A DNA stretch of 64,000 nt, from positions 62,001 through 126,000 of the forward strand of contig NZ_SRHV01000005.1 of NCBI RefSeq assembly GCF_004698125.1, written 5' to 3'. The notes below the pieces were generated by a model, which made no database searches, was not told the origin of the DNA, and saw only the letters and a program-made list of their open reading frames with translations. Every line of letters begins with the position of its first letter. Position 1 is the first letter of the stretch. The stretch is from Halosimplex halophilum. GTDB taxonomy: Archaea > Halobacteriota > Halobacteria > Halobacteriales > Haloarculaceae. Of the stretch, positions 1 to 64,000 are shown piece by piece. Both the position numbers and the translations under genes were made by a program.

Positions 1-428
1 CCGTTCTCCAGGGCGTCCTCGCCGAGGTAGGCGCCCCACGGCCAGGCGCCGATGGCGACCCGCGTCGGGCAGTCGCCGGGGCTCACGCCCAGCGAGTTGT
101 AGCCGTAGAAGGCGATCGGCCGGATGTAACACGATTCGAGGTCCTCGCGGCGGATCAGTTCGAGGGTGGCCTCGGTGAGCTCCTCGCGGTCGAAGGGGAT
201 CTCCAGGTCGTAGGGCTTGCCCGAGTCGTAGAACCGCTCCAGGTGTTCCTCCCAGCGGAAGATGGCGGGGCCGTCGACCGTGTCGTAACAGCGGACGCCC
301 TCGAAGACCCCCGAGCCGTAGTGCAGCCCGTGGGTGAGGACGTGGATCTGTGCGTCGTCGAAGTCGACGAACTCGCCGTCCATCCAGAGTTCGTCGACGC
401 CCTGGAACATCTCGGGGCGTTCGCTCAT
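1..428 (-). CDS. ilvE: Branched-chain amino acid aminotransferase (partial, N-terminal part)
   Basis: PLP-dependent (class IV) transamination of leucine, isoleucine and valine with 2-oxoglutarate, in the cytoplasm. The 142 N-terminal residues are visible and the 3-prime end lies outside the window. Family hallmarks are the fold-type IV stretch THGLHYGSGVFEGVR (about residues 32-46) and YIRPIAFYGYNSLGV (about residues 98-112). The PLP-binding lysine is beyond the window edge. The start is the first ATG after a purine-rich GGGAGGT (437-443 on the minus strand) and about 35 nt after a TATA-like CGTATAAA. D-amino-acid aminotransferase or aminodeoxychorismate lyase share the fold, but the motifs fit IlvE best. 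Confidence 0.93.
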   Translation of the reverse strand, partial: MSERPEMFQGVDELWMDGEFVDFDDAQIHVLTHGLHYGSGVFEGVRCYDTVDGPAIFRWEEHLERFYDSGKPYDLEIPFDREELTEATLELIRREDLESCYIRPIAFYGYNSLGVSPGDCPTRVAIGAWPWGAYLGEDALEN

Positions 429-776
429 GGGTCGTACCTCCCGGTGAGGGTCCCCGTCGGTTTATACGTTGTCGGTCCGCCGGCGCCGTCGCCGTCCGCC
501 GACCGTTGGGCGTCCATGATCTCCGGTTCCCGCCCCGCTGTAAAGAGTGTTGACGGTCGCGTGCCACCGGGTAACACAAACAGCCGCCGGAGTTACGGGA
601 GGGCTTTTCCCTGAGTGCGTCGAGTCTCCGCGGACGATGACCCTCCAACGGTCCCCGAACGCCGCGAGCGGAACGGGACGAACCCGCGTCCCGTGCCCGT
701 CGCCCGCACGTACGCCTGCTGTGCCGACGCCCCCGACGACGCCCTCCGCCACGGCACCGCCCCGGGAGGCCCCGGC
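429..776. other. Intergenic region between divergent genes
   Basis: 348 bases between ilvE (minus) and the small membrane protein gene (plus). Apart from the ilvE TATA box near 465 I see no gene, tRNA or strong repeat. An open frame beginning with GTG at 615 runs into the downstream gene, but its extra residues are low-complexity and lack family character, so they are treated as untranslated. Confidence 0.5.
460..470 (-). promoter_or_regulatory. TATA box for ilvE
   Basis: Minus-strand reading AACGTATAAA lies about 35 nt before the ilvE ATG at 428. Transcription would start near 439, giving a leader of about 10 nt that contains GGGAGGT. This is a visual match only. Confidence 0.45.
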
Positions 777-1262
777 ATGAGCGACGACTCGGGGCTGTCG
801 ATCAACGGGCCGGAGTCGCTGCGCGGGGCGCTGCTCATGGTGCTTGTCGGCCTCGCGATCGCCGGCTACGGCGGCTACGACTACGTCCAGCAGTCCGACG
901 CGGTGCGCGACGCCGTCGAAGTGAACGCCACGGTCGAGGCGGTCGGCGTCGAGACCGTCTCGGCGAGGCGCGGCGTCGACCACAAGCCGACGGTCCGGTT
1001 CAGCTACGAGTACGACGGGCGGACCTACGAGAGTACCAGCGTCTTCCCCGCGACGATCTCGCCGAACTACGACACGGAGTCGGCCGCCAGGTCCGTCGTC
1101 GCCGAGTACGAGGTCGGCGAGACGGTCACCGCCTACGTCGTGCCCGACCGGCCGGGCGACGCGTTCCTGAAGAACAAGACGACGAACACGCCGCTGCTGG
1201 CCGCCGGGTTCGGGGTCGTCTTCGTCCTCGCCGGCGGGTGGTTCGCGCTGAAACGGCTGTGA
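777..1262 (+). CDS. DUF3592-like membrane protein
   Basis: 161 residues of unknown function with the layout of DUF3592 proteins. One membrane segment lies near residues 20-38 (LLMVLVGLAIAGYGGYDYV). A beta-rich extracytoplasmic domain follows, containing VRFSYEYDGRTYESTSVF and EYEVGETVTAYVVPDRPG. A second membrane segment lies near residues 138-156. The VRFSYEYDG...G...V.A.V.P.P pattern is what identifies the family. The ATG at 777 is chosen because upstream codons have no homologous character. It faces away from ilvE and is followed by a separately promoted oxidoreductase. The role is unknown; the domain is found in many bacteria and haloarchaea. Confidence 0.7.
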   Translation: MSDDSGLSINGPESLRGALLMVLVGLAIAGYGGYDYVQQSDAVRDAVEVNATVEAVGVETVSARRGVDHKPTVRFSYEYDGRTYESTSVFPATISPNYDTESAARSVVAEYEVGETVTAYVVPDRPGDAFLKNKTTNTPLLAAGFGVVFVLAGGWFALKRL

Positions 1263-1445
1263 CCGCAGTGACGGTCGGACCGCCGGAGCGCTGGACCGAC
1301 CCCGGCGTGGGCGGGTGTCCGCCGCGGGCCGGCGGCGCCGGTCGTGCGAACGGACCGCGCCGGGTGTGGTGGCGGCTTCGACGGCGAAGCCGCGGGAGAG
1401 CCGGCCGCCGGGGGCGTTAACTCGGTCCGGGCCGAACGCCACGCC

Positions 1446-2453
1446 ATGACAGGCGGAGCCGACGACGACTCGGTGCTCGGCGAGGGGCACGTCGCGCTCG
1501 TGACGGGGTCGACGAGCGGCATCGGCGCGGAGACGGCGCGCAACCTCGCCGCGACCGGGGCGACGGTCCTCGTCCACGGCCGCGACCGCGCGGCGGGCGA
1601 GGCGCTGGTCGCCGACCTCCCCGGCGGGGGCCACGCCGTCTACGCGGCGGACTACACCGACTTCGACGAGGTACGCGAACTCGCCGACGCCGTGCTGACC
1701 GACTTCGACCGGCTGGACTGTCTGGTCAACAACGCCGGCACCTGGCAGGGCGAGCGCCGCCTCGTCGACGTGCCGGGGAGCGACGAGGGGGTCGAGATGA
1801 CCGTCGCCGTCAACCACCTCGCCACCTTCCTGCTGACGAACCTGCTGGCGGACCGCCTCGCTGCGACGGGCGAGCGGCGGGCGGCGGAGCGAGGCGGTCG
1901 CGGAGAGCGAGACGCGGGAGCGGCCGACTCGGCCGTCGATCCGGCCCGCGTCGTGACGGTGTCCTCGGACCTGCACCGGCGGGCGGAGCCGGACCTCGAC
2001 GCTGCGACCGGCGACGGGGGACCGAGCGGCGTCGCGGCCTACGGGTTCTCGAAGCTCGCGAACGTCCTGTTCACCTACGAACTCGCCCGGCGGCTCCCGG
2101 CGGGCGTGACGGCGAACTGCTGTCACCCGGGCGTGTCGCCGTCGACCGACCTGTCGCGCGACGGGTCGTCGCTCGCCGGGCTCGGCTGGAAGCTCTTCGG
2201 CGTCGTCGGGCGGCTGACCGGAACCGTCGACACCGCCGCCGAGTCCGCCGAGACGCAGACGTACCTCGCCACCGCCCCGGACGTGACCGGCGTCTCCGGC
2301 GAGTACTTCGACGACTGCGAGGCCGTCCGGTCTGCCGAGGCGACCTACGACCGCGACGCCCAGCGGACCCTCTGGCGGGCGAGCGTCGAGTGGCTCGACC
2401 TGGACGACGGCGAGGTCGTCGGCGCCGACGGCGAGCGGGCGCCGGAGGCGTAG
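1446..2453 (+). CDS. Short-chain dehydrogenase/reductase (SDR family)
   Basis: 335-residue NAD(P)-dependent oxidoreductase with the classical SDR fold. The cofactor motif TGSTSGIG is at residues 20-27, NNAG at 95-98, the catalytic serine at 173-174 and the YGFSK pair Tyr199/Lys203. It resembles retinol-dehydrogenase/WW-domain-oxidoreductase-like SDRs, which are longer than the usual 250 residues. A low-complexity Arg/Gly-rich stretch near residues 140-165 is an insertion. The substrate cannot be read from sequence. It is convergent with the PhzF gene 27 bases downstream. An open frame continues upstream to 1344, but the ATG at 1446 gives the correct SDR N-terminus. Confidence 0.88.
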   Translation: MTGGADDDSVLGEGHVALVTGSTSGIGAETARNLAATGATVLVHGRDRAAGEALVADLPGGGHAVYAADYTDFDEVRELADAVLTDFDRLDCLVNNAGTWQGERRLVDVPGSDEGVEMTVAVNHLATFLLTNLLADRLAATGERRAAERGGRGERDAGAADSAVDPARVVTVSSDLHRRAEPDLDAATGDGGPSGVAAYGFSKLANVLFTYELARRLPAGVTANCCHPGVSPSTDLSRDGSSLAGLGWKLFGVVGRLTGTVDTAAESAETQTYLATAPDVTGVSGEYFDDCEAVRSAEATYDRDAQRTLWRASVEWLDLDDGEVVGADGERAPEA

Positions 2454-2480
2454 GTTCGCGGCGGGAGCGGAGCCAGGGGG

Positions 2481-3392
2481 TCAGACCAGGTTGCCCCGGG
2501 CGACCGGCCGGACCGCGCCGCCGACCTCGACGACGATGTCGCCGCCGTCGGCGCTCTCGCGGGCGCGGAGGTCGAGCAGCGACGGCCGCCCCATCTCGTA
2601 GCCCTGTTCGACGCGCACGTCGACGGGGTCGGTGCCGAGGTAGGCGTGCCGGTGGAGATACGCTGCGAGGCAGCCGTTCGACGAGCCCGTCGCGGGGTCC
2701 TCGGGGACGCCGTAGTAGGGCGCGAACACCCGGACGGCGAGGTCGGTGTCGTCGCGCCGCGAGTCGGGGCAGACGGCGAGGACGTTCTTCGCCTCGCGGT
2801 CGCCGGTGACGGCGTCGTAGGCGGCCCGGTCCACGTCGATCGACTCCAGCGCGGCCCGGTCGACGAGGGGGACGACGACCGTGGGCAGCCCCGTCGAGAC
2901 GACCTGGGCCGGGTACTCGCGGTCGAGGTCGGCCGCGTCCAGTCCGAGGACGGCCGCGACCTCCTCGTGAGCGAGTCGGTCGCCGAACTCGGGCGGCTGC
3001 TGGGTCATCCACAGCGTCTCGCGGCCGTCGCGCTCGCGGACCTCGACGGGCACTCTGCCCACGTCCAGGTCGAGGACCACCTCGTCGGGCCGGCCGTCGG
3101 CGAGGTGCTCGCGGATGGCGTGGGCGGTCCCGAGCGTGGGGTGGCCGGCGAAGGGGATCTCCGCCTCCGGCGTGAAGATGCGGACCGGCCACGTGTCGGG
3201 GTCGCCGTCGCCGGACGACGGGCCGGCCGCGGCGTCCGTCTCGACGTAGGTCGTCTCGGAGAAGTCGATCTCGGCGGCGAATCGCTGCATCTCGTCGTCG
3301 CTCAGGTCGGCGGCGTCGGTGACGACCGCGAGCTGGTTGCCGGCGTAGCGCTCGCGGGCGAACACGTCGACGAGGTGGAGGGGCTGGCGCAT
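2481..3392 (-). CDS. PhzF family isomerase/epimerase-like protein
   Basis: 303 residues, the usual PhzF length. These cytoplasmic enzymes have two diaminopimelate-epimerase-like halves and often catalyse isomerisation; most family members have no known substrate. Seen here: the N-terminal motif YAGNQLAVV (family PF.GNPLAVV), SETTYVE with the conserved catalytic glutamate at about residue 46, GHPTLGTAH, and DPATGSSNGCLAAYL in the C-terminal half. The start at 3392 (MRQPLHLVDVFA) matches the family N-terminus. It lies downstream of a methyltransferase gene on the same strand with a 77-base gap. No phenazine genes are nearby, so no phenazine role is implied. Confidence 0.88.
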   Translation of the reverse strand: MRQPLHLVDVFARERYAGNQLAVVTDAADLSDDEMQRFAAEIDFSETTYVETDAAAGPSSGDGDPDTWPVRIFTPEAEIPFAGHPTLGTAHAIREHLADGRPDEVVLDLDVGRVPVEVRERDGRETLWMTQQPPEFGDRLAHEEVAAVLGLDAADLDREYPAQVVSTGLPTVVVPLVDRAALESIDVDRAAYDAVTGDREAKNVLAVCPDSRRDDTDLAVRVFAPYYGVPEDPATGSSNGCLAAYLHRHAYLGTDPVDVRVEQGYEMGRPSLLDLRARESADGGDIVVEVGGAVRPVARGNLV

Positions 3393-3469
3393 GGCTCGCC
3401 CGACGTTCTCGTCGGCGACCGAAAGCCGTTTTCCCGGTGTGCGAGTGGTCCCCACGGTCCAGCACCGCC

Positions 3470-4330
3470 TCAGCCGCCGTCGGTGGGTTTCAGGAACCGC
3501 AGACAGAGGAAGTTGGGCGGTCCGTCGACGAACGGCTCGATGCGGTCGGGCTCTCGCTCCGCGAAGGCGTCGGTGACGCCCGGTTCGCGGACCCGCTCGA
3601 CGAGCAGGCCGGCGTCGGTGGCAGGTTCGAACACCGCCTGCAGCGGGCGGCGGTAGAACGGGACGACGAACGGCTCCTCGTCGCCCCAGTCGCGGTCGGC
3701 GCGTTCGACCTGTCCGTAGGTCGCGCCGTCGGCGAGGACGTGCTCGCGCGCGCCGTACTCGGCGTCGACGTAGTCGCGGACGGGGTGGCTCGTCGAGACC
3801 ACGACGCGCCCGCCGGGGCGGAGGACGCGGGCGAACGCCCCGAAGACCGACGGCCAGTCCTCGACGTGCTCCAGCGCGAGCTGACACAGGACCAGGTCGA
3901 AGCTCCCGTCGTCGAGGAAGGGCAGCCCCGCGGTGAGGTCGGCCTCGTGGACCGGTATTTCGGTGTCGGGGTCGCCGAACCGTTCGCGCGCCCGGGCGAC
4001 CATCTCGGGGCTGGCGTCGACGCCGACGGCGTCGGCGCCCGCCGCGACCAGCCGCTCGGTGTAGAACCCGTCGCCGCAGGCAGCGTCGAGGACGCGCCGC
4101 CCGTCGAGCGACGGCAGCAGCTCCCGGACTACCGGCCACTCGTAGTGCTCGCGGATCGCCGCGCCCGTGATGTCCTCGTACCCCGGCGCGAGGTCGTCGT
4201 AGGTGTCCCGCGCCGGCGGGCCGTCGGGCGGCCGGTCGGCGTTCCCGTTCCGTTCGTCCCCGCGGTTCCGGTCGTCTACCCGCTCCTCGCCGGCCGGTTC
4301 CTCCCCGGAGCTCGCGTCGTCGTCCGCCAT
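3470..4330 (-). CDS. Class I SAM-dependent methyltransferase
   Basis: 286 residues. Residues 1-40 are a disordered acidic extension, followed by DTYDDLAPGYEDITG and the SAM-binding motif I VLDAACGDGFYTE (about residues 80-92). VGVDASPEMV is motif II; DLVLCQLALEHVEDW and LRPGGRVVVSTSHP are the later motifs of UbiE/Methyltransf_11 proteins. The C-terminal part (YRRPLQAVFEP) resembles small-molecule methyltransferases of unknown substrate. A minus-strand TATA-like AAAGTATATC at 4357-4366 sits about 30 nt before the ATG. It may be co-transcribed with the PhzF gene. Confidence 0.87.
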   Translation of the reverse strand: MADDDASSGEEPAGEERVDDRNRGDERNGNADRPPDGPPARDTYDDLAPGYEDITGAAIREHYEWPVVRELLPSLDGRRVLDAACGDGFYTERLVAAGADAVGVDASPEMVARARERFGDPDTEIPVHEADLTAGLPFLDDGSFDLVLCQLALEHVEDWPSVFGAFARVLRPGGRVVVSTSHPVRDYVDAEYGAREHVLADGATYGQVERADRDWGDEEPFVVPFYRRPLQAVFEPATDAGLLVERVREPGVTDAFAEREPDRIEPFVDGPPNFLCLRFLKPTDGG

Positions 4331-4356
4331 CGTGTCAGCGAATCGTCTCTCGGACT

Positions 4357-4366
4357 GATATACTTT
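4357..4366 (-). promoter_or_regulatory. TATA box for the methyltransferase gene
   Basis: AAAGTATATC on the minus strand, centred about 31 nt upstream of the ATG at 4330. The predicted leader is short. It was identified by eye from the haloarchaeal TTTAWA-like consensus and spacing. Confidence 0.45.
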
Positions 4367-4402
4367 CTCGGGGGATCGGGGCCGTCCCGGGGAGTCGGCG
4401 GG

Positions 4403-6253
4403 CTACTCCGCCAGTTCGTCGCCGCGGGTGACGCCGGTGAACTCGAAGCGGGCGCCGCCGGCCTCGCTCTCGGTCGCCCGCACGTCCCAGCCGTGGGCGT
4501 CGGCGATCTCGGCGACGATCGGGAGGCCGAAGCCGGTGCCGCCCTCCTCGCCCGTCACGCCGCGCTCGAACAGCCGGTCGCGCACGTCCTCGGGGATTCC
4601 GGCCCCGTCGTCTTCGACGTAGAACCCGGGATCGCTCTCCGGGAGCGTCCCGACGCGGACGGTCACGTCGTCGCCGCCGTGTTCCACGGCGTTGCGGAAG
4701 CAGTTCTCGAACAGGCGCCCCAGCCGGTCGGCGTCGCCCCGGACCGAGTACGCCCAGTCGGTCGCCAGCGTCGCCCCGGCGGTGTCGACGGCCTCCCAGG
4801 CGGCCTCGGCCTGGTCGCGGCCGGTGATCCACTCCAGTTCGTCGATGTGGCTGCCCTCGCGGGCGTAGGTGAGCACCTCGTCGACGATGGCCTCGATGCG
4901 GTCGTGCATCGCCGCGACCTCCTCCAGTTCGGACTCGTCGCCCGTCCGCCAGTACAGATCCAGCCGGCTCTTGGCGACGTTCAGCGGGTTGCGCAGGTCG
5001 TGGCTGAGGATGCCGGCGAACTCCTCCAGCCGCTCGTTCTGGCGGTCGAGCTCGCGCTCGCGGCGCTTCTGTTCGGTCACGTCGACGGTGACGCCGACGA
5101 TCCCCCGGGCGCGGCCCTCGTCGTCGTACCACGGCGCCTTGGTCGTCTGGAAGAAGAGATCCTGGCCGTTGGGCGGCTGGGCGTGCTCGATCCGGTCGCG
5201 GATCGGCTCGCCGCTCTCGATCACCTCGCGGTCGTCGGCGACCGCCTCGGCGGCGTTGTCCGCCTCGTAGAGGTCGAAGTCGGTCTTGCCCACCACGTCC
5301 TCCGGGGAGTGGAGGATCTTCCCCTCCGGCGACTCGATGAACGGCTCGACCACGTCCTCGCTGACGAGGACGTGGCGGCTCTCGGTGTCCTTGAAGTACA
5401 CCGACATCGGGACGTGTTCGACCAGCGAGCGCAGCATCGCGGCCTCGTCGCCGCCGAGCGGGTCGGCCCGCCGCCCGGACGGCTCGGACCCGGGCACGTC
5501 CGCGACGAGGTAGCCCGTCCCGGCCCGGTCGTCGACGAACAGGTCGACCTCGGTCTTGAACGCGGTCCCGTCGGCGCCGGTGCAGTGCCACTCGCGGCTC
5601 TCGTAGTTGCCGCCGCGGGCGCGCTCGACCATCGTCTCGACCGGGTCGGCGTCGGGGTCGATCCACTCCAGGTGTTCCTCGCCGTCGGCGCCCCGGCCCT
5701 GCCCGCGCAGCTCCCCGGTGATGTCCGTCACGAGCAGGTCCCGGACGGTCGCGTCGGCGAGATCCGCCGGCTCCCACTCCCACCGGTCGTAGAACCGCTC
5801 GTTGGCGTCCCGGAGCGCGAGCGTCTCCGGGTCGAAGGCGACGACCGCCTCGTCGGCGAAGTCGGCCAGCCGCCACGCGGTCGTCGCCGATGGGTCGTCG
5901 GCGAGCCGCTCGACCTCGACCGGCAGCACCGTCCCGAGGTCCGCGTCCGGGTGGACCCGGGCGGCGCGGGCGTCGCCGGCCACCCGCTCGACGGCCGCCC
6001 GCGCCAGCCCCCCGGCGACCACGACGACCCCCACCGTGCGGTCGATCTCTCTGATCCGCTCGTAGTCCGCCGCGCTCGCGCAGACGAGACAGTCGGGTTC
6101 GATGTCCCCCCGGTCGCCGCCGAGGCCGTCGATACCCCCCTGTTCGACGACCGCGACGGCACCGTCCCCCGACAGCGCCGCCGCGAGCCGCTCGCGGTCG
6201 CCGCGGTCGCCGACGACCGCGACGCCGACTGGGTCGTCCCGTGTCCCCTGCAT
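4403..6253 (-). CDS. PAS-domain sensor histidine kinase
   Basis: 616-residue soluble sensor kinase with no membrane segment. Residues 1-120 look like a degenerate receiver-like domain (VGVAVVGDRGDRERLAAAL). A PAS domain follows (DEAVVAFDPETLALRDANERF), then a second PAS (HVPMSVYFKDTESRHVLVS) ending in the PAC-type VGVTVDVTEQKRRE. The HisKA H-box is EFAGILSHDLRNPLNVAKS. The HATPase has an N-box ENCFRNAVEHGG, a G1 box DDGAGIPEDVRDRLF and a G2 box GTGFGLPIV. It autophosphorylates the H-box histidine and should pass phosphate to a separate receiver. No regulator is adjacent; the nearest lone receiver is at 10993-11415. The start at 6253 is preceded by a minus-strand TATA-like GGAAGTATTTC at 6279-6289. 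Confidence 0.92.
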   Translation of the reverse strand: MQGTRDDPVGVAVVGDRGDRERLAAALSGDGAVAVVEQGGIDGLGGDRGDIEPDCLVCASAADYERIREIDRTVGVVVVAGGLARAAVERVAGDARAARVHPDADLGTVLPVEVERLADDPSATTAWRLADFADEAVVAFDPETLALRDANERFYDRWEWEPADLADATVRDLLVTDITGELRGQGRGADGEEHLEWIDPDADPVETMVERARGGNYESREWHCTGADGTAFKTEVDLFVDDRAGTGYLVADVPGSEPSGRRADPLGGDEAAMLRSLVEHVPMSVYFKDTESRHVLVSEDVVEPFIESPEGKILHSPEDVVGKTDFDLYEADNAAEAVADDREVIESGEPIRDRIEHAQPPNGQDLFFQTTKAPWYDDEGRARGIVGVTVDVTEQKRRERELDRQNERLEEFAGILSHDLRNPLNVAKSRLDLYWRTGDESELEEVAAMHDRIEAIVDEVLTYAREGSHIDELEWITGRDQAEAAWEAVDTAGATLATDWAYSVRGDADRLGRLFENCFRNAVEHGGDDVTVRVGTLPESDPGFYVEDDGAGIPEDVRDRLFERGVTGEEGGTGFGLPIVAEIADAHGWDVRATESEAGGARFEFTGVTRGDELAE

Positions 6254-6439
6254 CGGCCCCGTCTTCGCTCGGCCCTGTGAAATACTTCCCGACAGTACAT
6301 TCCCCGGTGAAATGTGGATATTCCCACAGACGTACCGGAGATCCCACCGACGCCACCGGACCGCAACGGCGTCCGCCGGCCGCACAGAGGGACCGTACCC
6401 CGGAGACCAGCCGGGTCCGCCGTCGCCCGGATCGAACCG

Positions 6440-6449
6440 CCTATATTCC
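6440..6449 (+). promoter_or_regulatory. TATA box for the RHH-transporter operon
   Basis: CCTATATTCC is centred about 28 nt before the ATG at 6473, the spacing expected for an almost leaderless haloarchaeal transcript. Confidence 0.45.
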
Positions 6450-6472
6450 TCGGCGAGCGCCTGAGTAATATC

Positions 6473-6649
6473 ATGCCGAAGATCAGCGTGGAGGTGCCCC
6501 AGGAGTTGCTGGACGACCTCGACGAACACGTGGGGGAGGACGGGAAGTTCGTCAACCGCAGCGAGGCGATCCGCGCGTCGATGCGCAAGACGCTCGATGT
6601 GCTCGACGACATCGACGCCCGGCAGGGCCGCATGGAGGAGGAGCGATGA
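6473..6649 (+). CDS. Ribbon-helix-helix (CopG-type) DNA-binding protein
   Basis: 58 residues, the size of a minimal RHH repressor. The beta strand MPKISVEVPQELLDDLDEHV and the following helices with FVNRSEAIRASMR are diagnostic: such proteins dimerise and insert the paired strand into the DNA major groove. The ATGA overlap with the next gene (6646) shows translational coupling to a YhhQ-type transporter, so it probably regulates that operon. A TATA-like CCTATATTCC about 28 nt upstream suggests a leaderless start. No toxin gene is adjacent, which argues against an antitoxin role. Confidence 0.88.
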   Translation: MPKISVEVPQELLDDLDEHVGEDGKFVNRSEAIRASMRKTLDVLDDIDARQGRMEEER

Positions 6650-7356
6650 GCGAGTCCCGCCCCGCGCTCTCGCCGGTGCAGGTCGGGCTCGTCGGCCTGT
6701 TCGTCACCGCCATCGTCACCGCGCAGCTGACCGCCTCGAAGCTGCTGATGTTTCAGCTGCCCGTCGAGCTGCCGCTGGCCGGCGGCGCGCTCGTGTTGCC
6801 GGGCGCGGCGCTGGCCTACGCGCTGACCTTCTTCGCGTCGGACTGCTACTCGGAGCTGTACGGCCGCGAGGCCGCCACCGTCGTCGTCAACGTCGGCTTC
6901 CTGATGAACCTCGTCATGCTCGTGCTCGTCTGGAGCACCATCGAGGCGCCGGCCCTGCCCCAGACCGAGCCCGGCCAGATCGACCTGACGGCGTTCCGGA
7001 ACGTGCTCGGCTCCGGCACCGCCATCGTCGTCGGCAGCCTCTCGGCGTACGTCGTCAGCCAGAACTGGGACGTGTTCGCCTTCCACTGGATCCGCGAGGC
7101 CACCGACGGCGACCACCTCTGGCTCCGCAACATCGGCTCGACCGCCACCAGCCAGCTCGTCGATACGGTCATCTTCATCCTGGTCGGCTTCGTCCTCCTC
7201 GGCTCGACCTCCCTGTCCGGCGCCGTCGCCCTCATCGCCGGCCAGTACCTCTTCAAACTGTTCGTCGCCGTCGCCGACACCCCCTTCGTCTACGCCGTCG
7301 TCGGCGCCGTCCGCTCCCGCGAATCGGCCTCCGCGACCGCCTACTCCCCCGAGTGA
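6646..7356 (+). CDS. Queuosine/archaeosine precursor transporter, YhhQ (VUT) family
   Basis: 236-residue integral membrane protein with about six hydrophobic segments. Family features are QLTASKLLMFQL in the first helix, FASDCYSELYGREAA after the second, and DTVIFILVGF plus QYLFKLFVAVADTPFVY near the end. YhhQ-type proteins import 7-cyano-7-deazaguanine (preQ0) or related bases. In archaea that base feeds archaeosine at tRNA position 15, so this gene probably salvages preQ0; the assignment is by family, not shown here. It overlaps the upstream RHH regulator by four bases. A large structured repeat begins 76 bases after the stop. Confidence 0.9.
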   Translation: MSESRPALSPVQVGLVGLFVTAIVTAQLTASKLLMFQLPVELPLAGGALVLPGAALAYALTFFASDCYSELYGREAATVVVNVGFLMNLVMLVLVWSTIEAPALPQTEPGQIDLTAFRNVLGSGTAIVVGSLSAYVVSQNWDVFAFHWIREATDGDHLWLRNIGSTATSQLVDTVIFILVGFVLLGSTSLSGAVALIAGQYLFKLFVAVADTPFVYAVVGAVRSRESASATAYSPE

Positions 7357-7431
7357 GGGCGCGTGTTCGATCCTGTTCTGTCCGCTTCTGGTTCTGTGGC
7401 GTGAGTGGCGTGACCGTTGGACCCAGCAGGC

Positions 7432-7890
7432 GCTGAACGCCCTCGGCGCGCTCGCGGTCGCTGTCTCCGAAAATCGAAGATTTTCGGGATGACGAGAGCG
7501 CTCCGCTCTCTCGAACCAAGCGACATATCCGCGCTCTCCGCACGGCCCGCTCACGGTACAGCCGTTCGCTTCGAGGCGCTGCGCGCCTCGCACCGCGCGG
7601 ATAGGGGTCGCTCAGACGACTCCCGGCGCGAGCGCACCTCGCCCGTTCAGTCCACCAGGGACCGCCCCGCACAGCACCGCAGGGGGCCTCACACCTCCCC
7701 AGCCTCTTGCGCTGTCTGCGGGCGACCCGAGCGTCGCCCGCATGGCCCGAGGGACCGCCGGTCCCTCGCTGCTCGCAGGCTGCGGTGCTCATCCACCGTC
7801 AGAGCAAGCGCTGACGAGCCTTCGCTCGCAGGCTCGCGAAGCCCTCGCGCGATGCTGTCGCGAGTCTCGTCTCGCGACAGCGCGCGCCGG
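7432..7890 (+). repeat. Nested-hairpin intergenic element, family 1, copy A
   Basis: Non-coding structured repeat between the convergent transporter and dephospho-CoA kinase genes. The outer arms are CTGAACG (7433-7439) and CGTTCAG (7644-7650), next to GCGCGCTCGCG and a partly matching partner. The inner arms AGCGAC (7519-7524) and GTCGCT (7607-7612) enclose ATCCGCGC/GCGCGGAT. Extra palindromic modules with 3-nt loops are inserted: CCGAAAATC-GAA-GATTTTCGG at 7467-7487, GAGAGCG-CTC-CGCTCTC, CGAGGCGC-TGC-GCGCCTCG and GAGGGACC-GCC-GGTCCCTC. The tail ends in CAGCGCGCGCC like the other copies. The outer stem carries an A:T to C:G change relative to copies B and D with pairing retained. Confidence 0.8.
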
Positions 7891-7944
7891 TTCGGTTGTC
7901 GCATCGCTACGAGCGGGAGAGAGGATGCCGAGAGAGACGGACGG

Positions 7945-8496
7945 TCACTCGGGGTCGACGTCGAGCGCGTCGAACGCGCGGGCGGCGTCGCCGTCCATCC
8001 GGTCGAGGAGGTCGACGACGCGGGCGCGGGTGTCGCCGTCGACGGTGACGTGGACGACGCCCTCGCCGGGCTGGCCGTAGAGGACGCTGGCGCCCGCCGG
8101 CGCGGCGGCGATGGCGGGCAGGGCGGCCAGGTCCTCCTCGCCGTCGACGCGGACGAGCGTCTTCTCGCCGGCCGCGAGCGCGTCGACCAGCGCGTCCAGC
8201 AGCGCGGCGGTGAGCGTGGCGGGCGGGTTCTCGATGGACCGGACGCGGTCGAAGCGGTCGTCCGCGATCCCCTCGCTGACCTCGTCGTCGACGGCGGCGC
8301 GCTCGGTGCGCTCGTCGACGAACGCGAGGTCGGGGACGCGGCCCGCTTCTAGGGTGTGGTAGGTGACGATGTCGCCGACGGTCACGAGGGGGTCGCCGGC
8401 GGCGTCGAGAACGGCGGCCGTGTCGGTCGAGACGGGGCCGAACGGGTCTTTGAGCTCCGGGCGGAGCGCGGGCTGGAGTTCGAGGACGACGGTCAC
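7945..8496 (-). CDS. GTP-dependent dephospho-CoA kinase (DUF359 family)
   Basis: 183 residues, the length of archaeal DUF359 proteins, which carry out the last step of coenzyme A synthesis by phosphorylating dephospho-CoA with GTP and are unrelated to bacterial CoaE. Visible features are LKDPFGPV, VTVGDIVTYHTLEAGRVPD with the family VGD.v...l...g..P pattern, FVDERTERA, and VDGEEDLAALPAI, where the acidic motif is expected to bind metal/GTP, followed by GASVLYGQPGEGVV. It is the last gene of the aIF2-gamma/RNA polymerase operon, one base after spt4. This neighbourhood is conserved in Euryarchaeota and supports the call. Confidence 0.9.
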   Translation of the reverse strand: MTVVLELQPALRPELKDPFGPVSTDTAAVLDAAGDPLVTVGDIVTYHTLEAGRVPDLAFVDERTERAAVDDEVSEGIADDRFDRVRSIENPPATLTAALLDALVDALAAGEKTLVRVDGEEDLAALPAIAAAPAGASVLYGQPGEGVVHVTVDGDTRARVVDLLDRMDGDAARAFDALDVDPE

Positions 8497-8497
8497 G

Positions 8498-8695
8498 CTA
8501 GCGGACCTTCAGCGCGTAGCGGCCGGGCTCGGTGACGCCCATCTCCTCGGCGATCTCCGAGCGGTCGGGGTGGCTGATGACGACGAACCCCGCCCAGTCC
8601 TCCGTCAGCGACGACGACCCGCAGGCGACGCAGGTCTCGGCCTCCTCGGAGTCCTGTACGCGGTGGCACTCGCGACAGACTAACCTGTCGGCCAT
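8498..8695 (-). CDS. spt4: Transcription elongation factor Spt4 (RpoE2)
   Basis: 65-residue zinc protein. CRECH (residues 7-11) and CVACGSSS (about 22-29) supply the four zinc-binding cysteines. The C-terminal part, with GFVVISHPDRSEIAEEMG and PGRYALKVR, is typical of archaeal Spt4. Spt4 pairs with Spt5 (NusG-like) to clamp RNA polymerase and raise processivity. Its ATG overlaps the stop of rpoE1 (TGATG), so the two are translationally coupled. No spt5 gene is in the window. Confidence 0.95.
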   Translation of the reverse strand: MADRLVCRECHRVQDSEEAETCVACGSSSLTEDWAGFVVISHPDRSEIAEEMGVTEPGRYALKVR

Positions 8696-9273
8696 CAGTC
8701 CTCACCCGCTTCCGCGGCGGCCTCGCGTTTCTGGCGCTCCTCCTCGAGCCAGCCGTGCTTGCCGAGCCCGACCTGCTTGGCCGTCAGGCCGATCTTCGAG
8801 TCCCGAGGGTTGCGCTCGTCGATGCTCTTGGTGACGATGCGCGCCCGGACGGCGTCGCCGACACCGAGGGTGCGGTTGGAGTCCCGCGAGGAGAGCATCT
8901 GGCCCTCCTCGTCGTAGGCGAGGTACTCGTCGGAGATCTGGGAGACGTGCAGCAGGCCGTCGACGGGGCCGATCCCGACGAAGGCGCCGAAGTTGACGAC
9001 CTCGACGATCTCGCCGTCGACGACCTCCTGCATCTGCGGGTCGAAGGTCAGCGCGTCGAACTCGGCGGTGAAGTAGACGCCCTCCTGACCGGGGACGACC
9101 GCCCCCTCGCCGATGTCGTGGACGTCGATCACCGAGACGACCGAGCCGACGTCTTCGTCCATCCGTCCCTCGAGCTTGTCCTGCAGGAGCCGTTTGACCA
9201 GCCCCGGCGTCACGTCCGCCAGGTGTTCCGGCGGCACTTCGACCGTATCGCGGAGTGTAACCCGTTTGTACAT
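8695..9273 (-). CDS. rpoE1: DNA-directed RNA polymerase subunit E-prime (Rpo7)
   Basis: 192 residues. The N-terminal RNP-like half starts MYKRVTLRDTVEVPPEHL, and the S1 domain contains GEIVEVVNFGAFVGIGPVDG. A charged tail follows SKIGLTAKQVGLGKHGW. Rpo7 forms the polymerase stalk with Rpo4, helps open the promoter and binds nascent RNA. It sits between the PIN gene (one-base gap) and spt4 (one-base overlap), the standard archaeal arrangement. The start Met matches the conserved MYK N-terminus. Confidence 0.96.
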   Translation of the reverse strand: MYKRVTLRDTVEVPPEHLADVTPGLVKRLLQDKLEGRMDEDVGSVVSVIDVHDIGEGAVVPGQEGVYFTAEFDALTFDPQMQEVVDGEIVEVVNFGAFVGIGPVDGLLHVSQISDEYLAYDEEGQMLSSRDSNRTLGVGDAVRARIVTKSIDERNPRDSKIGLTAKQVGLGKHGWLEEERQKREAAAEAGED

Positions 9274-9274
9274 G

Positions 9275-9655
9275 TTATGGTTGAGTGACTGCGAGTTTGT
9301 TCCCGGCCCGTAAACTAACTACCGGAATACCGGCGTCGAGCAGCCGGCCCTTGAGCGGACCGTCGTTCGTGACAGCGTGCGAAACGTCCTCCCGTCCGGC
9401 GACCTCGACCACCGCGTCGTCGGCGTAGGCCGCCTCGTGGCCGACCGGCTCGCAGCGGTCGGCCGCCAGGTCCAGCCCGACGCTGGCCGCGGCCGCCTCC
9501 TTGCCCCGCCCGTCGGCGAGCTTCGCGAGCTCGTCGCGGACCGCCTCGGGGACCAGCAGCTCGTCGTCCCCCAGCAGCCGCTCGAGCTCCTCGAACACGC
9601 GAACGTCGCATTCGACGGGCATCATCAGTGCGTTCGTGTCCATGACGACGCTCAT
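9275..9655 (-). CDS. PIN-domain ribonuclease-like protein (Fcf1/Utp24-like)
   Basis: 126 residues forming a single PIN domain. Acidic residues expected at the nuclease centre are visible: Asp in [11 protein letters not shown] (strand 1), Glu in [15 protein letters not shown], Asp in [11 protein letters not shown] and Asp in [16 protein letters not shown] proteins in this operon are conserved in Euryarchaeota and resemble the eukaryotic Fcf1/Utp24 processing nuclease more than VapC toxins; no antitoxin is adjacent. Its start overlaps the aIF2-gamma stop by four bases. A role in rRNA or mRNA maturation is inferred. Confidence 0.85.
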
Positions 9656-10884
9656 TCCCGAAGCGTGCCGATGCCGATGAGCCGCCAGCGGCCGCCCAGC
9701 CGTCGGTTGATGGCGATCTTCGCGCCCTCGCGGGCACAGACCGGGCGCTGGAGCGCGACCTCGGCCTCGCCGCCCCGGGCGCTGGTGACCGAGCCGACCG
9801 TCGTGGCCGTGCCGATGGTCATCATCAGCGGCTCGCCCGTCGATATCTCCTCGACGTCGCCGGCGTTCTCGCCGACGATCCGGTCAAGTAGATCGACGTC
9901 CATCGTGAACTGCTCGTGGGTCGGCGGCAGCGTCCCGGGCGGGCCCGCGACCTGCCCGGCGAGCGCGTCGCCCTTCGTGATCGAGGGGTCGAGCCCGGTC
10001 CCGACGCCGAGCAGCCCGCCCGGGGTCGCCGTCTCGACGGTCTCGCCGCCGGCCTGGAGCGACCGGACGGTCGTCTCGACGGGCTGCCACTCCGACTGGC
10101 CGCCCTCCTCGACCTCGCGGCCGGGCCGCAGCTCGATCTCGTCGTCGGCCTCCAGCTCGCCCTGGACGAGCGAGCCGCCGAGCACGCCACCGAGTAGCGA
10201 GTCCCAGGTGGTGCCCGGGCGGTTGATGTCGAAGCTGCGCGCGACGAGCATCTCCGCGTCGGCCTCGGGGTCCCGCTCGGGCGTCGGGATCTCCCGCTCG
10301 ATGGCGTCGATGAGCAGCTCCATGTTGACGCCCTGACCGGCGCTGATGGGGACGATGGGCGCGTCCTCGGCGACGGTGCCCTCGACGAACTCCTGGATCT
10401 GTTCGTAGTTCTCGCGGGCCTGCTCGGCGTCGACCAGGTCGATCTTGTTCTGGGCGACGACGATGTTGTCGATGCCGATGATGTCCAGCGCCATCAGGTG
10501 CTCCTCGGTCTGTGCCTGCGGGACGTCCTCGTTGGCGCTGACCACCAGCACCGCCCCGTCCATGATCGCCGCACCGGAGAGCATCGTCGCCATCAGGGTC
10601 TCGTGACCCGGCGCGTCCACGAACGAGACCGTGCGCAGCACGTCCGTCTCGGCGTCGTGCTCGCCACAGGTCTCGTCGACGGTGTAGGCGTCGGGGACTT
10701 CCCCCTCCGGACACTGCCGGAAGGTCGCGTCGGCGTAGCCGAGGCGGATGGAGATGCCGCGTTTCATCTCCTCGGAGTGCTGGTCCGTCCATTCGCCAGA
10801 GAGGGCTTGCACCAGCGTCGTCTTGCCGTGGTCGACGTGACCGACGAGTCCGATGTTCACCTCCGGTTGTGTGTTCGTCGTCAT
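9652..10884 (-). CDS. eif2g: Translation initiation factor aIF2, gamma subunit
   Basis: 410-residue translational GTPase that carries initiator Met-tRNA to the small ribosomal subunit. G1 is GHVDHGKTT (residues 15-23), G3 DAPGHE, G4 NKID and G5 near ISAGQGVN. The switch 1 stretch is [14 protein letters not shown] knuckle-like region CPEGEVPD...CGEH keeps only two of the four cysteines usual in aIF2-gamma, which is common in halophiles. Two beta-barrel domains follow, ending [13 protein letters not shown]. It is the first gene of the five-gene operon, with a TATA-like AGGTTTATC at 10924-10932. Confidence 0.97.
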
Positions 10885-10923
10885 CTCGAGAGTAATCTTG
10901 GGGAATCTTCGCCCTCTGCGACT

Positions 10924-10932
10924 GATAAACCT
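10924..10932 (-). promoter_or_regulatory. TATA box of the aIF2-gamma/rpoE1 operon
   Basis: AGGTTTATC on the minus strand, centred 44 nt upstream of the ATG at 10884. The predicted leader is about 20 nt. No other strong TATA-like site is seen before any downstream gene of this compact operon. Confidence 0.45.
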
Positions 10933-10992
10933 ACTGTTCCGTGTCCGGCCGCTCCGGGGGACCGGCCGCCGTCCGCCGGCGGCGTCCCCGCC

Positions 10993-11415
10993 TCAGTCGT
11001 CGAGCGCGTCCTCGACGGCGTCGACCAGGTCGTCGAACCCCCCGTTCGACGCCCCCTTCCGGACGTACCGGGCGCCCCGCTCGCGCGCCCGTTCGGCCAG
11101 CCCCTCGTCCTCGGAGCCCGAAAAGAGGATCAGGGCGGCGTCCGGGTGGGTCGCCGCGACGGCGTCGAGCAGCGCCAGCCCGTCCGTCCCGGGCATCTCG
11201 TAGTCGCTGACCACGCAGTCGACCGCGTCGTCGACCCGGGCCAGGGCGTCGTCCGCGTCGGTCGCCGTCCGGACGGACACGTCGTCGATCCGCCCGAGGT
11301 ACGCGCCCGCGAGCGCCGTCAGGTCCGGGTCGTCGTCGACGACAAGCACCGTGTGCGTCTCACAGCACCCGGTCGACCGGTGGAGGGGGTTCGACTCGCG
11401 CGATGCACACATCAC
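10993..11415 (-). CDS. Single-domain response regulator (receiver only)
   Basis: 140 residues consisting of one CheY-like receiver. The acidic pocket is VVDDDPD (about residues 26-31), the phospho-acceptor is Asp71 in VVSDYEMPG, the conserved Ser follows in LILFSGSEDE, and the Lys is in YVRKGAS. No output domain follows, so it should act by protein contact or as a phosphorelay link. The N-terminal 20 residues are unusual and contain a Cys pair (GCCET). ATGs at 11415 and 11412 are equivalent alternatives. It is divergent from an HTH gene 139 bases away. The partner kinase is unknown; the PAS kinase at 4403-6253 is a possibility only. Confidence 0.88.
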   Translation of the reverse strand: MMCASRESNPLHRSTGCCETHTVLVVDDDPDLTALAGAYLGRIDDVSVRTATDADDALARVDDAVDCVVSDYEMPGTDGLALLDAVAATHPDAALILFSGSEDEGLAERARERGARYVRKGASNGGFDDLVDAVEDALDD

Positions 11416-11516
11416 TCGCCCCGTTGACTCCGATCCGTGTTAATGATCCACGAGCGTTTTCGCGCGCTGAAAGCGCCGTCGGACAAGTGATAGTGAAAGT
11501 ACAAAAACCCGCTTCA

Positions 11517-11538
11517 GGGAACCCTTTTGGGAGTTCCC
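11517..11538. promoter_or_regulatory. Dyad-symmetric sequence before the HTH gene
   Basis: GGGAAC (11517-11522) and GTTCCC (11533-11538) flank CCTTTTGGGA and lie 16-37 nt upstream of the ATG at 11554. This covers the expected core promoter or start-site region. It could be an operator for the adjacent HTH protein, or a short hairpin in the leader. It was found by eye. Confidence 0.4.
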
Positions 11539-11553
11539 GTCGATCGATCGGGT

Positions 11554-12453
11554 ATGAGCGGAGCCAGCGAGGGGCCCGGCGAGGAGGCCGACGGGGAGGT
11601 CGACCCCGCGGAGGCGTTCGGCGTCGTCGCCAACGGGACCCGATTGGAGATCCTGGAGGCGCTGTGGCGCGCCGACGACCGCCCGGTGAGCTTCTCCGCG
11701 CTGCACGACGAGGTGGCGATGCGCGACAGCGCGCAGTTCAACTACCACCTCCAGCAGCTGACCGACCAGTTCGTCGCCAAACGCGAGGCGGGCTACGACC
11801 TGCGCCACGCCGGCGCCCAGGTCGTCCGCGCGGTCCGCGCGGGCACGTTCACCCGCCGGCCCGACGTGGAGCCGTTCGAGGTGGAGGGCGCCTGCACCCG
11901 CTGTGGCGGCGCCCTCGAAGCCCGCTACGCCGACGAGCAGTTCCGCATCGACTGCGTCGACTGCGGCAAGTCCCACGGCGAGTACGAGTTCCCGCCCGGC
12001 GGCCTGGTCGACCGGTCGAACGCGGAGGTCGCCACCGCCTTCGACGAGCGGGTCCGCCACCTCCACTGTCTGGCCGCCGACGGCGTCTGCCCCTCCTGCG
12101 CCGGCCGCATCCACACCGAGATCGTCCGCAACGACGGGGAGTGTTGTCTCGACGTGTCGCTGCGCGCCGAGCACGTCTGCGAGCGCTGCCGCAACGAGCT
12201 CTGTTCGCCCGTCGGCCTCGTCCTGCTCGACGAGTCGGTCGTCTCGGCGTTCTACGAGGACCACGGCATCGACCTGTCCTCGCGCCCGTACTGGACGCTC
12301 CCGTGGTGCGTCGACGACGAGTACACCGCCGTCGAGTCGGTCGACCCCTGGCGGGTCACCGTGGAGATCCCCCTGGCCGACGACCGGTTGACGGTCACGC
12401 TCGACGGCGACCTCGACGTGGTCGACAGCGAGTGTCGGTCCTGCGAGGGGTGA
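11554..12453 (+). CDS. ArsR-like winged HTH protein with zinc-ribbon C-terminal domain
   Basis: 299 residues. Residues 20-95 form a winged helix: AFGVVANGTRLEILEAL, then a recognition region with SAQFNYHLQQLTDQFV. The C-terminal two thirds carry cysteine pairs: CTRCGG and CVDCG (first ribbon), then CPSC, and CERCRNELC (second ribbon). The remainder is a compact domain of unknown role. This architecture is common in haloarchaea as putative one-component transcriptional regulators; ligand and targets are unknown. The start at 11554 follows a dyad that may be its own operator. It is divergent from the lone response regulator. Confidence 0.85.
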   Translation: MSGASEGPGEEADGEVDPAEAFGVVANGTRLEILEALWRADDRPVSFSALHDEVAMRDSAQFNYHLQQLTDQFVAKREAGYDLRHAGAQVVRAVRAGTFTRRPDVEPFEVEGACTRCGGALEARYADEQFRIDCVDCGKSHGEYEFPPGGLVDRSNAEVATAFDERVRHLHCLAADGVCPSCAGRIHTEIVRNDGECCLDVSLRAEHVCERCRNELCSPVGLVLLDESVVSAFYEDHGIDLSSRPYWTLPWCVDDEYTAVESVDPWRVTVEIPLADDRLTVTLDGDLDVVDSECRSCEG

Positions 12454-12640
12454 CGGGAGGCGGGGCCGTCACCGCCGCCCGTTCGTCTGCCGTCACCGGG
12501 GCCGGTCTGGAGGCCGTCGCCCCGTCGGCATCCGGTAGCCGGCCGGTAACTGCCAGTCGGCTACCGCTCGTTCGTCCGTCGCTCCTGAAGTGTCGAAAGG
12601 ATTATTTCGGCGTGGATGCACGTTACGCAGGACTGAACAC

Positions 12641-14806
12641 ATGCGCAGGGGCATCCGTCGGGAGGCAGGGTGGTCGCCGACCAGGGGGCAATCGAACGTC
12701 ATCGCGGTGGTGTTGCTGGCGGGGCTCGTCCTCGCCGGGGCGACGGTGGTCGTGGTCGCCGGCTCGACGGCGATCAACCAGGCCCAGAGCGACTCGTCGT
12801 TCGCGAGCGCCGAGCAGTCGATGCGGTCGCTCGGCGCCGAGATCGACAGCGTCTCGCGGGACGGGCAGTCGGCGGACGTACAACTCGACGCGTTGAAATC
12901 CGGCGACGCGGCGGTCGAAGAGTCCGCCGGATCGATGACCGTCACCGTCGTCCACAAAGGGTCGGGGGCGACGGATTCCCACACCGTCGAACTCGGGCGT
13001 ATCCAGTACGAACAGGGCCAGCGGACACTGGTGTACCAGGGAGGCGGGCTGTTCGAACGAACCGGGAACGGGTCGGCCGTCGTCTCCGCGCCCGAGGTGA
13101 GCTACCGCCAGGCGTCCGAGGGCGGGACACTGACGGTCCCCGTCGTCGCGGTCACGGGCGAAGCAGTCGACGACGAGGTGACCGTGGAACGGACGGCTAT
13201 CCGCGAGATCCTCCCCAAACTCGACGGCAACCCGGACACCGGCTCCGACGAATCGGTCAACCCGCTCAAACGCGGCACCGCGCTCCGGGTCACCGTCGAG
13301 AGCGAGGTCTACCGGGCGTGGGGGAGCGTGTTCGAACAGCGGATCGGGACCGGCGTCGAGTACGACCCCGACAAGGAACAGGTCTCGTTCACGCTCGATG
13401 GGCCGCCGGAACGCGGACCGCCGGTCACGCGGGCCGCGTTCTCCTCCCGGGGGGTCGACACGCACGTCGGGAAGTTCGCGGGGACGAGCTGCTACCACCC
13501 GACCAGAAGCAGTAGCTGTACGGCCGGTGACGTGTATCTGAAGTCGGCGGACGGCGGGCTCGCGAACTGTTTCACGGTCGAAGGGGACCTGGTCATCGAG
13601 CGGCTCCCGGCCAGCGGGAGCCTGTACGGGTCGTCGGGGTGCGGCGGTGCGACCATCGAGGGGAAGTCCTTTTTCGGCGAACGACGCTCGGCGAGTTCGC
13701 CGTACGAGATCAAAGGCGACGTGACCTTCGAGGGCTACACCAGCATCCACGACACGGTCACGTTCACCGCCGGCGGTGTCAATTTCGAGGACGACGTGCG
13801 GATCGACGGCAAGGTGAAGAAGATGCGCGGCGTCACCGTCGAGGAGTCGCTGTACGTCGAGCCGAACCCGAGCAGCAACGAACTGAAGATCAACGACGGC
13901 ACCGTCGTCAAGGGCGACCTCGTCGTCAACGGCCGCATCAAGGTGAACGGGAACGTGAGAGTCCACGGGGAAGTGTACGCCGAGGACGAGGTGAAAAGTA
14001 CCGGCTGGGGCGGCCTCAAGGACGAGAACGGGGACCCGAAACCGTCGTCGGAGATCCACGAGAACCTCCCGTCGTCGCAGGTGCTAGGGAAGATGCCGCG
14101 CGACCTCCAGCACATGACCACGTCCGACCGACCGAGCAGCGTCGACATGAGCAAGAAGGAACCGACGACCGGCGACAGCGCCTCCGACATCTCCTCCGGC
14201 ACGCTCGACTGTGACCCCGACGGAACGGCCGAGACGTGTCATCTCGACGCCGGGACGTACAAGCTCGACCACCTGGAACTGGGCCACGGCGACGAACTCG
14301 AACTCGACACCAGCGGCGGGAGCATCAAGATCTACGTCGAGGGCGGCGTCGAAGTCCCCAAGAACGCGGAGATCCAGGTGCTCGGGGACAACTCGAACCG
14401 GGTGGCGGTGTTCGTCGAGGGAGCGGGCGCCAGCAGTAACACGTTCCACATGTACGGCGGGTCCGGAACGGCCGGGGAAGTGACGACGCCGGACGACAAG
14501 GCGTCGAAGTTCTGGGTCTACATGGACCCGAGCGACGAGGTACGCATCAAGGAGCACTCGGACTTCACCGGCGTCATCTACGGGCCCGGTAACGGTCCCG
14601 ACGGCGACGGCGTCGACGTGTATCTCGACAAACACGCGACCGTCCGGGGCGCGGTCGTCGGCAACCTGGAGAAGTTCACGAACTCGGCGAGCATCAAGTA
14701 CGACGTCACGCTCCAGGGGCGGTCGGCGCTCATGGTGGGTACCTCCGACACGGACCGGGTGGCGTACTTCCGAACGTCCGCCCGCGTCGTCGGGGTGGAC
14801 GGCTGA
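12641..14806 (+). CDS. Large pilin-like surface protein with polymer-forming beta domain
   Basis: 721 residues. The N-terminus carries a class III (prepilin) signal: TRGQSNVIAVVLLAGLV, with a hydrophobic stretch to about residue 40 and expected cleavage before Gln. Residues 40-280 are a polar domain. Residues from about 355 hold short repeating beta turns (DVTFEGYTSIHDTVTFTAG, VTVEESLYVEPN, VVKGDLVVNGRIKVNGNVR) resembling bactofilin/polymer-forming repeats. The C-terminal domain, with SGTLDCDPDG and SDFTGVIYGPGN, resembles domains in other haloarchaeal pilin-like proteins. It is probably anchored in the membrane and extends into the S-layer space. It is convergent with an operon of five further pilin-like genes. 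A TATA-like GATTATTTC lies about 40 nt upstream. Confidence 0.8.
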   Translation: MRRGIRREAGWSPTRGQSNVIAVVLLAGLVLAGATVVVVAGSTAINQAQSDSSFASAEQSMRSLGAEIDSVSRDGQSADVQLDALKSGDAAVEESAGSMTVTVVHKGSGATDSHTVELGRIQYEQGQRTLVYQGGGLFERTGNGSAVVSAPEVSYRQASEGGTLTVPVVAVTGEAVDDEVTVERTAIREILPKLDGNPDTGSDESVNPLKRGTALRVTVESEVYRAWGSVFEQRIGTGVEYDPDKEQVSFTLDGPPERGPPVTRAAFSSRGVDTHVGKFAGTSCYHPTRSSSCTAGDVYLKSADGGLANCFTVEGDLVIERLPASGSLYGSSGCGGATIEGKSFFGERRSASSPYEIKGDVTFEGYTSIHDTVTFTAGGVNFEDDVRIDGKVKKMRGVTVEESLYVEPNPSSNELKINDGTVVKGDLVVNGRIKVNGNVRVHGEVYAEDEVKSTGWGGLKDENGDPKPSSEIHENLPSSQVLGKMPRDLQHMTTSDRPSSVDMSKKEPTTGDSASDISSGTLDCDPDGTAETCHLDAGTYKLDHLELGHGDELELDTSGGSIKIYVEGGVEVPKNAEIQVLGDNSNRVAVFVEGAGASSNTFHMYGGSGTAGEVTTPDDKASKFWVYMDPSDEVRIKEHSDFTGVIYGPGNGPDGDGVDVYLDKHATVRGAVVGNLEKFTNSASIKYDVTLQGRSALMVGTSDTDRVAYFRTSARVVGVDG

Positions 14807-14869
14807 AAGCCCGCGCCGTTCGGCAGTCCGCCCTCGGTCGCCACGTCCCGCCCTCCGGTCGCCCGTGAG

Positions 14870-15652
14870 CTACCGCAACTCGTAGTCGATCTCCGCGTGG
14901 GAGACGACGACCCGGTCGGTCGGGACGATACAGGTCACGTGGTCCGGCTCCGGTCGCCTGCAGGCCGGGCGGCCGCTCAGCGGCGCGCCCGGCGGGCGCG
15001 TGATGGTCCCGACGCTCTCGTTGAGCTGTCGCTCCCACACGTCGACCCGATCCGGCAGACTCTGGACGGTCACGTTGAGCCGGACGGGATCACTGTCCCG
15101 TGTCAGCGACACGCCGGTACTGTTGCCCGCCACCGCGTGGACCTCGCTGGTCCCGCCGCCGACGCTCTGCGTCGTCGCGTTCGTCTCGACGACGGGCACG
15201 ACGGAGCGGCTCCGCGAGAGGGCGAGTCGCGGGCCGGTGACTGCGACCGACCCCCTGGCCTGGTCGCGGACGACGAGCGTGTTCTCGTAGGCGATCGCCA
15301 CGTCGTCGGTCCTGTAGACGATCGGCCGGACCACGCGGTTGACCTCGACCCGTTCCGATCCGCGGATCGCGGTGACGTTGACCGTCGCCGGTGCGCCGGT
15401 CTCCAGCGTCGCGGAGTCGAGCGTGAGTTCGGTCGTCCGGCTCGTCGCCGTCCCGTAGTACAGCGCCTCCATGTCGGCCGCGACCGCCTGCATCGCGAAC
15501 TCCCCGTTGTCGGCGACCGTCGACGACTGCACCTGGTCGAGCGCCGTCACCCCGAAGGTCACGACCCCGCCGATCGCCAGCACGACCGCCGAGAAGACCA
15601 GCACGTAGCCGATGAGTTCGCTCTGTCCCCTGCGGGTGCGCCGCTCACGCAT
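14870..15652 (-). CDS. Type IV pilin-like protein (last gene of pilin operon)
   Basis: 260 residues. A class III signal RRGQSELIGYVLVFSAV is followed by a hydrophobic helix to about residue 37 and a helix with TALDQVQSS. The rest is a beta-rich extracytoplasmic domain with several N-glycosylation sequons (NVT, NAT, NST). It ends with a disulfide-capable Cys-rich region (GRPACRRPEPDHVTCIV). Assembly into a pilus or pseudopilus, or anchoring at the cell surface, is inferred from the signal. It overlaps the upstream gene by eight bases, so the operon is translationally coupled. It is convergent with the large pilin-like gene. Confidence 0.8.
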   Translation of the reverse strand: MRERRTRRGQSELIGYVLVFSAVVLAIGGVVTFGVTALDQVQSSTVADNGEFAMQAVAADMEALYYGTATSRTTELTLDSATLETGAPATVNVTAIRGSERVEVNRVVRPIVYRTDDVAIAYENTLVVRDQARGSVAVTGPRLALSRSRSVVPVVETNATTQSVGGGTSEVHAVAGNSTGVSLTRDSDPVRLNVTVQSLPDRVDVWERQLNESVGTITRPPGAPLSGRPACRRPEPDHVTCIVPTDRVVVSHAEIDYELR

Positions 15653-16106
15653 GTCTGATCACCACTTCCTGCCCGGTGTGGACGTACTCGACCCGGACCG
15701 TTCCGCCGTTGATCCGCGTCGAACGCAGTCCGGTGTCGACCTGTCGGACGGGGACGGTCACGTTCACGTTCAGGTCGGCTGCGGCGAGATAGAGCGTGTA
15801 TCGGCCGTCGTCCGGGTCGTCGGCGATCACGCCGATCCGGTACTGCGAGCCGGCGACGCGGTCGGGGAACTGTCGCGTCACGGCCGCCGTCTCCGGGACC
15901 GCCTCGGTCTCGTTGAACCGGTCGACGGTCATGACCGTCCCCGCCAGCTGCTGGCCCACGACCTCGAGTTGCTGGCGGGCGGTGTCCTCCCGTTCGTTCT
16001 GGATGAGCGACTCCGTCCCCAGCACCAGCCCGGTCGTCAACACCAGCGCCAGCGAGACGATGAGGACGTACGAGATCGCCGTCGAGACCGCGCGGTCGTC
16101 CATCAT
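15645..16106 (-). CDS. Type IV pilin-like protein
   Basis: 153 residues. The N-terminus MMDDRAVSTAISYVLIVSL has the form of an archaeal pilin signal (basic residue, Ala/Val at the cleavage site, then an uninterrupted hydrophobic helix to about residue 33). A helix with REDTARQQLEVVGQQLAG and a C-terminal beta domain with YTLYLAAADLNVNVTVPV follow. The starts at 16106 and 16103 are consecutive ATGs and the upstream stop lies within them (ATGATGA). It is the fourth gene of a five-gene operon. No flagellin-type signature was seen, and the function is unknown beyond surface location. Confidence 0.8.
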   Translation of the reverse strand: MMDDRAVSTAISYVLIVSLALVLTTGLVLGTESLIQNEREDTARQQLEVVGQQLAGTVMTVDRFNETEAVPETAAVTRQFPDRVAGSQYRIGVIADDPDDGRYTLYLAAADLNVNVTVPVRQVDTGLRSTRINGGTVRVEYVHTGQEVVIRHA

Positions 16107-17098
16107 GACAGTTCCCTGTGCGCGATGTCGATGTTCGTCTCGTAGGACACCGTCGCCGAGTGATAGCGGTACCTGACGCGGGCGCCGAACAGCACCGGCT
16201 CCGCCGACGAACGGGACCCGGCGTCGAACTTGTCGCTGAGCGACGGCGACCCGCTGGACGGTGGCTCGTCGACGATCATCCAGTACTTCCCGAATATCTT
16301 GTGGCTCCGGGTGAAGTTGACCGTGTACTCGTGGCGACCGGGATCGATCGGGTCGAGCGCGTCGCAGTCGTCCCCGTCGACTGTGCCGTTGTGGACGTGG
16401 ATCGTCGCCGAGTTCGTGGCGGCGACCGACCCCGTCTGGCACTTCCTGATGACCCCCTCCGGACTCCGCGTCCTGATCACCAGCGGGTCACTCAGGCTGA
16501 AGTCCTGGTAGATCGTAACGCTCCAGTTCCCGCCGGCGGCTGCCGGCGTCTCGAAACTCATGTTGAACGCGTTCTCCGGCTGGACGGTCGCGGCGGCGAT
16601 GTCGGTGACGACCAGCGTGAGGTTTCGCACCTCGACGCGTTTCGCCGGATACCAGTAGTCCGCCCCGCCGGTCGCGCCTCCGGCCGGCTGTTCGAACGTG
16701 AACCCGGTCTGTTCCTGTTTGATCCGCGTCCCCTCGATGAACTCCGCGCCGCTCGCCTCCATCGTCGCGTTGACCATCCGCCCGCGCCGGGCGTAGTGGC
16801 TCGTCGTCTCGTTGCCCACCTGCGTGACGACCGCCTCGAACGGCGCCTCGCGGTTGCCGGCGGAGTAGTTCTCGAAGACGAACCGGAACTGCCTGGTCAG
16901 GGCGGTGTCGAGCGACTCCCGGATCGCGACCGCGTCGTTGCCCCGGACGATGTCGTCCTCCTGGCTCGCGAGCGTCGTGGTGTAGCTGCTCGACGTGAGG
17001 ACGAGCGTCAGTCCGATGAGCGCGACCGCCAGCACGAACGCGCCGGCCAGCAGGAGCTGTGCGCGCCTGTCCCGGTCGGCGGCGCTCAGGTCTGCCAC
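16103..17098 (-). CDS. Pilin-like membrane-anchored extracellular protein
   Basis: 331 residues. RDRRAQLLLAGAFVLAVAL is a class III-type signal with Ala at the cleavage site, and the hydrophobic helix reaches about residue 35. The long extracytoplasmic domain has many sequons (ENYSAGN, GNETTSH, NATMEAS, NLTLV, NMSFE, NWSVT, NGTV, NFTRS). Two cysteines (CQTGSV, DDCDALD) could form a disulfide. The N-terminal pattern matches haloarchaeal DUF7261-type proteins, which always sit in pilin-like clusters. It overlaps both neighbours (13 and 4 bases). Confidence 0.78.
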   Translation of the reverse strand: MADLSAADRDRRAQLLLAGAFVLAVALIGLTLVLTSSSYTTTLASQEDDIVRGNDAVAIRESLDTALTRQFRFVFENYSAGNREAPFEAVVTQVGNETTSHYARRGRMVNATMEASGAEFIEGTRIKQEQTGFTFEQPAGGATGGADYWYPAKRVEVRNLTLVVTDIAAATVQPENAFNMSFETPAAAGGNWSVTIYQDFSLSDPLVIRTRSPEGVIRKCQTGSVAATNSATIHVHNGTVDGDDCDALDPIDPGRHEYTVNFTRSHKIFGKYWMIVDEPPSSGSPSLSDKFDAGSRSSAEPVLFGARVRYRYHSATVSYETNIDIAHRELS

Positions 17099-17682
17099 GC
17101 GACCACCTCCACTTCGAGGACGTTGTAGAGGTGGCCGTCGGCGCTCGTGTCGAGGTCCGCGGCGAAGAAGTCCGAACGCTCCGTCGACGTGCAGAGGTAG
17201 TCCGAGGGGGACGACGGCGACGACGGCGGCGAACAGACGTCGCGGTCGTACAGCGTCACCACCGTCGACGCGCGCACTGCGCCGTCACCGGGCACCCCGT
17301 TGTAGATGAGCCGCGTCCGCTGGCGCCCGTCCGTCGGCGTCCGGTGGTAGATGACGACGTTGACGGTGACCGTCGGCCCGACGCTCTGTTTCAGCGCGGT
17401 CCCGAACGGGTTCGACGGGTACGCTCCGGTGTACCACTGCCCGTCGGCGTCCTCGAAGCCGCTGGTACCCCAGTCGTCGACGAGCGCCGACTGGAGTTCG
17501 CCGGTCTCGGCGGTCTTCGCGAGGGTGCTCTCGATCGTCGAGGCGTCCACGGGCGCCGCCGTCGCGCCGCTGGTCGTCGGCGTGAGAACCGTCGCCTGGA
17601 GCGCGAACGCGATCCCCGCGAGGACGACCAGCGCGGCGAGGATGCCTTCGAGCGCGAACAGCTGTCCGCGTTCGCCCCGCAC
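17086..17682 (-). CDS. Pilin-like protein (DUF7288-type)
   Basis: 198 residues. ERGQLFALEGILAALVVLAG is the signal and hydrophobic helix; the sequence EGILA inside the helix is typical of DUF7288-type pilin-like proteins. Residues 45-90 include TIESTLAKTAETGELQSALVDDW and NPFGTALKQSVG. The C-terminal beta domain has VNVVIYHRTP and TVVTLYDRDVCSPPSSPSSP with a Pro/Ser spacer, ending VLEVEVVAWQT. The second and third genes of the operon overlap by 13 bases, so the products are probably made in fixed ratio. Confidence 0.8.
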   Translation of the reverse strand: MRGERGQLFALEGILAALVVLAGIAFALQATVLTPTTSGATAAPVDASTIESTLAKTAETGELQSALVDDWGTSGFEDADGQWYTGAYPSNPFGTALKQSVGPTVTVNVVIYHRTPTDGRQRTRLIYNGVPGDGAVRASTVVTLYDRDVCSPPSSPSSPSDYLCTSTERSDFFAADLDTSADGHLYNVLEVEVVAWQT

Positions 17683-17683
17683 G

Positions 17684-18250
17684 CTACCACGCCCTCACGA
17701 CGACGAACACGTTCTCTCCCTCGAACTGCGCGAAGCGTTTGACGGTCACGTAGTTCCGGTTTCTGTTCGCGTTCGGTCCCCTCGCCAGTACCGTCCCGCT
17801 CCCGGCCGGGCAGGCCGAGACGCGCACGATGTCCTCGGCGCCCTCGTCCCAGCAGGCGACGTCCATGTGGCCGTTGCCGCCGATGTCCTTCTCGATCGTG
17901 ACGTTGAACGGCTGGTTCACCGCCCCGGCGGTGTCGGCCGCGATCGAATTGCCGGTCCCGAACCCACAACTCACGCCGCCGTCGAAGAAGGCGAGCACGC
18001 AGTGGCGGGCGAGTCCCGGCTGGCCCTCCGAACCCGACAGCGCCGTGTCGGCCAGGTGATCGGCGACCCGCTCGGCGGCCAGGCGGTCCTCGTCGTCGAT
18101 CCCGGAGTCGTCGCTCAGCGAGCCGAACGCCGTCGGCACGAACACGACCACTCCCAGCACGACGACCAGAAAGAGGGTCACGCCGATCGAGAAGTCGAAG
18201 ACTGACTGGCCGCGATCGTCGGCTCCGAGACGGTGCGTGTCCCGATTCAT
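17684..18250 (-). CDS. Pilin-like protein (DUF7287-type), first gene of operon
   Basis: 188 residues from the ATG at 18250. DDRGQSVFDFSIGVTLFLVV is the class III signal plus helix; FDFSIGV is typical of DUF7287-type proteins. Domain residues include FFDGGVSCGFG and VACWDEGAED, suggesting disulfides, and the end FAQFEGENVFVVVRAW. An in-frame ATG at 18349 would add 33 residues; a TATA-like GCTTTATC at 18367-18374 lies 25 nt before that ATG and fits a leaderless start there. Homology favours 18250 and promoter spacing favours 18349. One base separates it from the next gene. Confidence 0.78.
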   Translation of the reverse strand: MNRDTHRLGADDRGQSVFDFSIGVTLFLVVVLGVVVFVPTAFGSLSDDSGIDDEDRLAAERVADHLADTALSGSEGQPGLARHCVLAFFDGGVSCGFGTGNSIAADTAGAVNQPFNVTIEKDIGGNGHMDVACWDEGAEDIVRVSACPAGSGTVLARGPNANRNRNYVTVKRFAQFEGENVFVVVRAW

Positions 18251-18492
18251 CGGTCCCGTGTCCCGAGCGACGACCCCCCTGTGGACCGCGGCCGCGAACG
18301 CCCTCCGCTCGCGGGCGGCCCGAGCCGTCACCCCTGTCGTACCTGACATAGTTTAACACGTTTAGATAAAGCTTGCGCCATCCGTGGGTATGGATGCGTG
18401 TTACTCACGTCGGCCGCCTGGTCGTCCCACCGAGGGCTCGCCGGTCGGACCGCCGTCAGCGCGCTTATGTCCGCCCGCGACAACGGGCGACC

Positions 18493-19503
18493 GTGCAGGA
18501 GTTCGCGTTCGAGCTCGCGCTGTGTGCGCACCTCGAACGGCCGGACCGGGTCGTCGGCCGCCAGCTCGGCGCCGCGGTCCACGGCCGCCGGGTCGCCGAC
18601 GTGTGCCTGGTCGAGCCAGGTCCCGAGTTCGACCGCCGCGCGGCGGTCACGCCCCACACGATCCCGCCGCTGGCGATCGAGAGCGACGCCGGCCCGGGCA
18701 CCGCCCGGCCGGTCGCCGAGGCGTTCGACTGCCACCCAGACCGCGCCCGCGCGGTCGCCGAGCGGGCGGTCGAACTCGGCTTCTTCGAGCGCGAACGCGA
18801 GGGGGCGAGCACGGCGGTCCGGCAGACGGTCCGCTACCCCGAGCAGTGGTTCGACTCGCTGGTCGGGATCGAGAACAAGCCCGACCTCGACCGGCCGGGC
18901 GACCTGCGGGACCAGCTGCGCATCGACGCCTCGCTGGGGCTGTTCGACGAGGTGGTCCTGGCGACGGAGACGTACGTCACCGGCGCGCACCTCAACCGCC
19001 TGCCCGACGCCGTCGGCGTCTGGCGGTTCGACCCCGAGACCGGCGAGCGCGAGGTCGTCCGCGAGCCGGAGCCGCTGGCGACCGACGGACCGGGCATCGA
19101 ACTCCTCGACCGCGAGCCGGGCCGCGCCGAGGTGCGGCCGGTCACCGCCGCCGAGAAGCGCCGCCAGCGCCGTCGCATCGCAGAGCGCGCCTACGGCAAG
19201 GGCTGGCGGACCTACGAGCTGCCCGACTGCGAGCGGTGCGCCCCGAGCGACGCCGAGCCCGCCGACCTCGCCGACGCGCGGCTGCCGTGGTGTGCGTGGA
19301 CTGACGGGCTCGTCCGTCCGGTCGCCGACTGCGGGCCGACGTGTCCGGGGTACGAACCCGTCGACGGCGGCGATAGTGACGGAGACGCGGAGGGGGTCCC
19401 GCCGTCGGAGGGCCCGGAGGCCGTCCGCGCCCGGCGGAGCGCCTGGGAGCCGGACCCCGCGGGCGTCGACCGCCGGCAGGCCGGACTCGACAGGTTTCTG
19501 TGA
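18493..19503 (+). CDS. DUF5787-like haloarchaeal protein
   Basis: 336 residues from a GTG start giving the N-terminus MQEFAFELALCAHLE, the beginning of a conserved haloarchaeal family (DUF5787) of unknown role. Notable parts are ARQL-like GRQLGAAVHG, VCLVEPGPEFDRR, a DE-rich central region with LVGIENKPDL and DASLGLFDEVVLAT (resembling the core of PD-(D/E)XK nuclease folds: E..K and D residues), and a cysteine-rich C-terminal part (DCERCAP, LPWCAWTD, DCGPTCPGYE) that could bind a metal or Fe-S cluster. Nuclease activity is inference only. Its upstream region is shared with the divergent pilin operon. Confidence 0.72.
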   Translation: MQEFAFELALCAHLERPDRVVGRQLGAAVHGRRVADVCLVEPGPEFDRRAAVTPHTIPPLAIESDAGPGTARPVAEAFDCHPDRARAVAERAVELGFFEREREGASTAVRQTVRYPEQWFDSLVGIENKPDLDRPGDLRDQLRIDASLGLFDEVVLATETYVTGAHLNRLPDAVGVWRFDPETGEREVVREPEPLATDGPGIELLDREPGRAEVRPVTAAEKRRQRRRIAERAYGKGWRTYELPDCERCAPSDAEPADLADARLPWCAWTDGLVRPVADCGPTCPGYEPVDGGDSDGDAEGVPPSEGPEAVRARRSAWEPDPAGVDRRQAGLDRFL

Positions 19504-19504
19504 G

Positions 19505-19801
19505 TCACTCGGCGCCGTCGTCGGCCGCGCCGGCGGTCGGGTCGTCGCCGGTCGTGCCGCCGTCGGTCGTGTCGCCGTCGGTCGGGCTGGCGTCGCTCTC
19601 GGCCGACCGCTCGCGCAGGTAGCGGGCCCCGGCGACGTAGACGAGCGTGAATATCAGGACGAACGACGCGGTCTCGGCGGGCGCGACGGCCCCGTCGAGG
19701 ACGAGCTGGACCCCGACGTAGGCGACCGCCGCGACCGCCGCGACGACGACCGTCGCGAGGACCGGCCGCTCGACCGCGATGTCGTCCGACGCCATATTCA
19801 T
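19505..19801 (-). CDS. Small two-helix membrane protein
   Basis: 98 residues, no family recognised. Two hydrophobic segments are visible: LATVVVAAVAAVAYVGVQLV and FVLIFTLVYVAGARYL. A charged RERSAES and a low-complexity Thr/Gly/Asp tail follow. The start is MNMASDD at 19801 or the ATG at 19795; longer in-frame starts add only low-complexity residues. It is convergent with the DUF5787-like gene (one-base gap) and divergent from the carbonic anhydrase-like gene. Confidence 0.65.
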   Translation of the reverse strand: MNMASDDIAVERPVLATVVVAAVAAVAYVGVQLVLDGAVAPAETASFVLIFTLVYVAGARYLRERSAESDASPTDGDTTDGGTTGDDPTAGAADDGAE

Positions 19802-19961
19802 AGCACGTCCCACGGTTTCGATCAGCATAGGTGTGTGGGAGCGCGGCGGAGCGACGGCGTACGCCCGGTCCACACGAAACGGTGGCGGTCGCCGTGTCGC
19901 GGCGGGCCGACTCGCACGGGACGGGCCAAGGGTTTAGACGTGTGAACACGACACACACCAC

Positions 19962-20519
19962 ATGGACAGCCGCGAGTACGCGTTCGAGGGGCAACGGCCG
20001 GAGGTCCACGGGTACGCCCACGTCAGCCGGGAGGCGACGCTGGTCGGCGACGTGACCGTCGGGGCGAACGCGAACGTCTGGCCGGGGGTGGTACTGCGCG
20101 GGGACGTGGGACCGGTCCGCGTCGGTCGCGAGTCGGCGGTCGGCGACAACGCAACCGTCCACGCCTCGGAAGTCGGCGAGAAGGTGATGGTCGGCCACAG
20201 CGCGGTGCTGAACGACACGACCGTCGAGGACGGCGCCCTGGTCGGGTTCAACTCGACGGTCAGCGACGCCGTCATCGGCGCGGGTAGCATCGTCGCGATG
20301 GGCACCGTCGTCCCGCCGGGCTACGAGGTGCCGCCCGAGTCGTTCGTCCGCGGGATGCCCGCCACCGTCACGCCGCTCTCGGAGACGAGCATCGACCCCG
20401 AGGCCGTCTTCGAGGCGTTCAGCTCCGGCGACTACGCCAACCTCGCGGACCGCCACGAGGACCTGTTCGGCGGTCCCGAGGCGGACGGAGGCAGCGACGA
20501 GGGCGGGGACTCGGGGTAG
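19962..20519 (+). CDS. Gamma-class carbonic anhydrase-like hexapeptide protein
   Basis: 185 residues with the left-handed beta-helix hexapeptide repeats of the gamma-CA/YrdA/PaaY family, usually a trimer. Repeats such as VGDVTVGANANVWPGVVLRGD are visible. Zinc-ligand candidates are His in NATVHASEV and His in MVGHSAVLND; the third usual His position, near the start of the HAS motif, should be checked. A C-terminal helix and an acidic Gly/Asp tail follow. It may interconvert CO2 and bicarbonate or act as an acyl-carrier-like scaffold. It starts at an ATG shortly after the plus-strand sequence GTTTAGACG. Confidence 0.85.
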   Translation: MDSREYAFEGQRPEVHGYAHVSREATLVGDVTVGANANVWPGVVLRGDVGPVRVGRESAVGDNATVHASEVGEKVMVGHSAVLNDTTVEDGALVGFNSTVSDAVIGAGSIVAMGTVVPPGYEVPPESFVRGMPATVTPLSETSIDPEAVFEAFSSGDYANLADRHEDLFGGPEADGGSDEGGDSG

Positions 20520-20936
20520 TCACTCCCGTCCGACCGACCGCTCCCGGTCGTCGGCCGGGTCCGCGTCGCGGTCGTCCACGTCGGGACCGGCCGCGTCGAG
20601 GTCGCCAGCCGTCCCGCCCGCGTCCAGTTCCTCGGCGCCGACCAGCCGCTCGACGCGCCGTTCGAACTCGGCGTCGTCGATCTCGCCGCGCGCGTACCGG
20701 GCCTTGAGTTCCGCCAGCGGATCGTCGGAGGCGTCGGACTCGTCGTCCCCGTAGCTGGGCAGCAGCCCGCCGACCTCCTCGGCGAACACGACGAGCAGCG
20801 GCGTCAGCAGGAACCAGCCGACGATGAATATCACGGCCGCGGGAACGATCCCGACGAACAGCGCGGTGAGCAACCCGATCGGGAGCGTGAGGATCGAGAC
20901 GAGGATGCCCACGCCCGCGACGGGATGGTGGACCAT
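20520..20936 (-). CDS. SHOCT-domain membrane protein
   Basis: 138 residues. Two membrane segments (about residues 8-45) contain ILVSILTLPIGLLTALFVG and AAVIFIVGWFLLTPLLVVF. A SHOCT motif follows near residues 70-98 (DPLAELKARYARGEIDDAEF), a short C-terminal oligomerisation-type helix pair. The tail is acidic and low in complexity. The stop abuts the stop of the carbonic anhydrase-like gene. Such proteins are common in halophiles; the role is unknown. Confidence 0.82.
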   Translation of the reverse strand: MVHHPVAGVGILVSILTLPIGLLTALFVGIVPAAVIFIVGWFLLTPLLVVFAEEVGGLLPSYGDDESDASDDPLAELKARYARGEIDDAEFERRVERLVGAEELDAGGTAGDLDAAGPDVDDRDADPADDRERSVGRE

Positions 20937-20999
20937 ACGCCTCGTTGACAGTCAATCGGAAAAAACAGTTCGGTCGTGCGGGCGTCGATCCGCCGGAGA

Positions 21000-21449
21000 T
21001 TAGAGGCCGCTCGTGTTCACCGCGGTCGTCACGTCGCGCCAGTTGCGGACGGTCCAGTAGCCGACGCCGGAGGCGATCATCGCCGCCGACAGCAGGTACA
21101 CCGACAGGTGCGAGGCGACCACGGCGTCGGGGTGGGTCGCCCCGTAGACGACGCCCTCCGTGCCCAGCCCGATCATCACGAAGCCGACGACGCCGACGCC
21201 CGCCGCGGTGACCAGCGCCGGCCGCCCGTAGTACTCGGAGTGTTCGGCCGCCAACAGCGCGGCGACGAACGCGACCGACCCGGCGAGCACGTAGAGGGGC
21301 AGTCGCCCGACCAGCCCCGACGCGTCGCCGGACGCGATCCCGACGATGCCCATGAAGGCCGCTGTCAGCGCGAGCGTCGTCGCGCAGATCAGCGGCCCCG
21401 CCCGTACCAGTACGTCCCGTTCGAGGTGCCCGTTCGCCGACGTAGCCAT
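21000..21449 (-). CDS. Four-helix membrane protein, unknown function
   Basis: 149 residues, family not recognised. Four hydrophobic segments can be seen: GPLICATTLALTAAFMGIVG, YVLAGSVAFVAALLAAEH, VTAAGVGVVGFVMIGLG and HLSVYLLSAAMIASGVGYW, with short charged loops. The ATG at 21449 (MATSANGHLERDV) is preferred over an in-frame ATG six codons earlier. It lies between the SHOCT protein and trpS, divergent from the latter. Confidence 0.65.
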   Translation of the reverse strand: MATSANGHLERDVLVRAGPLICATTLALTAAFMGIVGIASGDASGLVGRLPLYVLAGSVAFVAALLAAEHSEYYGRPALVTAAGVGVVGFVMIGLGTEGVVYGATHPDAVVASHLSVYLLSAAMIASGVGYWTVRNWRDVTTAVNTSGL

Positions 21450-21788
21450 CACTACAACGACGCCCATCTCCCTACAAAAACACCCGTCAGCCGGGCGTCA
21501 GACCCCTGTGAACGCAGTGAAGGGTCCGATCCCGCTTCCCGACCGCCCCGCTCGCCACCCGGCCCGCGTGTCACCTTCGCCCGACGGCTCCGAAACCTAT
21601 TTGCCCGCCAGCCGGCTACTGGCTGGTGATGACGCGGTCCGCTCTCGCGTGGCGCTGGCGCGCGCACCGTTCGAGAGCGGACAGTATCGCGGGCGCGGTC
21701 GGTCGGGCCTAACCCGGCCGGGGCGGTCGCGGTGCTCACTCGTTCTCCCGCACGCTCGCCCGCCAGCCACCGCACACCCACGACACTC
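21450..21788 (+). promoter_or_regulatory. Upstream region of trpS with possible structured leader
   Basis: 339 bases without a gene. A TATA-like CCTATTT near 21596-21602 would start transcription near 21623, giving an unusually long leader of about 165 nt. The leader can form TCCGCTCTC (21638-21646) with GAGAGCGGA (21673-21681), and an imperfect CCAGCC/GGCTGG hairpin lies just upstream. GTGATGA near 21626 resembles a box C, but no box D (CTGA) is in range. The region may regulate trpS or hold a small RNA. Confidence 0.35.
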
Positions 21789-23030
21789 ATGCACGACGAC
21801 AGCGCCACCGACGCACAGTCCGCCGACCACTCCCCCGAAGCCGACCCCGGTCCGACTGCCCCACAGCCAGCCGACCAGTCCGCCGACGAAGACGAGTTCA
21901 CCGTCACGCCCTACGACGTGGCGGGGACGGTCGACTACGACCGCCTGCTGGAGCGGTTCGGCGCCGACCGGCTCACCGACGAGCAGGTCGCCCGGTTCCC
22001 CGACCACCCGATGCTCCGCCGGCGGGTCTTCTACGCCGGCCGCGACGTCGACCGCTACCTCGCCGCCGCCGAGGCCGGCGACACCCACTCGATCGTCACC
22101 GGCGTCGGCCCCTCCGGGCCGATGCACCTGGGCCACGTTCTCGTCTTCTACCTCGCGAAGCGCCTGCAGGCGGAGACGGGAGCGCACGTCTACATCCCGC
22201 TCTCGGACGACGAGAAGTTCTACGCGAAGGACCTCTCGTTCGGCGAGATCGGGGCGGCAACCCGCTCGAACCTGCGTGACCTGCTCGCCGTCGGCTTCGA
22301 CCCCGAGCGCACCCGGGTCGTCGTCGACCGCCTCGACGCCGACGTGCTCTACCCGCAGGCCGCCCGCGTGGCCGCCGACATCACCCAGTCGACCGTCGAC
22401 GCGACCTACGGCGACCCCGACAACGTCGGGCTCTCGTTCTACCCGGCGATGCAGGCCGTCCATCTGCTCCTGCCCCAGCTCGTCCACGGCCGCCACCCGA
22501 CGCTGGTCCCCGTCGCCGTCGACCAGGACCCCCACGTCCGGGTCTGTCGCGACGTGGCCGCCAAGGAGCGGTTCGACGTGGCCAAGCCGGGCGCCCTGCT
22601 CGGGAAGTTCCTCCCCGCGCTCGACGGTCCCGGGAAGATGTCCTCCTCGTCGGACGCGCCGGCCATCGAGTTGACCGACGACCGCGAGACGGTCCGGTCG
22701 AAGATCATGGAGCACGCCCACTCCGGCGGTCGCGTCGATATCGACGAACATCGCGAGCACGGCGGCGACCCGAGCGTCGACGTGGCCTACCAGTACCTCC
22801 ACACGTTCTTCGAACCCGACGACGAGCGAGTCGAGGAACTCGCGGCCGACTACCGCTCGGGCGAGTTGCTCACGGGCGAACTGAAGGGGATCGCCGCCGA
22901 GCGGATCGGCGACTTCCTCGCCGACCACCGGGCGCGCCGCGAGGCGCTCGGCGACCTGGCGACGGCGCTCGAACCGTACCGGCTGACCGACGAGGAGCGG
23001 GCGCGGCTGCGGCCGTCGGTGTTCGCGTAG
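21789..23030 (+). CDS. trpS: Tryptophanyl-tRNA synthetase
   Basis: 413-residue class Ic synthetase of the archaeal/eukaryotic type that charges tRNA-Trp. The HIGH-equivalent is PMHLGHVL and the KMSKS-equivalent KMSSSS, with the family motifs VGPSGPMHLGH, DDEKFYAK, AMQAVH and VAVDQDPHVR. The N-terminal 35 residues are an acidic, Pro/Ala-rich extension typical of halophiles. The ATG at 21789 is used; a GTG at 21732 would add 19 low-complexity residues. Haloarchaea often have two trpS genes; which paralogue this is cannot be told here. Confidence 0.95.
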   Translation: MHDDSATDAQSADHSPEADPGPTAPQPADQSADEDEFTVTPYDVAGTVDYDRLLERFGADRLTDEQVARFPDHPMLRRRVFYAGRDVDRYLAAAEAGDTHSIVTGVGPSGPMHLGHVLVFYLAKRLQAETGAHVYIPLSDDEKFYAKDLSFGEIGAATRSNLRDLLAVGFDPERTRVVVDRLDADVLYPQAARVAADITQSTVDATYGDPDNVGLSFYPAMQAVHLLLPQLVHGRHPTLVPVAVDQDPHVRVCRDVAAKERFDVAKPGALLGKFLPALDGPGKMSSSSDAPAIELTDDRETVRSKIMEHAHSGGRVDIDEHREHGGDPSVDVAYQYLHTFFEPDDERVEELAADYRSGELLTGELKGIAAERIGDFLADHRARREALGDLATALEPYRLTDEERARLRPSVFA

Positions 23031-23040
23031 CCGCGTCGCG

Positions 23041-24261
23041 CTACGTCGCGGCCCGACCGGCCAGATCGACCAGATCCGCCCGCGGCAGGTCGCCGACCAC
23101 CGCGCGCGTCACGCCCTCGTCCTCCCAGACCACGGCCGCGCCGTCGCCGCGCTCGACGTAGGTCGCGTTCGTCCCGGCGACGGTGACGGGCTCACCCTCT
23201 GTCGCGTTCTCCCCCGCGGCGCCCAGCATCGGCAGGTCGTCGGCCGTCGAGACGACGGTCACGTTCGTCTCGCCGGCGTAGGTCTGGGCGGCGACCGTTC
23301 GGCCCGCCCGGGTCACGACGACCGCCTCGTCGAACGCGTAGCCGTCGGCGCCGAGTCGCTGCAGCGTCACGGCTGTCCCGTCCTGTGCGGCGCCGAAGCT
23401 GTCGTACCGTTCCTGTCCGACCGCGTTCACCGACGCGGCGTCGGGCGGCCGGAACGTGCTCCCGTGGACGCTCGCGTTGAACTGCACGCCGTCGAAGGCG
23501 ACGGTCGTCCGGTTGTCGTCGTAGCTGGCGCGCAGCCGGTGGACGCGGTAGTCGTCGGTGTCGACCCACAGCGTCGCTTCCCCTCGGTAGGACTCGTTGG
23601 TCGGCTCGACCCCGACGACGTAGACCTCCGCGCCGTCGAGCGTCGTCGTCTCGCGCACCTCGGCGGTCACGTTCTCGGCGAGCCACGCCGTGACGTTCGC
23701 CGAGCGGTTCCAGTCGTGATTCGCGTTCGCGTAGCTGCCGTTCCAGGCGTGGCTCCCGTTCCAGCTGTGGGTCCCGGTTGCGGTCCAGTTACCGGGCGGG
23801 GCGGTGCCGTCGATGGCGGCGCCGTCGGCGGCCGTCGCCGAGCGGTCCCACGTCGAGCCGTTCCACGCCGAGGCGTTCTCGGGCAACTCCCAGACGCGGG
23901 CGGTGTCGTTCGCGCCGTCGTAGACCCACGCGACCGAGCCGTTCGTGCCGAGGGCGTACTCGCTCCCGTCGTGCGCGGTGCTCAGTTTCGTCCGGTTCGG
24001 CCGGTCGAGGACGAACGAGACGGTCCCCGAGCGCTCGGCGGTGGCGTTGGCGACGGTGACGGTCGCCTCGCCGGTCAGCGTCTCGGCGTTCTCGTAGCGC
24101 TGTTCCACCCGGTCGAGGACCGTCTCGCCGTCGGGCTGGGCGTCGCCGTCGAGGGCGCCGGGAAGCGCGCCCGCCGCGGCCGCGCCGGCGACGGCGACGA
24201 GGGCCACGCCGACCGCCAGCGGCACGGCCCGCGTCGCGAGGGACCCGCGGTCGTCTGTCAT
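23041..24261 (-). CDS. LolA-like secreted lipoprotein-sorting domain protein
   Basis: 406 residues. The N-terminal hydrophobic segment AVPLAVGVALVAVAGAAAAG is a Sec signal or anchor. The domain that follows has the LolA/DUF2092 pattern: VLDRVEQRYENAETLTGEATVTV, GTVSFVLDRPNRTKLS, GSVAWVYDGANDTARVW and, after an Asn/Trp/Ser-rich insert (about residues 130-185), ATLWVDTDDYRVHRLRASY and FRPPDAASV. Many sequons (NAT, NRT, NGS, NWS) suggest surface N-glycosylation. It is divergent from an ABC exporter of the LolCDE/MacB type; a shared role in handling surface lipids or lipoproteins is inferred. Confidence 0.82.
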   Translation of the reverse strand: MTDDRGSLATRAVPLAVGVALVAVAGAAAAGALPGALDGDAQPDGETVLDRVEQRYENAETLTGEATVTVANATAERSGTVSFVLDRPNRTKLSTAHDGSEYALGTNGSVAWVYDGANDTARVWELPENASAWNGSTWDRSATAADGAAIDGTAPPGNWTATGTHSWNGSHAWNGSYANANHDWNRSANVTAWLAENVTAEVRETTTLDGAEVYVVGVEPTNESYRGEATLWVDTDDYRVHRLRASYDDNRTTVAFDGVQFNASVHGSTFRPPDAASVNAVGQERYDSFGAAQDGTAVTLQRLGADGYAFDEAVVVTRAGRTVAAQTYAGETNVTVVSTADDLPMLGAAGENATEGEPVTVAGTNATYVERGDGAAVVWEDEGVTRAVVGDLPRADLVDLAGRAAT

Positions 24262-24364
24262 CGCCGGCGGTTAGGACCGGAGCGGCTTAACGACACGGAC
24301 GGCCCGCGGGGTCGCGGCCGACGACCGGCGAGGGGTTCATTTCCCACCGCCCCCTGGCACGGGT

Positions 24365-25182
<818 letters not shown>

Positions 25183-25183
<1 letters not shown>

Positions 25184-26424
25184 TGGACCTCGCCGAGACG
25201 CTGCGGATCAGCGTCCGCTCGCTGCGCTCCCATCGCCTGCGGGCGGCGCTGACGGTGGTGGGGATCGTCATCGGCATCGCCGCGGTCGTCACGTTCGCCA
25301 CCTTCGGCGCGAGCCTGAAGGCCGATGTCGTCTCGGAGATCGAGGGCTCCAGCGCCAACGAGGTGTACCTCGTCGCCACGGAGGCCGACGAGGGCGGCGG
25401 GTTCGGCGGCGCCGGCCAGCCCGTCTTCACCGAGTACGACCTCTCGCAGTTGCGGGCCATCGAGGGCGTCCAGCGGGTCGTCCCGCGGGGGATCGTCCCC
25501 GTCAGCGCCGTCGGCCACGACGGCGAGACGGTCGCCCAGCGGCAGGTCACGGCCACCAACGCGACCGCCTTCGACACAGCGACGTTCGAGTCGGGCCGAC
25601 CCTTCCGCAACGGCGCCGCCGAGGCGGTCGTCAACCGCCCCGCCGCGCAGCTGTTCCCCGGGAACCTCTCGACGGGCGACGAACTGACGGTCACGCGCTC
25701 GTCCGGGGACCGATTCAACGTCACCGTCGTCGGCATCGTCAACGGCACCGGCGGCCAGCTCCCGTTCAGTTCCTTCACCGACCAGCCGCGGGTGTTCGTC
25801 CCCGCCGACCCCTACTACCAGTCGGTCGTCGAGAGCCCCAGCGCCGTCGCCAGCCAGCGGGTCTACTCGCAGGTGACCGTCGTCACCGACCCCGCCGACA
25901 CCACCGCCACTCAACAGCGCGTCCGCGAGTACTTCGCCAGTCCCCGTTCGGACGCCGCGCGACTGGTCCCCGACGGCTACGAGGTCTCGGCCCGGACGAA
26001 CGCCGACCTCGTCGACAGCATCGAGCGCATCGTCACCCGGCTCACCCGCTTCGTCACCGGCATCGCCGTCATCGCCCTGGTCGTCGGCGCCGTCGGCATC
26101 GCGAACATCATGCTCGTCAGCGTCACCGAGCGGACCCGCGAGATCGGGATCATGAAGGCCGTCGGCGCGCGCAGCCGCGACGTGATGGAACTGTTCCTCG
26201 CTGAAGCGGTGCTGCTGGGGGCGCTCGGTGCCCTCCTGGGCGTCCCACTCGGGATCGCCGGCGGCTGGGTCGCCACCCGCTACGCCGAGATCCCCCTCGA
26301 ACTCGCGCCGGGGTGGTTCGCCGCCGCCGTGGCCGTCGGCGTCCTCACCGGCGTCGTCGCCGGGCTCTACCCCGCCTGGCGGGCCGCCCGCGTCGACCCC
26401 ATCGACGCGCTGCGGTACGAGTGA
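25183..26424 (+). CDS. ABC transporter permease, MacB/FtsX (LolC/E) type
   Basis: 413 residues. Topology: one membrane helix near residues 20-42 (ALTVVGIVIGIAAVVTFATF), a large extracytoplasmic MacB periplasmic-core-like domain (about 45-275), and three C-terminal helices forming the FtsX domain (GIAVIALVVGAVGIANIMLV, LGALLGVPLGIAGG, AVAVGVLTGVVAGLYPA). The conserved VTERTREIGIMKAVGARSRDV lies between the helices. The end, WRAARVDPIDALRYE, is the family C-terminus. It works as a dimer with the overlapping ATPase gene as a mechanotransmission exporter, not an importer. The substrate is unknown; the divergent LolA-like gene is the clue. Confidence 0.93.
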
Positions 26425-26460
26425 CGGCGACAGCGGCGGCCGTCACTCGGTCCGGCGCGG

Positions 26461-27150
26461 CTACCTGCCGGCGGTCACCCGGCGGCGCTGGCCCCGGAGG
26501 ACGAGTAACCCGCCGCCGATGCCCGCGACCCACTGGAGGGCGATCACGATGTCGCGGCGTTCGCCCGTCGTCGTCCGGTAGCTCGTCGCCGTGACGACGT
26601 AGTAGTCCCCGTCGTGTTCGACGAGTTCGTCAGCGTCGTCGAGCGGGTCGCTCGTCCGGTACTGTCCGGTTTCGACCGCTCTGCGGACGCCCCGCGAAGC
26701 GTCCTCGATCGGAGTCGCAACGCTCTCCAGCGCCGACGACTGCGGGACCGGTTCGAGCCCGTACTCGTAGGTTCCGTTCCCCAGCTCCTCGGCGACGGGC
26801 TCGAAAAAGCCCTCGTTCCAGACGTAGACGTACCGGTAATCGGTGGCGAGGAGCCGCTGCGGGAGCGCGTCGTACGTGATCCCCCCGTTCACGTGAACGG
26901 CCCCTTCGAGCGTACACGACCGGCTCGGGAGATGCCCGTCCAGACACGCAACCATCGGCTCCGCCACACTCGTAGCGTCAGGCGTGTCGTACGTCCCGTT
27001 GTCGTGGAAGGTGACCTCCTTCGGCTCGTACGTGTAACTGTCCGGGTCGCCGATGTCGAACGCGCCGACGACGAACGGGTTCAGCAACAGGGCGAACCCC
27101 GCGACGACCACGAGTGTCCCCCACTGCCGTCCCGTGAGCGGCTGCGTCAC
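26461..27150 (-). CDS. Membrane-anchored extracytoplasmic protein, unknown function
   Basis: 229 residues from a GTG at 27150, no family recognised. A first hydrophobic segment (WGTLVVVAGFALLLNPFVVG) and a last one (IVIALQWVAGIGGGLLVLRG) flank a polar domain with a Cys pair (VACLDGHLPSRSCTLEG) and aromatic-rich stretches (ATDYRYVYVWNEGFF, DGDYYVVTATSYR). It is probably a surface domain held by two helices. An in-frame extension to 27237 lacks domain character. It is convergent with the ABC permease. Confidence 0.65.
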   Translation of the reverse strand: MTQPLTGRQWGTLVVVAGFALLLNPFVVGAFDIGDPDSYTYEPKEVTFHDNGTYDTPDATSVAEPMVACLDGHLPSRSCTLEGAVHVNGGITYDALPQRLLATDYRYVYVWNEGFFEPVAEELGNGTYEYGLEPVPQSSALESVATPIEDASRGVRRAVETGQYRTSDPLDDADELVEHDGDYYVVTATSYRTTTGERRDIVIALQWVAGIGGGLLVLRGQRRRVTAGR

Positions 27151-27288
27151 GGCCGATAGTTCTCTCCGGCCGACAAGATTGTGTCGGTTCCGCGGACGAC
27201 CGGCCTGCCACTCCGCCGGCCTGGGTCCCCGTGACACGGTCGCCCGTCCAGCAAAGCCTTAAAACGGCGGAGTCACGTACGGTCAGGC

Positions 27289-27837
27289 ATGCAACACGTG
27301 AAGATTCCGCAGGACCGTATCGGCGTGCTCATCGGCGAGGGGGGTGCGACGCTGCGGGAGATCGAGGACGCGGCGGAGGTGCGACTCGACGTCGACAGCG
27401 AGACGGGGCAGGTGAAGATCGAGCAGACCGGCGACCCGCTCACCGCGCTGAAGGGGCCGGACATCGTCAAGGCCATCGGCCGCGGGTTCGCCCCCGAGGA
27501 GGCCATGCGCCTGCTCGACGACGAGATGATGATGTTCGACATCATCGACATCGACGCCGCCGCGCGCAACCGCAACGACCTCCAGCGCCACAAGGGCCGA
27601 CTCATCGGCGAGGACGGCCGCACCCGCGAGCTCATGGAGGAACTGTCCGGTGCCTCGGTCGTCATCTACGGCTCCACGATGGGCATCATCGGCGGCCCCG
27701 AACAGGTCGACACCGTCCGCGAAGCCGCCGAGATGATCATCGAAGGCGCCCCCCACGGCACCGTCTACTCCTTCCTCGAGGAGAAGCACAACGAGATGAA
27801 ACACAAGGGCCTCGACTACCACCAGTTCACGGGCTAG
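27289..27837 (+). CDS. KH-domain RNA-binding protein, Pno1/Dim2-like
   Basis: 182 residues with two KH domains. KH1 begins VKIPQDRIGVLIGEGGATLR with GxxG as GEGG; KH2 contains RLIGEDGRTRELMEEL with GEDG. This length and pairing match archaeal homologues of eukaryotic Pno1/Dim2 (KRR1-like), which bind the 3-prime end of small-subunit rRNA during ribosome assembly. In archaea the gene often lies near rio1 and aIF1A; neither is in this window. A plus-strand CCTTAAAACGG (about 27258-27268) is a plausible TATA box, 25-30 nt before the ATG. Confidence 0.92.
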   Translation: MQHVKIPQDRIGVLIGEGGATLREIEDAAEVRLDVDSETGQVKIEQTGDPLTALKGPDIVKAIGRGFAPEEAMRLLDDEMMMFDIIDIDAAARNRNDLQRHKGRLIGEDGRTRELMEELSGASVVIYGSTMGIIGGPEQVDTVREAAEMIIEGAPHGTVYSFLEEKHNEMKHKGLDYHQFTG

Positions 27838-27927
27838 GTAGCGTCGGGACTGCTGTCCGACCTGCGCCCTCCCGCTCTCGTTTTCCCGCTCCCGCCGCTA
27901 CCGATTTCGCGACTGCCGCTACCGCGA

Positions 27928-28193
27928 ACAGCGTGAAAGCCCCGGCCTGGTTCGGTCGCGCGGCTTGCTGCGCGCTTCGCTCACTGCGTTCGCTGCAGTG
28001 CTTACGGCGCCGGGCTTCCCGAACCAGGCCGCCCCTTTCATTCCCACCCGCACAGACTGGTCGGTAAGCCGATACGGGTGGGAATGAAAGGGGCGACTCG
28101 CTCGACGACGGCGGCTGACGCAAGCACCGCAGGGCGGAGCCCGAGGAGCGCAGCGACGCCCCCGAGTCGAGCGAGTCGGGGCTTTCACGCTGT
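27928..28193. repeat. Paired inverted hairpin units forming a four-way junction (family 2)
   Basis: Four perfect stems abut with no unpaired junction base: outer ACAGCGTGAAAGCCCC (27928-27943) with 28178-28193 (16 bp); left arm GGCCTGGTTCGG (27944-27955) with 28019-28030 (12 bp); apical arm 28031-28050 with CGGGTGGGAATGAAAGGGGC at 28075-28094 (20 bp); right arm GACTCGCTCGAC (28095-28106) with 28166-28177 (12 bp). The two halves are inverted copies of one unit of about 120 bp that share their ends, but the 12-bp stems differ fully in sequence and each stays self-complementary. It lies between the KH gene and an ADH gene; the rest of the gap (27838-28370) shows nothing else clear. Confidence 0.85.
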
Positions 28194-28370
28194 CTCGCAG
28201 TACGATCAGATCAGCGATGCTGTCGGCGATCGCGGGAGCTCTCGGGCTGTTCGCAGTCCAGCGATCAGTGACGTAGTCGTCGCAGTCACCACTCCACTGG
28301 GCACCAAAACTCGAACGCGAACCGGCTACAGGTACGAGGGTATTTCACGGGCGCTGCCGATACCCCGGGT

Positions 28371-29432
28371 ATGCGCGCAGCAGTGTTCACGGACTACGGC
28401 GAACCGCTGGACGTGCGGGAGGTCGACGACCCCGAGCCCGAGCCCCACGGCGCGGTCGTCGCCGTCGAGGCCTGCGGGGTCTGCCGGAGCGACTGGCACG
28501 CCTGGCAGGGCGACTGGGAGTGGCGCGGCCTCGACCCGGTGCCGGGCCACATCCTCGGCCACGAGCCCGCCGGCCACGTCGTCGCCGTCGGCGAGGAGGT
28601 CGACGGCGTCTCCGAGGGCGACCACGTCGCCGTCCCGTTCAACCTGGGCGACGGCTCCTGTCACCTCTGCCGGACCGGCCACTCGAACATCTGCGAGAAT
28701 CGCCAGGCGCTGGGCCTCCAGCCGAGCGCACCCGGCGCGTTCGCCGAGCAGGTACCGGTCCCCCACGCCGACCACAACCTCGTCACGCTCCCCGAGGGGG
28801 TCTCCTCGGTGGACATGGCGGGGCTGGGCTGTCGGTTCATGACCGCCTTCCACGGGCTGGCCCACCGCGCGGACGTGGGCGCCGGCGACTGGTTCGTCGT
28901 CCACGGCTGCGGCGGCGTCGGCCTCTCCGCGGTCCAGATCGCCGACGCGCTCGGCGCCAACGTCGTCGGCGTCGACCTGATGGACGAGAAGCTCGACTTC
29001 GCGGAGGAGCAGGGCGCCGTCGAGACCGTCAACGCCGCGGAAGTCGAGGACCCCGCCGCCGAGGTGCGGGCGATCACCGACGGCGGCGCGGACGTGTCGA
29101 TGGACGCGCTCGGTATCGAGACGACCTGCCGCAACGCGGTCAAGAGCCTCGGCAAGACCGGCCAGCACGTCCAGGTCGGGCTGACGACGAAGGAGGCCGG
29201 CGGGAACCTCCCGCTGCCGACCGACGAGATGGTCACCGCCGAGATCGACTTCCTCGGCGCGCTGGGGATGCCGCCCGAGCGCTACGACGAGATCTTCCGG
29301 ATGGTCGCCACCGGGAAACTCGACCCCGCCGCCATCATCACCGAGCGCATCTCCCTCGACGAGGTGTCGGGGGTCCTCGGCGACATGACCGACTTCGAGA
29401 CGGTCGGCATCCCCGTCATCGACGAGTTCTGA
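28371..29432 (+). CDS. Zinc-dependent alcohol dehydrogenase family protein
   Basis: 353 residues of the medium-chain dehydrogenase superfamily. Catalytic zinc ligands: Cys in EACGVCRSDWHAW and the GHILGHEPAGHV histidine/glutamate region. The structural zinc site has Cys in GSCHLCRTGHSNICENR. The nucleotide-binding motif GCGGVGLSAVQIA is near residue 178, and VVGVDLMDEK holds the acidic residue favouring NAD. The domain order (GroES-like, then Rossmann) and length are normal. The substrate is unknown. It begins downstream of the family 2 structured element and is probably singly transcribed. Confidence 0.92.
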   Translation: MRAAVFTDYGEPLDVREVDDPEPEPHGAVVAVEACGVCRSDWHAWQGDWEWRGLDPVPGHILGHEPAGHVVAVGEEVDGVSEGDHVAVPFNLGDGSCHLCRTGHSNICENRQALGLQPSAPGAFAEQVPVPHADHNLVTLPEGVSSVDMAGLGCRFMTAFHGLAHRADVGAGDWFVVHGCGGVGLSAVQIADALGANVVGVDLMDEKLDFAEEQGAVETVNAAEVEDPAAEVRAITDGGADVSMDALGIETTCRNAVKSLGKTGQHVQVGLTTKEAGGNLPLPTDEMVTAEIDFLGALGMPPERYDEIFRMVATGKLDPAAIITERISLDEVSGVLGDMTDFETVGIPVIDEF

Positions 29433-29493
29433 CGGGCGGCCGGCCGCGCCGGAGAAAGAAATGTTCTTTGACACGACGGCCGCAGAGGGGCGT

Positions 29494-29943
29494 ATGACCG
29501 ATAGCCCTGAACGGTGTGGTCCCGGCATCCGCGGCGTGGCGATGGCCATCGACGCCGTCGTCTGGTTCCTCCTCCTGTTCGTCGCGATCTATCCGATCGC
29601 GGCGATCACGGGCGATATCACGACTACCAGCGAGGGCGTCGACGCGTCGCTCAGCGGCGCCCCGGGGTTCGTCGCGCTCGTCCTCTGGTTCGCGCTGGCG
29701 CTGGGCTACCACACTGTCCTGGAATGGCGCCACGGGAAGACGATCGGCAAGTACCTCGTCAAGATCCGCGTGACCGGCGGCGACGGCTCGCCGCCCTCCC
29801 TGCGCGCCGCCGCGGTACGGAACGCCCTCCGGCTCGTCGACTGGCTGCCGGCGTTCTACGTGGTCGGGATCGTCGCCGTGTTCGCCTCCGACGAGTCCCG
29901 GCGGATCGGCGACCGCGTCGCCGACACCGCCGTCGTCAGGTGA
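29494..29943 (+). CDS. RDD family membrane protein
   Basis: 149 residues. The RDD pattern is present: an N-terminal Arg/Asp helix GIRGVAMAIDAVVWFLLLF, a second helix FVALVLWFALALGYHTVLEW, the amphipathic loop GKTIGKYLVKIRVTGGDG, and the last helix with NALRLVDWLPAFYVVGIVAV followed by SDESRRIGDRVADTAVV. RDD proteins are small integral membrane proteins; some are linked to Na+/H+ antiport in halophiles, which is not shown here. The ATG at 29494 is chosen over the in-frame 29461. Confidence 0.88.
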   Translation: MTDSPERCGPGIRGVAMAIDAVVWFLLLFVAIYPIAAITGDITTTSEGVDASLSGAPGFVALVLWFALALGYHTVLEWRHGKTIGKYLVKIRVTGGDGSPPSLRAAAVRNALRLVDWLPAFYVVGIVAVFASDESRRIGDRVADTAVVR

Positions 29944-30051
29944 CCGACGGGTTCGGGTCGTGGCCGACACCGCAACGGGTCGCCGCAACGAACCTTCGAG
30001 AAGAGTACGTGCCGACCCCCGCGACCGGCTGCCGGACCGCTCTACCGCCGA

Positions 30052-30969
30052 CTATCGCCCGCCGCTGGCTCCGTTCGCACCGCCGCCGTTACCGGCGTGG
30101 TCCGGCGGCCCGCCGGACTCGTCGTCTTCGTCCTCGTCGTCTTCGTCCGCGTCGTCAGCGTCTTCGGCCTCGTCGGCTTCGTCTTCTTCTTCGGCCTCGT
30201 CGTCCGCTTCGTCGTCCTCCTCTTCGGCTTCGTCTCCGTCGTCGTCCGCTTCGTCTTCCTCGTCCTCGCCGTTGCCGGCGTGGTCGGGCGGACCCTGGGT
30301 TCCGTTGCCGTCGTTGCCGGCGTGGTCGGGCGGACCCTGGGTTCCGTTGCCGTCGTTGCCGGCGTGGTCGGGCGGACCCTGGGTTCCGTTGCCGTCGTTA
30401 CCGGCGTGGTCGGGCGGACCCTGCGTATCGTTCCCCGTCTCGTTGCCGGGGCCGGCGTGGGCGGGCGGTCCGCCGCCGTTACCGGGGTTGTTGGCCGTCA
30501 CCCACGACGCGATGGCCAGGCCGCGGGGCCCGTCGGTGTCGTTCATCCCCGACATGAAGCCGACGAGCTGTCGCCCGAACGGCGCCCCCGTCTCGTTCGT
30601 GTCGTCCGTCTCGTTCTCCTCGACGGCCGTCAGGTCGGCCGTCGTCGTCGCCGAGTGGTTGTCGACCGTCGCCGTCACCGACACCGTCAGCGACTGGTTC
30701 GGCGCCGGCAGGTCGGCCGTTCCGTTCGGCCCGGTAGTGTGCGTCCCCGCGCCGTCGTACGTGACGTTCTCGGTGACCGTCGTCACGTTCACCGACGCGT
30801 TCGCGACCGTGCTGTCCGCCGTTTCGTTCGTGACCGTCACGGTGACGCCCTCCTCCTCCTGGTCCACGTCGACGCTCGGCGACTCCGACGACTGCGCCGC
30901 CATCGCCGGCGCCGCGACCGAGACGACCATCAGTGCCGCCAGTATCAACGCTCGTGTGCCCTGACTCAT
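30052..30969 (-). CDS. Secreted acidic repeat protein
   Basis: 305 residues. A Sec signal (ALILAALMVVSVAAPAMA) is cleaved near residue 25. Residues 26-125 form a Thr/Asn-rich, sequon-dense beta domain resembling a carboxypeptidase-regulatory-like fold. Then come repeats of GNDGNGTQGPPDHA (14 residues each) and a stretch of about 60 almost purely Asp/Glu/Ala residues, before GGPPDHAGNGGG. The repeats carry NGT sequons. No enzyme motif was seen. It is likely an extracellular glycoprotein with an extremely acidic disordered tail. Function unknown. Confidence 0.75.
   Translation of the reverse strand: MSQGTRALILAALMVVSVAAPAMAAQSSESPSVDVDQEEEGVTVTVTNETADSTVANASVNVTTVTENVTYDGAGTHTTGPNGTADLPAPNQSLTVSVTATVDNHSATTTADLTAVEENETDDTNETGAPFGRQLVGFMSGMNDTDGPRGLAIASWVTANNPGNGGGPPAHAGPGNETGNDTQGPPDHAGNDGNGTQGPPDHAGNDGNGTQGPPDHAGNDGNGTQGPPDHAGNGEDEEDEADDDGDEAEEEDDEADDEAEEEDEADEAEDADDADEDDEDEDDESGGPPDHAGNGGGANGASGGR
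30271..30423. repeat. 42-bp tandem repeat inside the acidic repeat protein gene
   Basis: Three identical 42-base units start at 30271, 30313 and 30355; a fourth at 30397 diverges after about 27 bases. Each unit codes for 14 residues, and unit length is a multiple of three, so copy-number changes keep the frame. Identity at the DNA level points to recent expansion. Confidence 0.88.
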
Positions 30970-31197
30970 ACGTCACTACTCCACGGTCGGTTCCCACTTA
31001 GTGGTGGGTTACTCCTTGCCCGGATTTCGCCGGATTAACGCGGATTTAGCGTCGATAAACAGTCTCCGGGTCGATTATCCGACCTGAAAACGACGCGTCG
31101 CGGGGGCATCAGCCGGCTGAACGCGGGGTCGCGAAACGGACGCGGACCGCTCCGGCGGATACGAAGCGTTTTCGCCCCCGGTCGGCGACACACTGGT

Positions 31198-31362
31198 ATG
31201 AACCTCCGCGAGGTCCCGACGGACTCGTACGCGCTGTGGCTGGCCGCCGTCCTCGTCCCGGCGCTCGTCGTCGGCGCGCTGACCGACGCCGTCATCGAGG
31301 CGTCGGTCGCGGCGGTCGTCCTGGCCGGCGTCGGATACCTCTACTTCGAGTACCCGTTCTGA
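31198..31362 (+). CDS. Small hydrophobic protein (54 residues)
   Basis: A short frame that starts ATGAACCTCCGCGAG and encodes MNLREVPTDSYALWLAAVLV, then a second hydrophobic helix ending VLAGVGYLYFEYPF. Two membrane segments make up most of the protein. The gene fits the gap before the convergent amidohydrolase gene, and its third-position GC bias matches its neighbours, which supports coding. Small membrane proteins of this type are common in haloarchaea. Function unknown. Confidence 0.62.
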   Translation: MNLREVPTDSYALWLAAVLVPALVVGALTDAVIEASVAAVVLAGVGYLYFEYPF

Positions 31363-31381
31363 ACCGGGGTCGCTGCGGTCG

Positions 31382-32686
31382 TCAGTCGTCGCGCTCGGCC
31401 CGCGCGATCAGGTCGCGGGCGTGCTCGCTCGCCCGCTCGCGCACTGCGGCCTCGTCGAGCGTCAGCACCTCCCGGTCGCGCATGAGGACATCGCCGTCGC
31501 AGACGGTGTGGCGCACGTCGCTACCGCGGACGGCGTAGGCGAGGTGGCTGACGGGGTCGTGGGCGGGCGTCAGATGGGGCGCCGACAGGTCGACGACGGC
31601 CAGATCGGCGTTCGCGCCCGCCTCGACCCGGCCGCTGTCGAAGCCGAGCAGGTCCGCGCTCCCCCGCGTGACCATCTCGACGGCCGCCTCGGCGGGGACG
31701 GCGCCCGCGTCGTCGGCCGCGAGCTTGCCGATCATCGCCGCGTCGCGCACCTCGTCGAAGGCGTCCAGGTCGTTGTTCGACGCCGCGCCGTCGGTGCCGA
31801 TCCCGACCGTGACCCCCGCCTCGCGCAGGCGCTGGACCGGCGCCATCCCGCTGGCGAGTTTCATGTTCGACGCCGGGCAGTGGGCGACGCCCGTCCCCGT
31901 GTCGGCCAGCAACTCGATCTCGGTCTCGTCGACGTGGACGCCGTGGGCGACGTAGGTGTCCTCCCCGAGCAGTCCGAGGTCGTCCGCGTATTCGAGGGGG
32001 CGGACGCCGTGCTCGTCGACGATGGGGTCGACCTCGTTCTCGGTCTCGTTGGCGTGGAAGTGGATGGCCAGTCCCGCGTCGCGAGCCTCTGGGACGAACT
32101 CCCGGAGGTACTCCTCGCCGACGGTCGTCAGGGAGTGGGGCTGGAAGGTCGTCGTGATCCGACCGTCGGCCGCGCCGTCGAACTCCCGCGCCACGTCGAG
32201 GCTCCGCCGCAGGTCCGCCCGGGCGTCCTCGTCGTCCTTGCCGACGGTGACGGCGGTGTGGCCCAGGACGGCCCGCACACCGGCGCGTTCGACCGCGTCG
32301 GCGATCCGGTCGACGTGGAAGTACATGTCCGAGAAGGCGGTCGTCCCCGACTTGATCATCTCGACGACGCCCAGCTCGGCGCCGGCCTCGATGTCGTCGG
32401 CGGTGAGTTCGGCCTCGACCGGCCAGATGTCCTCCTGCAGCCAGGCGTCGAGCGGCTTGTCGTCGGCGTAGCCGCGCAGCAGCGTCATCGCGACGTGGGT
32501 GTGGGCGTTGACCAGCCCCGGGACGACGAGTCCGTCGCTCGCGTCGAGCGTCTCGGCGGCGTCGACGGTGCCCGGCTCGGCCACCTCGGCGATGTCGCCC
32601 GTCTCCCGGTCGACCAGCACGTCCGCCCGCTCGACGGTGGAGTCGGGTCGCAGTACCTGTCCGCCCGCGACGAGGAGGTCGCTCAT
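31382..32686 (-). CDS. Amidohydrolase, MTA/SAH (5-prime-deoxyadenosine) deaminase type
   Basis: 434-residue metal-dependent deaminase of the ATZ/TRZ-MtaD family. Metal-binding HxH in VNAHTHVAMTLLRG, followed by the family stretch LDAWLQEDIWPVEAELT. Later ligands are AIHFHANETENEV (His, Glu), YVAHGVHVDETE (His) and GIGTDGAASNNDLD (Asp). The whole motif set fits MTA/SAH/5-prime-deoxyadenosine deaminases, which take products of SAM metabolism to inosine derivatives. The ATG at 32686 (MSDLLVAGGQVL) is the family start. Substrate preference cannot be fixed from sequence. Confidence 0.92.
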   Translation of the reverse strand: MSDLLVAGGQVLRPDSTVERADVLVDRETGDIAEVAEPGTVDAAETLDASDGLVVPGLVNAHTHVAMTLLRGYADDKPLDAWLQEDIWPVEAELTADDIEAGAELGVVEMIKSGTTAFSDMYFHVDRIADAVERAGVRAVLGHTAVTVGKDDEDARADLRRSLDVAREFDGAADGRITTTFQPHSLTTVGEEYLREFVPEARDAGLAIHFHANETENEVDPIVDEHGVRPLEYADDLGLLGEDTYVAHGVHVDETEIELLADTGTGVAHCPASNMKLASGMAPVQRLREAGVTVGIGTDGAASNNDLDAFDEVRDAAMIGKLAADDAGAVPAEAAVEMVTRGSADLLGFDSGRVEAGANADLAVVDLSAPHLTPAHDPVSHLAYAVRGSDVRHTVCDGDVLMRDREVLTLDEAAVRERASEHARDLIARAERDD

Positions 32687-32803
32687 GCACCGGGATTTTC
32701 GCGGCGGGTGCGTGAATCTGTCCCTTCCGCGGCGCGCAGAGCGGGCCCACGCCCGGGCGGCGTGGCCCGGGGAACGCACTCCCGAACGGCGTGGCCCGGG
32801 GAG

Positions 32804-33973
32804 TCACTCCCGGGCGGCACGGTCCCGGAGCCGGTCGATCCGGCGGCGGAGCGGCGGCTCCATCCGCCGCAGCGAGGTGAGCCGGCCCCACTCCATCCGG
32901 GCGTCGTTGAGGTCGGCGTACCGCTCGATGGCCGTCTCGACGGCCGCGCGGCTCGTCCGCTCGGCGGCCGCGGCGTCGGCCCGGTAGACCAGCCGCTGCC
33001 CGGCCCACAGCCCGAGGAGGCCGGCCGCGAGCGCGACCAGCGCGACCGTCCCGTCGCTCGCGCCCGGCACCGAGAAGACGCCCAGCAACGGGCCGAGCGC
33101 GAGTACCGCCGTTCCGACGGCGAGCGCGAGCCGGACCTCGAGGTGTTTCCTGTCCACGCGCTCGGCCCGCAGCGCCAGGTACGCCCGGAGCGTGCCGTCG
33201 TCGAGCTCGTCGAGCAGGTAGTCGGTGACGAAGAGGTGCTGTCGGCGGGGCGGACCGCGCGCGAACGCGAACGCCTGTTTCGCGTCGGCCCCTTCGAGGA
33301 CGCGGACGCTGTGGGGGGCCAGTCCCGCCTCGTCGCACAGTCGACCGAGCCGGTCGCGCTCGGCGTCGGTCGGCGGCCGCGTCGAGCGGGTCAGCCGGAC
33401 CAGCCACGGGGAGGTGGCCCAGACCGCGACGAGCCCCAGCGCGAGGACGGCGACGAACGGCAGCGCCGCCGTCGGGGCGGTCTCCAGTGTGTCCATCGCG
33501 ACCACGAGCACGGTGAAGTACAGCGCCGTCCCGAGGCCGAACCGGGCGAGGCGGAGCGCGGCCGACGCCGGCGACACGTCCGTCCCCCGGAGCGACTGGG
33601 CCGCGGGGAACGCGCCGAAGTACGCGCCGATCACGGCCACGAGTGGCGTCGTGACGCCGAGATACAGCGTCACGGCGCTCGCGACCGGCGTGTCGGTGCC
33701 GACCAGCGGCGCGGCGACGGCGTCGACGACGAGGAACCAGCCCGCGTCCAGCAGCGCGACGACCGTCCCCGCGTAGACGACTACCAGCACCGCGCGGACG
33801 GCCCGCCGGAGTCGCGCGAGCGCGGCCACGCGGTCCTCGGCGCCGCGCGCCCGCAGTCCGTACAGGTAGAGGACGAGTCCGCCGACGGCCGCTCCCGCGG
33901 CGAGCGCGCCCAGCGAGTCGACGACGGCACCGGTGTCGACACTCGACTGGAGGGCGGGGTATCGGGCGAGCAC
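32804..33973 (-). CDS. M48 (HtpX-like) peptidase homologue lacking zinc ligands
   Basis: 389 residues. The N-terminal half has four or five membrane helices, then a soluble part with HtpX/Ste24-like features: DAERDRLGRLCDEAGLAPHS, VRVLEGADAKQAFAFARGP, HLFVTDYLLDELDDGTLRAY. Where active homologues have LAHELGHVKNRH this protein has LALRAERVDRKH: both histidines and the glutamate are replaced. The third ligand (Glu in EYRAD) is also lost (LVYRADAAAAE). It is therefore probably a pseudo-protease, perhaps a regulatory membrane protein. The frame is intact, so it is not simply decayed. Confidence 0.78.
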   Translation of the reverse strand: MLARYPALQSSVDTGAVVDSLGALAAGAAVGGLVLYLYGLRARGAEDRVAALARLRRAVRAVLVVVYAGTVVALLDAGWFLVVDAVAAPLVGTDTPVASAVTLYLGVTTPLVAVIGAYFGAFPAAQSLRGTDVSPASAALRLARFGLGTALYFTVLVVAMDTLETAPTAALPFVAVLALGLVAVWATSPWLVRLTRSTRPPTDAERDRLGRLCDEAGLAPHSVRVLEGADAKQAFAFARGPPRRQHLFVTDYLLDELDDGTLRAYLALRAERVDRKHLEVRLALAVGTAVLALGPLLGVFSVPGASDGTVALVALAAGLLGLWAGQRLVYRADAAAAERTSRAAVETAIERYADLNDARMEWGRLTSLRRMEPPLRRRIDRLRDRAARE

Positions 33974-34025
33974 GACCGGCGATCCGGCCGGGTCGCCGAA
34001 AACGTTTGTGCGTCGTCACGTTCGC

Positions 34026-34310
34026 TCAGACCGCGCGGCTGTTCCCCCGGCGGACGCCGTCGGCGACCACCTTGTACAGCAGTCCCATCGATCCGGCGTA
34101 CAGCGTCAGTCCGCCCGCGAGCGACAGGGCCCCACCGAGGAGAAACCGACCCCAGTCCGTGCTCGCCCCGTAGATACCGTAGGTCCGCGCCGTCGTCGCC
34201 ATGTTCACTCCGACGGCGGTCAACACGGCCGCTACGACCAGGAGGACGCCGAACACTGCGACCGTTCGAAGCCCGTACGCGAGTCCGTCGGTCACGCTGA
34301 CTGCGACCAT
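34026..34310 (-). CDS. Small membrane protein, unknown family
   Basis: 94 residues. Two clear helices (VAVFGVLLVVAAVLTAVGVN and FLLGGALSLAGGLTLYAG) and a third weaker one (SMGLLYKVVADGV), with short basic ends. No conserved motif is recognised. The ATG at 34310 comes just after the divergent hisG promoter region. It precedes the degenerate M48 gene on the same strand with a 52-base gap and might be co-transcribed with it. Confidence 0.65.
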   Translation of the reverse strand: MVAVSVTDGLAYGLRTVAVFGVLLVVAAVLTAVGVNMATTARTYGIYGASTDWGRFLLGGALSLAGGLTLYAGSMGLLYKVVADGVRRGNSRAV

Positions 34311-34418
34311 GGAGACGGGTGGTCCGCCTCTCGGGGATAAACCTTCGCGTCGGGTTCCGGACGGCGTGTCCCGCCCGGAGAGGGAAAGACAGTTGCCCGC
34401 GGCCCGCCCAGTGGCGGT

Positions 34419-35267
34419 ATGCGCATCGCCGTCCCCAACAAGGGTCGCCTGCACGACCCGGCGATCGATCTGCTGGACCGGGCCGGCCTCCACGTCGTCG
34501 ACGGGGCCGACCGGAAGCTCTACGCCCAGACTGTGGACCCGGACGTGACCGTCCTCTACGCCCGCGCCGCCGACATCCCGGAGTACGTCGCCGACGGCGC
34601 CGCCGACGTGGGGATCACGGGACTGGACCAGGCCGAGGAGTCGGACACCGACGACCTCGTCGACCTGCTCGACCTGGAGTTCGGCTCCTGCCGGCTCGTC
34701 CTCGCGGCGCCGGAGGACGGCGACATCGAGGCCGTCGCCGACCTCGACGGCGGCACCGTCGCCACGGAGTTCCCCAACATCACTCGCGACTTCTTCGCCG
34801 AGCGCGACGTCGAGGTGGACATCGCGGAGGTGTCCGGCGCCACGGAACTCACGCCGCACGTCGACATCGCCGACGCCATCGTCGACATCACCTCGACGGG
34901 CACCACGCTGCGGATGAACCGCCTCGCGGAGATCGCCGACGTGCTGGAGTCGTCGGTCCGCCTGTTCGCCCGCGAGGACGTGGTCGACGACGAGAAGGTC
35001 CAGCAGACCCGGATGGCCCTGGAGTCCGTCCTCTCGGCGGAGGACAAGCGGTACCTGATGATGAACGTCCCCGAGGACCGGCTGGCGGACGTGAAAGACG
35101 TGCTGCCGGGGATGGGCGGACCCACGGTGATGGACATCGCCGGCAGCGACGACGTGGCCGTCCACGCCGTCGTCGACGAGCGCGAGGTCTTCGAGACCAT
35201 CAACGCGCTCAAGGAGGTCGGCGCCAGCGACGTGCTCGTCACCGAGATCGAGCGACTGGTGGAGTGA
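34419..35267 (+). CDS. hisG: ATP phosphoribosyltransferase (long form)
   Basis: 282 residues, the HisG-L form with a C-terminal ACT-like regulatory domain, so HisZ is not needed. It catalyses the first step of histidine synthesis (ATP + PRPP). Seen: the N-terminus [58 protein letters not shown] (PRPP-binding region), and the C-terminal domain with [11 protein letters not shown] and [19 protein letters not shown]. Histidine is expected to inhibit through the C-terminal domain. The other his genes are not in the window, as usual for haloarchaea, where they are scattered. Confidence 0.96.
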
Positions 35268-35288
35268 GCGACCGCCCAACCCAGACCG

Positions 35289-36743
35289 TCACGCCGAGAC
35301 CGATCCCAGCCGGTCGCGCACCCGCGGCCACGAGTCCGCCTCGGCGCGGGCGTCGGCCGCCGGCGTCCCACCCATCGCGAGTCGGATGTCGCTGACGGCG
35401 GTCACCGTCGGAGTGTACGGGACGCCGATGCTGTGCCCGGCGCCGTCGTACGCGCGCAGGCCGTACTCGAAGCCGACGCCCTCGGCGTCGAGCCGGTCGA
35501 CGACGCGGCGCCCGAACGCCGCCGAGGGCCAGAGCTGGTCGTCCTCGCCCGCGACCACGAGCAGCGGCGCGTCCGTCTCCTCGACGGGGACGAACGCGGC
35601 GTCCCGCCGCTCCGCGCTCGCGTGTTCGACCCCGCCCCGATAGGCGGGCCGGGTGGCGTACTTGCCGTCGGCGGTTCGACGCGACCGTCCCTGCACCTGG
35701 AGGTACGGGACCGGATCGCCGCCGCGGGCCCACGACGACGACTCCGCCTGGCGGAACCGGATCCCTCCGGCGCCTCGCTCGACTTCGATCCCGGCCCAGG
35801 CGTAGCAACTCGGCGCGTACGCCACGACCGCGCCCGGCCAGTCGAACTCGGCGCCGACGAGCAGCGACGCCTCGCCGCCCTTCGACGCGCCCACGACCCC
35901 GACGGAGCCGTCCGCGACCGCCGACCGTTCGACCAGCCACGCGCGAGCGTCGTCGAAGTACGACAGCGGCACCTCGACGAGCGCGTCCGGGATCGGGTCC
36001 GCCTCCCCCGTCGGATCGAAGTACTGGACCGCGAAGGCGGCGTACCCGCGGGACGCGAGCGCTCGCGCCATCGACAGCCAGGGGCTGCCGCCCGACCCGT
36101 GGAGGACGAGTACGCCCGGGTGGGGCCCCTCGCCCGGCGGCAGGAACAGTTCGCCGACCGCCCGGTCGGTCGCGACCGACTCGTGCCGGACGCCCTCGGC
36201 CACGTACCGTCGCGTGGTCGTCGCCGCCGCGGCCGTCTCCCCGTCTACGACTGCACGGAGCGCCACGTCGTACCCCTCCGGGAGCCCTTCCCCGTCATCC
36301 GTCCCGGTCGGCGCCCGGGTCGTCCGGACGGGCGTCCCGGTCGGAGACGGCGTCCCCGCCGCGGTCGGCCCGGTCTCGCCGTCGGCGGTGACCGGCGTCA
36401 TCGACCAGAACAGCCCCATCGCGTCGGCCCCCTCGTAGGTCCCGTCGGTCGGTGACTGCTCCGACAGGGCGACCTCGCCGTTCTCGTCGGCCTCGAAGGT
36501 CGCCCACGAGGTCCACCGCGGTCCGTCGGGATCGTAGTCCGCGGATGTCGCCCGGACCGTCACCTCGGTCCCGCTCTCGAAGCCCGTCAGCCCGACGTCG
36601 ACCGTCTCGTCCCGCAGCGCCGACTCGGTGACCTCGATGGCCGCGCCGCCCCCGCCAGCGATCGGGCACCCCGCCAGCGCCGACAGTCCGACCCCGCCCG
36701 CGGCGGCCAGCACCTCGCGCCGGGTCCGCTCTCGACCGTTCAT
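35289..36743 (-). CDS. Tat lipoprotein with BAAT/acyl-CoA thioesterase-type hydrolase
   Basis: 484 residues. The N-terminus RTRREVLAAAGGVGLSALAGC is a twin-arginine signal with a lipobox, so the protein should be lipid-anchored outside the cell. Residues 35-160 are an Ig-like domain as in bile acid-CoA:amino acid N-acyltransferases (VTVRATSADYD, WTSWATFEADENGEV). Residues 200-470 are an alpha/beta hydrolase: PGVLVLHGSGGSP, nucleophile serine in GVVGASKGGEASLL, Asp in VVAGEDDQLWPS and His in DGAGHSIGVP. GASKGGE is the BAAT/dienelactone hydrolase-like motif. The substrate is unknown. An external location is odd for a CoA-thioester enzyme. Confidence 0.85.
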   Translation of the reverse strand: MNGRERTRREVLAAAGGVGLSALAGCPIAGGGGAAIEVTESALRDETVDVGLTGFESGTEVTVRATSADYDPDGPRWTSWATFEADENGEVALSEQSPTDGTYEGADAMGLFWSMTPVTADGETGPTAAGTPSPTGTPVRTTRAPTGTDDGEGLPEGYDVALRAVVDGETAAAATTTRRYVAEGVRHESVATDRAVGELFLPPGEGPHPGVLVLHGSGGSPWLSMARALASRGYAAFAVQYFDPTGEADPIPDALVEVPLSYFDDARAWLVERSAVADGSVGVVGASKGGEASLLVGAEFDWPGAVVAYAPSCYAWAGIEVERGAGGIRFRQAESSSWARGGDPVPYLQVQGRSRRTADGKYATRPAYRGGVEHASAERRDAAFVPVEETDAPLLVVAGEDDQLWPSAAFGRRVVDRLDAEGVGFEYGLRAYDGAGHSIGVPYTPTVTAVSDIRLAMGGTPAADARAEADSWPRVRDRLGSVSA

Positions 36744-36824
36744 GGATCCGCCGAGACGTGCAGTTCTGAAAATACTTTTCGACTGACTACGGCGAGTCGG
36801 TTCCGCGGGGTGTCCGCCGCGACC

Positions 36825-37328
36825 CTAGAAGAACCCGAAGATGTTGTTCAGCGCGAAGCCGAGGACGGCCGCGAACGCGAGGTGCAGCGCGGTGAGGACG
36901 GCGGCCGGTTTCCAGGTGATCCGGTAGGAGACGCTGATCGCGATGGCGTCGGCGACCAGCGTCGCGAGCAGGACGACGACGATGCCGAGGCCGGGGGAGA
37001 CGAAGCCGACGCTCTCGACGCCGTAGCGGCCCAGCAGGATGGAGACGGCGGCGGGGACGGGGCCGACGTAGGCGGCCCGCTGGCTGGGCACGTCGCCGAT
37101 GAAGAAGGTCGCGGCGAGGTGGAGCGTCACGGCGTAGAAGAGCGCGGTGAGCAGGAAGGTGACGACCAGCGCGAAGACCCCGCCGCCCGTCGGGTCGGTC
37201 TGGAGCGGTCCGGCGGCGTCGACCGGGAGCGCTCGGACGGTGTCGGCCGGGAGCGGATCGAGCGCGTCGAGGCCGGAGTCGGCGACCGTGGCGACGGGTT
37301 CGGCCGGGGGCTGCGCTACGAAGTCCAT
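36825..37328 (-). CDS. Membrane protein downstream of tbp
   Basis: 167 residues. A polar N-terminal stretch of about 45 residues precedes four hydrophobic helices: VFALVVTFLLTALFYAVTLH, AAYVGPVPAAVSILLG, GLGIVVVLLATLVADAIAIS and AVLTALHLAFAAVLGFALN. The sequence FFIGDVPSQRAAYVGPVPAA between helices is the kind found in a conserved haloarchaeal family of unknown function located next to tbp. The ATG at 37328 is the first with family-like sequence. It lies 148 bases after tbp on the same strand, so co-transcription is possible. Confidence 0.68.
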   Translation of the reverse strand: MDFVAQPPAEPVATVADSGLDALDPLPADTVRALPVDAAGPLQTDPTGGGVFALVVTFLLTALFYAVTLHLAATFFIGDVPSQRAAYVGPVPAAVSILLGRYGVESVGFVSPGLGIVVVLLATLVADAIAISVSYRITWKPAAVLTALHLAFAAVLGFALNNIFGFF

Positions 37329-37476
37329 GGCGGCGATAGGGAGGGGCGCCGTTTGTAGCCTGCTATCGCAGGCCGGCGCGGCCCGGGTCGGGCGCGGTCC
37401 GGTGCGGCGTCGCGGTGTCGCGTCGGGCAGTCGAGTGTCGCGTCGGGCGGTCCGGCGCGGTGGTGGAATCGGGTCG

Positions 37477-38037
37477 CTACTCCAGCAGGCCCAGGTCTTC
37501 CAGCCGGGAGACGATCTTGTCGACCGCTTCCTCGGCGTCCTCGGGCTGTTTGCCGCCGGTAATGACGAGCTTCCCGGAGCCAAAGAGCAGGGCGACCACG
37601 TCGGGGTCGTCCAGCCGGTAGACCAGCCCGGGGAACTGTTCGGGCTCGTACTCGATGTTCTCCAGGCCCAGCCCGATGGCGATGGCGTTGAGGTTGAGGT
37701 TGCGACCCAGGTCCGCGGAGGTGACGATGTTCTGGACGACGATCTCGGGGTCCTCGTCGACCTGGATGTTCAGGTCGCGCAGCTTGTCGAAGACGATCCG
37801 GAGGCTCTCGTGGACGTCGTCGGTGCTCTTGGCGCCGGTGCAGACGATCTTGCCGGAACGGAAGATCAGCGCGGCCGACTTGGGCTCCTGGGTGCGGTAG
37901 ACGAGGCCGGGGAACTGCTCGGGGTCGTAGTCCGCCCCCTCCAGGTCCATCGCCACGCTCTGCAGGTCGAGCTCCTGCCCGATTCCAGTCGAGGCGACGA
38001 CGTTTTCGATATTGATTGTCTCCTTGGGGTCAACCAT
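37477..38037 (-). CDS. tbp: TATA-box-binding protein
   Basis: 186 residues with two imperfect repeats of about 90 residues, the saddle-shaped fold that bends promoter DNA and recruits TFB and RNA polymerase. Repeat 1 has NIENVVASTGIGQELDL, FPGLVYRTQEPKSAALIF and GKIVCTGAKS; repeat 2 has VQNIVTSADLGRNLNL, FPGLVYRLDDPDVVALLF and GKLVITGGK. The acidic C-terminal tail found in haloarchaea is short here. Haloarchaea have several tbp genes; this full-length, well-conserved copy may be the general one. Two overlapping TATA-like sites precede it. Confidence 0.97.
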   Translation of the reverse strand: MVDPKETINIENVVASTGIGQELDLQSVAMDLEGADYDPEQFPGLVYRTQEPKSAALIFRSGKIVCTGAKSTDDVHESLRIVFDKLRDLNIQVDEDPEIVVQNIVTSADLGRNLNLNAIAIGLGLENIEYEPEQFPGLVYRLDDPDVVALLFGSGKLVITGGKQPEDAEEAVDKIVSRLEDLGLLE

Positions 38038-38056
38038 GTCTCGACTTAAACGTTGT

Positions 38057-38075
38057 ATTTAAGGCTTATAAACTT
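38057..38075 (-). promoter_or_regulatory. Tandem TATA-like sites of tbp
   Basis: On the minus strand, TTTATAAG (38068-38075) and TTAAATAC (38057-38064) precede the tbp ATG at 38037 by about 34 and 24 nt. The first would give a short leader and the second a leaderless mRNA. An AT-rich block in such GC-rich DNA makes the call fairly safe; which site is used is open. Confidence 0.6.
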
Positions 38076-38298
38076 TCATACGGAGAGCTGATACGTCACG
38101 AACGCGAACGGGTCATCTCGCTTAGGTTCTCCGCCCGGCCGAGGCCCGAAAACGCCTTTTAATGGGCGTGAGGGGCGGTTTTATGAGGGGTCGTGGGTCC
38201 GGCGACGGGTCGGGGTTCGACGGGCAGACCGCTCGGGCGCGGGACGGTCGCCGGCGGGCACCGGTGGGTTCTTGGCCGGCGGGGGGCGACAGTCTGGC

Positions 38299-39360
38299 GT
38301 GTACGTCCTCGAACTCGGGGGTCGGGACGACGAGTTCGCGGCCTGCGAGGCCGCGAGCGCCGCCGCGGGGGTCGAGGTGGTCGGCGCGGGGCTGGCGACC
38401 GCGCGCGCGGTGACCGACCGCGTTCGCGACCTCGCGTACGTCCACCGCGCGAGCGAGGCGGTCGGCCGCTGCGACCCCGACGTGGCGAGCGCCCGCGCGC
38501 TGCTCGACGCGGCGACCGTCGACCGCGAGGGGACCGTCGCCGTCCGCGCCGTCGACGTGCGCGCGACGACCGGCGTCGACACCCAGCGCGCCGAGCGCGA
38601 GCTCGGCCAGGTCCTCGTCGACCGCGGCCTGTCCGTCGACCTGGAGGACCCGGACCACGAACTGCGCGCGCTGTTCGCCGGCGCGCCCGGCGCCGACAGC
38701 ACGGCGGCAGAGAGCGAGTCGGCCGACGAAGCGACCGATGGACCGACCGGCGGAGCGGCCGACGGGACGGGCGTCTGCGTGCTCGGCTGGCTCGGTGTCG
38801 AGAGCGACCGCGGCTTCGGCGAGCGCCGGCCCACGGACCGCCCGTTCTTCCAGCCCGGGAGCATGGACCCGATGCTCGCCCGCGCGCTGGTGAACATCGC
38901 CGGCGCGCGCGAGGGCGCGACGGTCGTCGACCCGATGTGCGGGACCGGCGGCCTGCTGCTGGAGGCGGGGCTGGTCGGCGCGCGCGTCGTCGGTTCGGAC
39001 GCCCAGCGGAAGATGGCCCGCGGGACGCGCGCGAACCTGCGCGACGCGCTCGGGACGGACGGCGACTTCGCGGTCTGCCGCGGCGACGTGACGCGGCTCC
39101 CCTTCTCCGACGGCTTCGCCGACGCCGCCGTCTTCGACGTGCCCTACGGTCGCCAGTCGAAGATCGAGGGCGACTCGCTGGCCGACCTCGTCGCCGGCGC
39201 GCTCGCCGAGGCACGACGGGTCGCGCCCCGCGCCGTCGTCGTCGCCGACCGGTCGTGGGAGCGGGCGGCGGTCGACGCCGGGTGGACCGTCGCGGAGCAC
39301 TTCGAGCGGCGCGTCCACAGGTCGCTCGTTCGGCACGTGCTGGTGCTCGACGCGGACTGA
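38299..39360 (+). CDS. TRM11-like tRNA (guanine-10-N2) methyltransferase
   Basis: 353 residues. The N-terminal THUMP-like part starts VYVLELGGRDDEFAACEA. The C-terminal Rossmann methyltransferase has RPFFQPGSMDPMLARALVN, VVDPMCGTGGLLLEAGL (SAM motif I), GSDAQRKMARGTRANL and the catalytic FDVPYGRQS, a variant of the DPPY motif used for exocyclic amine methylation. Archaeal relatives form m2G/m22G at position 10 of tRNA. The GTG at 38299 gives the usual start. A low-complexity insert (about residues 135-160) joins the domains. A thyA gene follows after 75 bases. Confidence 0.9.
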   Translation: MYVLELGGRDDEFAACEAASAAAGVEVVGAGLATARAVTDRVRDLAYVHRASEAVGRCDPDVASARALLDAATVDREGTVAVRAVDVRATTGVDTQRAERELGQVLVDRGLSVDLEDPDHELRALFAGAPGADSTAAESESADEATDGPTGGAADGTGVCVLGWLGVESDRGFGERRPTDRPFFQPGSMDPMLARALVNIAGAREGATVVDPMCGTGGLLLEAGLVGARVVGSDAQRKMARGTRANLRDALGTDGDFAVCRGDVTRLPFSDGFADAAVFDVPYGRQSKIEGDSLADLVAGALAEARRVAPRAVVVADRSWERAAVDAGWTVAEHFERRVHRSLVRHVLVLDAD

Positions 39361-39435
39361 GGAGGGTCGGGGTCCCGCTGTCGGACCGCCGGAACCGTAG
39401 CTGATAAGCGCCCGCGGACGGAGGTACGCCCAACG

Positions 39436-40434
39436 ATGCAGCAGTACCTCGATCTCGCCCGGGAGGCCATCGCCGAGGGCACCTACAAGCCCAACCGGAC
39501 GGGCGTGGACACCCTCTCGACGTTCGGCGCGCACTACGAGGTCGACCTTCAGGAGGGGTTCCCCCTGCTCACGACGAAGGACCTGTCGGGCTACCGCTGG
39601 AACTCGCTGATCCACGAGCTCCTGTGGTACTTCTCCGGCGAGGAGCACATCCGAAATCTACGGGAGGAGACGAAGATCTGGGACGCCTGGGCCGACGAGG
39701 AGGGGCGTCTCGACACCGCCTACGGCCGCTTCTGGCGCCGCTACCCAGTCCCCGAGGACGGACTTGAGGGGGAGTCCTGGCCCGACGACGCCCATCGCTG
39801 GGTGAACGACGACGAGCGCACGTTCGACCAGTTCCAGTACGTGCTGGACACCCTCCGGGAGAACCCCCAGTCGCGGCGCATCGTCGTCAACGCCTGGCAC
39901 CCCGCCAACGCGACGGTGAGCACGCTCCCGCCGTGTCACTACACCTTCGTCTTCAACGTCCAGGGCGACCGGCTGAATCTCCACCTCACCCAGCGCTCGG
40001 GCGACATCGCCCTGGGCATCCCCTTCAACATCGCCGCCTACTCGCTGGTGACCCACATCGTCGCACAGCGGACGGACTTCGAGGTCGGGAGCTTCTCGCA
40101 CTCGGTCGTCGACGCCCACGCCTACTGCGGCGAGGGAGCGCGCGGCGAGTGGTACGAGCAAAACCGCGAGGAACTGCGCGAGCGGATGGCCGCCGTGGCG
40201 GACCGGTCGGAGTACGCCGGCGTCCGGGACTGGATCCTGACGGAGGCGCCCGCCGAGCCCGGGAAAGAGAACGCCGACCACGTGCCGAACCTGCTGGAGC
40301 AGCTGACGCGCGAGCCGCGCGAGCGGCCGACCGTCGAGGTTGCGGACAAACCTATCGACGACCTCGAGTTCGATGACATCGCGGTGCGCGACTACGACCC
40401 CGCGCCGGGGCTGGACTTCGCGGTCGCCGAGTGA
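39436..40434 (+). CDS. thyA: Thymidylate synthase
   Basis: 332 residues, folate-dependent ThyA-type enzyme making dTMP from dUMP. The catalytic cysteine is in STLPPCHYTFVF. Other motifs are NRTGVDTLSTFGAHYEV, DLSGYRWNSLIHELLWY, QSRRIVVNAWHPANA, LTQRSGDIALGIPFNIAAYS and VDAHAYCGEG. The C-terminal region (about 235-332) is longer than in E. coli and lacks the usual YPAP ending in an obvious form. The folA gene starts 13 bases after the stop, coupling dTMP synthesis to regeneration of tetrahydrofolate, a common haloarchaeal pair. Confidence 0.96.
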   Translation: MQQYLDLAREAIAEGTYKPNRTGVDTLSTFGAHYEVDLQEGFPLLTTKDLSGYRWNSLIHELLWYFSGEEHIRNLREETKIWDAWADEEGRLDTAYGRFWRRYPVPEDGLEGESWPDDAHRWVNDDERTFDQFQYVLDTLRENPQSRRIVVNAWHPANATVSTLPPCHYTFVFNVQGDRLNLHLTQRSGDIALGIPFNIAAYSLVTHIVAQRTDFEVGSFSHSVVDAHAYCGEGARGEWYEQNREELRERMAAVADRSEYAGVRDWILTEAPAEPGKENADHVPNLLEQLTREPRERPTVEVADKPIDDLEFDDIAVRDYDPAPGLDFAVAE

Positions 40435-40447
40435 TGGGGGGCGAGTG

Positions 40448-41014
40448 ATGGCCGACGCCGAGCGGGACGAGACGGATGTCGAGCGGGACGAGACGGGCGG
40501 CGAGCGGGACGAGACGCCGGTCGAGATCGCCCTCATCGTCGCTGTCGCGGAGAACGGCGTCATCGGGAACGAGGGGGAGATGCCGTGGCACTACCCCGCG
40601 GACCTGGCGCACTTCAAAGAGACGACCATGGGCCACCCCGTGGTCATGGGCCGGGTCACCTACGAGTCGATTTCGGGGCAGCTGGGCGGGCCGCTCCCCG
40701 GCCGGACCAACGTCGTGCTGACGCGCTCGGGCGTCGAAGCACCCGAGGAGGTCGTGCAGGTCGAGGGCGTCGACGCGGCCGTCGAGGCCGCCGCGGCGGC
40801 CGCCGCGGATGCCGGCGTGGAGACGGCGTTCGTCGCCGGCGGCGCGACCGTCTACGAGGCGTTCCTGGACCGTGCCGACCGGCTGGTGCTGACGGAGGTC
40901 CCGGGCGAACCGGACGGGGACACCCGGTTCCCGGCGTGGGACCGCTCGGCGTGGGTCGAGGTCGACCGCGAGTCCGAGGGCGAGCTGTCGTTCGTGACCT
41001 ACGAGCGTCTGTGA
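40448..41014 (+). CDS. folA: Dihydrofolate reductase
   Basis: 188 residues. An acidic N-terminal extension of about 25 residues with near-repeats of ERDETxxE precedes the enzyme core: IALIVAVAENGVIGNEGEMP with the conserved Trp (PWHYPADLAHFKE), the substrate-binding acidic residue, VMGRVTYESI, PLPGRTNVVLTRS and VAGGATVYEAFLDRADRLVL. It reduces dihydrofolate left by ThyA with NADPH. The ATG at 40448 lies 13 bases after thyA; GTG at 40445 is an alternative. The N-terminal repeats are encoded by near-identical DNA (GAGCGGGACGAGACG). Confidence 0.94.
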   Translation: MADAERDETDVERDETGGERDETPVEIALIVAVAENGVIGNEGEMPWHYPADLAHFKETTMGHPVVMGRVTYESISGQLGGPLPGRTNVVLTRSGVEAPEEVVQVEGVDAAVEAAAAAAADAGVETAFVAGGATVYEAFLDRADRLVLTEVPGEPDGDTRFPAWDRSAWVEVDRESEGELSFVTYERL

Positions 41015-41086
41015 GCGTCTCTGGCCCCAGATCTGCGCTTTCCAGGCGCTCGCTAGCTGTCGTATCTACCGCTGGGAACAGCTAGA

Positions 41087-41357
41087 GCTGAAAGCCCTCG
41101 GCGCGCTCGCGGTCGCTGAGCGACATATCCGCGCTCTCCGCACCGCCCGCGCGGATAGGGGTCGCTCAGGCGACTAAAATGGACGCGAGCGCGCCTCGCC
41201 CTTTCAGTCCGCCAGGACTGCACGGCACCGCGACCACCCCGAACAGCAACCGCAAACGGCCACGAGCCTCCCCAGCCGATTGCGCTTCTCGCAGGCTGCG
41301 ATGCTCATCCCTCGCGCGGTTCCGTCGCGCGCATGAAAGCGCGCGACAGCGCGCGCC
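41087..41357 (+). repeat. Nested-hairpin intergenic element, family 1, copy B
   Basis: The simplest copy, showing the basic plan. Stem 1 CTGAAAG (41088-41094) with CTTTCAG (41201-41207); stem 2 GCGCGCTCGCG (41101-41111) with CGCGAGCGCGC (41184-41194); stem 3 CTGAGCGAC (41116-41124) with GTCGCTCAG (41161-41169); stem 4 ATCCGCGC (41127-41134) with GCGCGGAT (41149-41156); the loop is about 14 nt. A tail with CCTCCCCAGCCGATTGCGC and CGCGCGACAGCGCGCGCC follows. It starts 73 bases after the folA stop. The remaining gap before the next convergent gene is filled by a tandem repeat. Confidence 0.83.
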
Positions 41358-41539
41358 ACCACACAGCAAACCGCCCCGCCACCGCACAGCAAACCGCCCC
41401 GCCACCGCACAGCAAACCGCCCGCCACTGCACAGCAAACCGCCCGCCACTGCACAGCAAACCGCCCCACCACCGGACAGCAAACCGCCCCACCACCGGAC
41501 AGCAAACCGCCCCGCCACCGCACAGCAAACGGCCTCGCC
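41358..41539. repeat. 22-23 bp tandem repeat, eight units
   Basis: Eight head-to-tail units of ACCGCACAGCAAACCGCCCC-GCC type, of 23, 23, 22, 22, 23, 23, 23 and 23 bases, with single-base variants (ACCACA, ACTGCA, ACCGGA). The period is not a multiple of three, so no frame could be conserved. There are no spacers, so it is not a CRISPR array. The array is a direct extension of the GC-rich tail of the family 1 element, ending 32 bases before the next gene's stop. Confidence 0.9.
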
Positions 41540-41571
41540 GCCACGGACGGCCAGCCGACATCCGTCGGGGC

Positions 41572-42798
41572 CTATCCGGCGCCGTCGAAGTGCACGTCGG
41601 CGAAGTCGAGGACGGCGTCGAGATACCCCTCGTTCAGGGTGTGGGCGGTCTCGCGGCGGTAGTGACAGATCGAACCGACGGTCTCGTCGGCGATCTCGTC
41701 GTCGCCGTACAGCGGGAGGTCGTCGGCGATCCCCTCGGCGCCGAGCAGGTCCCAGACGGGTTCGGCGGCGCGGACGGCGTCGAGCGCGCGGCCGGGGTTG
41801 GTCCAGTGGTCGCGGGCGCCGGCGGTGTCGATCAGGGGCCGGGGCGCGACCAGCGCGGCGAGGCAGTGGCTGTCGACGGGCAGCCGGTCGACCTGCCCCT
41901 CGAAGGCGGCGTAGGTGTCGGCGAACCACCCCGGGAAGGTTCCGGTGATGTCGCCGACCCCCTCCTGGTCGTTGTCGCGGTCGAGCGCCGTCCCGCCGGT
42001 GCCGGACTGGTGGGGCGCGACGAGGCCGATCCGCTCGTCGGTCGCGCCCGCCAGCAGTGCGGCTTTGCCGCACCGGGAGTGGCCGAGGACGATGATCTCC
42101 TCGGCGCGGACCGCCTCCATGGGCCGGAGCGCGTCGACGCAGCGCTGGAGGCCCCAGGCCCACGCGGCGAGGACGCCCCACTCGGTGCCGGGCGGGCCCG
42201 GCAGTTCGTCGTCGTAGTAGGGGCGGATGCCGTCCGCGGGGTCGCCGCTGTCGGGGTCGATATCGGCGAACTGGTGGGTCGCGAAGCCGTAGCCCCGCGA
42301 GAGGACGTGCTCGACGCACCAGTAGTCGGCGGCGGCGCCGCGGTCGGCGGCCTCCTCCTCGAACCCTCCGTGTTCCCGGGCCGTGTCGGTGATCGTGACC
42401 GCCGGATCGGCGACGGCGGCGTGGTTACCCCGCCAGTTCAGCCCGAGCAGGACCGGCACGGACCGCCCCGCGTCGACGGCGTCGGCCGGCAGAAAGAGGG
42501 CGAGCGTGATCGCGGGCGCGTCGGGCGGCAGGTCCGCGAACGCGATCTCGGTCTCGACGAGCGTCGCCGCGCCGCCGCAGACGCCCGGGGTGCGTTCGGT
42601 CGCCGTCTCGATCTCGGGCGCGCCGGGGGCGTAGCCGTAGACGTACTGGCGGAGGAGCTGCCGGATCTCCGCGCGGCGGTCGCGCCAGTCGGCGGTGCTC
42701 TCGACGGGCGAACCGTCGCGGAACTCGAGCGGGTCCGGCAGCTCCGGGCGGGACGGGAGCCTGGAGGGGGCTGGCAGGTCCGTTGGGTCCGTGTGCAT
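41572..42798 (-). CDS. CE15-like (glucuronoyl esterase family) alpha/beta hydrolase
   Basis: 408 residues without a signal peptide, hence likely cytoplasmic. Features of carbohydrate esterase family 15: ITLALFLPADA, PVLLGLNWRGNHAAV, GTEWGVLAAWAWGLQRCVDAL, the nucleophile serine in VLGHSRCGKAALLAGATD (family G.SR.GKAAL), APHQSGTGG, and a possible His in DSHCLAALVAPRP or in the C-terminal region. CE15 enzymes cleave esters of glucuronic acid in plant cell walls. An intracellular archaeal member would act on another ester or on imported oligosaccharides; this is inference. The ATG at 42798 is used. Confidence 0.82.
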   Translation of the reverse strand: MHTDPTDLPAPSRLPSRPELPDPLEFRDGSPVESTADWRDRRAEIRQLLRQYVYGYAPGAPEIETATERTPGVCGGAATLVETEIAFADLPPDAPAITLALFLPADAVDAGRSVPVLLGLNWRGNHAAVADPAVTITDTAREHGGFEEEAADRGAAADYWCVEHVLSRGYGFATHQFADIDPDSGDPADGIRPYYDDELPGPPGTEWGVLAAWAWGLQRCVDALRPMEAVRAEEIIVLGHSRCGKAALLAGATDERIGLVAPHQSGTGGTALDRDNDQEGVGDITGTFPGWFADTYAAFEGQVDRLPVDSHCLAALVAPRPLIDTAGARDHWTNPGRALDAVRAAEPVWDLLGAEGIADDLPLYGDDEIADETVGSICHYRRETAHTLNEGYLDAVLDFADVHFDGAG

Positions 42799-42940
42799 CG
42801 ATACCGTCCGCGTGGGCGGGGCGGACCGAAAAGCCACCGGCGGCGGCGACCCGTAGCACCGAGTGCGGAGCGGTCCCGATAACCGGAGCGGCCGACCGCG
42901 AGCCCAACGGCTTTCGGCCCGCGGGGCCTGGTCCGGACCG

Positions 42941-43669
42941 ATGACCCGCTCGGCAATCCAGCTGTACACGCTCCGCAACGTCGACCGCCCGTTCACCGAG
43001 ATACTGGAACTCGTCGCCGACGCCGGCTTCGACGGGGTGGAGTTCGCCTACCGCGTCACCGAGGCCGACACCGACGAGGTGCTCGCGACGCTCGAATCGA
43101 CCGGGCTCGACGCCGCCGGCGCCCACGTCGGCATCGACGAACTGGAGGACGATTTCGACGAGACAGTCGCCTACTACGACGAACTCGGCGTCGAACACGT
43201 CGTCGTCCCGTGGCTCGACGCCGAGCACTTCGCGTCCGTCGAGGCCGTCGAGGCCGCGGCCGCCCGCCTCGCGAAGCTGGCCGACGATCTGGCCGAGCGC
43301 GGGATGACCCTGCACTACCACAACCACGACCACGAGTACACCGACCTCGACGACCGGACGGGCTTCGACGCCTTCCTCGACGAGACCGAGATCCCCGTCG
43401 AACTCGACCTGGGGCTCGCGCTCGCGGCGGGCGACGACCCCGTCGAGCGCCTGCGCGCGCTGGGCGACCGCTCGCGACTGGTCCACCTCAAGGACTACGA
43501 CGTGGACGCGGGCGAGTCGGTTCCGGTCGGCGAGGGCGACCTCGACCTGGAAGGCATCGCCGACGCAGTCGCCGACAACGGTAGCGAGTGGCTGATCTAC
43601 GAGTACGAGGGCGCGGACCCGCTGGCGTCGCTGGAGCGAGCGGCCGACCGGACGGACGACCTCGTCTGA
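42941..43669 (+). CDS. Sugar phosphate isomerase/epimerase (AP endonuclease 2 superfamily)
   Basis: 242 residues forming a TIM barrel of the xylose-isomerase-like/AP endonuclease 2 superfamily. Seen: AIQLYTLRNVDRPFTEILEL, GFDGVEFAY, TLHYHNHDHEYTDLD (metal-binding histidines/aspartate), VELDLGLALAAGDDPV and RLVHLKDYDVD (metal-binding Asp/His), then EYEGADPLASL. Relatives act on inosose, hydroxypyruvate or keto sugars; the substrate is not predictable. It is divergent from the CE15-like esterase with about 140 bases between starts, so the pair may share a sugar-related role. Confidence 0.87.
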   Translation: MTRSAIQLYTLRNVDRPFTEILELVADAGFDGVEFAYRVTEADTDEVLATLESTGLDAAGAHVGIDELEDDFDETVAYYDELGVEHVVVPWLDAEHFASVEAVEAAAARLAKLADDLAERGMTLHYHNHDHEYTDLDDRTGFDAFLDETEIPVELDLGLALAAGDDPVERLRALGDRSRLVHLKDYDVDAGESVPVGEGDLDLEGIADAVADNGSEWLIYEYEGADPLASLERAADRTDDLV

Positions 43670-43909
43670 GCCCCCAGCGCCGACGACGGCGCCCGGGACC
43701 TCGCGGTTCGACCGGAACGGCGACGGAACGCCGTGAAGGGGCGCCTCGCGACCGCCGTGTGGACCGGTTCGGCCTGCTCGTGCAGGGTGGAGACTGATTG
43801 ACCGGTGCCACGAGGATCGGATCCGAGTGTCGCCGCCCCGGCGCACACTGGCGAGCGCGGGCGGCGCGCCAGCGCACGGCCGTCGCGCGAGCCGTGCGGG
43901 AGAGTTTCC

Positions 43910-44698
43910 ATGGCCAGTCAACACACCGACCGAGGCGAACGCGAGCAGCCGGCGGACGACCGGACCGGCCGCTCGACGAGTGGCACCGACACGAAACGAC
44001 GGGGGCGCGCGGTCCGGGGGGTCGCCGGCGCCGGGCTCGTCCTCTACGGGCTCGGCAAGCGGTCGCTGCGCGGCGTGGCCGCCGCCGTCGCCGGCGGGTG
44101 GCTCCTGTTGCGAGCGCTCCGCGGACGCAGCGAGGGGGGTGGGACGGGCGGGTCGGGTAACTGGACCGCCCCGCGGGAGCGCGAGCGCGAACCGGAGGGC
44201 GCGCCGCCCGAGGCGCTCGACGTGCAGCGCTCGGTCACCGTCGAGCGCCCCGCCGAGGAGCTGTACGAGCGCTGGCGCGACCCGGAGACCCACGAGCGGG
44301 TCTGGGCGCACTTCGCCGAGGTCCGGGCGGTCGGCGAGGACCGCCAGCACTGGACCGTCGCCGGCCCGCGCGGCGTCGCCCTCGAGTGGGACGCCGAGGT
44401 GGTCGCGGCCGACCCGGGGAAGTTCCTGCGCTGGAAGTCGCTGCCCGGCGCCCGCGTCCCCAACGAGGGGTCGGTGCGGTTCCGCTCGCGGGGCGACGCG
44501 GAGACCGAGGTGACGCTGCACGTCCGCTTCGACCCGCCGGGCGGCCGCGTCGGGTCGGCGCTGGCCGAGCGGTTCGACCTCGTCCCGGACGCCGCCGCCG
44601 GGACGGCGCTCCGGCGGTTCAAGAGCCTCGTCGAGACGGGCGAGGTGCCGACGCTCGAAGCCAACCCCTCGGCCCGCGGCGCCGGTGATCTGGTGTGA
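43910..44698 (+). CDS. SRPBCC (START-like) family membrane-associated protein
   Basis: 262 residues. A disordered charged N-terminus (1-30) is followed by a hydrophobic segment (GVAGAGLVLYGLGKRSLRG, AAAVAGGWLLLRALRG). The polyketide-cyclase-like SRPBCC domain spans about residues 95-250 (VQRSVTVERPAEELYERWRD, FLRWKSLPGARVPNEGSVRF, TEVTLHVRFDPPGG). This architecture of DUF2892-like membrane segment plus cyclase/dehydrase domain is widespread in bacteria and haloarchaea. The ligand is unknown. Its stop overlaps the next gene start (GTGA), so it is translationally coupled to a zinc alcohol dehydrogenase. Confidence 0.82.
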   Translation: MASQHTDRGEREQPADDRTGRSTSGTDTKRRGRAVRGVAGAGLVLYGLGKRSLRGVAAAVAGGWLLLRALRGRSEGGGTGGSGNWTAPREREREPEGAPPEALDVQRSVTVERPAEELYERWRDPETHERVWAHFAEVRAVGEDRQHWTVAGPRGVALEWDAEVVAADPGKFLRWKSLPGARVPNEGSVRFRSRGDAETEVTLHVRFDPPGGRVGSALAERFDLVPDAAAGTALRRFKSLVETGEVPTLEANPSARGAGDLV

Positions 44699-45909
44699 GC
44701 GACGCCACCAGCGGCGCGGCCGCCGCGGGCACCGGGACGATGCGGGCGGTCTGCTGGCACGGCGAGAACGACCTCCGCGTCGACACCGTCCCGCGGCCCG
44801 CGCTCGTCAACCCGAAGGACGCCGTCCTGCGGGTGCGCGCCTCGACGGCCTGCGGCTCCGACCTGCACGTGATCGACGGCCTGATCCCGACGATGCGCGA
44901 GGGGGACGTGCTCGGCCACGAGTTCGTCGGCGAGGTCGTCGAGACCGGCGAGGCCGTCGAGGAGACGGAGACGGGTCAGCGAGTCGTCGTCCCCTCGTTT
45001 ATCGGCTGTGGCGCCTGCTCGTACTGTCACGACGACCTGTGGTCGCTCTGCGACAACACCAACCCCAACGCCGCGATGCAGGAACCCGTCCTCGGCGACT
45101 CGACCGCCGGGGTCTACGGCTACACCCACGCCTTCGGCGGCTACGCCGGCTCCCACGCCGAGTACATCCGCGTCCCCCACGCCGACGTGAACTGCTTCGA
45201 GGTGCCCGACGAGCTTGACGACGAGCAGGCCCTGTTCGCCTCGGACGCCTGGCCGACCGGCTACATGGGCGCGGACTTCTGCGACATCGAGGACGGCGAC
45301 ACCGTCGCGGTGTGGGGCTGTGGCGGTGTCGGCCTCATGGCCCAGGAGAGCGCCGCGCTGATGGGCGCCGAGCAGGTGATCGGCATCGACCGGTTCCCCG
45401 AGCGGCTGGAGGCGGCCCGCGAGCACGCCGGCGCGGAGACGATCGACTACACCGCGGTCGACAGCGTCGTCGACCGCCTGGACGCGCTGACCGGCGGGCG
45501 CGGCCCCGACGCCTGCATCGACGCCGTCGGCATGGAGGCCCACGGCACCGGCCTCGCTCACCGCTACGACCGGGCGAAACAGGAGTTCGGCCTCCACACC
45601 GACCGCGGCGAGGCGCTCCGGCAGGCCATCCGCGCCGTCCGGAAGGGCGGCACGCTCTCGGTGCTGGGCGTCTACGGCCTGATGGACAAGTTCCCGGTCG
45701 GCGTCCTGATGAACAAGGGGATCACCGTCGAGACCGCCCAGCAGCACGGCCAGCGCTACGTCCCGCAGTTGCTGGACCACGTCGTCGAGGGGGAGATGGA
45801 CCCCTCGTATCTCGCCACCCACGAGTTCTCGCTGGAGGACGGGCCGACCGCCTACCGGATGTTCAAGGAGAAAGAGGACGGGATGATCCGGCCGGTGTTC
45901 AAGCCCTGA
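44695..45909 (+). CDS. Zinc-dependent alcohol dehydrogenase, formaldehyde-dehydrogenase-like
   Basis: 404 residues starting with GTG. The catalytic zinc site has Cys in RASTACGSDLHV and GHEFVGEVVETG. The structural zinc site is CGACSYCHDDLWSLCDNTN. The long insertion after it and the CGGVGLMAQESAALMGAEQV nucleotide-binding motif place it among the glutathione-independent formaldehyde dehydrogenase-like MDR enzymes. It overlaps the SRPBCC gene by four bases; the same gene pair is common in bacteria, suggesting a shared stress or detoxification role. The substrate is not established. Confidence 0.91.
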   Translation: MSDATSGAAAAGTGTMRAVCWHGENDLRVDTVPRPALVNPKDAVLRVRASTACGSDLHVIDGLIPTMREGDVLGHEFVGEVVETGEAVEETETGQRVVVPSFIGCGACSYCHDDLWSLCDNTNPNAAMQEPVLGDSTAGVYGYTHAFGGYAGSHAEYIRVPHADVNCFEVPDELDDEQALFASDAWPTGYMGADFCDIEDGDTVAVWGCGGVGLMAQESAALMGAEQVIGIDRFPERLEAAREHAGAETIDYTAVDSVVDRLDALTGGRGPDACIDAVGMEAHGTGLAHRYDRAKQEFGLHTDRGEALRQAIRAVRKGGTLSVLGVYGLMDKFPVGVLMNKGITVETAQQHGQRYVPQLLDHVVEGEMDPSYLATHEFSLEDGPTAYRMFKEKEDGMIRPVFKP

Positions 45910-45985
45910 GCGGTCGCCGAGGGGTCGACCCTCCGGGTCGAGGTCAACGAGTGGATTCAAGTCCGCGGCGGGGGAACCGACGCCC

Positions 45986-47239
45986 ATGAACGCCGGAGAC
46001 CGCGTCCGCGTCGACCGCGCGGACCAGACCTACGAGGGCGTGCTCCTGCCCTCGACGACCCGGGACCACCTGGTCGTCAAGCTCGACGGGGGGTACAACG
46101 TCGGCGTCGACCGCACCGAGGCCGACGTGGAGGTGCTCGAATCGGACGCCTACGACGTGGAATCGGCCCAGGCCGACAGCGAACAGTCGACCATCGAGTT
46201 CGACGACGACCTGCCCACGGTGTCGCTCATCTCGACGGGCGGCACCATCGCCTCGACGGTCGACTACCGCACCGGCGCCGTCACCGCGCAGTTCGACGCC
46301 GAGGACGTGCTCCGCGCCGTCCCGGACCTCGCCGGACGGGCCAACTACCGCGGCCGCGTCGTCGCGAACATCCTCTCGGAGAACATGACGCCCGACGTGT
46401 GGCAGGACCTGGCCGAGGCCGTCCACGAGGAGATCGAGGCCGGCGCCGACGGCGTCGTCGTCATGCACGGCACCGACACGATGCAGTTCACCGCCGCCGC
46501 GATGGCCTTCATGCTCGACACGCCCGTCCCCATCGTCTTCACCGGCAGCCAGCGCTCGGCGGACCGCCCCTCCTCGGACAACGTGATGAACGCCGTCTCC
46601 GCCGTCGAGGCGGCCAAGTCCGACTGCGCCGAGGTGCTCATCTGCATGCACGAGGACGAGTCCGACGACCGCTGTGCGCTCCACCGCGGCGTCCGCGCCC
46701 GGAAGAACCACACCTCCCGCCGGGACGCCTTCGAGACCGTCGGTGCGAAGCCGCTCGGGGTCGTCGACTACGACACCGACGGCGAGACGGAGGTCTCCTT
46801 CCGCCGCGAGCACCGCGAGCGCGGCGAGACGGAACTGGACATCGACCCCGACCTCGATACGGACGTGGAGTTGCTGAAGTTCACCCCCAGCACCGACACG
46901 GCGTTCCTCGATGCCCTCGAAGGTAAGTCCGGCGTGGTGCTGGAGGGCACCGGACTGGGCCACGTCCACACCGACTGGATCCCGCGGATCGAGGAGCTGG
47001 TCGAGGAGGGGACGACGGTCGTGATGACGAGCCAGTGTCTCGAGGGGCGGGTCTGCGACCGGGTGTACGACACCGGCCGCGACCTGCTGGAGGCCGGCAT
47101 CGTCGAGGGCGAGGACACCCTCCCCGGGACGGCGAAGGTGAAACTCATGTGGGCGCTGGCGAACGTCGAGAGCGTCGAGGAGGCCATGTCCACGTCGCTG
47201 GCCGGCGAGATCAACGAGCGGTCGGTCCCGTGGACCTGA
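45986..47239 (+). CDS. gatD: Glutamyl-tRNA(Gln) amidotransferase subunit D
   Basis: 417 residues. The N-terminal beta domain (1-70, MNAGDRVRVDRADQTYEGVL) precedes an L-asparaginase-like domain. Catalytic threonines are in SLISTGGTIASTVDY and VVMHGTDTMQFTAAA; a Lys is in RGVRARKNHTSRRD. GatD releases ammonia from an amide donor and passes it to GatE, which amidates Glu on tRNA-Gln. The N-terminal extension and length separate it from plain asparaginase. gatE is not in the window; in haloarchaea the two are often unlinked. A GNAT gene follows after 13 bases. Confidence 0.96.
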   Translation: MNAGDRVRVDRADQTYEGVLLPSTTRDHLVVKLDGGYNVGVDRTEADVEVLESDAYDVESAQADSEQSTIEFDDDLPTVSLISTGGTIASTVDYRTGAVTAQFDAEDVLRAVPDLAGRANYRGRVVANILSENMTPDVWQDLAEAVHEEIEAGADGVVVMHGTDTMQFTAAAMAFMLDTPVPIVFTGSQRSADRPSSDNVMNAVSAVEAAKSDCAEVLICMHEDESDDRCALHRGVRARKNHTSRRDAFETVGAKPLGVVDYDTDGETEVSFRREHRERGETELDIDPDLDTDVELLKFTPSTDTAFLDALEGKSGVVLEGTGLGHVHTDWIPRIEELVEEGTTVVMTSQCLEGRVCDRVYDTGRDLLEAGIVEGEDTLPGTAKVKLMWALANVESVEEAMSTSLAGEINERSVPWT

Positions 47240-47252
47240 TCTGAGCGGGACG

Positions 47253-48179
47253 ATGGAGGTCCGCCAGGCCCGCGCCGACGACCACGAGGACGTCGTCGCG
47301 TTCACGAGCGACACGTGGGGCGACCGCTTCGACCGCGGGGACTACATCCCCGAGGTGTTCCCCGAGTGGGTCGAGAGCGACGGGCCCGACCAGCGGACCG
47401 TCGTCGCCGAGGAGGCGGGCCGCGCCGTCGGGGTCTGCCAGGTCGTCGCGCTCTCCGACCACGAGGCGTGGGCTCAGGGGATGCGCGTGGCCGACGACGC
47501 CCGGGCGAAGGGGGTCGCCGAGGCGATGAACGACGCCTGCTTCGACTGGGCGCGCGACCGCGGGGCGACGGTCTGTCGCAACATGGTGTTCTCGTGGAAC
47601 GCGGCCGGCCTCGGCGCGGCCCGCGGGGTGGGGTACGACCCGGCCACGGAGTTCCGGTGGGCCCACCCGGACCCGGACGTCGACGCCCGCGCCGACGCGA
47701 ACGGCGCGAGCGGGCTGGCGGCGACCGGCGACCCCGACGCCGCCTGGAGCTACTGGCAGCGTAGCGACGCCGCCCGCGAACTCGCCGGGCTGACGCTCGA
47801 TCCCGAGGAGTCCTGGGCGCTCTCGGAGGCGACCCGGGAGCGGTTCCGCGCCGCCGCCGACGAGCAGCAAGTGTTCGCGGTGCAGGGGCCGGACGGGACC
47901 CGCGGCGCCGCCCTCCGGACCCGGGAGTACGAGCGCGACACCGAAGCCGGCGGCTCGGAGCGGTGGGTCGAGTACGGCGTCGGCGCCTGGGACGACGTGC
48001 CGGCGGCGCAGACGCTGTTCGCCGCTATCGCCCGCGACGCCGCCGACCTGGACGCCGACCGGACGCGCGTCCTGATCCCGGAGACGCCGCGGCACGTCTC
48101 CGACGCCGCCTACGCCGGCATCGCCGTCTCGGAGAACCCCGACTTCGTCATGGCCGCCGACCTGACGGGGCGGCGGTGA
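47253..48179 (+). CDS. GNAT family N-acetyltransferase
   Basis: 308 residues with two GNAT-like halves. The first half has VRQARADDHEDVVAF and the acetyl-CoA motif MRVADDARAKGVAEAMNDAC, then VCRNMVFSWNAAGL and ARGVGYDPATEFRW. The second half (about 165-308) is related in layout but lacks a clear acetyl-CoA loop, as in other two-domain GNAT proteins. The substrate is unknown. It starts 13 bases after gatD, so the two are probably co-transcribed. A hotdog gene follows after 62 bases. Confidence 0.83.
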   Translation: MEVRQARADDHEDVVAFTSDTWGDRFDRGDYIPEVFPEWVESDGPDQRTVVAEEAGRAVGVCQVVALSDHEAWAQGMRVADDARAKGVAEAMNDACFDWARDRGATVCRNMVFSWNAAGLGAARGVGYDPATEFRWAHPDPDVDARADANGASGLAATGDPDAAWSYWQRSDAARELAGLTLDPEESWALSEATRERFRAAADEQQVFAVQGPDGTRGAALRTREYERDTEAGGSERWVEYGVGAWDDVPAAQTLFAAIARDAADLDADRTRVLIPETPRHVSDAAYAGIAVSENPDFVMAADLTGRR

Positions 48180-48241
48180 ACTGCCGTCCTCGCGCGCTCC
48201 CGCCCCCGACACTTACCCTCGCGCGACCCGAACCCGGACGC

Positions 48242-48649
48242 ATGGACGCCGAATCGTTCTTCGAGGAGATGCCCTTCGCCGACCTGCTGGGCATCGAACT
48301 CACCGAGATCGACGAGGGTCACGCCGAGGGCCGCCTGCCGATGCGCGAGGAGCTGTCGTGGCACAGCGAGCGCGTGCTGGCCCACGGCGGGGTGACCTAC
48401 ACCCTCGCCGACACCGTCGGGGGCGCGGCGCTCGTGTCGCTGGTGGACCGGCCCGTCCCGACCGTCGACATGCGGATGGACTACCTGGAGGCCGGGACCG
48501 GGGATCTGACCGCCGAGGCCGACGTGGTCCGGAACGGTGGGGATGTCGGCGTCGTCGATGTCGACGTGTACGCGGAAGGGGGCGACGGTGACGGCGACGC
48601 CCACCTCGCCAGCGCCCGCGGCGTCTACAAGACCGGCGAACCCGAGTGA
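48242..48649 (+). CDS. PaaI-type hotdog thioesterase
   Basis: 135 residues with a single hotdog fold. The catalytic region AHGGVTYTLADTVGGAAL matches the PaaI motif HGG....LAD, where the Asp is expected to act. FEEMPFADLLGIELTEIDEG is the usual beginning and VDMRMDYLEAG the beta strand that follows. Such proteins form tetramers and hydrolyse acyl-CoA thioesters, often aryl-CoA; the substrate is unknown. The ATG at 48242 fits the family. A family 1 structured repeat starts 72 bases after the stop. Confidence 0.88.
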   Translation: MDAESFFEEMPFADLLGIELTEIDEGHAEGRLPMREELSWHSERVLAHGGVTYTLADTVGGAALVSLVDRPVPTVDMRMDYLEAGTGDLTAEADVVRNGGDVGVVDVDVYAEGGDGDGDAHLASARGVYKTGEPE

Positions 48650-48720
48650 GATGGTGAGCGGGTCGAGGATGCGTCCGTCGCGCTCGTTTCGAATCGACTT
48701 GACCGCACGTGACAGCAAGG

Positions 48721-49047
48721 GATGAAAGCCCTCGGCGCGCTCGCGGTCGCTGAGCGACATATCCGCGCTCTCGGCACCACCCGCGCGGATAGGGGTCGCT
48801 CAGGCGACTGAACTGCACGCGAGCGCGCCTCGCCCGTTCAGTCCACCAGGGACCGCGACCGCACGGTACGGCACCGCGACCGCCCGCACAGCACCGCAAA
48901 GGGCCATGACCCTCCCCAGCCGATTCGCGACCCGCGAGTCGCGAATCCACCGTCGGAGCAAGCTCCGACGAGCCTTCGTTCACACAGTTCACGAAGACCT
49001 CGCGCGGCTACGGTCGCGCGCATGAACGCGCGCTCCAGCGCGCGCCG
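48721..49047 (+). repeat. Nested-hairpin intergenic element, family 1, copy C
   Basis: Same plan and orientation as copy B. The 5-prime arm begins ATGAAAGCCCTCGGCGCGCT and the 3-prime arm ends CGCCTCGCCCGTTCAGTCC, so the outer stem has one mismatch here. The inner stem GCTGAGCGAC/GTCGCTCAGGC and ATCCGCGC/GCGCGGAT are intact. Tail modules include GTCGGAGC-AA-GCTCCGAC, GATTCGCGA/TCGCGAATC and CGCGCGCTCCAGCGCGCG. It starts 72 bases after the hotdog gene stop and ends 46 bases before the convergent LLM oxidoreductase gene. Confidence 0.82.
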
Positions 49048-49092
49048 ACCGCACTTGCCCGGTCGCTGTCCGACGCCGACGGTTCCCCCGGA

Positions 49093-50094
49093 TCAGACCC
49101 GCGGTGCGACTTCCTCGCCCAGGCGCTCGATACAGTCGACCATCGCGTCGGTACCGATGCCGGGGTAGTAGGTCCGCAGGATCACGTGTACGTCGTCGCC
49201 GAGCGCCTCGCGGTAGCGTTCCAGTTCCGCGACCACGTCGTCGGGCGTCCCGAAGACCGCATCGTCTCTCAGCTCCGCGCGGCGCTCGGCGGGGAGTTCG
49301 TCGATCGCTTCGCCCTCGTACCACTCGGCGTACCGGCGCTGGAGGTAGTAGTAGCCGTCGCGCATCGCCTCCCAGGCGGCCTCGCGGGAGTCGCCGACGA
49401 AGCCGTGGGCGAGGACGTACACCTGGAAGTCGCCGTCGAGGCCCTCCTCGTCGCGGACGCGGCGGATGTCCTCGACGCGCTTCTCGACGCCCTCCAGCGA
49501 CAGCGAGGAGGGGGCACACCAGCCGTCGCCGATGCGGGCGGCGCGGCGGACCGCGGGTTTGGCGGCGCCGCCGAGGAATATCGGCGGGTCGCCGGCGGGG
49601 TCGGGGGTCACGGTCGTCTCCGGGTCGATGTCGTGGAACTCCGGGTCGACGCCGACCGGGCCCTCGGACCACGCGCCGCGCAGGAGGGCGACGGCCTCCT
49701 CGGTGCGGGGGACCCGTTCGTCCGTCGGGACGCCGAAGTTCTCGAACTCGGTGTCGCGGTAGCCGATGGAGAGCCCGAGGGCGAGCCGGCCGTTCGAGAG
49801 CAGGTCGACGGTGGCTGCGTCCTCGGCGAGCCGGACCGCGTCGTAGAGGGGAGCGAGGGCGATGCAGGTGCCGACGGTCGCGTCGTCGGTCGCGGCGGCG
49901 AGCGCGCCCAGCGCGGGCATCGTGCCCGACAGGTAGCCGTCGTCGGCGAAGTGGTGTTCGGAGACCCACGCCGAGGCGAGGCCGGCGTCGTCGATGGCGG
50001 CGCCGAGTTCGAGCAACTCGTCGTAGATCGCCTCGTACGACCGGTCGTCGTCCGGGCGGCGCTGGCAGGTGAACAGACCGGTGCCCAGATCCAT
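49093..50094 (-). CDS. LLM-class flavin/F420-dependent oxidoreductase
   Basis: 333 residues, a luciferase-like TIM barrel. Seen: MDLGTGLFTCQRRPDDDRSY, ASAWVSEHHFADDGY (family W..EHH), VGTCIALAPLYDAVRLAEDA, LSNGRLALGLSIGYRDTEFENFGV split by short loops, and PPIFLGGAAKPAVRRAARIGDGW, where the cofactor phosphate is bound. Haloarchaea use F420, so an F420-dependent reaction is plausible but not certain over FMN. No partner flavin reductase gene is adjacent. It is divergent from no gene; the M24 homologue lies upstream on the same strand. Confidence 0.9.
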   Translation of the reverse strand: MDLGTGLFTCQRRPDDDRSYEAIYDELLELGAAIDDAGLASAWVSEHHFADDGYLSGTMPALGALAAATDDATVGTCIALAPLYDAVRLAEDAATVDLLSNGRLALGLSIGYRDTEFENFGVPTDERVPRTEEAVALLRGAWSEGPVGVDPEFHDIDPETTVTPDPAGDPPIFLGGAAKPAVRRAARIGDGWCAPSSLSLEGVEKRVEDIRRVRDEEGLDGDFQVYVLAHGFVGDSREAAWEAMRDGYYYLQRRYAEWYEGEAIDELPAERRAELRDDAVFGTPDDVVAELERYREALGDDVHVILRTYYPGIGTDAMVDCIERLGEEVAPRV

Positions 50095-50217
50095 ACCCCC
50101 GAGTAGGGGCCGGCATGGGAAATAGTCACACGACGGGTGATGCTGCCGTCGGACGACTCGGCGACCGGACGGCGGTGGGGGGTCGACCGCGCGGTCGCCA
50201 CGCGATCGTCGGTCCGG

Positions 50218-51486
50218 TCAGCAGTCGACGCGGGAGATCTCGGCGACGGGCCACTGACTCAGCACCTCGACGCCGTCGTCGCGGACGACGACCATCTCCT
50301 CGACGCGGACGCCCTGGCGGTCGGCCGGCGCCTGCGTCTCGACGGCCATCGTCATCCCGGCCTCGATCTCGATGGGGTGGTCCGGCGAGACGCCGCGCCA
50401 GACCAGCGGGACCTCGTAGAGCTGCAGCCCCAGCCCGTGGGCCCAGTGGTTGGTCGTCAGCTCCCAGTGTTCGTCGGCGCCGTACCAGTCGGCGTGTTCG
50501 CCTTCCATGTCGGGAAACGCCGCGGCGATCTCGTCGGTCGTGACGCCCGGCTCGATCCGGTCGAGGACGCGATAGAGGGTGTCGACCGCCGTCTCGTAGG
50601 CGTCCCGCTGGGCCTCGGTCGGCTCGCCGAGCGAGAACGTCCGGTAGTAACAGGAGCGATAGCCCAGATAGCCGACGTTGTAGAAGTCGGCGTAGACGAG
50701 GTCGCCGGGGCGCAGCGCCCGGTCGGTCGTGTTGGCCTGGTGTTTCGGCCAGGTGTTCGGCCCAGAGGTGAGGTAGCCGCCCCCCACCGTGGCGCCGTGG
50801 CGGTGCAGTTCCCGCACCGCCTCGCCCCACACCTCCGACTCGCGGGCGCCCGGGCGAGCGGCCTCTGTGATCCGCTGGAAGCCCGCCTCGCAGATCGCGG
50901 CGACCTGCCGGAGACACTCGATTTCGTCGCGGGTCTTGGTCTTCCGGGCGTCGTGCATGATATCGACCGCCCGGTCGACGCGAGTTTCGACCCCTCGATC
51001 GTCGAGCGCGTCGTGCAGCCGCCGGGCGCCCACATCGACTCCCAGCGGCAGGTCGTCCACGCCGTACTCGGCCATCGCCGCGGCGACGAGGTCGGCCATC
51101 TTTCCCGCCAGAAATGCGCGGGCGGAGTCGCTGCCCGAGGCGCGCGGGACGTTCCCCAGCCCCGGCGCGGCGTGGCGGACGTCGTCGAGCCACGGGCAGT
51201 TGTACCGCTGGTTGGCGGCGTGGTCGGCGGTGTCCCAGTGGACCACGTCGCCGTCCTCGGTCAGCAGCGTGTAGTGGTCGGCGCCGCTCCCGCCGGTCAT
51301 CGCCAGCCCGGTCACGTACCTGATGTTCGGGTCCGAGACGAGCAACAGGGCACCCAGCGGCGAGTCCCCCAGGCGCTCCAGCGCCCGCTCGTAGCGTTCC
51401 CGGCGCATGCGCTGCACGTCGATGCGCTCCTCCCAGTCGACCGCCATCGTCCCCCGCGTTCCCGCCATGTACTCGCGGTCGTGCAT
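50218..51486 (-). CDS. M24 family (Xaa-Pro peptidase/creatinase-like) protein with altered metal site
   Basis: 422 residues: a creatinase N-terminal-like domain (about 20-170) then a pita-bread domain. In the first metal motif, the second aspartate of the usual D...GY.SDITRT is replaced by Cys (DFYNVGYLGYRSCYYRTF). The His (AHGLGLQLYEVP), Glu (EAGMTMAVETQ) and last Glu (RVEEMVVVRDD) are kept, while the usual His before E.P is Tyr. It may be a non-peptidase M24 enzyme (as creatinase, ectoine hydrolase or DddP are) rather than prolidase. In-frame ATGs at 51468 and 51447 are alternatives. Confidence 0.82.
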   Translation of the reverse strand: MHDREYMAGTRGTMAVDWEERIDVQRMRRERYERALERLGDSPLGALLLVSDPNIRYVTGLAMTGGSGADHYTLLTEDGDVVHWDTADHAANQRYNCPWLDDVRHAAPGLGNVPRASGSDSARAFLAGKMADLVAAAMAEYGVDDLPLGVDVGARRLHDALDDRGVETRVDRAVDIMHDARKTKTRDEIECLRQVAAICEAGFQRITEAARPGARESEVWGEAVRELHRHGATVGGGYLTSGPNTWPKHQANTTDRALRPGDLVYADFYNVGYLGYRSCYYRTFSLGEPTEAQRDAYETAVDTLYRVLDRIEPGVTTDEIAAAFPDMEGEHADWYGADEHWELTTNHWAHGLGLQLYEVPLVWRGVSPDHPIEIEAGMTMAVETQAPADRQGVRVEEMVVVRDDGVEVLSQWPVAEISRVDC

Positions 51487-51547
51487 ACGCGAGCTTCGGC
51501 CGCCGAACCCATCAAGTTACGGCAAAAATTGCGAGCGTCCCCGGGCG

Positions 51548-52570
51548 TCACTCCGGCGATGGCGTCGGCGTGATCGGGCGCGTCTCGGTCGCGGTCGGCG
51601 TCTCCGAGGGCGTCGATCGGTCGGTTTCCCCGGCGGCGGTCGGCGGGTCGCCTCGCTCGGTCGTCGCGGGATCCCCTTCGGTCGTAGCGGTCGCTCCGAC
51701 GCGGACGGTGCGGTCCATCGACCCGTCGCGCCAGTAGAGCCCGAACCGGAGGGTGTGGGGTTGTGACGGGCCTCGTTCGCTCACGGTGTGTTCGTGTTCC
51801 CACGTCGCGGTCTCGCCGGCGGGGACCGGCAGGCGAGCCGTGGCCTCGGGCGCGTACAGCGGCGCCGAGCGGTTGAGCGCCGCCACGAACGTCCCGTCGA
51901 CGCTCGCGGTGTTCTCGACGGTCACCGACAGCTCGATCGGCTCGCCGGGGTCGGCCGTCTCGGGCGCCGCGAACGACCGCACCGCGAACGACGCGGGCGG
52001 CCGGGCGAGCGCGGCGACGGCTTCCCCGGTCAGCGCGCGCTCGCCGCCCGGCCAGGTTATCGTCGCGGCGTCGGCGTCGAGCGGGTTCGGGACCCGGAAG
52101 ACGACCCACCCCTCGGGCTCGTCGACCGGCGAGTACGGCTCGCCGTAGTCGAACAGCGCCCACCACTGCCGCCCCACGTCGACCCGCGCGGCGTAGGAGT
52201 CGCCGCCGGCGACCAGTTCGATCTCCTCGACGGGTGGGTCCGTCCCGCCACGCGCGTCGAGCAGCGCGACCACGTACTGCTCGTCGCGCTCGCCGTAGAC
52301 GCCGAACGAGTCCGGCGAATCCGGCGCGGCGAGTTCGGGGACGACGAACGCCTCGTCGACGAAGCCGCCTGCGGTGGTCGTTTCCGTTCCGGATCCGCTA
52401 TCCGCGGGGGACGGCCTCGCGCCGCCGGTCGCAGTCGGTTCGGTCACGGTCGGCGTCTCGGTGGGCGTCGCCGACAGGGAGCCCTCGCCCGCCCCGTCCG
52501 AGTCGCCCAGACAGCCCGGGACGGCGACGGCGCCGGCCGCGAGCGCGGCGAGGAGGTCGCGTCGGTCCAT
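51548..52570 (-). CDS. Secreted lipoprotein, unknown function
   Basis: 340 residues. The N-terminus MDRRDLLAALAAGAVAVPGC is a Tat-like lipoprotein signal with a lipobox cysteine near residue 20. A Thr/Pro/Glu linker (about 25-70) follows, then a first beta domain with YVVALLDARGG and RQWWALFDYGEPYSP. A CARDB/Ig-like domain with FAAPETADPGEPIELSVTVE and PVPAGETATWEHEHTV comes next, and a second Thr/Pro-rich tail ends the protein. The domain pair is typical of halophile surface lipoproteins. No catalytic residues were recognised. Confidence 0.75.
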   Translation of the reverse strand: MDRRDLLAALAAGAVAVPGCLGDSDGAGEGSLSATPTETPTVTEPTATGGARPSPADSGSGTETTTAGGFVDEAFVVPELAAPDSPDSFGVYGERDEQYVVALLDARGGTDPPVEEIELVAGGDSYAARVDVGRQWWALFDYGEPYSPVDEPEGWVVFRVPNPLDADAATITWPGGERALTGEAVAALARPPASFAVRSFAAPETADPGEPIELSVTVENTASVDGTFVAALNRSAPLYAPEATARLPVPAGETATWEHEHTVSERGPSQPHTLRFGLYWRDGSMDRTVRVGATATTEGDPATTERGDPPTAAGETDRSTPSETPTATETRPITPTPSPE

Positions 52571-52685
52571 ACCCGGACGGTCGGGCGTCCCGGATAAGGG
52601 CCTTCAGGAGGGTACAGCGTGCGTTTGAACGACCGCGCCGGTTCGGGGCGATTCCGACCGAGCGGGTCGAGTACGGGCGCCGCGG

Positions 52686-53474
52686 TCAGGCGACTTCGAG
52701 CCCGTCGAGCGCGTCGGCCAGCGCCGCGCTCTCGACGACCCGGTCGGTCACGCGCAGCGGCGAGACGCTCACGTCGCCGTCGGCGAGCGCGCGCCGGTCG
52801 GTGTCGGTCTCGCCGGGCGGGAAATCCACGTCCCGATCCTTCCGCAGCGGGTCGTAACTCCGGTCCTCGATCCGCGCGGTCGTGCCGTCCTCGGAGACGG
52901 TCACGTCGAAGGCCTCGTTCGGCCGGGTGAGCCGGACCTGCGGGTCCGCGGCCCGTTCGGTGGGGACGTGGACGGTGAGGTAGTCGACGGCGTCGAACGC
53001 GCCCGACCCGGGGAGCCGCTCGGCCAGCCCGGCCGTGAACTCGACGGTGCGGGCGAACGACTCCGCGGTGGGGTCGTCGATCTCGCCGCCGACGGGGTCG
53101 TAGGCGGAGACGGCAATTGCGGGCGTCCCGAGGTGAGCGGCCTCGATGGCGGCGCCGACCGTCCCCGAGCGGCCGAGCCGGTGGAGCGCGATGTTCGGCC
53201 CCGGGTTCGGTCCCGACACCACCAGGTCCGGCTCGACCGCCAGCCCGCGCAGGCCGTAGGCGACGCAGTCGGCGGGCGTCCCCTCGACGACGCGCCCCCA
53301 CTCGTGGTCGCGGACCTCGACCGCGTAGGAGTTCTTCCGGCCGAGCCCGCTGTGGTCCTCGGCGGGCGCGACGACCGTCACCGCGACCGATTCGGCCAGC
53401 CGCTCGTAGAGACACGCCAGCCCGAGACTGTCGATGCCGTCGTCGTTCGTCAGGAGGACGTGCGGCTCGTCCAT
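52686..53474 (-). CDS. surE: 5-prime-nucleotidase SurE
   Basis: 262 residues. Metal-binding motif LLTNDDGIDSLGLACLYERL at the N-terminus, DHSGLGRKNSYAVEV, the conserved SGPNPGPNIALH (family SGPN.G.N), and SGTVGAAIEAAHLGTPAIAVS. SurE proteins are metal-dependent phosphatases acting on 5-prime- and 3-prime-nucleoside monophosphates. The ATG at 53474 is chosen because it immediately precedes PHVLLTNDDG. The C-terminal part (about 185-262) has the family variability. It is divergent from the EthD-HD pair. Confidence 0.93.
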   Translation of the reverse strand: MDEPHVLLTNDDGIDSLGLACLYERLAESVAVTVVAPAEDHSGLGRKNSYAVEVRDHEWGRVVEGTPADCVAYGLRGLAVEPDLVVSGPNPGPNIALHRLGRSGTVGAAIEAAHLGTPAIAVSAYDPVGGEIDDPTAESFARTVEFTAGLAERLPGSGAFDAVDYLTVHVPTERAADPQVRLTRPNEAFDVTVSEDGTTARIEDRSYDPLRKDRDVDFPPGETDTDRRALADGDVSVSPLRVTDRVVESAALADALDGLEVA

Positions 53475-53584
53475 CGGCGGGGGTTCGCCCGGTGGGGGCA
53501 CGGAACTATCGGTCCACACGAAGGTTGCGACGGGCGGCAAGTATCGCCGGAAGGTACATCCGCCGGCCGACTCGTATGTGTGGT

Positions 53585-54280
53585 ATGCACAAACACATCG
53601 CGCTGCTGAACCGGCGCGAGGGGGAGCGCCACGACGAGTTCCGCGAGCGGTGGCTGGAGGAACGGGCCCCCCTCGTTCGCGATATCGAGGGCGTCGTCCG
53701 CCACCACACGGTCGTCCCGACCGACCCCGACGCCGCCGAGTTCGACGGGATCGCCGAGCTGTACTTCGAGTCGCTGGCCGACCTGCAGGCCGCGGTGGGC
53801 ACGGGCGAGGACGAGCAGCGGGGGGAGGGCGGCTTGCCCGCCGTCGGCGAGCGGTCGGCGTTCGTCGGCGAGGAGGTCCTCCAGCGGGACGAGACCGGGG
53901 GCGACACCGACGGGCTCTACAAGCACTCGGCGTTTCTGGTGCGGAAGGCGGGGATGAGCCACGGGGCCTTCCGCAACTACTGGGAGACCGAGCACACGCC
54001 GCTGGCCCGCGACATCGAGGGGGTCGTCCGCTACCACACGGTGTACCCCGTCGACCCCGACGGCGCCGCGTTCGACGGCGTCGCCGAGCTGTACTTCGAG
54101 TCGCTGGCGGATCTGTACGACGCGCTCGGCTCGCCCGGCTCGCGGGACTACGACCCGGGCAAGGAGGTGGCCGCGGCCGCCCGCGAGGACGTGGACAACT
54201 TCCTCGCCGTCGAGGAGCGGCCGCGACTCATCGGCCGCGAGACCGTCCGGTTCGACGCGACCGACCGCGAGGGGTACTGA
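53585..54280 (+). CDS. Tandem EthD-domain protein
   Basis: 231 residues made of two copies of a dimeric alpha/beta barrel (EthD) domain. Copy 1 covers about residues 1-105 and copy 2 about 110-231. The copies share HKHIALLNRREGERHDEF and YKHSAFLVRKAGMSHGAF, DIEGVVRHHTVVPTDPDAAE and DIEGVVRYHTVYPVDPDGAA, and AELYFESLADL. A fused pair can form the barrel within one chain instead of a dimer. EthD proteins bind small hydrophobic or peroxide-related ligands; the substrate is unknown. TGATG coupling to the HD gene follows. Confidence 0.85.
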   Translation: MHKHIALLNRREGERHDEFRERWLEERAPLVRDIEGVVRHHTVVPTDPDAAEFDGIAELYFESLADLQAAVGTGEDEQRGEGGLPAVGERSAFVGEEVLQRDETGGDTDGLYKHSAFLVRKAGMSHGAFRNYWETEHTPLARDIEGVVRYHTVYPVDPDGAAFDGVAELYFESLADLYDALGSPGSRDYDPGKEVAAAAREDVDNFLAVEERPRLIGRETVRFDATDREGY

Positions 54281-54930
54281 TGGGCGGCGACGACCGACGA
54301 ACCGACGAGGGGGGCGACGATCCCGGTTCGACCCGAAACGATGGGGGCGAGTACGAGCGACAGGTCCGTGACGCCTTTCCCGAACTCGACGCCATCACCG
54401 ACGAGGACCTGCGCGAGCGGGTGGTCGAGGCCTGGACGCTGGGGCTCCGACGCGGCGGCTGGCGCGACATCCACGAGATCCCCTACGCCTGGAACATCCA
54501 CGAGGTCAGCAACGTCGAACACACCCGGGGGGTGACGGAGATCGCGGTCGAGGCCGCCGCGGTCCAGCGGAACCGCCACGGTGCGGCGGTCGACACCGAC
54601 ACCGTCGTCGCCGCCTGTCTGCTGCACGACGTGGGCAAGTGCTACGAGTACGTCGCGCACGTCGACGACGACCTGGTGGACCCCGACCCGCGCTACGCCG
54701 GCGAGGCGATCCCCCACTCGCTGTCGGGCTACGCGCTCGCCCACGAGGTCGGCTGCCCGCTCGCCGTCCAGCGGGCGATCCCGCACTTCCTCGGCGAGGT
54801 CCCCGAGCGCACGCTGGCGGCCGAACTCGTCAAGAGCGCCAACGCGGCCTCCTCGAACGCGATCACGCAGGCGACGATGGGGCTCTCCCTCGACGAGTGG
54901 GTCGAGCGGTACTCGCGGACGAGCGACTGA
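54280..54930 (+). CDS. HD-domain phosphohydrolase-like protein
   Basis: 216 residues. A disordered acidic N-terminus (1-30), then an HD domain: the first His is likely in SNVEHTRGVTEIA, the HD pair in VVAACLLHDVGKCYEYVAH, and later metal ligands in GEAIPHSLSGYALAHEVG and AIPHFLGEVPE. It ends ITQATMGLSLDEWVERYS. HD proteins hydrolyse phosphomonoesters or nucleotides; the substrate is unknown. The ATG overlaps the EthD gene stop by one base, so both are translated together. This pairing may indicate one small-molecule pathway. Confidence 0.86.
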   Translation: MGGDDRRTDEGGDDPGSTRNDGGEYERQVRDAFPELDAITDEDLRERVVEAWTLGLRRGGWRDIHEIPYAWNIHEVSNVEHTRGVTEIAVEAAAVQRNRHGAAVDTDTVVAACLLHDVGKCYEYVAHVDDDLVDPDPRYAGEAIPHSLSGYALAHEVGCPLAVQRAIPHFLGEVPERTLAAELVKSANAASSNAITQATMGLSLDEWVERYSRTSD

Positions 54931-55080
54931 CCGGACGCCTCGACACGAGCGGCGACGCACTCGACCGCGAACCGGGCGGCGACGTACCCGACTGCGAACC
55001 GGGGACCTACCGCCGGGTTGGCCGAGCGTACCCGGGATAGCGCGCGGATTACTATCCGGGGTCGGCCCGCCGACTCCCGC

Positions 55081-55779
55081 ATGAACCGGAACCTGGCGGC
55101 GGTCGCGCTGACCGGAATCGTCCTGCTGAGCACGGTCGGGCTCGGGAGCGCCGCGCTCCTGGGGGGCGCCCAGGCGGGCAACCAGAGTTCGACCGTCTCC
55201 GTCTCGGCGACGGGGACCGTGACGGCCGAACCCGACAGGGCCGTCGTCGACCTGGCCGCGACGGCGGAGGCCGACAACGCCACGGCGGCGACGGAGCGCC
55301 TGGCTGAGGACACCTCGACGCTCCGCGACGCGCTCGACGACGGAAATCTCTCCGTCGAGTCGGTCGCCACGACGAGCTACTCGGTCTTCCAGCGGGTCGA
55401 CAACGGGACGACGACCTACGTCGCCCGCCAGTCGTTCGCGGTGACGACGACGAACACCAGCGAGGCCGGTGCCGTCGTCGACACCGCCGTCGCCAACGGC
55501 GCCGCCGAGATCGACGGCGTCGCGTTCACGGTCTCCGACGAGCGCCGGCAGGAGGTCCGCGCCGACGCCATCGACGAGGCGGTCGACGACGCCCGCGTCC
55601 AGGCCGAAGCCGTCGCCGACAGCACCGACCTCGCGCTCGGGGAGGTCCGCTCCGTGTCGACGGGCGACGGGAGCGGCTTCCTCGTCGAACGGGCCGCCGA
55701 CGCGGGGACGACCGTCGAACCCAGCCCCGTCAGCGTCTCCGCGACCGTCGAGATCACCTACAACGCGACCGCCGACTGA
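55081..55779 (+). CDS. SIMPL (DUF541) domain secreted protein
   Basis: 232 residues. A Sec-type N-terminal helix VALTGIVLLSTVGLGSAALL reaches about residue 32, followed by QSSTVSVSATGTVTAEPDRA, which begins the SIMPL domain (family V.V.G.G.V...PD.A). AEDTSTLRDALDDGNLSVE, YVARQSFAVTTTN, GVAFTVSDERRQEVRADAID, AVADSTDLALGEVRSVSTG and SPVSVSATVEITY follow the domain to the C-terminus. The protein is exported and probably anchored outside the cell. The family has no agreed function. It is monocistronic by spacing. Confidence 0.87.
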   Translation: MNRNLAAVALTGIVLLSTVGLGSAALLGGAQAGNQSSTVSVSATGTVTAEPDRAVVDLAATAEADNATAATERLAEDTSTLRDALDDGNLSVESVATTSYSVFQRVDNGTTTYVARQSFAVTTTNTSEAGAVVDTAVANGAAEIDGVAFTVSDERRQEVRADAIDEAVDDARVQAEAVADSTDLALGEVRSVSTGDGSGFLVERAADAGTTVEPSPVSVSATVEITYNATAD

Positions 55780-55824
55780 AGCCCGCTCGCCGCGTATTCG
55801 CCGTCAAACAGCGAATACGAACAG

Positions 55825-56844
55825 TCAGACAGGGTCGAGCCCCCGCTCCTCGCGGAGGACGGAGACGTACTCGGAGATACCCGCTTCGAGGCCGTACTCG
55901 GGTTCGTAGCCCAGGTCCTCGCGGGCCGGCGTGATGTCGAGCGTCTGCGTCCACGGGAGGTCGCCCTCGTCGGAGACGGAGATGTCGGCGCCGGGCACCA
56001 CGGACCGGACCGCGTCGGCGGCCTCGCGGATCGTGGCGCACTCGCCGCGGACGTTGTAGATCCGCTGGGAGAGGGCGGACTCGTCGGCGAACGCGGCCTT
56101 GCGGAACGCCTGCGCGATGTCGCGGACGTACTGCCAGTCGATGACCTGGTCGCCGTACTCGACGGCGAACGACTCCCCGACGGCGGGTTTCTCGACCAGG
56201 TCCACGAGGAACGCCGAACCGCCGGTCTCGCGGTAGGGGCCGTACGCGACGGTCGGGCGGAGGCCGACGTGGGAGACGCCGAACTCCTCGGCGTAGACCC
56301 GCGCCTGGTGTTCGTTGTACTCCTTGGTCGCGCCGTAGAGGGTATCGGGGTAGACCAGGTCGTCCTCCGTGACCCAGGCCGTCCCGTCGCCGACCGGTTC
56401 GTCGACAACCGGCTGGCCGTCCGCCTCGCCGTCGCCGCCCCCGGCCGAGTAGTGCTCGGGCGGCGCGTACACCGCCGCCGACGACGCCCACGCGACGCGC
56501 TCGATCTGGTCCGGGAGCGCCCGGGCCGCCTCGAAGACGTTGTTCGTCCCCCCGCAGTTCACGTCGAGCGCCGCCCGCGGGTTCGCCTCGGCCGCGTCCG
56601 TCAGCAGCGCGGCGAGGTGGACCACGCGGGTCGCCCCCGTCTCCCGGACCGTCCGGACGACGGCCGTCGGGTCGGTCACGTCGCCGCGGACCACGTCTAC
56701 GTCGTCGGCGACGCCCAGTTTCGCCAGCCGGGTCTCGTCGGTCGACAGGTCGAACGCGACCACGTCGTGGCCGTGGTCGACGAGGTCCGCGGCGACGTAC
56801 GCCCCGATGAAGCCGGTCCCGCCGGTCACCAGTACCGTTGCCAT
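55825..56844 (-). CDS. NAD-dependent nucleoside-diphosphate-sugar epimerase/dehydratase
   Basis: 339 residues, extended SDR. The cofactor motif TVLVTGGTGFIGAYVAADL is at the N-terminus (G..GF.G). Catalytic Ser/Thr is in VAWASSAAVYAPPE, and the YxxxK pair is YPDTLYGATKEYNEH (Tyr-Gly-Ala-Thr-Lys). RPTVAYGPYRETGG, DWQYVRDIAQAFRKAAF and IYNVRGE are usual for the family. It may act on a UDP- or TDP-sugar for surface glycan synthesis, but no glycosyltransferase is nearby. The ATG at 56844 gives MATVLVTGG. Confidence 0.88.
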   Translation of the reverse strand: MATVLVTGGTGFIGAYVAADLVDHGHDVVAFDLSTDETRLAKLGVADDVDVVRGDVTDPTAVVRTVRETGATRVVHLAALLTDAAEANPRAALDVNCGGTNNVFEAARALPDQIERVAWASSAAVYAPPEHYSAGGGDGEADGQPVVDEPVGDGTAWVTEDDLVYPDTLYGATKEYNEHQARVYAEEFGVSHVGLRPTVAYGPYRETGGSAFLVDLVEKPAVGESFAVEYGDQVIDWQYVRDIAQAFRKAAFADESALSQRIYNVRGECATIREAADAVRSVVPGADISVSDEGDLPWTQTLDITPAREDLGYEPEYGLEAGISEYVSVLREERGLDPV

Positions 56845-57036
56845 ACCGTCCGTTCGCCCACGAACTGGAAAAAGTTGCCGCAAGATTCGAGGCTGACATT
56901 TATCCCGGAGAGCGCGACCATCCCGGCTCGTGCTGTGAGAGCCACCGCGGAGCGGGTCGCGGTCGCGCGGCGCGCCGCTCCGCGGGTCGACTGCGCCGCC
57001 TGTTCGCCCTCACGTCGGGTCACCAGCAGCCGGTGT

Positions 57037-58731
57037 TCACTCGTGTAGCCCGCCGACCTCCTCGTAGAACGGCGACGCCAGCCGGTCGGCCATCGGTTCG
57101 TCGCGGTCGATGCGCACGTCGACGACGGTCGGGCGGTCGTCGGCGTTCGCGTCCACCAGCGTCGGTTCCAGGTCTTCGGGTTCCGTCACGCGGGCGCCGC
57201 GGGCCCCCATCGCCCGCGCCACCGCGACGAAGTCGGTGTCCGGGAACTCCGTCCCCGGCAGCTCGTCGTCCATCTGGCGGACCATCCCGAGCGAGGTGTC
57301 GTTGAGGACGACGAACGTCGGTGCGACGCCTCGCTGGACGGCCGTCTCGACGGCGGTCATCGTCATCGCGAAGCCGCCGTCACCGGCGACGGCGATCGCG
57401 TCGCGGTCGGTCACCAGCGCCGCGGCGACCGCCGCCGGCGCGGCCCACCCCATCGCCCCGACGCCGCCGCTCCCGAAGTACGTCCGACGGGCCGGCGTCT
57501 GGAGGTAGTTGAGCAGCCAGAAGCGGTTGTTGCCCGAGTCCGCAGTCACGACCGTCTCCGCGTCCACGACCGACTCGACCGCGGCGACGGCGCGCTGGGG
57601 CTTGATCGGCACCGCGTCCGAATCGCAGGCCGGCGCCGTGAAGTCCTTCCGCGCCGCGGCCGCGCGGTCCAGTGCCCAGCTGTCCCCGTCCGATTCGTCC
57701 GGTAGCCGGTCGGCCAGCGCCGCCAGCGTCGCTCGCGCGTCGCCGATCAGCCCCACGTCCGCGGGGTAGACCCACCCGGCGTTGCGCGAGTCCACGTCGG
57801 CGTGGAGGATCGTCTGCTCGTCCGGGCGGACGAACGACGCCGCGCCCCAGTTGGTGTCCATCGGGTTGAGCCGGCAGCCGACGACCAGCAGGGTGTCGGC
57901 CTCGCTGACGGCCCGATTGGCGCCCTCGTGGCCGAACGACCCGACGACCCCGACCGCCCGGTCGTGCGTCTCGGCGACGGTCGACTTCCCGAGGTAGGAG
58001 GTCGCGAGGGCGGCGTCGGCCGCCGCGGCGGCCGCCTCGAGTTCGTCGTAGGCGTTCGCCGCATGGACGCCGTTGCCCGCGAGTATCACGGGCCGCTCGG
58101 CCTCGTCGAGCGCTGCTGTCGCCTGTTCGAGGTCGCCGTCGACCGGCCGGGCGTCCCACGTCCGGGCCTGTGCCTCGTCGTCCCACAGCGGCGGCATCGG
58201 ATCGTCGGGTACCTCCTCGGTCACGGCGTCGCCGTCGAGGACGACCGCGCACGGTCCCGGTCGGCCGGCGGTCGCGTGCTTGAACGCCAGCTGGAGGCTG
58301 CGGATCGTCTCGGTCGGCGTCCGGGGCTCCCAGTGCTCGGCGGTCACGCCGTCGAGGATCGACGGGAGGTCGAGGCCCCCGTAGTCGCCGCGGGCCCCCT
58401 GGTACGGCGCGAGCGTCGCGTACTCGCCGCGCTCGCTCGCCTCGGTGATCACGACCATCGGCGACGACCCCAGCCGCGCCTCCATCTGGCCGACGGCGCC
58501 GAGGCTCCCGATCCACGGGCCCTGTCCGGCGAGCACACCGGGCTCGCGTGTGATCCGACCGGCGGCCTCGGCCATGACGCTGGCCTCGCGTTCGTCGCGC
58601 GGCCGGACCACCTCGATGTCCGACTCCCCCAGCGCGTCGAACACCTCGATCACGCGCCCGCCGGGGTAGCCGAAGACGTACGCCACGTCGAGCGCTTCCA
58701 GCGTCGCGGCGATCCGCTCGGCCGTGTTCAT
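57037..58731 (-). CDS. ThDP-dependent acetolactate synthase-like enzyme
   Basis: 564 residues, the length of IlvB-type ThDP enzymes. The N-terminal domain has FGYPGGRVIEVFDALGES and the glutamate that activates ThDP in RDEREASVMAEAAGR. The middle domain (about 195-330) has PVILAGNGVHAANAYDELE. The C-terminal domain has the ThDP motif GDGGFAMTMTAVETAVQRG ending in VVLNDTSLGMV. It could be acetolactate synthase or a relative (benzoylformate decarboxylase-like, sulfoacetaldehyde synthase-like). No regulatory subunit or other ilv gene is adjacent, so a non-biosynthetic role is possible. The ATG at 58731 is used. Confidence 0.85.
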   Translation of the reverse strand: MNTAERIAATLEALDVAYVFGYPGGRVIEVFDALGESDIEVVRPRDEREASVMAEAAGRITREPGVLAGQGPWIGSLGAVGQMEARLGSSPMVVITEASERGEYATLAPYQGARGDYGGLDLPSILDGVTAEHWEPRTPTETIRSLQLAFKHATAGRPGPCAVVLDGDAVTEEVPDDPMPPLWDDEAQARTWDARPVDGDLEQATAALDEAERPVILAGNGVHAANAYDELEAAAAAADAALATSYLGKSTVAETHDRAVGVVGSFGHEGANRAVSEADTLLVVGCRLNPMDTNWGAASFVRPDEQTILHADVDSRNAGWVYPADVGLIGDARATLAALADRLPDESDGDSWALDRAAAARKDFTAPACDSDAVPIKPQRAVAAVESVVDAETVVTADSGNNRFWLLNYLQTPARRTYFGSGGVGAMGWAAPAAVAAALVTDRDAIAVAGDGGFAMTMTAVETAVQRGVAPTFVVLNDTSLGMVRQMDDELPGTEFPDTDFVAVARAMGARGARVTEPEDLEPTLVDANADDRPTVVDVRIDRDEPMADRLASPFYEEVGGLHE

Positions 58732-58831
58732 GCCGTCGAGTACCACGGCGACGGCCTTGGTAGTTCCGCGCGGCGGGGCACTCCGGCTCTCCGGCGGTAG
58801 AGACTTCCCGGACGACGGCGTAGACGGCGCC

Positions 58832-59425
58832 GTGAGGGGCGACCCGAGCGTCGCGGGCGTGCTCCTGGCCGCGGGCGACAGCCACCGCTTCGGCGAGTGC
58901 GACAAACTGCTCGCGACGTTCGACGGCGAACCGCTGGTCCGTCACGCCGCACGGACGCTCGTCGAGGCCGACATCGGCTCGACCGCGGCCGTCGTCGACC
59001 CGGAGTCGCCGGCTGTCGCCGACGCGCTCGCCGGCGTCGACCTCGCGGTCGTCGAGAACCCCGACGCGGCCGCCGGCCAGGCCACGTCGGTCCGGTGCGG
59101 TGTCCGGTGGGCGCGCGACCGGGCCGACGCGGTCGTGTTCGCGCTCGGCGACATGCCGCGGGTCGACCCCGGGACCGTGGACCGGCTCGCCGAAGCCTAC
59201 CGGGCGGGCCGCGGGTCCGCGCTCGCGGCGGGGTACGACGGCCAGCGGGGCAACCCGGTTCTGTTCGACGCCCGGCACTTCGACGCGCTCGCGGCTGTCG
59301 AGGGCGACCGTGGCGGCCGCGGCGTCTTCGAACGGGCCGACGACGCCGCGGTCGTCGAGACGGGCGACCCCGGCGTCCTCGCGGACGTGGACACCACCGC
59401 TGACCTCATCGCGCTCCGCCAGTGA
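58832..59425 (+). CDS. MobA-like nucleotidyltransferase
   Basis: 197 residues from a GTG at 58832. GVLLAAGDSHRFGECDKLLA is a variant of the GT-A NTP-binding motif LAAG.S.R.G..K; the aspartate pair in VVFALGDMPRVDPGT binds metal. The region NPDAAAGQATSVRCGVRW is typical of molybdenum cofactor cytidylyltransferases and related CoxI/MobA-like proteins. DGQRGNPVLFDARHFDALAA continues the pattern. The product may transfer a nucleotide to molybdopterin or an unrelated substrate. It is divergent from the ThDP enzyme and convergent (four bases) with the alanine dehydrogenase-like gene. Confidence 0.84.
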   Translation: MRGDPSVAGVLLAAGDSHRFGECDKLLATFDGEPLVRHAARTLVEADIGSTAAVVDPESPAVADALAGVDLAVVENPDAAAGQATSVRCGVRWARDRADAVVFALGDMPRVDPGTVDRLAEAYRAGRGSALAAGYDGQRGNPVLFDARHFDALAAVEGDRGGRGVFERADDAAVVETGDPGVLADVDTTADLIALRQ

Positions 59426-59429
59426 GCGC

Positions 59430-60419
59430 TCAGAGCACGTCGGTATCGACCAGCGAGACGGTCTCGCCCACGTCGTGCTCGGCGGCGTACTCGTAGACGA
59501 CGTGGCTGGCCGCCACGTCCTGGATGGCCAGACCCGTCGAGTCGAAGACGGTCACGCCGGTCTCTGGCGTGCGACCCGGTTTCTCGCCGACGACGACCTC
59601 GCCGAGTTCGCCGTGGATGTCGTCGTCGGAGAGGACGCCCTCGCTCCAGGGGACGTTGATCTCCCCCGAGTGGGTGCACTGCTCGTAGTCGTCGATGACC
59701 AGGAGGGAGTCGAGCAGGACCTCGTCGGCGATCTCGTGTTTCCCGGCGGCGTCGGCACCGATGGCGTTGACGTGGGTGTGGTCGCCGACACTGTGGACGA
59801 TGGGCTCCTCGACCGGCGTCACCGTCGAGAGCACGTCACAGCGGGCGGCCTCCTCGATAGACCCGCCGCGCACGTCGAACCGGTCCTCGAAGGCCGCGAC
59901 GAACTCCGCGACCTTCTCCTGGTCGCGGTCGGCGACGACGACCTCCTCGATGGGCCGGACGGTGGCGACCGCCTCCAGTTGCGTGTACGACTGGACGCCC
60001 GCGCCGACGATACCCATCGTCCGGGCGTGCTCGACGGCGAGGTGGTTCGTCGCTACGGCCGCGGCCGCGCCGGTGCGCTTGCGCGTGATCGTCGTCCCGT
60101 CGAGCAGCGCGAGCGGGAACGCGGTCTCGGGGTCGGAGTAGACGACGGTGCCCATCACCGTCGGGAGGTCGTGGTCGGCGGGGTTGTCGGGGTGGACGTT
60201 GACCCACTTGACCGCCGCGGCGTCCCACTCGCCGGCGTCCAGGTACGCCGGCATCGACCGGAAGTCGCCGTTGTACGCCGGCAGGTCGATGTAGGACTTG
60301 GCGGGCATCTGGGTGTCGCCGCGCGCGTCGGCGGCGAAGGCGTCCTCGACCGCGGAGACGACCGCCGACATCTCCGCGGCTTCCTCGACGGCATCGGGGT
60401 CCAGAAGCAGCGTCTGCAT
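59430..60419 (-). CDS. Ornithine cyclodeaminase/mu-crystallin family protein (archaeal alanine dehydrogenase type)
   Basis: 329 residues. Features of the OCD/mu-crystallin family: MPAKSYIDLPAYNGDFRSMP with the substrate-binding Lys/Arg region, AVKWVNVHPDNPADHDLP, LLDGTTITRKRTGAAAAVAT, the nucleotide-binding motif GIVGAGVQSYTQLEAVA, VVVADRDQEKV and VHSVGDHTHVNAIGADAAGKHEI. The protein is intact and of usual length. NAD-dependent alanine dehydrogenase, ornithine cyclodeaminase and imino acid reductases share this fold; the archaeal AlaDH-type is the closest general match. The ATG at 60419 gives MQTLLLDPDAVEE. Confidence 0.87.
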   Translation of the reverse strand: MQTLLLDPDAVEEAAEMSAVVSAVEDAFAADARGDTQMPAKSYIDLPAYNGDFRSMPAYLDAGEWDAAAVKWVNVHPDNPADHDLPTVMGTVVYSDPETAFPLALLDGTTITRKRTGAAAAVATNHLAVEHARTMGIVGAGVQSYTQLEAVATVRPIEEVVVADRDQEKVAEFVAAFEDRFDVRGGSIEEAARCDVLSTVTPVEEPIVHSVGDHTHVNAIGADAAGKHEIADEVLLDSLLVIDDYEQCTHSGEINVPWSEGVLSDDDIHGELGEVVVGEKPGRTPETGVTVFDSTGLAIQDVAASHVVYEYAAEHDVGETVSLVDTDVL

Positions 60420-60549
60420 ACCGGATATACCCCCGCCGCGCACTTAGAAGTTCGACCGGTTTCGAGACGATGTGCTCGTTGAGTGGGTGTTTCTGCTGGG
60501 TTTGTCGTGGAAGGAAGTCGTATCGGGGAGAGCGCAGTCAACCACAGGC

Positions 60550-60950
60550 GCTGAAAGCCCTCGGCGCGCTCGCGGTCGCTATCTCCGAAAATCTTCGATT
60601 TTCGGGATCTCGCAGGAGCGGAGCTCCTGCGGACCTCGCGAATCTCCGATTCGCTCAGTGACGAGAGAGCGGAGCTCTCTCGAACCAAGCGGGATATCCG
60701 CACTCTCGGCACCGCCCGCTCACGGCACAGCCGTTCGCTTCGAGGCGCCCAGCGCCTCGCACCGCGCGGATAGTGCCCGCTCAGACGACTACACGAGCGC
60801 GAGCGCGCCTCGCCCTTTCAGTCCGCCAGGCGCCGCACCGCAACCCCACCGCAGACAGCCACGACCCTCCCCAGCCGATTCGCGACACACGAGTCGCGAA
60901 TCCCTCGCGCGGTTTCGTCGCGCGCATGAACGCGCGCTCCAGCACGCGCC
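60550..60950 (+). repeat. Nested-hairpin intergenic element, family 1, copy D
   Basis: The largest set of inserted modules. Outer stem CTGAAAG (60551-60557) with CTTTCAG (60815-60821). Inner stem AGCGGG (60688-60693) with CCCGCT (60776-60781), where copies A-C have AGCGAC/GTCGCT. 3-nt-loop modules: CCGAAAATC-TTC-GATTTTCGG (60585-60605), GCAGGAGC-GGA-GCTCCTGC, GCGAATC-TCC-GATTCGC, GAGAGAGC-GGA-GCTCTCTC and CGAGGCGC-CCA-GCGCCTCG. The tail with GATTCGCGAC/GTCGCGAATC follows. This copy lies upstream of a minus-strand gene rather than between convergent genes. Confidence 0.82.
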
Positions 60951-61000
60951 GACCGCACCGCAACCGCTCACCGCAACCGCTACCGCCTGTAGTTAGCGTC

Positions 61001-61140
61001 CGGCGCCGAAGGCGCCGGTTCACCGGACGCGAGCGAACGCAGTGAGCGAGTCGTCCGGCCTTTTTCACCCATGTTTTTGGACCGGGGGTGCCCGCAGCGC
61101 CCTCTGGGCGCGAGGACACCCCCGGTCGAAAAAGATGGTG
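61001..61140 (+). repeat. Hairpin element flanking usp, family 3, copy 1
   Basis: Three hairpins in series: GGCGCC-GAA-GGCGCC (from 61002); CCGGACG to CGTCCGG followed by a T run; and TTTTTGGACCGGGGGT (61074-61089) pairing with ACCCCCGGTCGAAAAA (61118-61133) with one mismatch, enclosing GCGCCC-TCT-GGGCGC. It sits immediately before the stress-protein gene. Copy 2 has the same order of parts with different stem sequences. Confidence 0.8.
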
Positions 61141-61191
61141 GCGGAACAGTTTTCCCGCTACTTGGTGTACGTTACCGTGGGTGACACACCC

Positions 61192-61740
61192 ATGTACACA
61201 GTCCTGCTGCCGGTCGACATGGCGGAGTCGCGGGCGACGGCGCAGGTAGAGACGGCGATCGGGCTCCCGAACGCGGACGAGGACGTGGCGGTGAAGCTCC
61301 TGCACGTGTTCCGGGAGGCCGACCGGGCCGAGGAGGCGTCGCCGCTCCAGCTCAGGGCGGGCGAGCACGCCCACGAGCGGCTAGAGGAGGCGGGCCTCGA
61401 CGTGGAGCCGATGACCCGGTACGGCGACCCTGCCGAAGGCATCCTGGCGGCCGCGGACGAGGTGGACGCGGACATGATCCTGCTCGGCGGGCGCAAGCGG
61501 TCGCCGCTCGGCTCGGTGCTGTTCGGCAGCGTCAGTCAGGAGGTCACGCTCGACGCCGAGCGGCCGGTGGTCGTCACCGGCGACCGCGAACAGCAGCACA
61601 TCCCGAGCCACCGCTGCCAGAGCTGCGGCGAGGAGTACTACACCGACGACGACATGACGATCCCCTCGTGTCGCAACTGCGGCGGCACGAAGGTCGAGCG
61701 CGTCGGCGAGGAGTCCGAGGAACCGACGCCGACGGCGTAA
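61192..61740 (+). CDS. Universal stress protein with C-terminal zinc ribbon
   Basis: 182 residues. The Usp domain (1-130) begins MYTVLLPVDMAESRATAQVE. The ATP-binding loop is represented by ILLGGRKRSPLGSVLFGSVS (family G.(2)G.(9)G(S/T)), followed by DAERPVVVTGDRE. The extra C-terminal part has CQSCGEEYYTDDDMTIPSCR and CGGTKVE: a four-cysteine zinc ribbon, uncommon for Usp. The ATG at 61192 is chosen; an open frame upstream runs through the hairpin element and is not coding. The gene is flanked by direct copies of a hairpin repeat. Confidence 0.88.
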   Translation: MYTVLLPVDMAESRATAQVETAIGLPNADEDVAVKLLHVFREADRAEEASPLQLRAGEHAHERLEEAGLDVEPMTRYGDPAEGILAAADEVDADMILLGGRKRSPLGSVLFGSVSQEVTLDAERPVVVTGDREQQHIPSHRCQSCGEEYYTDDDMTIPSCRNCGGTKVERVGEESEEPTPTA

Positions 61741-61802
61741 CGCGGCGCGAGAACGAAAGAAGGACAGTCAGCGAGCGGTGCGGCGGTCGGCGGGTAAGCA
61801 TC

Positions 61803-61943
61803 CGCGCGCCGGAGGCGCGCGGTTCACCGGACGCGAGGGAGCGAAGCGACCGACGCGTCCGGCTTTTTTCCCCACGTTTTTCGAGCGGAGGGTTCCCGCA
61901 GCGCGTCCGGCGCGCGAGGAACTCCCCGCTCGAAAAAGTGGGC
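61803..61943 (+). repeat. Hairpin element flanking usp, family 3, copy 2
   Basis: Parts in order: GCGCGCC-GGA-GGCGCGC; CCGGACGCG (61827-61835) with CGCGTCCGG (61854-61862) followed by TTTTTT; and TTTTTCGAGCGGAGGGTTCC (61877-61896) with 61918-61937, nearly fully paired, enclosing GCGCG-CGCGC. It ends at the stop codon of the thermosome gene. Relative to copy 1, a stem pair changes from C:G to G:C with pairing kept. Confidence 0.82.
61827..61869 (+). terminator. Hairpin plus T-run after usp
   Basis: CCGGACGCG/CGCGTCCGG, a 9-bp stem, is followed by TTTTTT at 61864-61869. Archaeal RNA polymerase stops at oligo-T tracts, so this should end the plus-strand usp transcript. The T run of the reverse strand (61933-61937) could do the same for the convergent thermosome gene. 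Confidence 0.55.
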
Positions 61944-63611
61944 TCACATCATGCCGCCCATGCCGCCGCCCATACCGCCCATGCCGCCGGGGCCGCCGGG
62001 GCCGCCCTCGTCCTCGTCGCCCTCGGTGGAGAGATCGCCGGCGGCGATGATGTCGTCGATCTTCATGACGAGGTTGGCGGCCTCGGAGGCCGAGGAGACG
62101 GCCTGTTCCTTGGCGTGGGCCGGCTCGACGACGCCGGCCTCGAAGGTGTCGACCACGTCGCCGGAGTGGACGTTCAGGCCGGCGTGCTCGTCGCCGTCCT
62201 CGTGGGCGGCGCGCAGGTCGACCAGCGTGTCGATGGAGTCGAGCCCGGCGTTCTCGGCGAGCACGCGCGGGACGAGCTCCAGCGAGTCGGCGAACGCCTC
62301 GACGGCCAGCTGCTCGCGGCCGCTGACGGAGTCGGCGTAGTCGCGGACGCGGCCGGCGAGTTCGACCTCGGTGGCGCCGCCGCCCGCGAGGACGCGACCG
62401 TCGGCGACGGTGGAGGCGACCACGTCGAGCGCGTCGTTGATGCCGCGTTCGAGCTCGTCGACGACGTGGTCGGTGGAGCCGCGCAGGAGGAGGGTCGCGC
62501 CGTGACCCTCACCCTCGACGTAGAACAGTTCGTCGTCCTCGTCGCGGGTGACTTTGCCCTCGGTGATGTCGTCGGCGGTGACCGAATCGATGTCGGAGAC
62601 GATGCGCGATTCGAGGACCTCGGAGACGAACTCGATGTCGGACTTCTTGACGCGGCGGACCGCCAGGATGCCCTCCTTGGCGAGGTAGTGCTGGGCCATG
62701 TCGTCGATGCCCTTCTGGCAGAAGACGACGTTGGCGCCCGCGTCCTTGATGGTCTGGACCATCTCCTTGAGCCGCTCCTCCTCCTGCTCGATGAAGTCCT
62801 GGAGCTGGTCGGGGCTGTCGAGGTTGAGCTGGGCGTCCGTCTCGGTCTCCTCGACCTCGATGGGCGTGTCCAGCAGGAGGACGTTGGCGTCCTCGACGGT
62901 CTCGGGCATGTCGCTGTGGACGGCGTCCTTGTCGATGATGCCGCCCTCCAGCAGGTCCGAGTCGGAGACCGCGCGGCCCGTCTGGGTCTGGATGTTGAGG
63001 AACTGCAGGTCCGGGACGTGGTCGCCGTTGTCGGCCTCGACGGTGACCGCCTGGATGGCCTCGACGACCAGGTCGACGAGCACGTCCTTGTTGAGCTCGG
63101 CGCCCTTGCCGGTCATGGAGGTCTCGGCGACCGACTTGAGGATCTCCTCGTCGCTGGGGTCGACCGAGGTGGCGATCTCGCCGATCTCCTCTTTGGCCTT
63201 CGTGGAGGCCATGTTGAACCCGCGGATGATCGAGGTGGGGTGGATGTCCTGCTCCAGCAGGTCCTCGGCGTTTTTCAGGAGCTCGCCCGCGATGGCGACC
63301 GCCGTCGTCGTGCCGTCGCCGGCCTCGTCCTCCTGGGCCTCGGCGACCTCGACGATCATCTCGGCGGTCGGGTTGTCGATGTCCATCTCGGTGAGGATGG
63401 TCACGCCGTCGTTGGTGACGGTCACGTCGCCGAGCGAGTCGACGAGCATCTTGTCCATCCCCTTCGGCCCGAGTGTCGACCGGACCGACTCGGCGACCGC
63501 ACGCGCGGCGGAGATGTTGTGGCTCTGCGCGTCCTTGTCCTTCATCCGCTGGGAGTCCTCGCCCAGAATAATCATGGGCTGACCCTGCATTCGCTGCTGA
63601 CTCATGTTCAT
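61944..63611 (-). CDS. ths: Thermosome (group II chaperonin) subunit
   Basis: 555 residues. ATP-dependent folding chaperonin forming a double ring with a built-in lid. Equatorial motifs: [48 protein letters not shown] and [19 protein letters not shown]; the C-terminal part has [15 protein letters not shown]. The Gly/Met-rich C-terminus ([14 protein letters not shown]) faces the cavity. The start is ATG 63611 or 63605 (MNMSQQRM); a TATA box 25 nt upstream supports a leaderless start at 63611. Haloarchaea have two or three paralogues; which one this is cannot be told. Expect heat-shock control. Confidence 0.96.
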
Positions 63612-63631
63612 CCCGGAGTATGAATGTGCTT

Positions 63632-63646
63632 CTATATAAATTTGGG
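63632..63646 (-). promoter_or_regulatory. TATA box and BRE of the thermosome gene
   Basis: On the minus strand, CCCAAATTTATATAG lies with TTTATATAG (63632-63640) centred about 25 nt before the ATG at 63611, and an adjacent CCCAAA as BRE. The AT-rich block is a strong contrast to flanking DNA and indicates a strong promoter. Confidence 0.65.
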
Positions 63647-63772
63647 TGTTCGAGGGCGTCGACTGTCCGCGCGATAGCCCCGCTGTATCTCCGGATAACC
63701 GGCATATCGCGTCCGCTACCCGCTTCCCGTGTGTGATACTGTACCAACGTCTGCGAGCAGGGAGTGGCGGGG

Positions 63773-63780
63773 TTTATATG
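63773..63780 (+). promoter_or_regulatory. Plus-strand TATA-like site facing the right-hand partial gene
   Basis: TTTATATG on the plus strand, in otherwise GC-rich DNA. It would start transcription near 63802, running antisense into the 3-prime end of the partial minus-strand gene at 63891. It might drive a small or antisense RNA. No matching coding start follows at the right distance. Confidence 0.35.
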
Positions 63781-63829
63781 TCGGCAGCGAAAGACGAGCG
63801 GCCGGCCGGGCGTGGCTGGGTCACAAACG

Positions 63830-63907
63830 GGGTCAGCCGACCGGGGGCGCCGGGCTGCGGGGTCAGTCGACCGGGGGCCGCCGCGGCGGATCAGTCGACC
63901 GGTTCCT
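63830..63907. repeat. Short direct repeats at the 3-prime end of the partial gene
   Basis: GGGGTCAGCCGACCGGGGG, GGGGTCAGTCGACCGGGGG and GGATCAGTCGACCGG occur about 29 bases apart. The third includes the stop codon and last two codons of the minus-strand gene (GTCGACTGA), so the end of that gene appears to have been duplicated downstream. Confidence 0.55.
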
Positions 63908-64000
63908 TCCAGTGGACGACGACGACGCCGACGACGAACGCGTCGGTGGTGTCGGTGTCGCGCTCGACCCTGATGGTGTTCTCGCCCTCCGTGAGGTCGA
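63891..64000 (-). CDS. Unidentified protein, C-terminal fragment (partial)
   Basis: Only the last 36 codons are in the window: ENTIRVERDTDTTDAFVVG, then VVVVHWKEPVD and stop TGA at 63891-63893. The acidic, beta-rich sequence with alternating hydrophobics is unlike any motif I recognise. Reading continues without stop to the window edge. The start is outside. Confidence 0.6.
   Translation of the reverse strand, partial: DLTEGENTIRVERDTDTTDAFVVGVVVVHWKEPVD

Follow-up and report, generated by a model that had tools for sequence, protein, structure and literature searches.

Dispersed hairpin repeats of Halosimplex halophilum and their probable counterpart upstream of plasmid OB-fold genes

We show that four intergenic elements in one stretch of the Halosimplex halophilum genome (64,000 nt in length, referred to here as the window) belong to a dispersed repeat family, and we hold it very probable that this is a family of non-autonomous mobile DNA-hairpin repeats. 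With equal confidence we consider the unit shared by all copies, a nested hairpin of about 120 nt (the core), to be homologous and functionally linked to a locus of haloarchaeal plasmids, at which a core precedes a gene for an OB-fold (SSB/RPA-like) protein. The explanation as a whole, in which dispersed DNA-hairpin repeats carry a core homologous to a single-copy cis element before the plasmid OB gene, is the one towards which we lean. The plasmid locus was not foreseen by the first-pass annotation of the window.

Copies in the window and in the genome

That annotation had described four elements in one orientation with a shared fold, and both the copies and their positions were confirmed. 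An exact arm search places the outer arms, all on the plus strand, at 7433–7439/7644–7650 (copy A), 41088–41094/41201–41207 (copy B), 48722–48728/48835–48841 (copy C) and 60551–60557/60815–60821 (copy D). The core nested hairpin of copy A (7433–7653) has two hairpin cassettes and the outer arms CTGAACG/CGTTCAG, and is followed by a linker and tail with additional hairpins (7660–7888). Copy B, which served as the reference in the genome search, has a core without cassettes (41088–41210) and a linker and tail (41217–41357), and is preceded by the remnant of a tandem unit bearing the left arm (41046–41087; the unit period is 57 bp and BLAST matches to other copies begin at 41046). In copy C the core (48722–48844) has a broken outer stem (ATGAAAG/CGTTCAG) and the linker and tail occupy 48851–49046. 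Copy D begins with a 5′ module (GTGCTCGTTGAGTGGGTGTTTCTG..AACCACAGGCG; 60475–60550) that also precedes many other copies of the same genome, and continues with the core (60551–60824; stem B at 60563–60574/60798–60808, stem D from 60694 and to 60773), which carries an optional small-hairpin cassette between its GGTCGCT and AGCGGG motifs (60581–60687; the loop reads TTC, against GAA in copy A), and with the linker and tail (CCTCCCCAGCC..CTCGCGCGG..CACGCGCC; 60831–60950), where similarity to other genome copies reaches about +220.

The stem GGCGCGCTCGCG is present with its partner in all four window copies, the 3′ arm of the long stem of copy A being CGCGAGCGCAC, with one mismatch. RNA folding z-scores against shuffles are −4.8 (A), −5.7 (B), −4.1 (C) and −6.2 (D), and the apical motif, of which the window has two occurrences, was absent from all 100 shuffles. 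The compensated differences reported earlier are real, A differing from B and D in the outer stem (CTGAACG/CGTTCAG) and D from A–C in the inner stem (AGCGGG/CCCGCT). The count of three independent compensated pairs holds as one in the outer stem and two in the inner stem, but the inner two are adjacent; likewise, the common outer stem holds for the other copies, but its break in copy C had been overlooked. Proof of paired arms rests on the large alignment described below and not on three changes among four copies.

Several other repeats were seen in the window. Immediately 3′ of copy B, at 41350–41540, lies a tandem array of a 23-bp unit (CCGCCACCGCACAGCAAACCGCC), which has apparently grown out of the linker motif of the element. 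Beside copy D, at 61000–61130, there are two more strong palindromes that have T- or A-runs: GTCCGG..CCGGAC, with CCTTTTTC after it, and GACCGGGGGTGCCC..GGACACCCCCGGTC, with GAAAAAG after it. Positions 30105–30434 hold a 42-bp tandem repeat and a low-complexity, coding-like region.

Contig C3, from which the window comes, is part of a 4.47-Mb genome with about 86 copies. A BLAST search with the 130-nt core of copy B finds 40 near-full matches there; a 24-mer from its right end matches at 86 sites, split 42 to 44 between the strands, and the reversed control matches nowhere. The full element runs in the order optional 5′ module, tandem left-arm units, core, linker and tail. The tandem unit repeats the left arm of the core; it comprises GCTGAAAGCCCTCGGCGCGCTCGC and a further 33 bp or so, has a period of 57 bp in most cases and is present in one to four copies per element when that of the core is included; the linker consists of ACCGCACAGC-like repeats, the tail reads CCTCCCCAGCC..CTCGCGCGG..GCGCGCC, and hairpin cassettes enter core and tail at fixed points. 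Measured from the right end of the core, copies resemble one another from about −260 to about +220, and the limits of this similarity are ragged.

All 86 copies are intergenic according to a codon-based gene caller, and the orientations of the flanking gene pairs (++ 16, −− 26, −+ 23, +− 17, undetermined 4) are close to the genome baseline. Since no transcript ends between divergent genes, the 23 copies so placed do not fit a role as terminator, and together with the near-baseline context they speak against the action in transcription termination, in the 3′-UTR or in mRNA 3′-end stability that the first-pass annotation had entertained. Its other suggestion, chromosome organisation, fails for a spacing-dependent organiser because the spacing of copies is random on C1 and C2, with mild clustering on C3. 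The four minor contigs C4–C7 hold none of the 86 copies, against 5.6 expected (P 0.003); one of them bears a TnpB gene, though without any copy.

Pairing of the core arms

When 40 cores drawn from H. halophilum and its family are aligned, pairing extends to 90.1% of cells. Both sides have changed in 23 of the 41 pairs, a number that none of 500 shuffles reaches; when the partners are slid by one to three columns, pairing falls to 28–48%. Covariation in a large alignment, on which the first-pass annotation had staked its reading, is thus strong, and its proposal that selection or copying keeps both arms matched is upheld. Within the core, moreover, there are unpaired positions that are invariant.

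Whether the paired molecule is DNA or RNA was left undecided by that annotation, and of the two DNA is now favoured. Among 104 distinct cores, 3908 paired cells (a count that omits the two outermost pairs and comes from an alignment built with an RNA model) comprise 3620 Watson–Crick, 31 G-T and 66 A-C cells. A structured RNA would be expected to show more G-U than A-C on its transcribed strand, as in seven control tRNAs taken from the window and sister genomes (G-U 9, A-C 0, with ARAGORN brackets that favour G-U), and the cores do not show this. Additionally, the loops of the cassette hairpins occur in both orientations (GAA/TTC 7:3; GGA/TCC 7:1 and 5:1; GCA/TGC 2:5). It is because G-T is not enriched over A-C and because the loops occur inverted that a DNA element is preferred over RNA. 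Judged from these alignments, the structure looks to be kept at the DNA level, be it through selection on a DNA hairpin, through template switching inside the hairpin, or both. Rfam searches of the window gave no match above the gathering cut-off, and those of five OB loci stayed empty even up to E 0.1. Used in combination, the covariation, wobble and loop-inversion tests provide a purely sequence-based means of distinguishing hairpins in DNA from structures in RNA.

The plasmid OB-fold gene locus

On haloarchaeal plasmids and at integrated loci, a single core lies on the same strand as, and some 0.4–1 kb upstream of, a gene for an OB-fold protein, within a non-coding stretch of 0.6–1.3 kb. 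The protein is annotated as SOSS-B, replication factor A or DNA-binding protein, and for its OB domain the matches are to archaeal SSB/RPA models and structures, most of them scoring under the curated cut-offs; the gene family occurs on 130 to 196 plasmid records, and a mating apparatus was typed on only some of the OB plasmids. Examples of core and gene together are pNG500, other Haloarcula plasmids, a Haladaptatus plasmid and Halorientalis marina, while pNRC100, Halomicrobium urmianum and another Haladaptatus plasmid have, in the same place, cores with the same ends and a different middle. Covariance-model scores of plasmid cores range from 58 to 98 bits.

OB homologues were also collected by protein search in 30 genomes, with their flanks scored for the core afterwards. 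Cores of 84–112 bits lie upstream of the gene, in its orientation, at six of these loci; at another five there are weak matches, similar in position and likewise in the orientation of the gene. In a test for core ends, 19 of 31 OB loci had them upstream on the same strand, none upstream on the opposite strand and none downstream on either strand; four of the 31 had been found via the core itself, and when these are set aside the figures are 15 of 27 against none. Most of the 30 genomes were picked for carrying cores, so that 19 of 31 is not a class-wide rate, but the strand and position controls are independent of that choice. The chance of the core–OB linkage in two low-copy genomes of the genus Haloarcula is 1.5e-7 and 1.3e-9. 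No recognisable core was present at OB loci L414, L415, L418 and L423. In H. halophilum itself, the OB gene at C2:317877 has an intact core 1.6 kb upstream and, where the core would normally stand, no more than a remnant of the right arm. For most OB-linked cores the resemblance is to dispersed cores from their own clade or a related one, and from this we conclude that both pools share ancestry.

The arrangement recalls Frpo1 and Frpo2 of the F-plasmid leading region, Frpo2 being a hairpin promoter that is active in ssDNA and lies upstream of ssb (PMC9849209). Common to both systems are a long hairpin in plasmid DNA, a fixed strand and a position upstream of a gene for an ssDNA-binding protein, a layout found here at the 19 of 31 OB loci mentioned above and at none in each of the three control positions. 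In contrast to Frpo, the haloarchaeal core is archaeal and unrelated in sequence, is separated from the start codon by 0.4–1 kb that include a second structured domain, and has dozens of chromosomal copies; the likeness is thus one of layout, and promoter action of the core would be an analogy drawn from it.

The second conserved structured region, of about 350–480 nt, lies between the core and the start codon of the OB gene on haloarchaeal plasmids (1785–2503 of locus L401, 1904–2503 of L397, and L410 and others). It has the order GCCCGCCCCGCTCGCCGC..TTCCGGGC..CGACGCCAGC..GGCGCGCGGTGCTGG, then a GCGCTCTCGCTCGCGCCC hairpin and then a leader hairpin, and no Rfam match. Of its 50 predicted pairs 17 are doubly changed, with G-U 33 against A-C 18 (a count biased by RNAalifold), and it is possibly a structured RNA leader. 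Homology of the chromosomal tail to this domain was considered and set aside, as only short, weak and unconvincing matches were found.

If the core and the region behind it were transcribed, they might constitute a structured ncRNA or 5′ leader that regulates the OB gene or acts in trans, and the chromosomal copies would be pseudogene-like or functional RNA genes. Strong covariation of the core and conservation of the second domain before the OB ATG, doubly changed pairs and G-U excess included, are what such an RNA would display, and a haloarchaeal PATE has been reported as transcribed (PMC10544981). We nevertheless regard this account as unlikely, given that on the would-be leader strand G-T cells of the core are fewer than A-C despite the RNA-model alignment, that inverted hairpin loops indicate DNA processes, that Rfam provides no match and that the G-U count of the second domain carries the RNAalifold bias.

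Spread, known repeat families and origin

The covariance-model search of haloarchaeal genomes that the first-pass annotation had recommended covered 391 genomes of the class, of which 130 match at E 1e-4 and about 99, in eight haloarchaeal families, at E 1e-8 or better. Since weak matches (below about 40 bits, near 37) were also found in coding DNA, class-wide counts use E 1e-8 or better only. Among 392 genomes sampled from the phylum there were 20 matches at 1e-8, all in Halobacteriales and none outside. The matches include Halorussus, Haloparvum, Haloarcula and Natronococcus, and, on plasmids, Haloarcula, Halovenus, Halorussus and Haladaptatus.

Syntenic comparison, likewise recommended, revealed filled and empty sites among sister species for copies B, C and D, and with the intergenic placement of all copies this bears out the mobile, structured intergenic element that had been proposed. 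Locus B is filled in H. halophilum and H. pelagicum and empty in the sister genomes G093, G091, G090 and G094 (H. salinum); locus C is filled in H. halophilum, H. salinum and G095 and empty in H. aquaticum; locus D has no copy in G092 (H. pelagicum R2) or G093. At matching sites of G092 and G093, five G092 copies are absent from G093 and one copy shows the reverse, a regex match in a coding region of G093 having been excluded as a false positive. The best junction pair shows an insertion between two convergent stop codons 3–5 bp apart, with 40–60 bp of extra flank. Neither a target-site duplication nor a clean junction was found at the compared sister loci, where intergenic DNA is too diverged to exclude a short duplication, and no mobilising enzyme was found. 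A viral origin was rejected because neither phage records nor IMG/VR contigs contained a match.

In other genera the core stands alone between closely spaced genes (core-only copies of 110–125 bp with ends GAAAG/CTTTC) or elements form tail-to-tail inverted pairs. The pairs measure ~430–550 bp and have two different tail types, both outer ends being GAAAGCCC-like (1117–1619 of L143, 1064–1617 of L123, 1156–1611 of L147, 1501–1933 of L153 and 1501–1973 of L156). At loci L140 and L152, from two genera of another family, the core lies upstream of the same gene and is 94% identical, against 40% and 73% for the flanks, and this identity supports the view that the core is under constraint at this orthologous locus.

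Such constraint is at odds with a purely selfish hairpin of MITE or SMR type, whose arms would be matched by template switching in replication, which would have no function for host or plasmid and for which the OB position would be an insertion hot spot. Loop inversions and identical tandem 57-bp units would follow readily from that mechanism, and presence/absence polymorphism and the core-only copies between genes of other genera agree with it. However, strand and position relative to the OB gene stay the same from family to family, cores that have degenerated but kept their ends persist at that position, and some unpaired positions of the core are invariant; a purely selfish origin is, in our assessment, improbable.

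The first-pass annotation knew of no named family matching the element, and this stands: Rfam has no match, and no known family (PATE, RAYT, SMR-A, Rfam) passed. Similar in size is SMR-A of Haloquadratum walsbyi (PMC3119063), a haloarchaeal repeat of about 110 bp with inverted terminal repeats and many copies; the 110–125 bp core-only copies share its size and ends, and in neither case has a target duplication been seen or a mobiliser become known. SMR-A prefers PATE/IS605 palindromes, whereas the 86 copies lie in plain intergenic DNA with no IS605 gene adjoining, and it is on this targeting that SMR-A fails, by its published description rather than by sequence comparison with HqIRS42/43/55. 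Pneumococcal BOX (PMC3049150) is similarly an intergenic stem-loop composite with variable tandem units between fixed modules, as are the one to four left-arm units here, but in our family the unit is a copy of the left arm outside the hairpin, the sequence is unrelated and the core has a fixed plasmid locus.

PATE and REP/RAYT fail on defining features. Y1_Tnp is absent from five high-copy genomes, one of which also lacks TnpB, and H. halophilum has one truncated copy; IS605-type enzymes are therefore not needed. That the family consists of PATE, IS200/IS605-derived and moved by TnpA, is highly improbable, even though PATE (PMC3119063) are haloarchaeal, non-coding, palindrome-rich, dispersed without a transposase and up to about 500 bp long (our elements likewise are rich in hairpins and show no coding capacity and, in their Halosimplex form, no terminal inverted repeat), since there is no link to an IS605 gene, the four TnpB genes of H. 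halophilum lie kilobases away from any copy and high-copy genome G256 has neither TnpA nor TnpB, a judgement made by genes and not by PATE-end sequence. A literature search that left subscription journals and preprints outside its scope returned no description of this repeat family.

Returning to dispersed DNA-hairpin repeats with a core homologous to the cis element of the plasmid OB gene, we suggest that the core at the plasmid locus would work as a folded single DNA strand or a cruciform, most likely as an ssDNA promoter or protein-loading hairpin that would activate the SSB-like gene while the plasmid is in single-stranded form. Action like that of an ssDNA promoter, by analogy with Frpo, is put forward tentatively. 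The chromosomal copies may be offshoots of the plasmid element, spread by some mobilising route. Their hairpin cassettes and 57-bp left-arm units would have been acquired or lost, and most copies would have no gene to control. There are hints here of a plasmid control sequence turned genome-wide repeat, and descent in the reverse direction is also possible. More doubtful still is the fullest form of the proposal, namely that conjugative plasmids of haloarchaea have in the core the first archaeal ssDNA promoter (or a hairpin for SSB loading), from which the chromosomal copies were seeded.

As a rule, the source of dispersed palindromic repeats is not known; in the present case there is a candidate source locus with a fixed SSB/RPA-like partner gene, spanning eight haloarchaeal families and over 100 plasmid records with the OB gene, so that known plasmids such as pNG500 and pNRC100 allow a direct test of the repeat's origin and function. 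The core may, finally, be what corresponds in archaea to the ssDNA promoters that serve conjugation.
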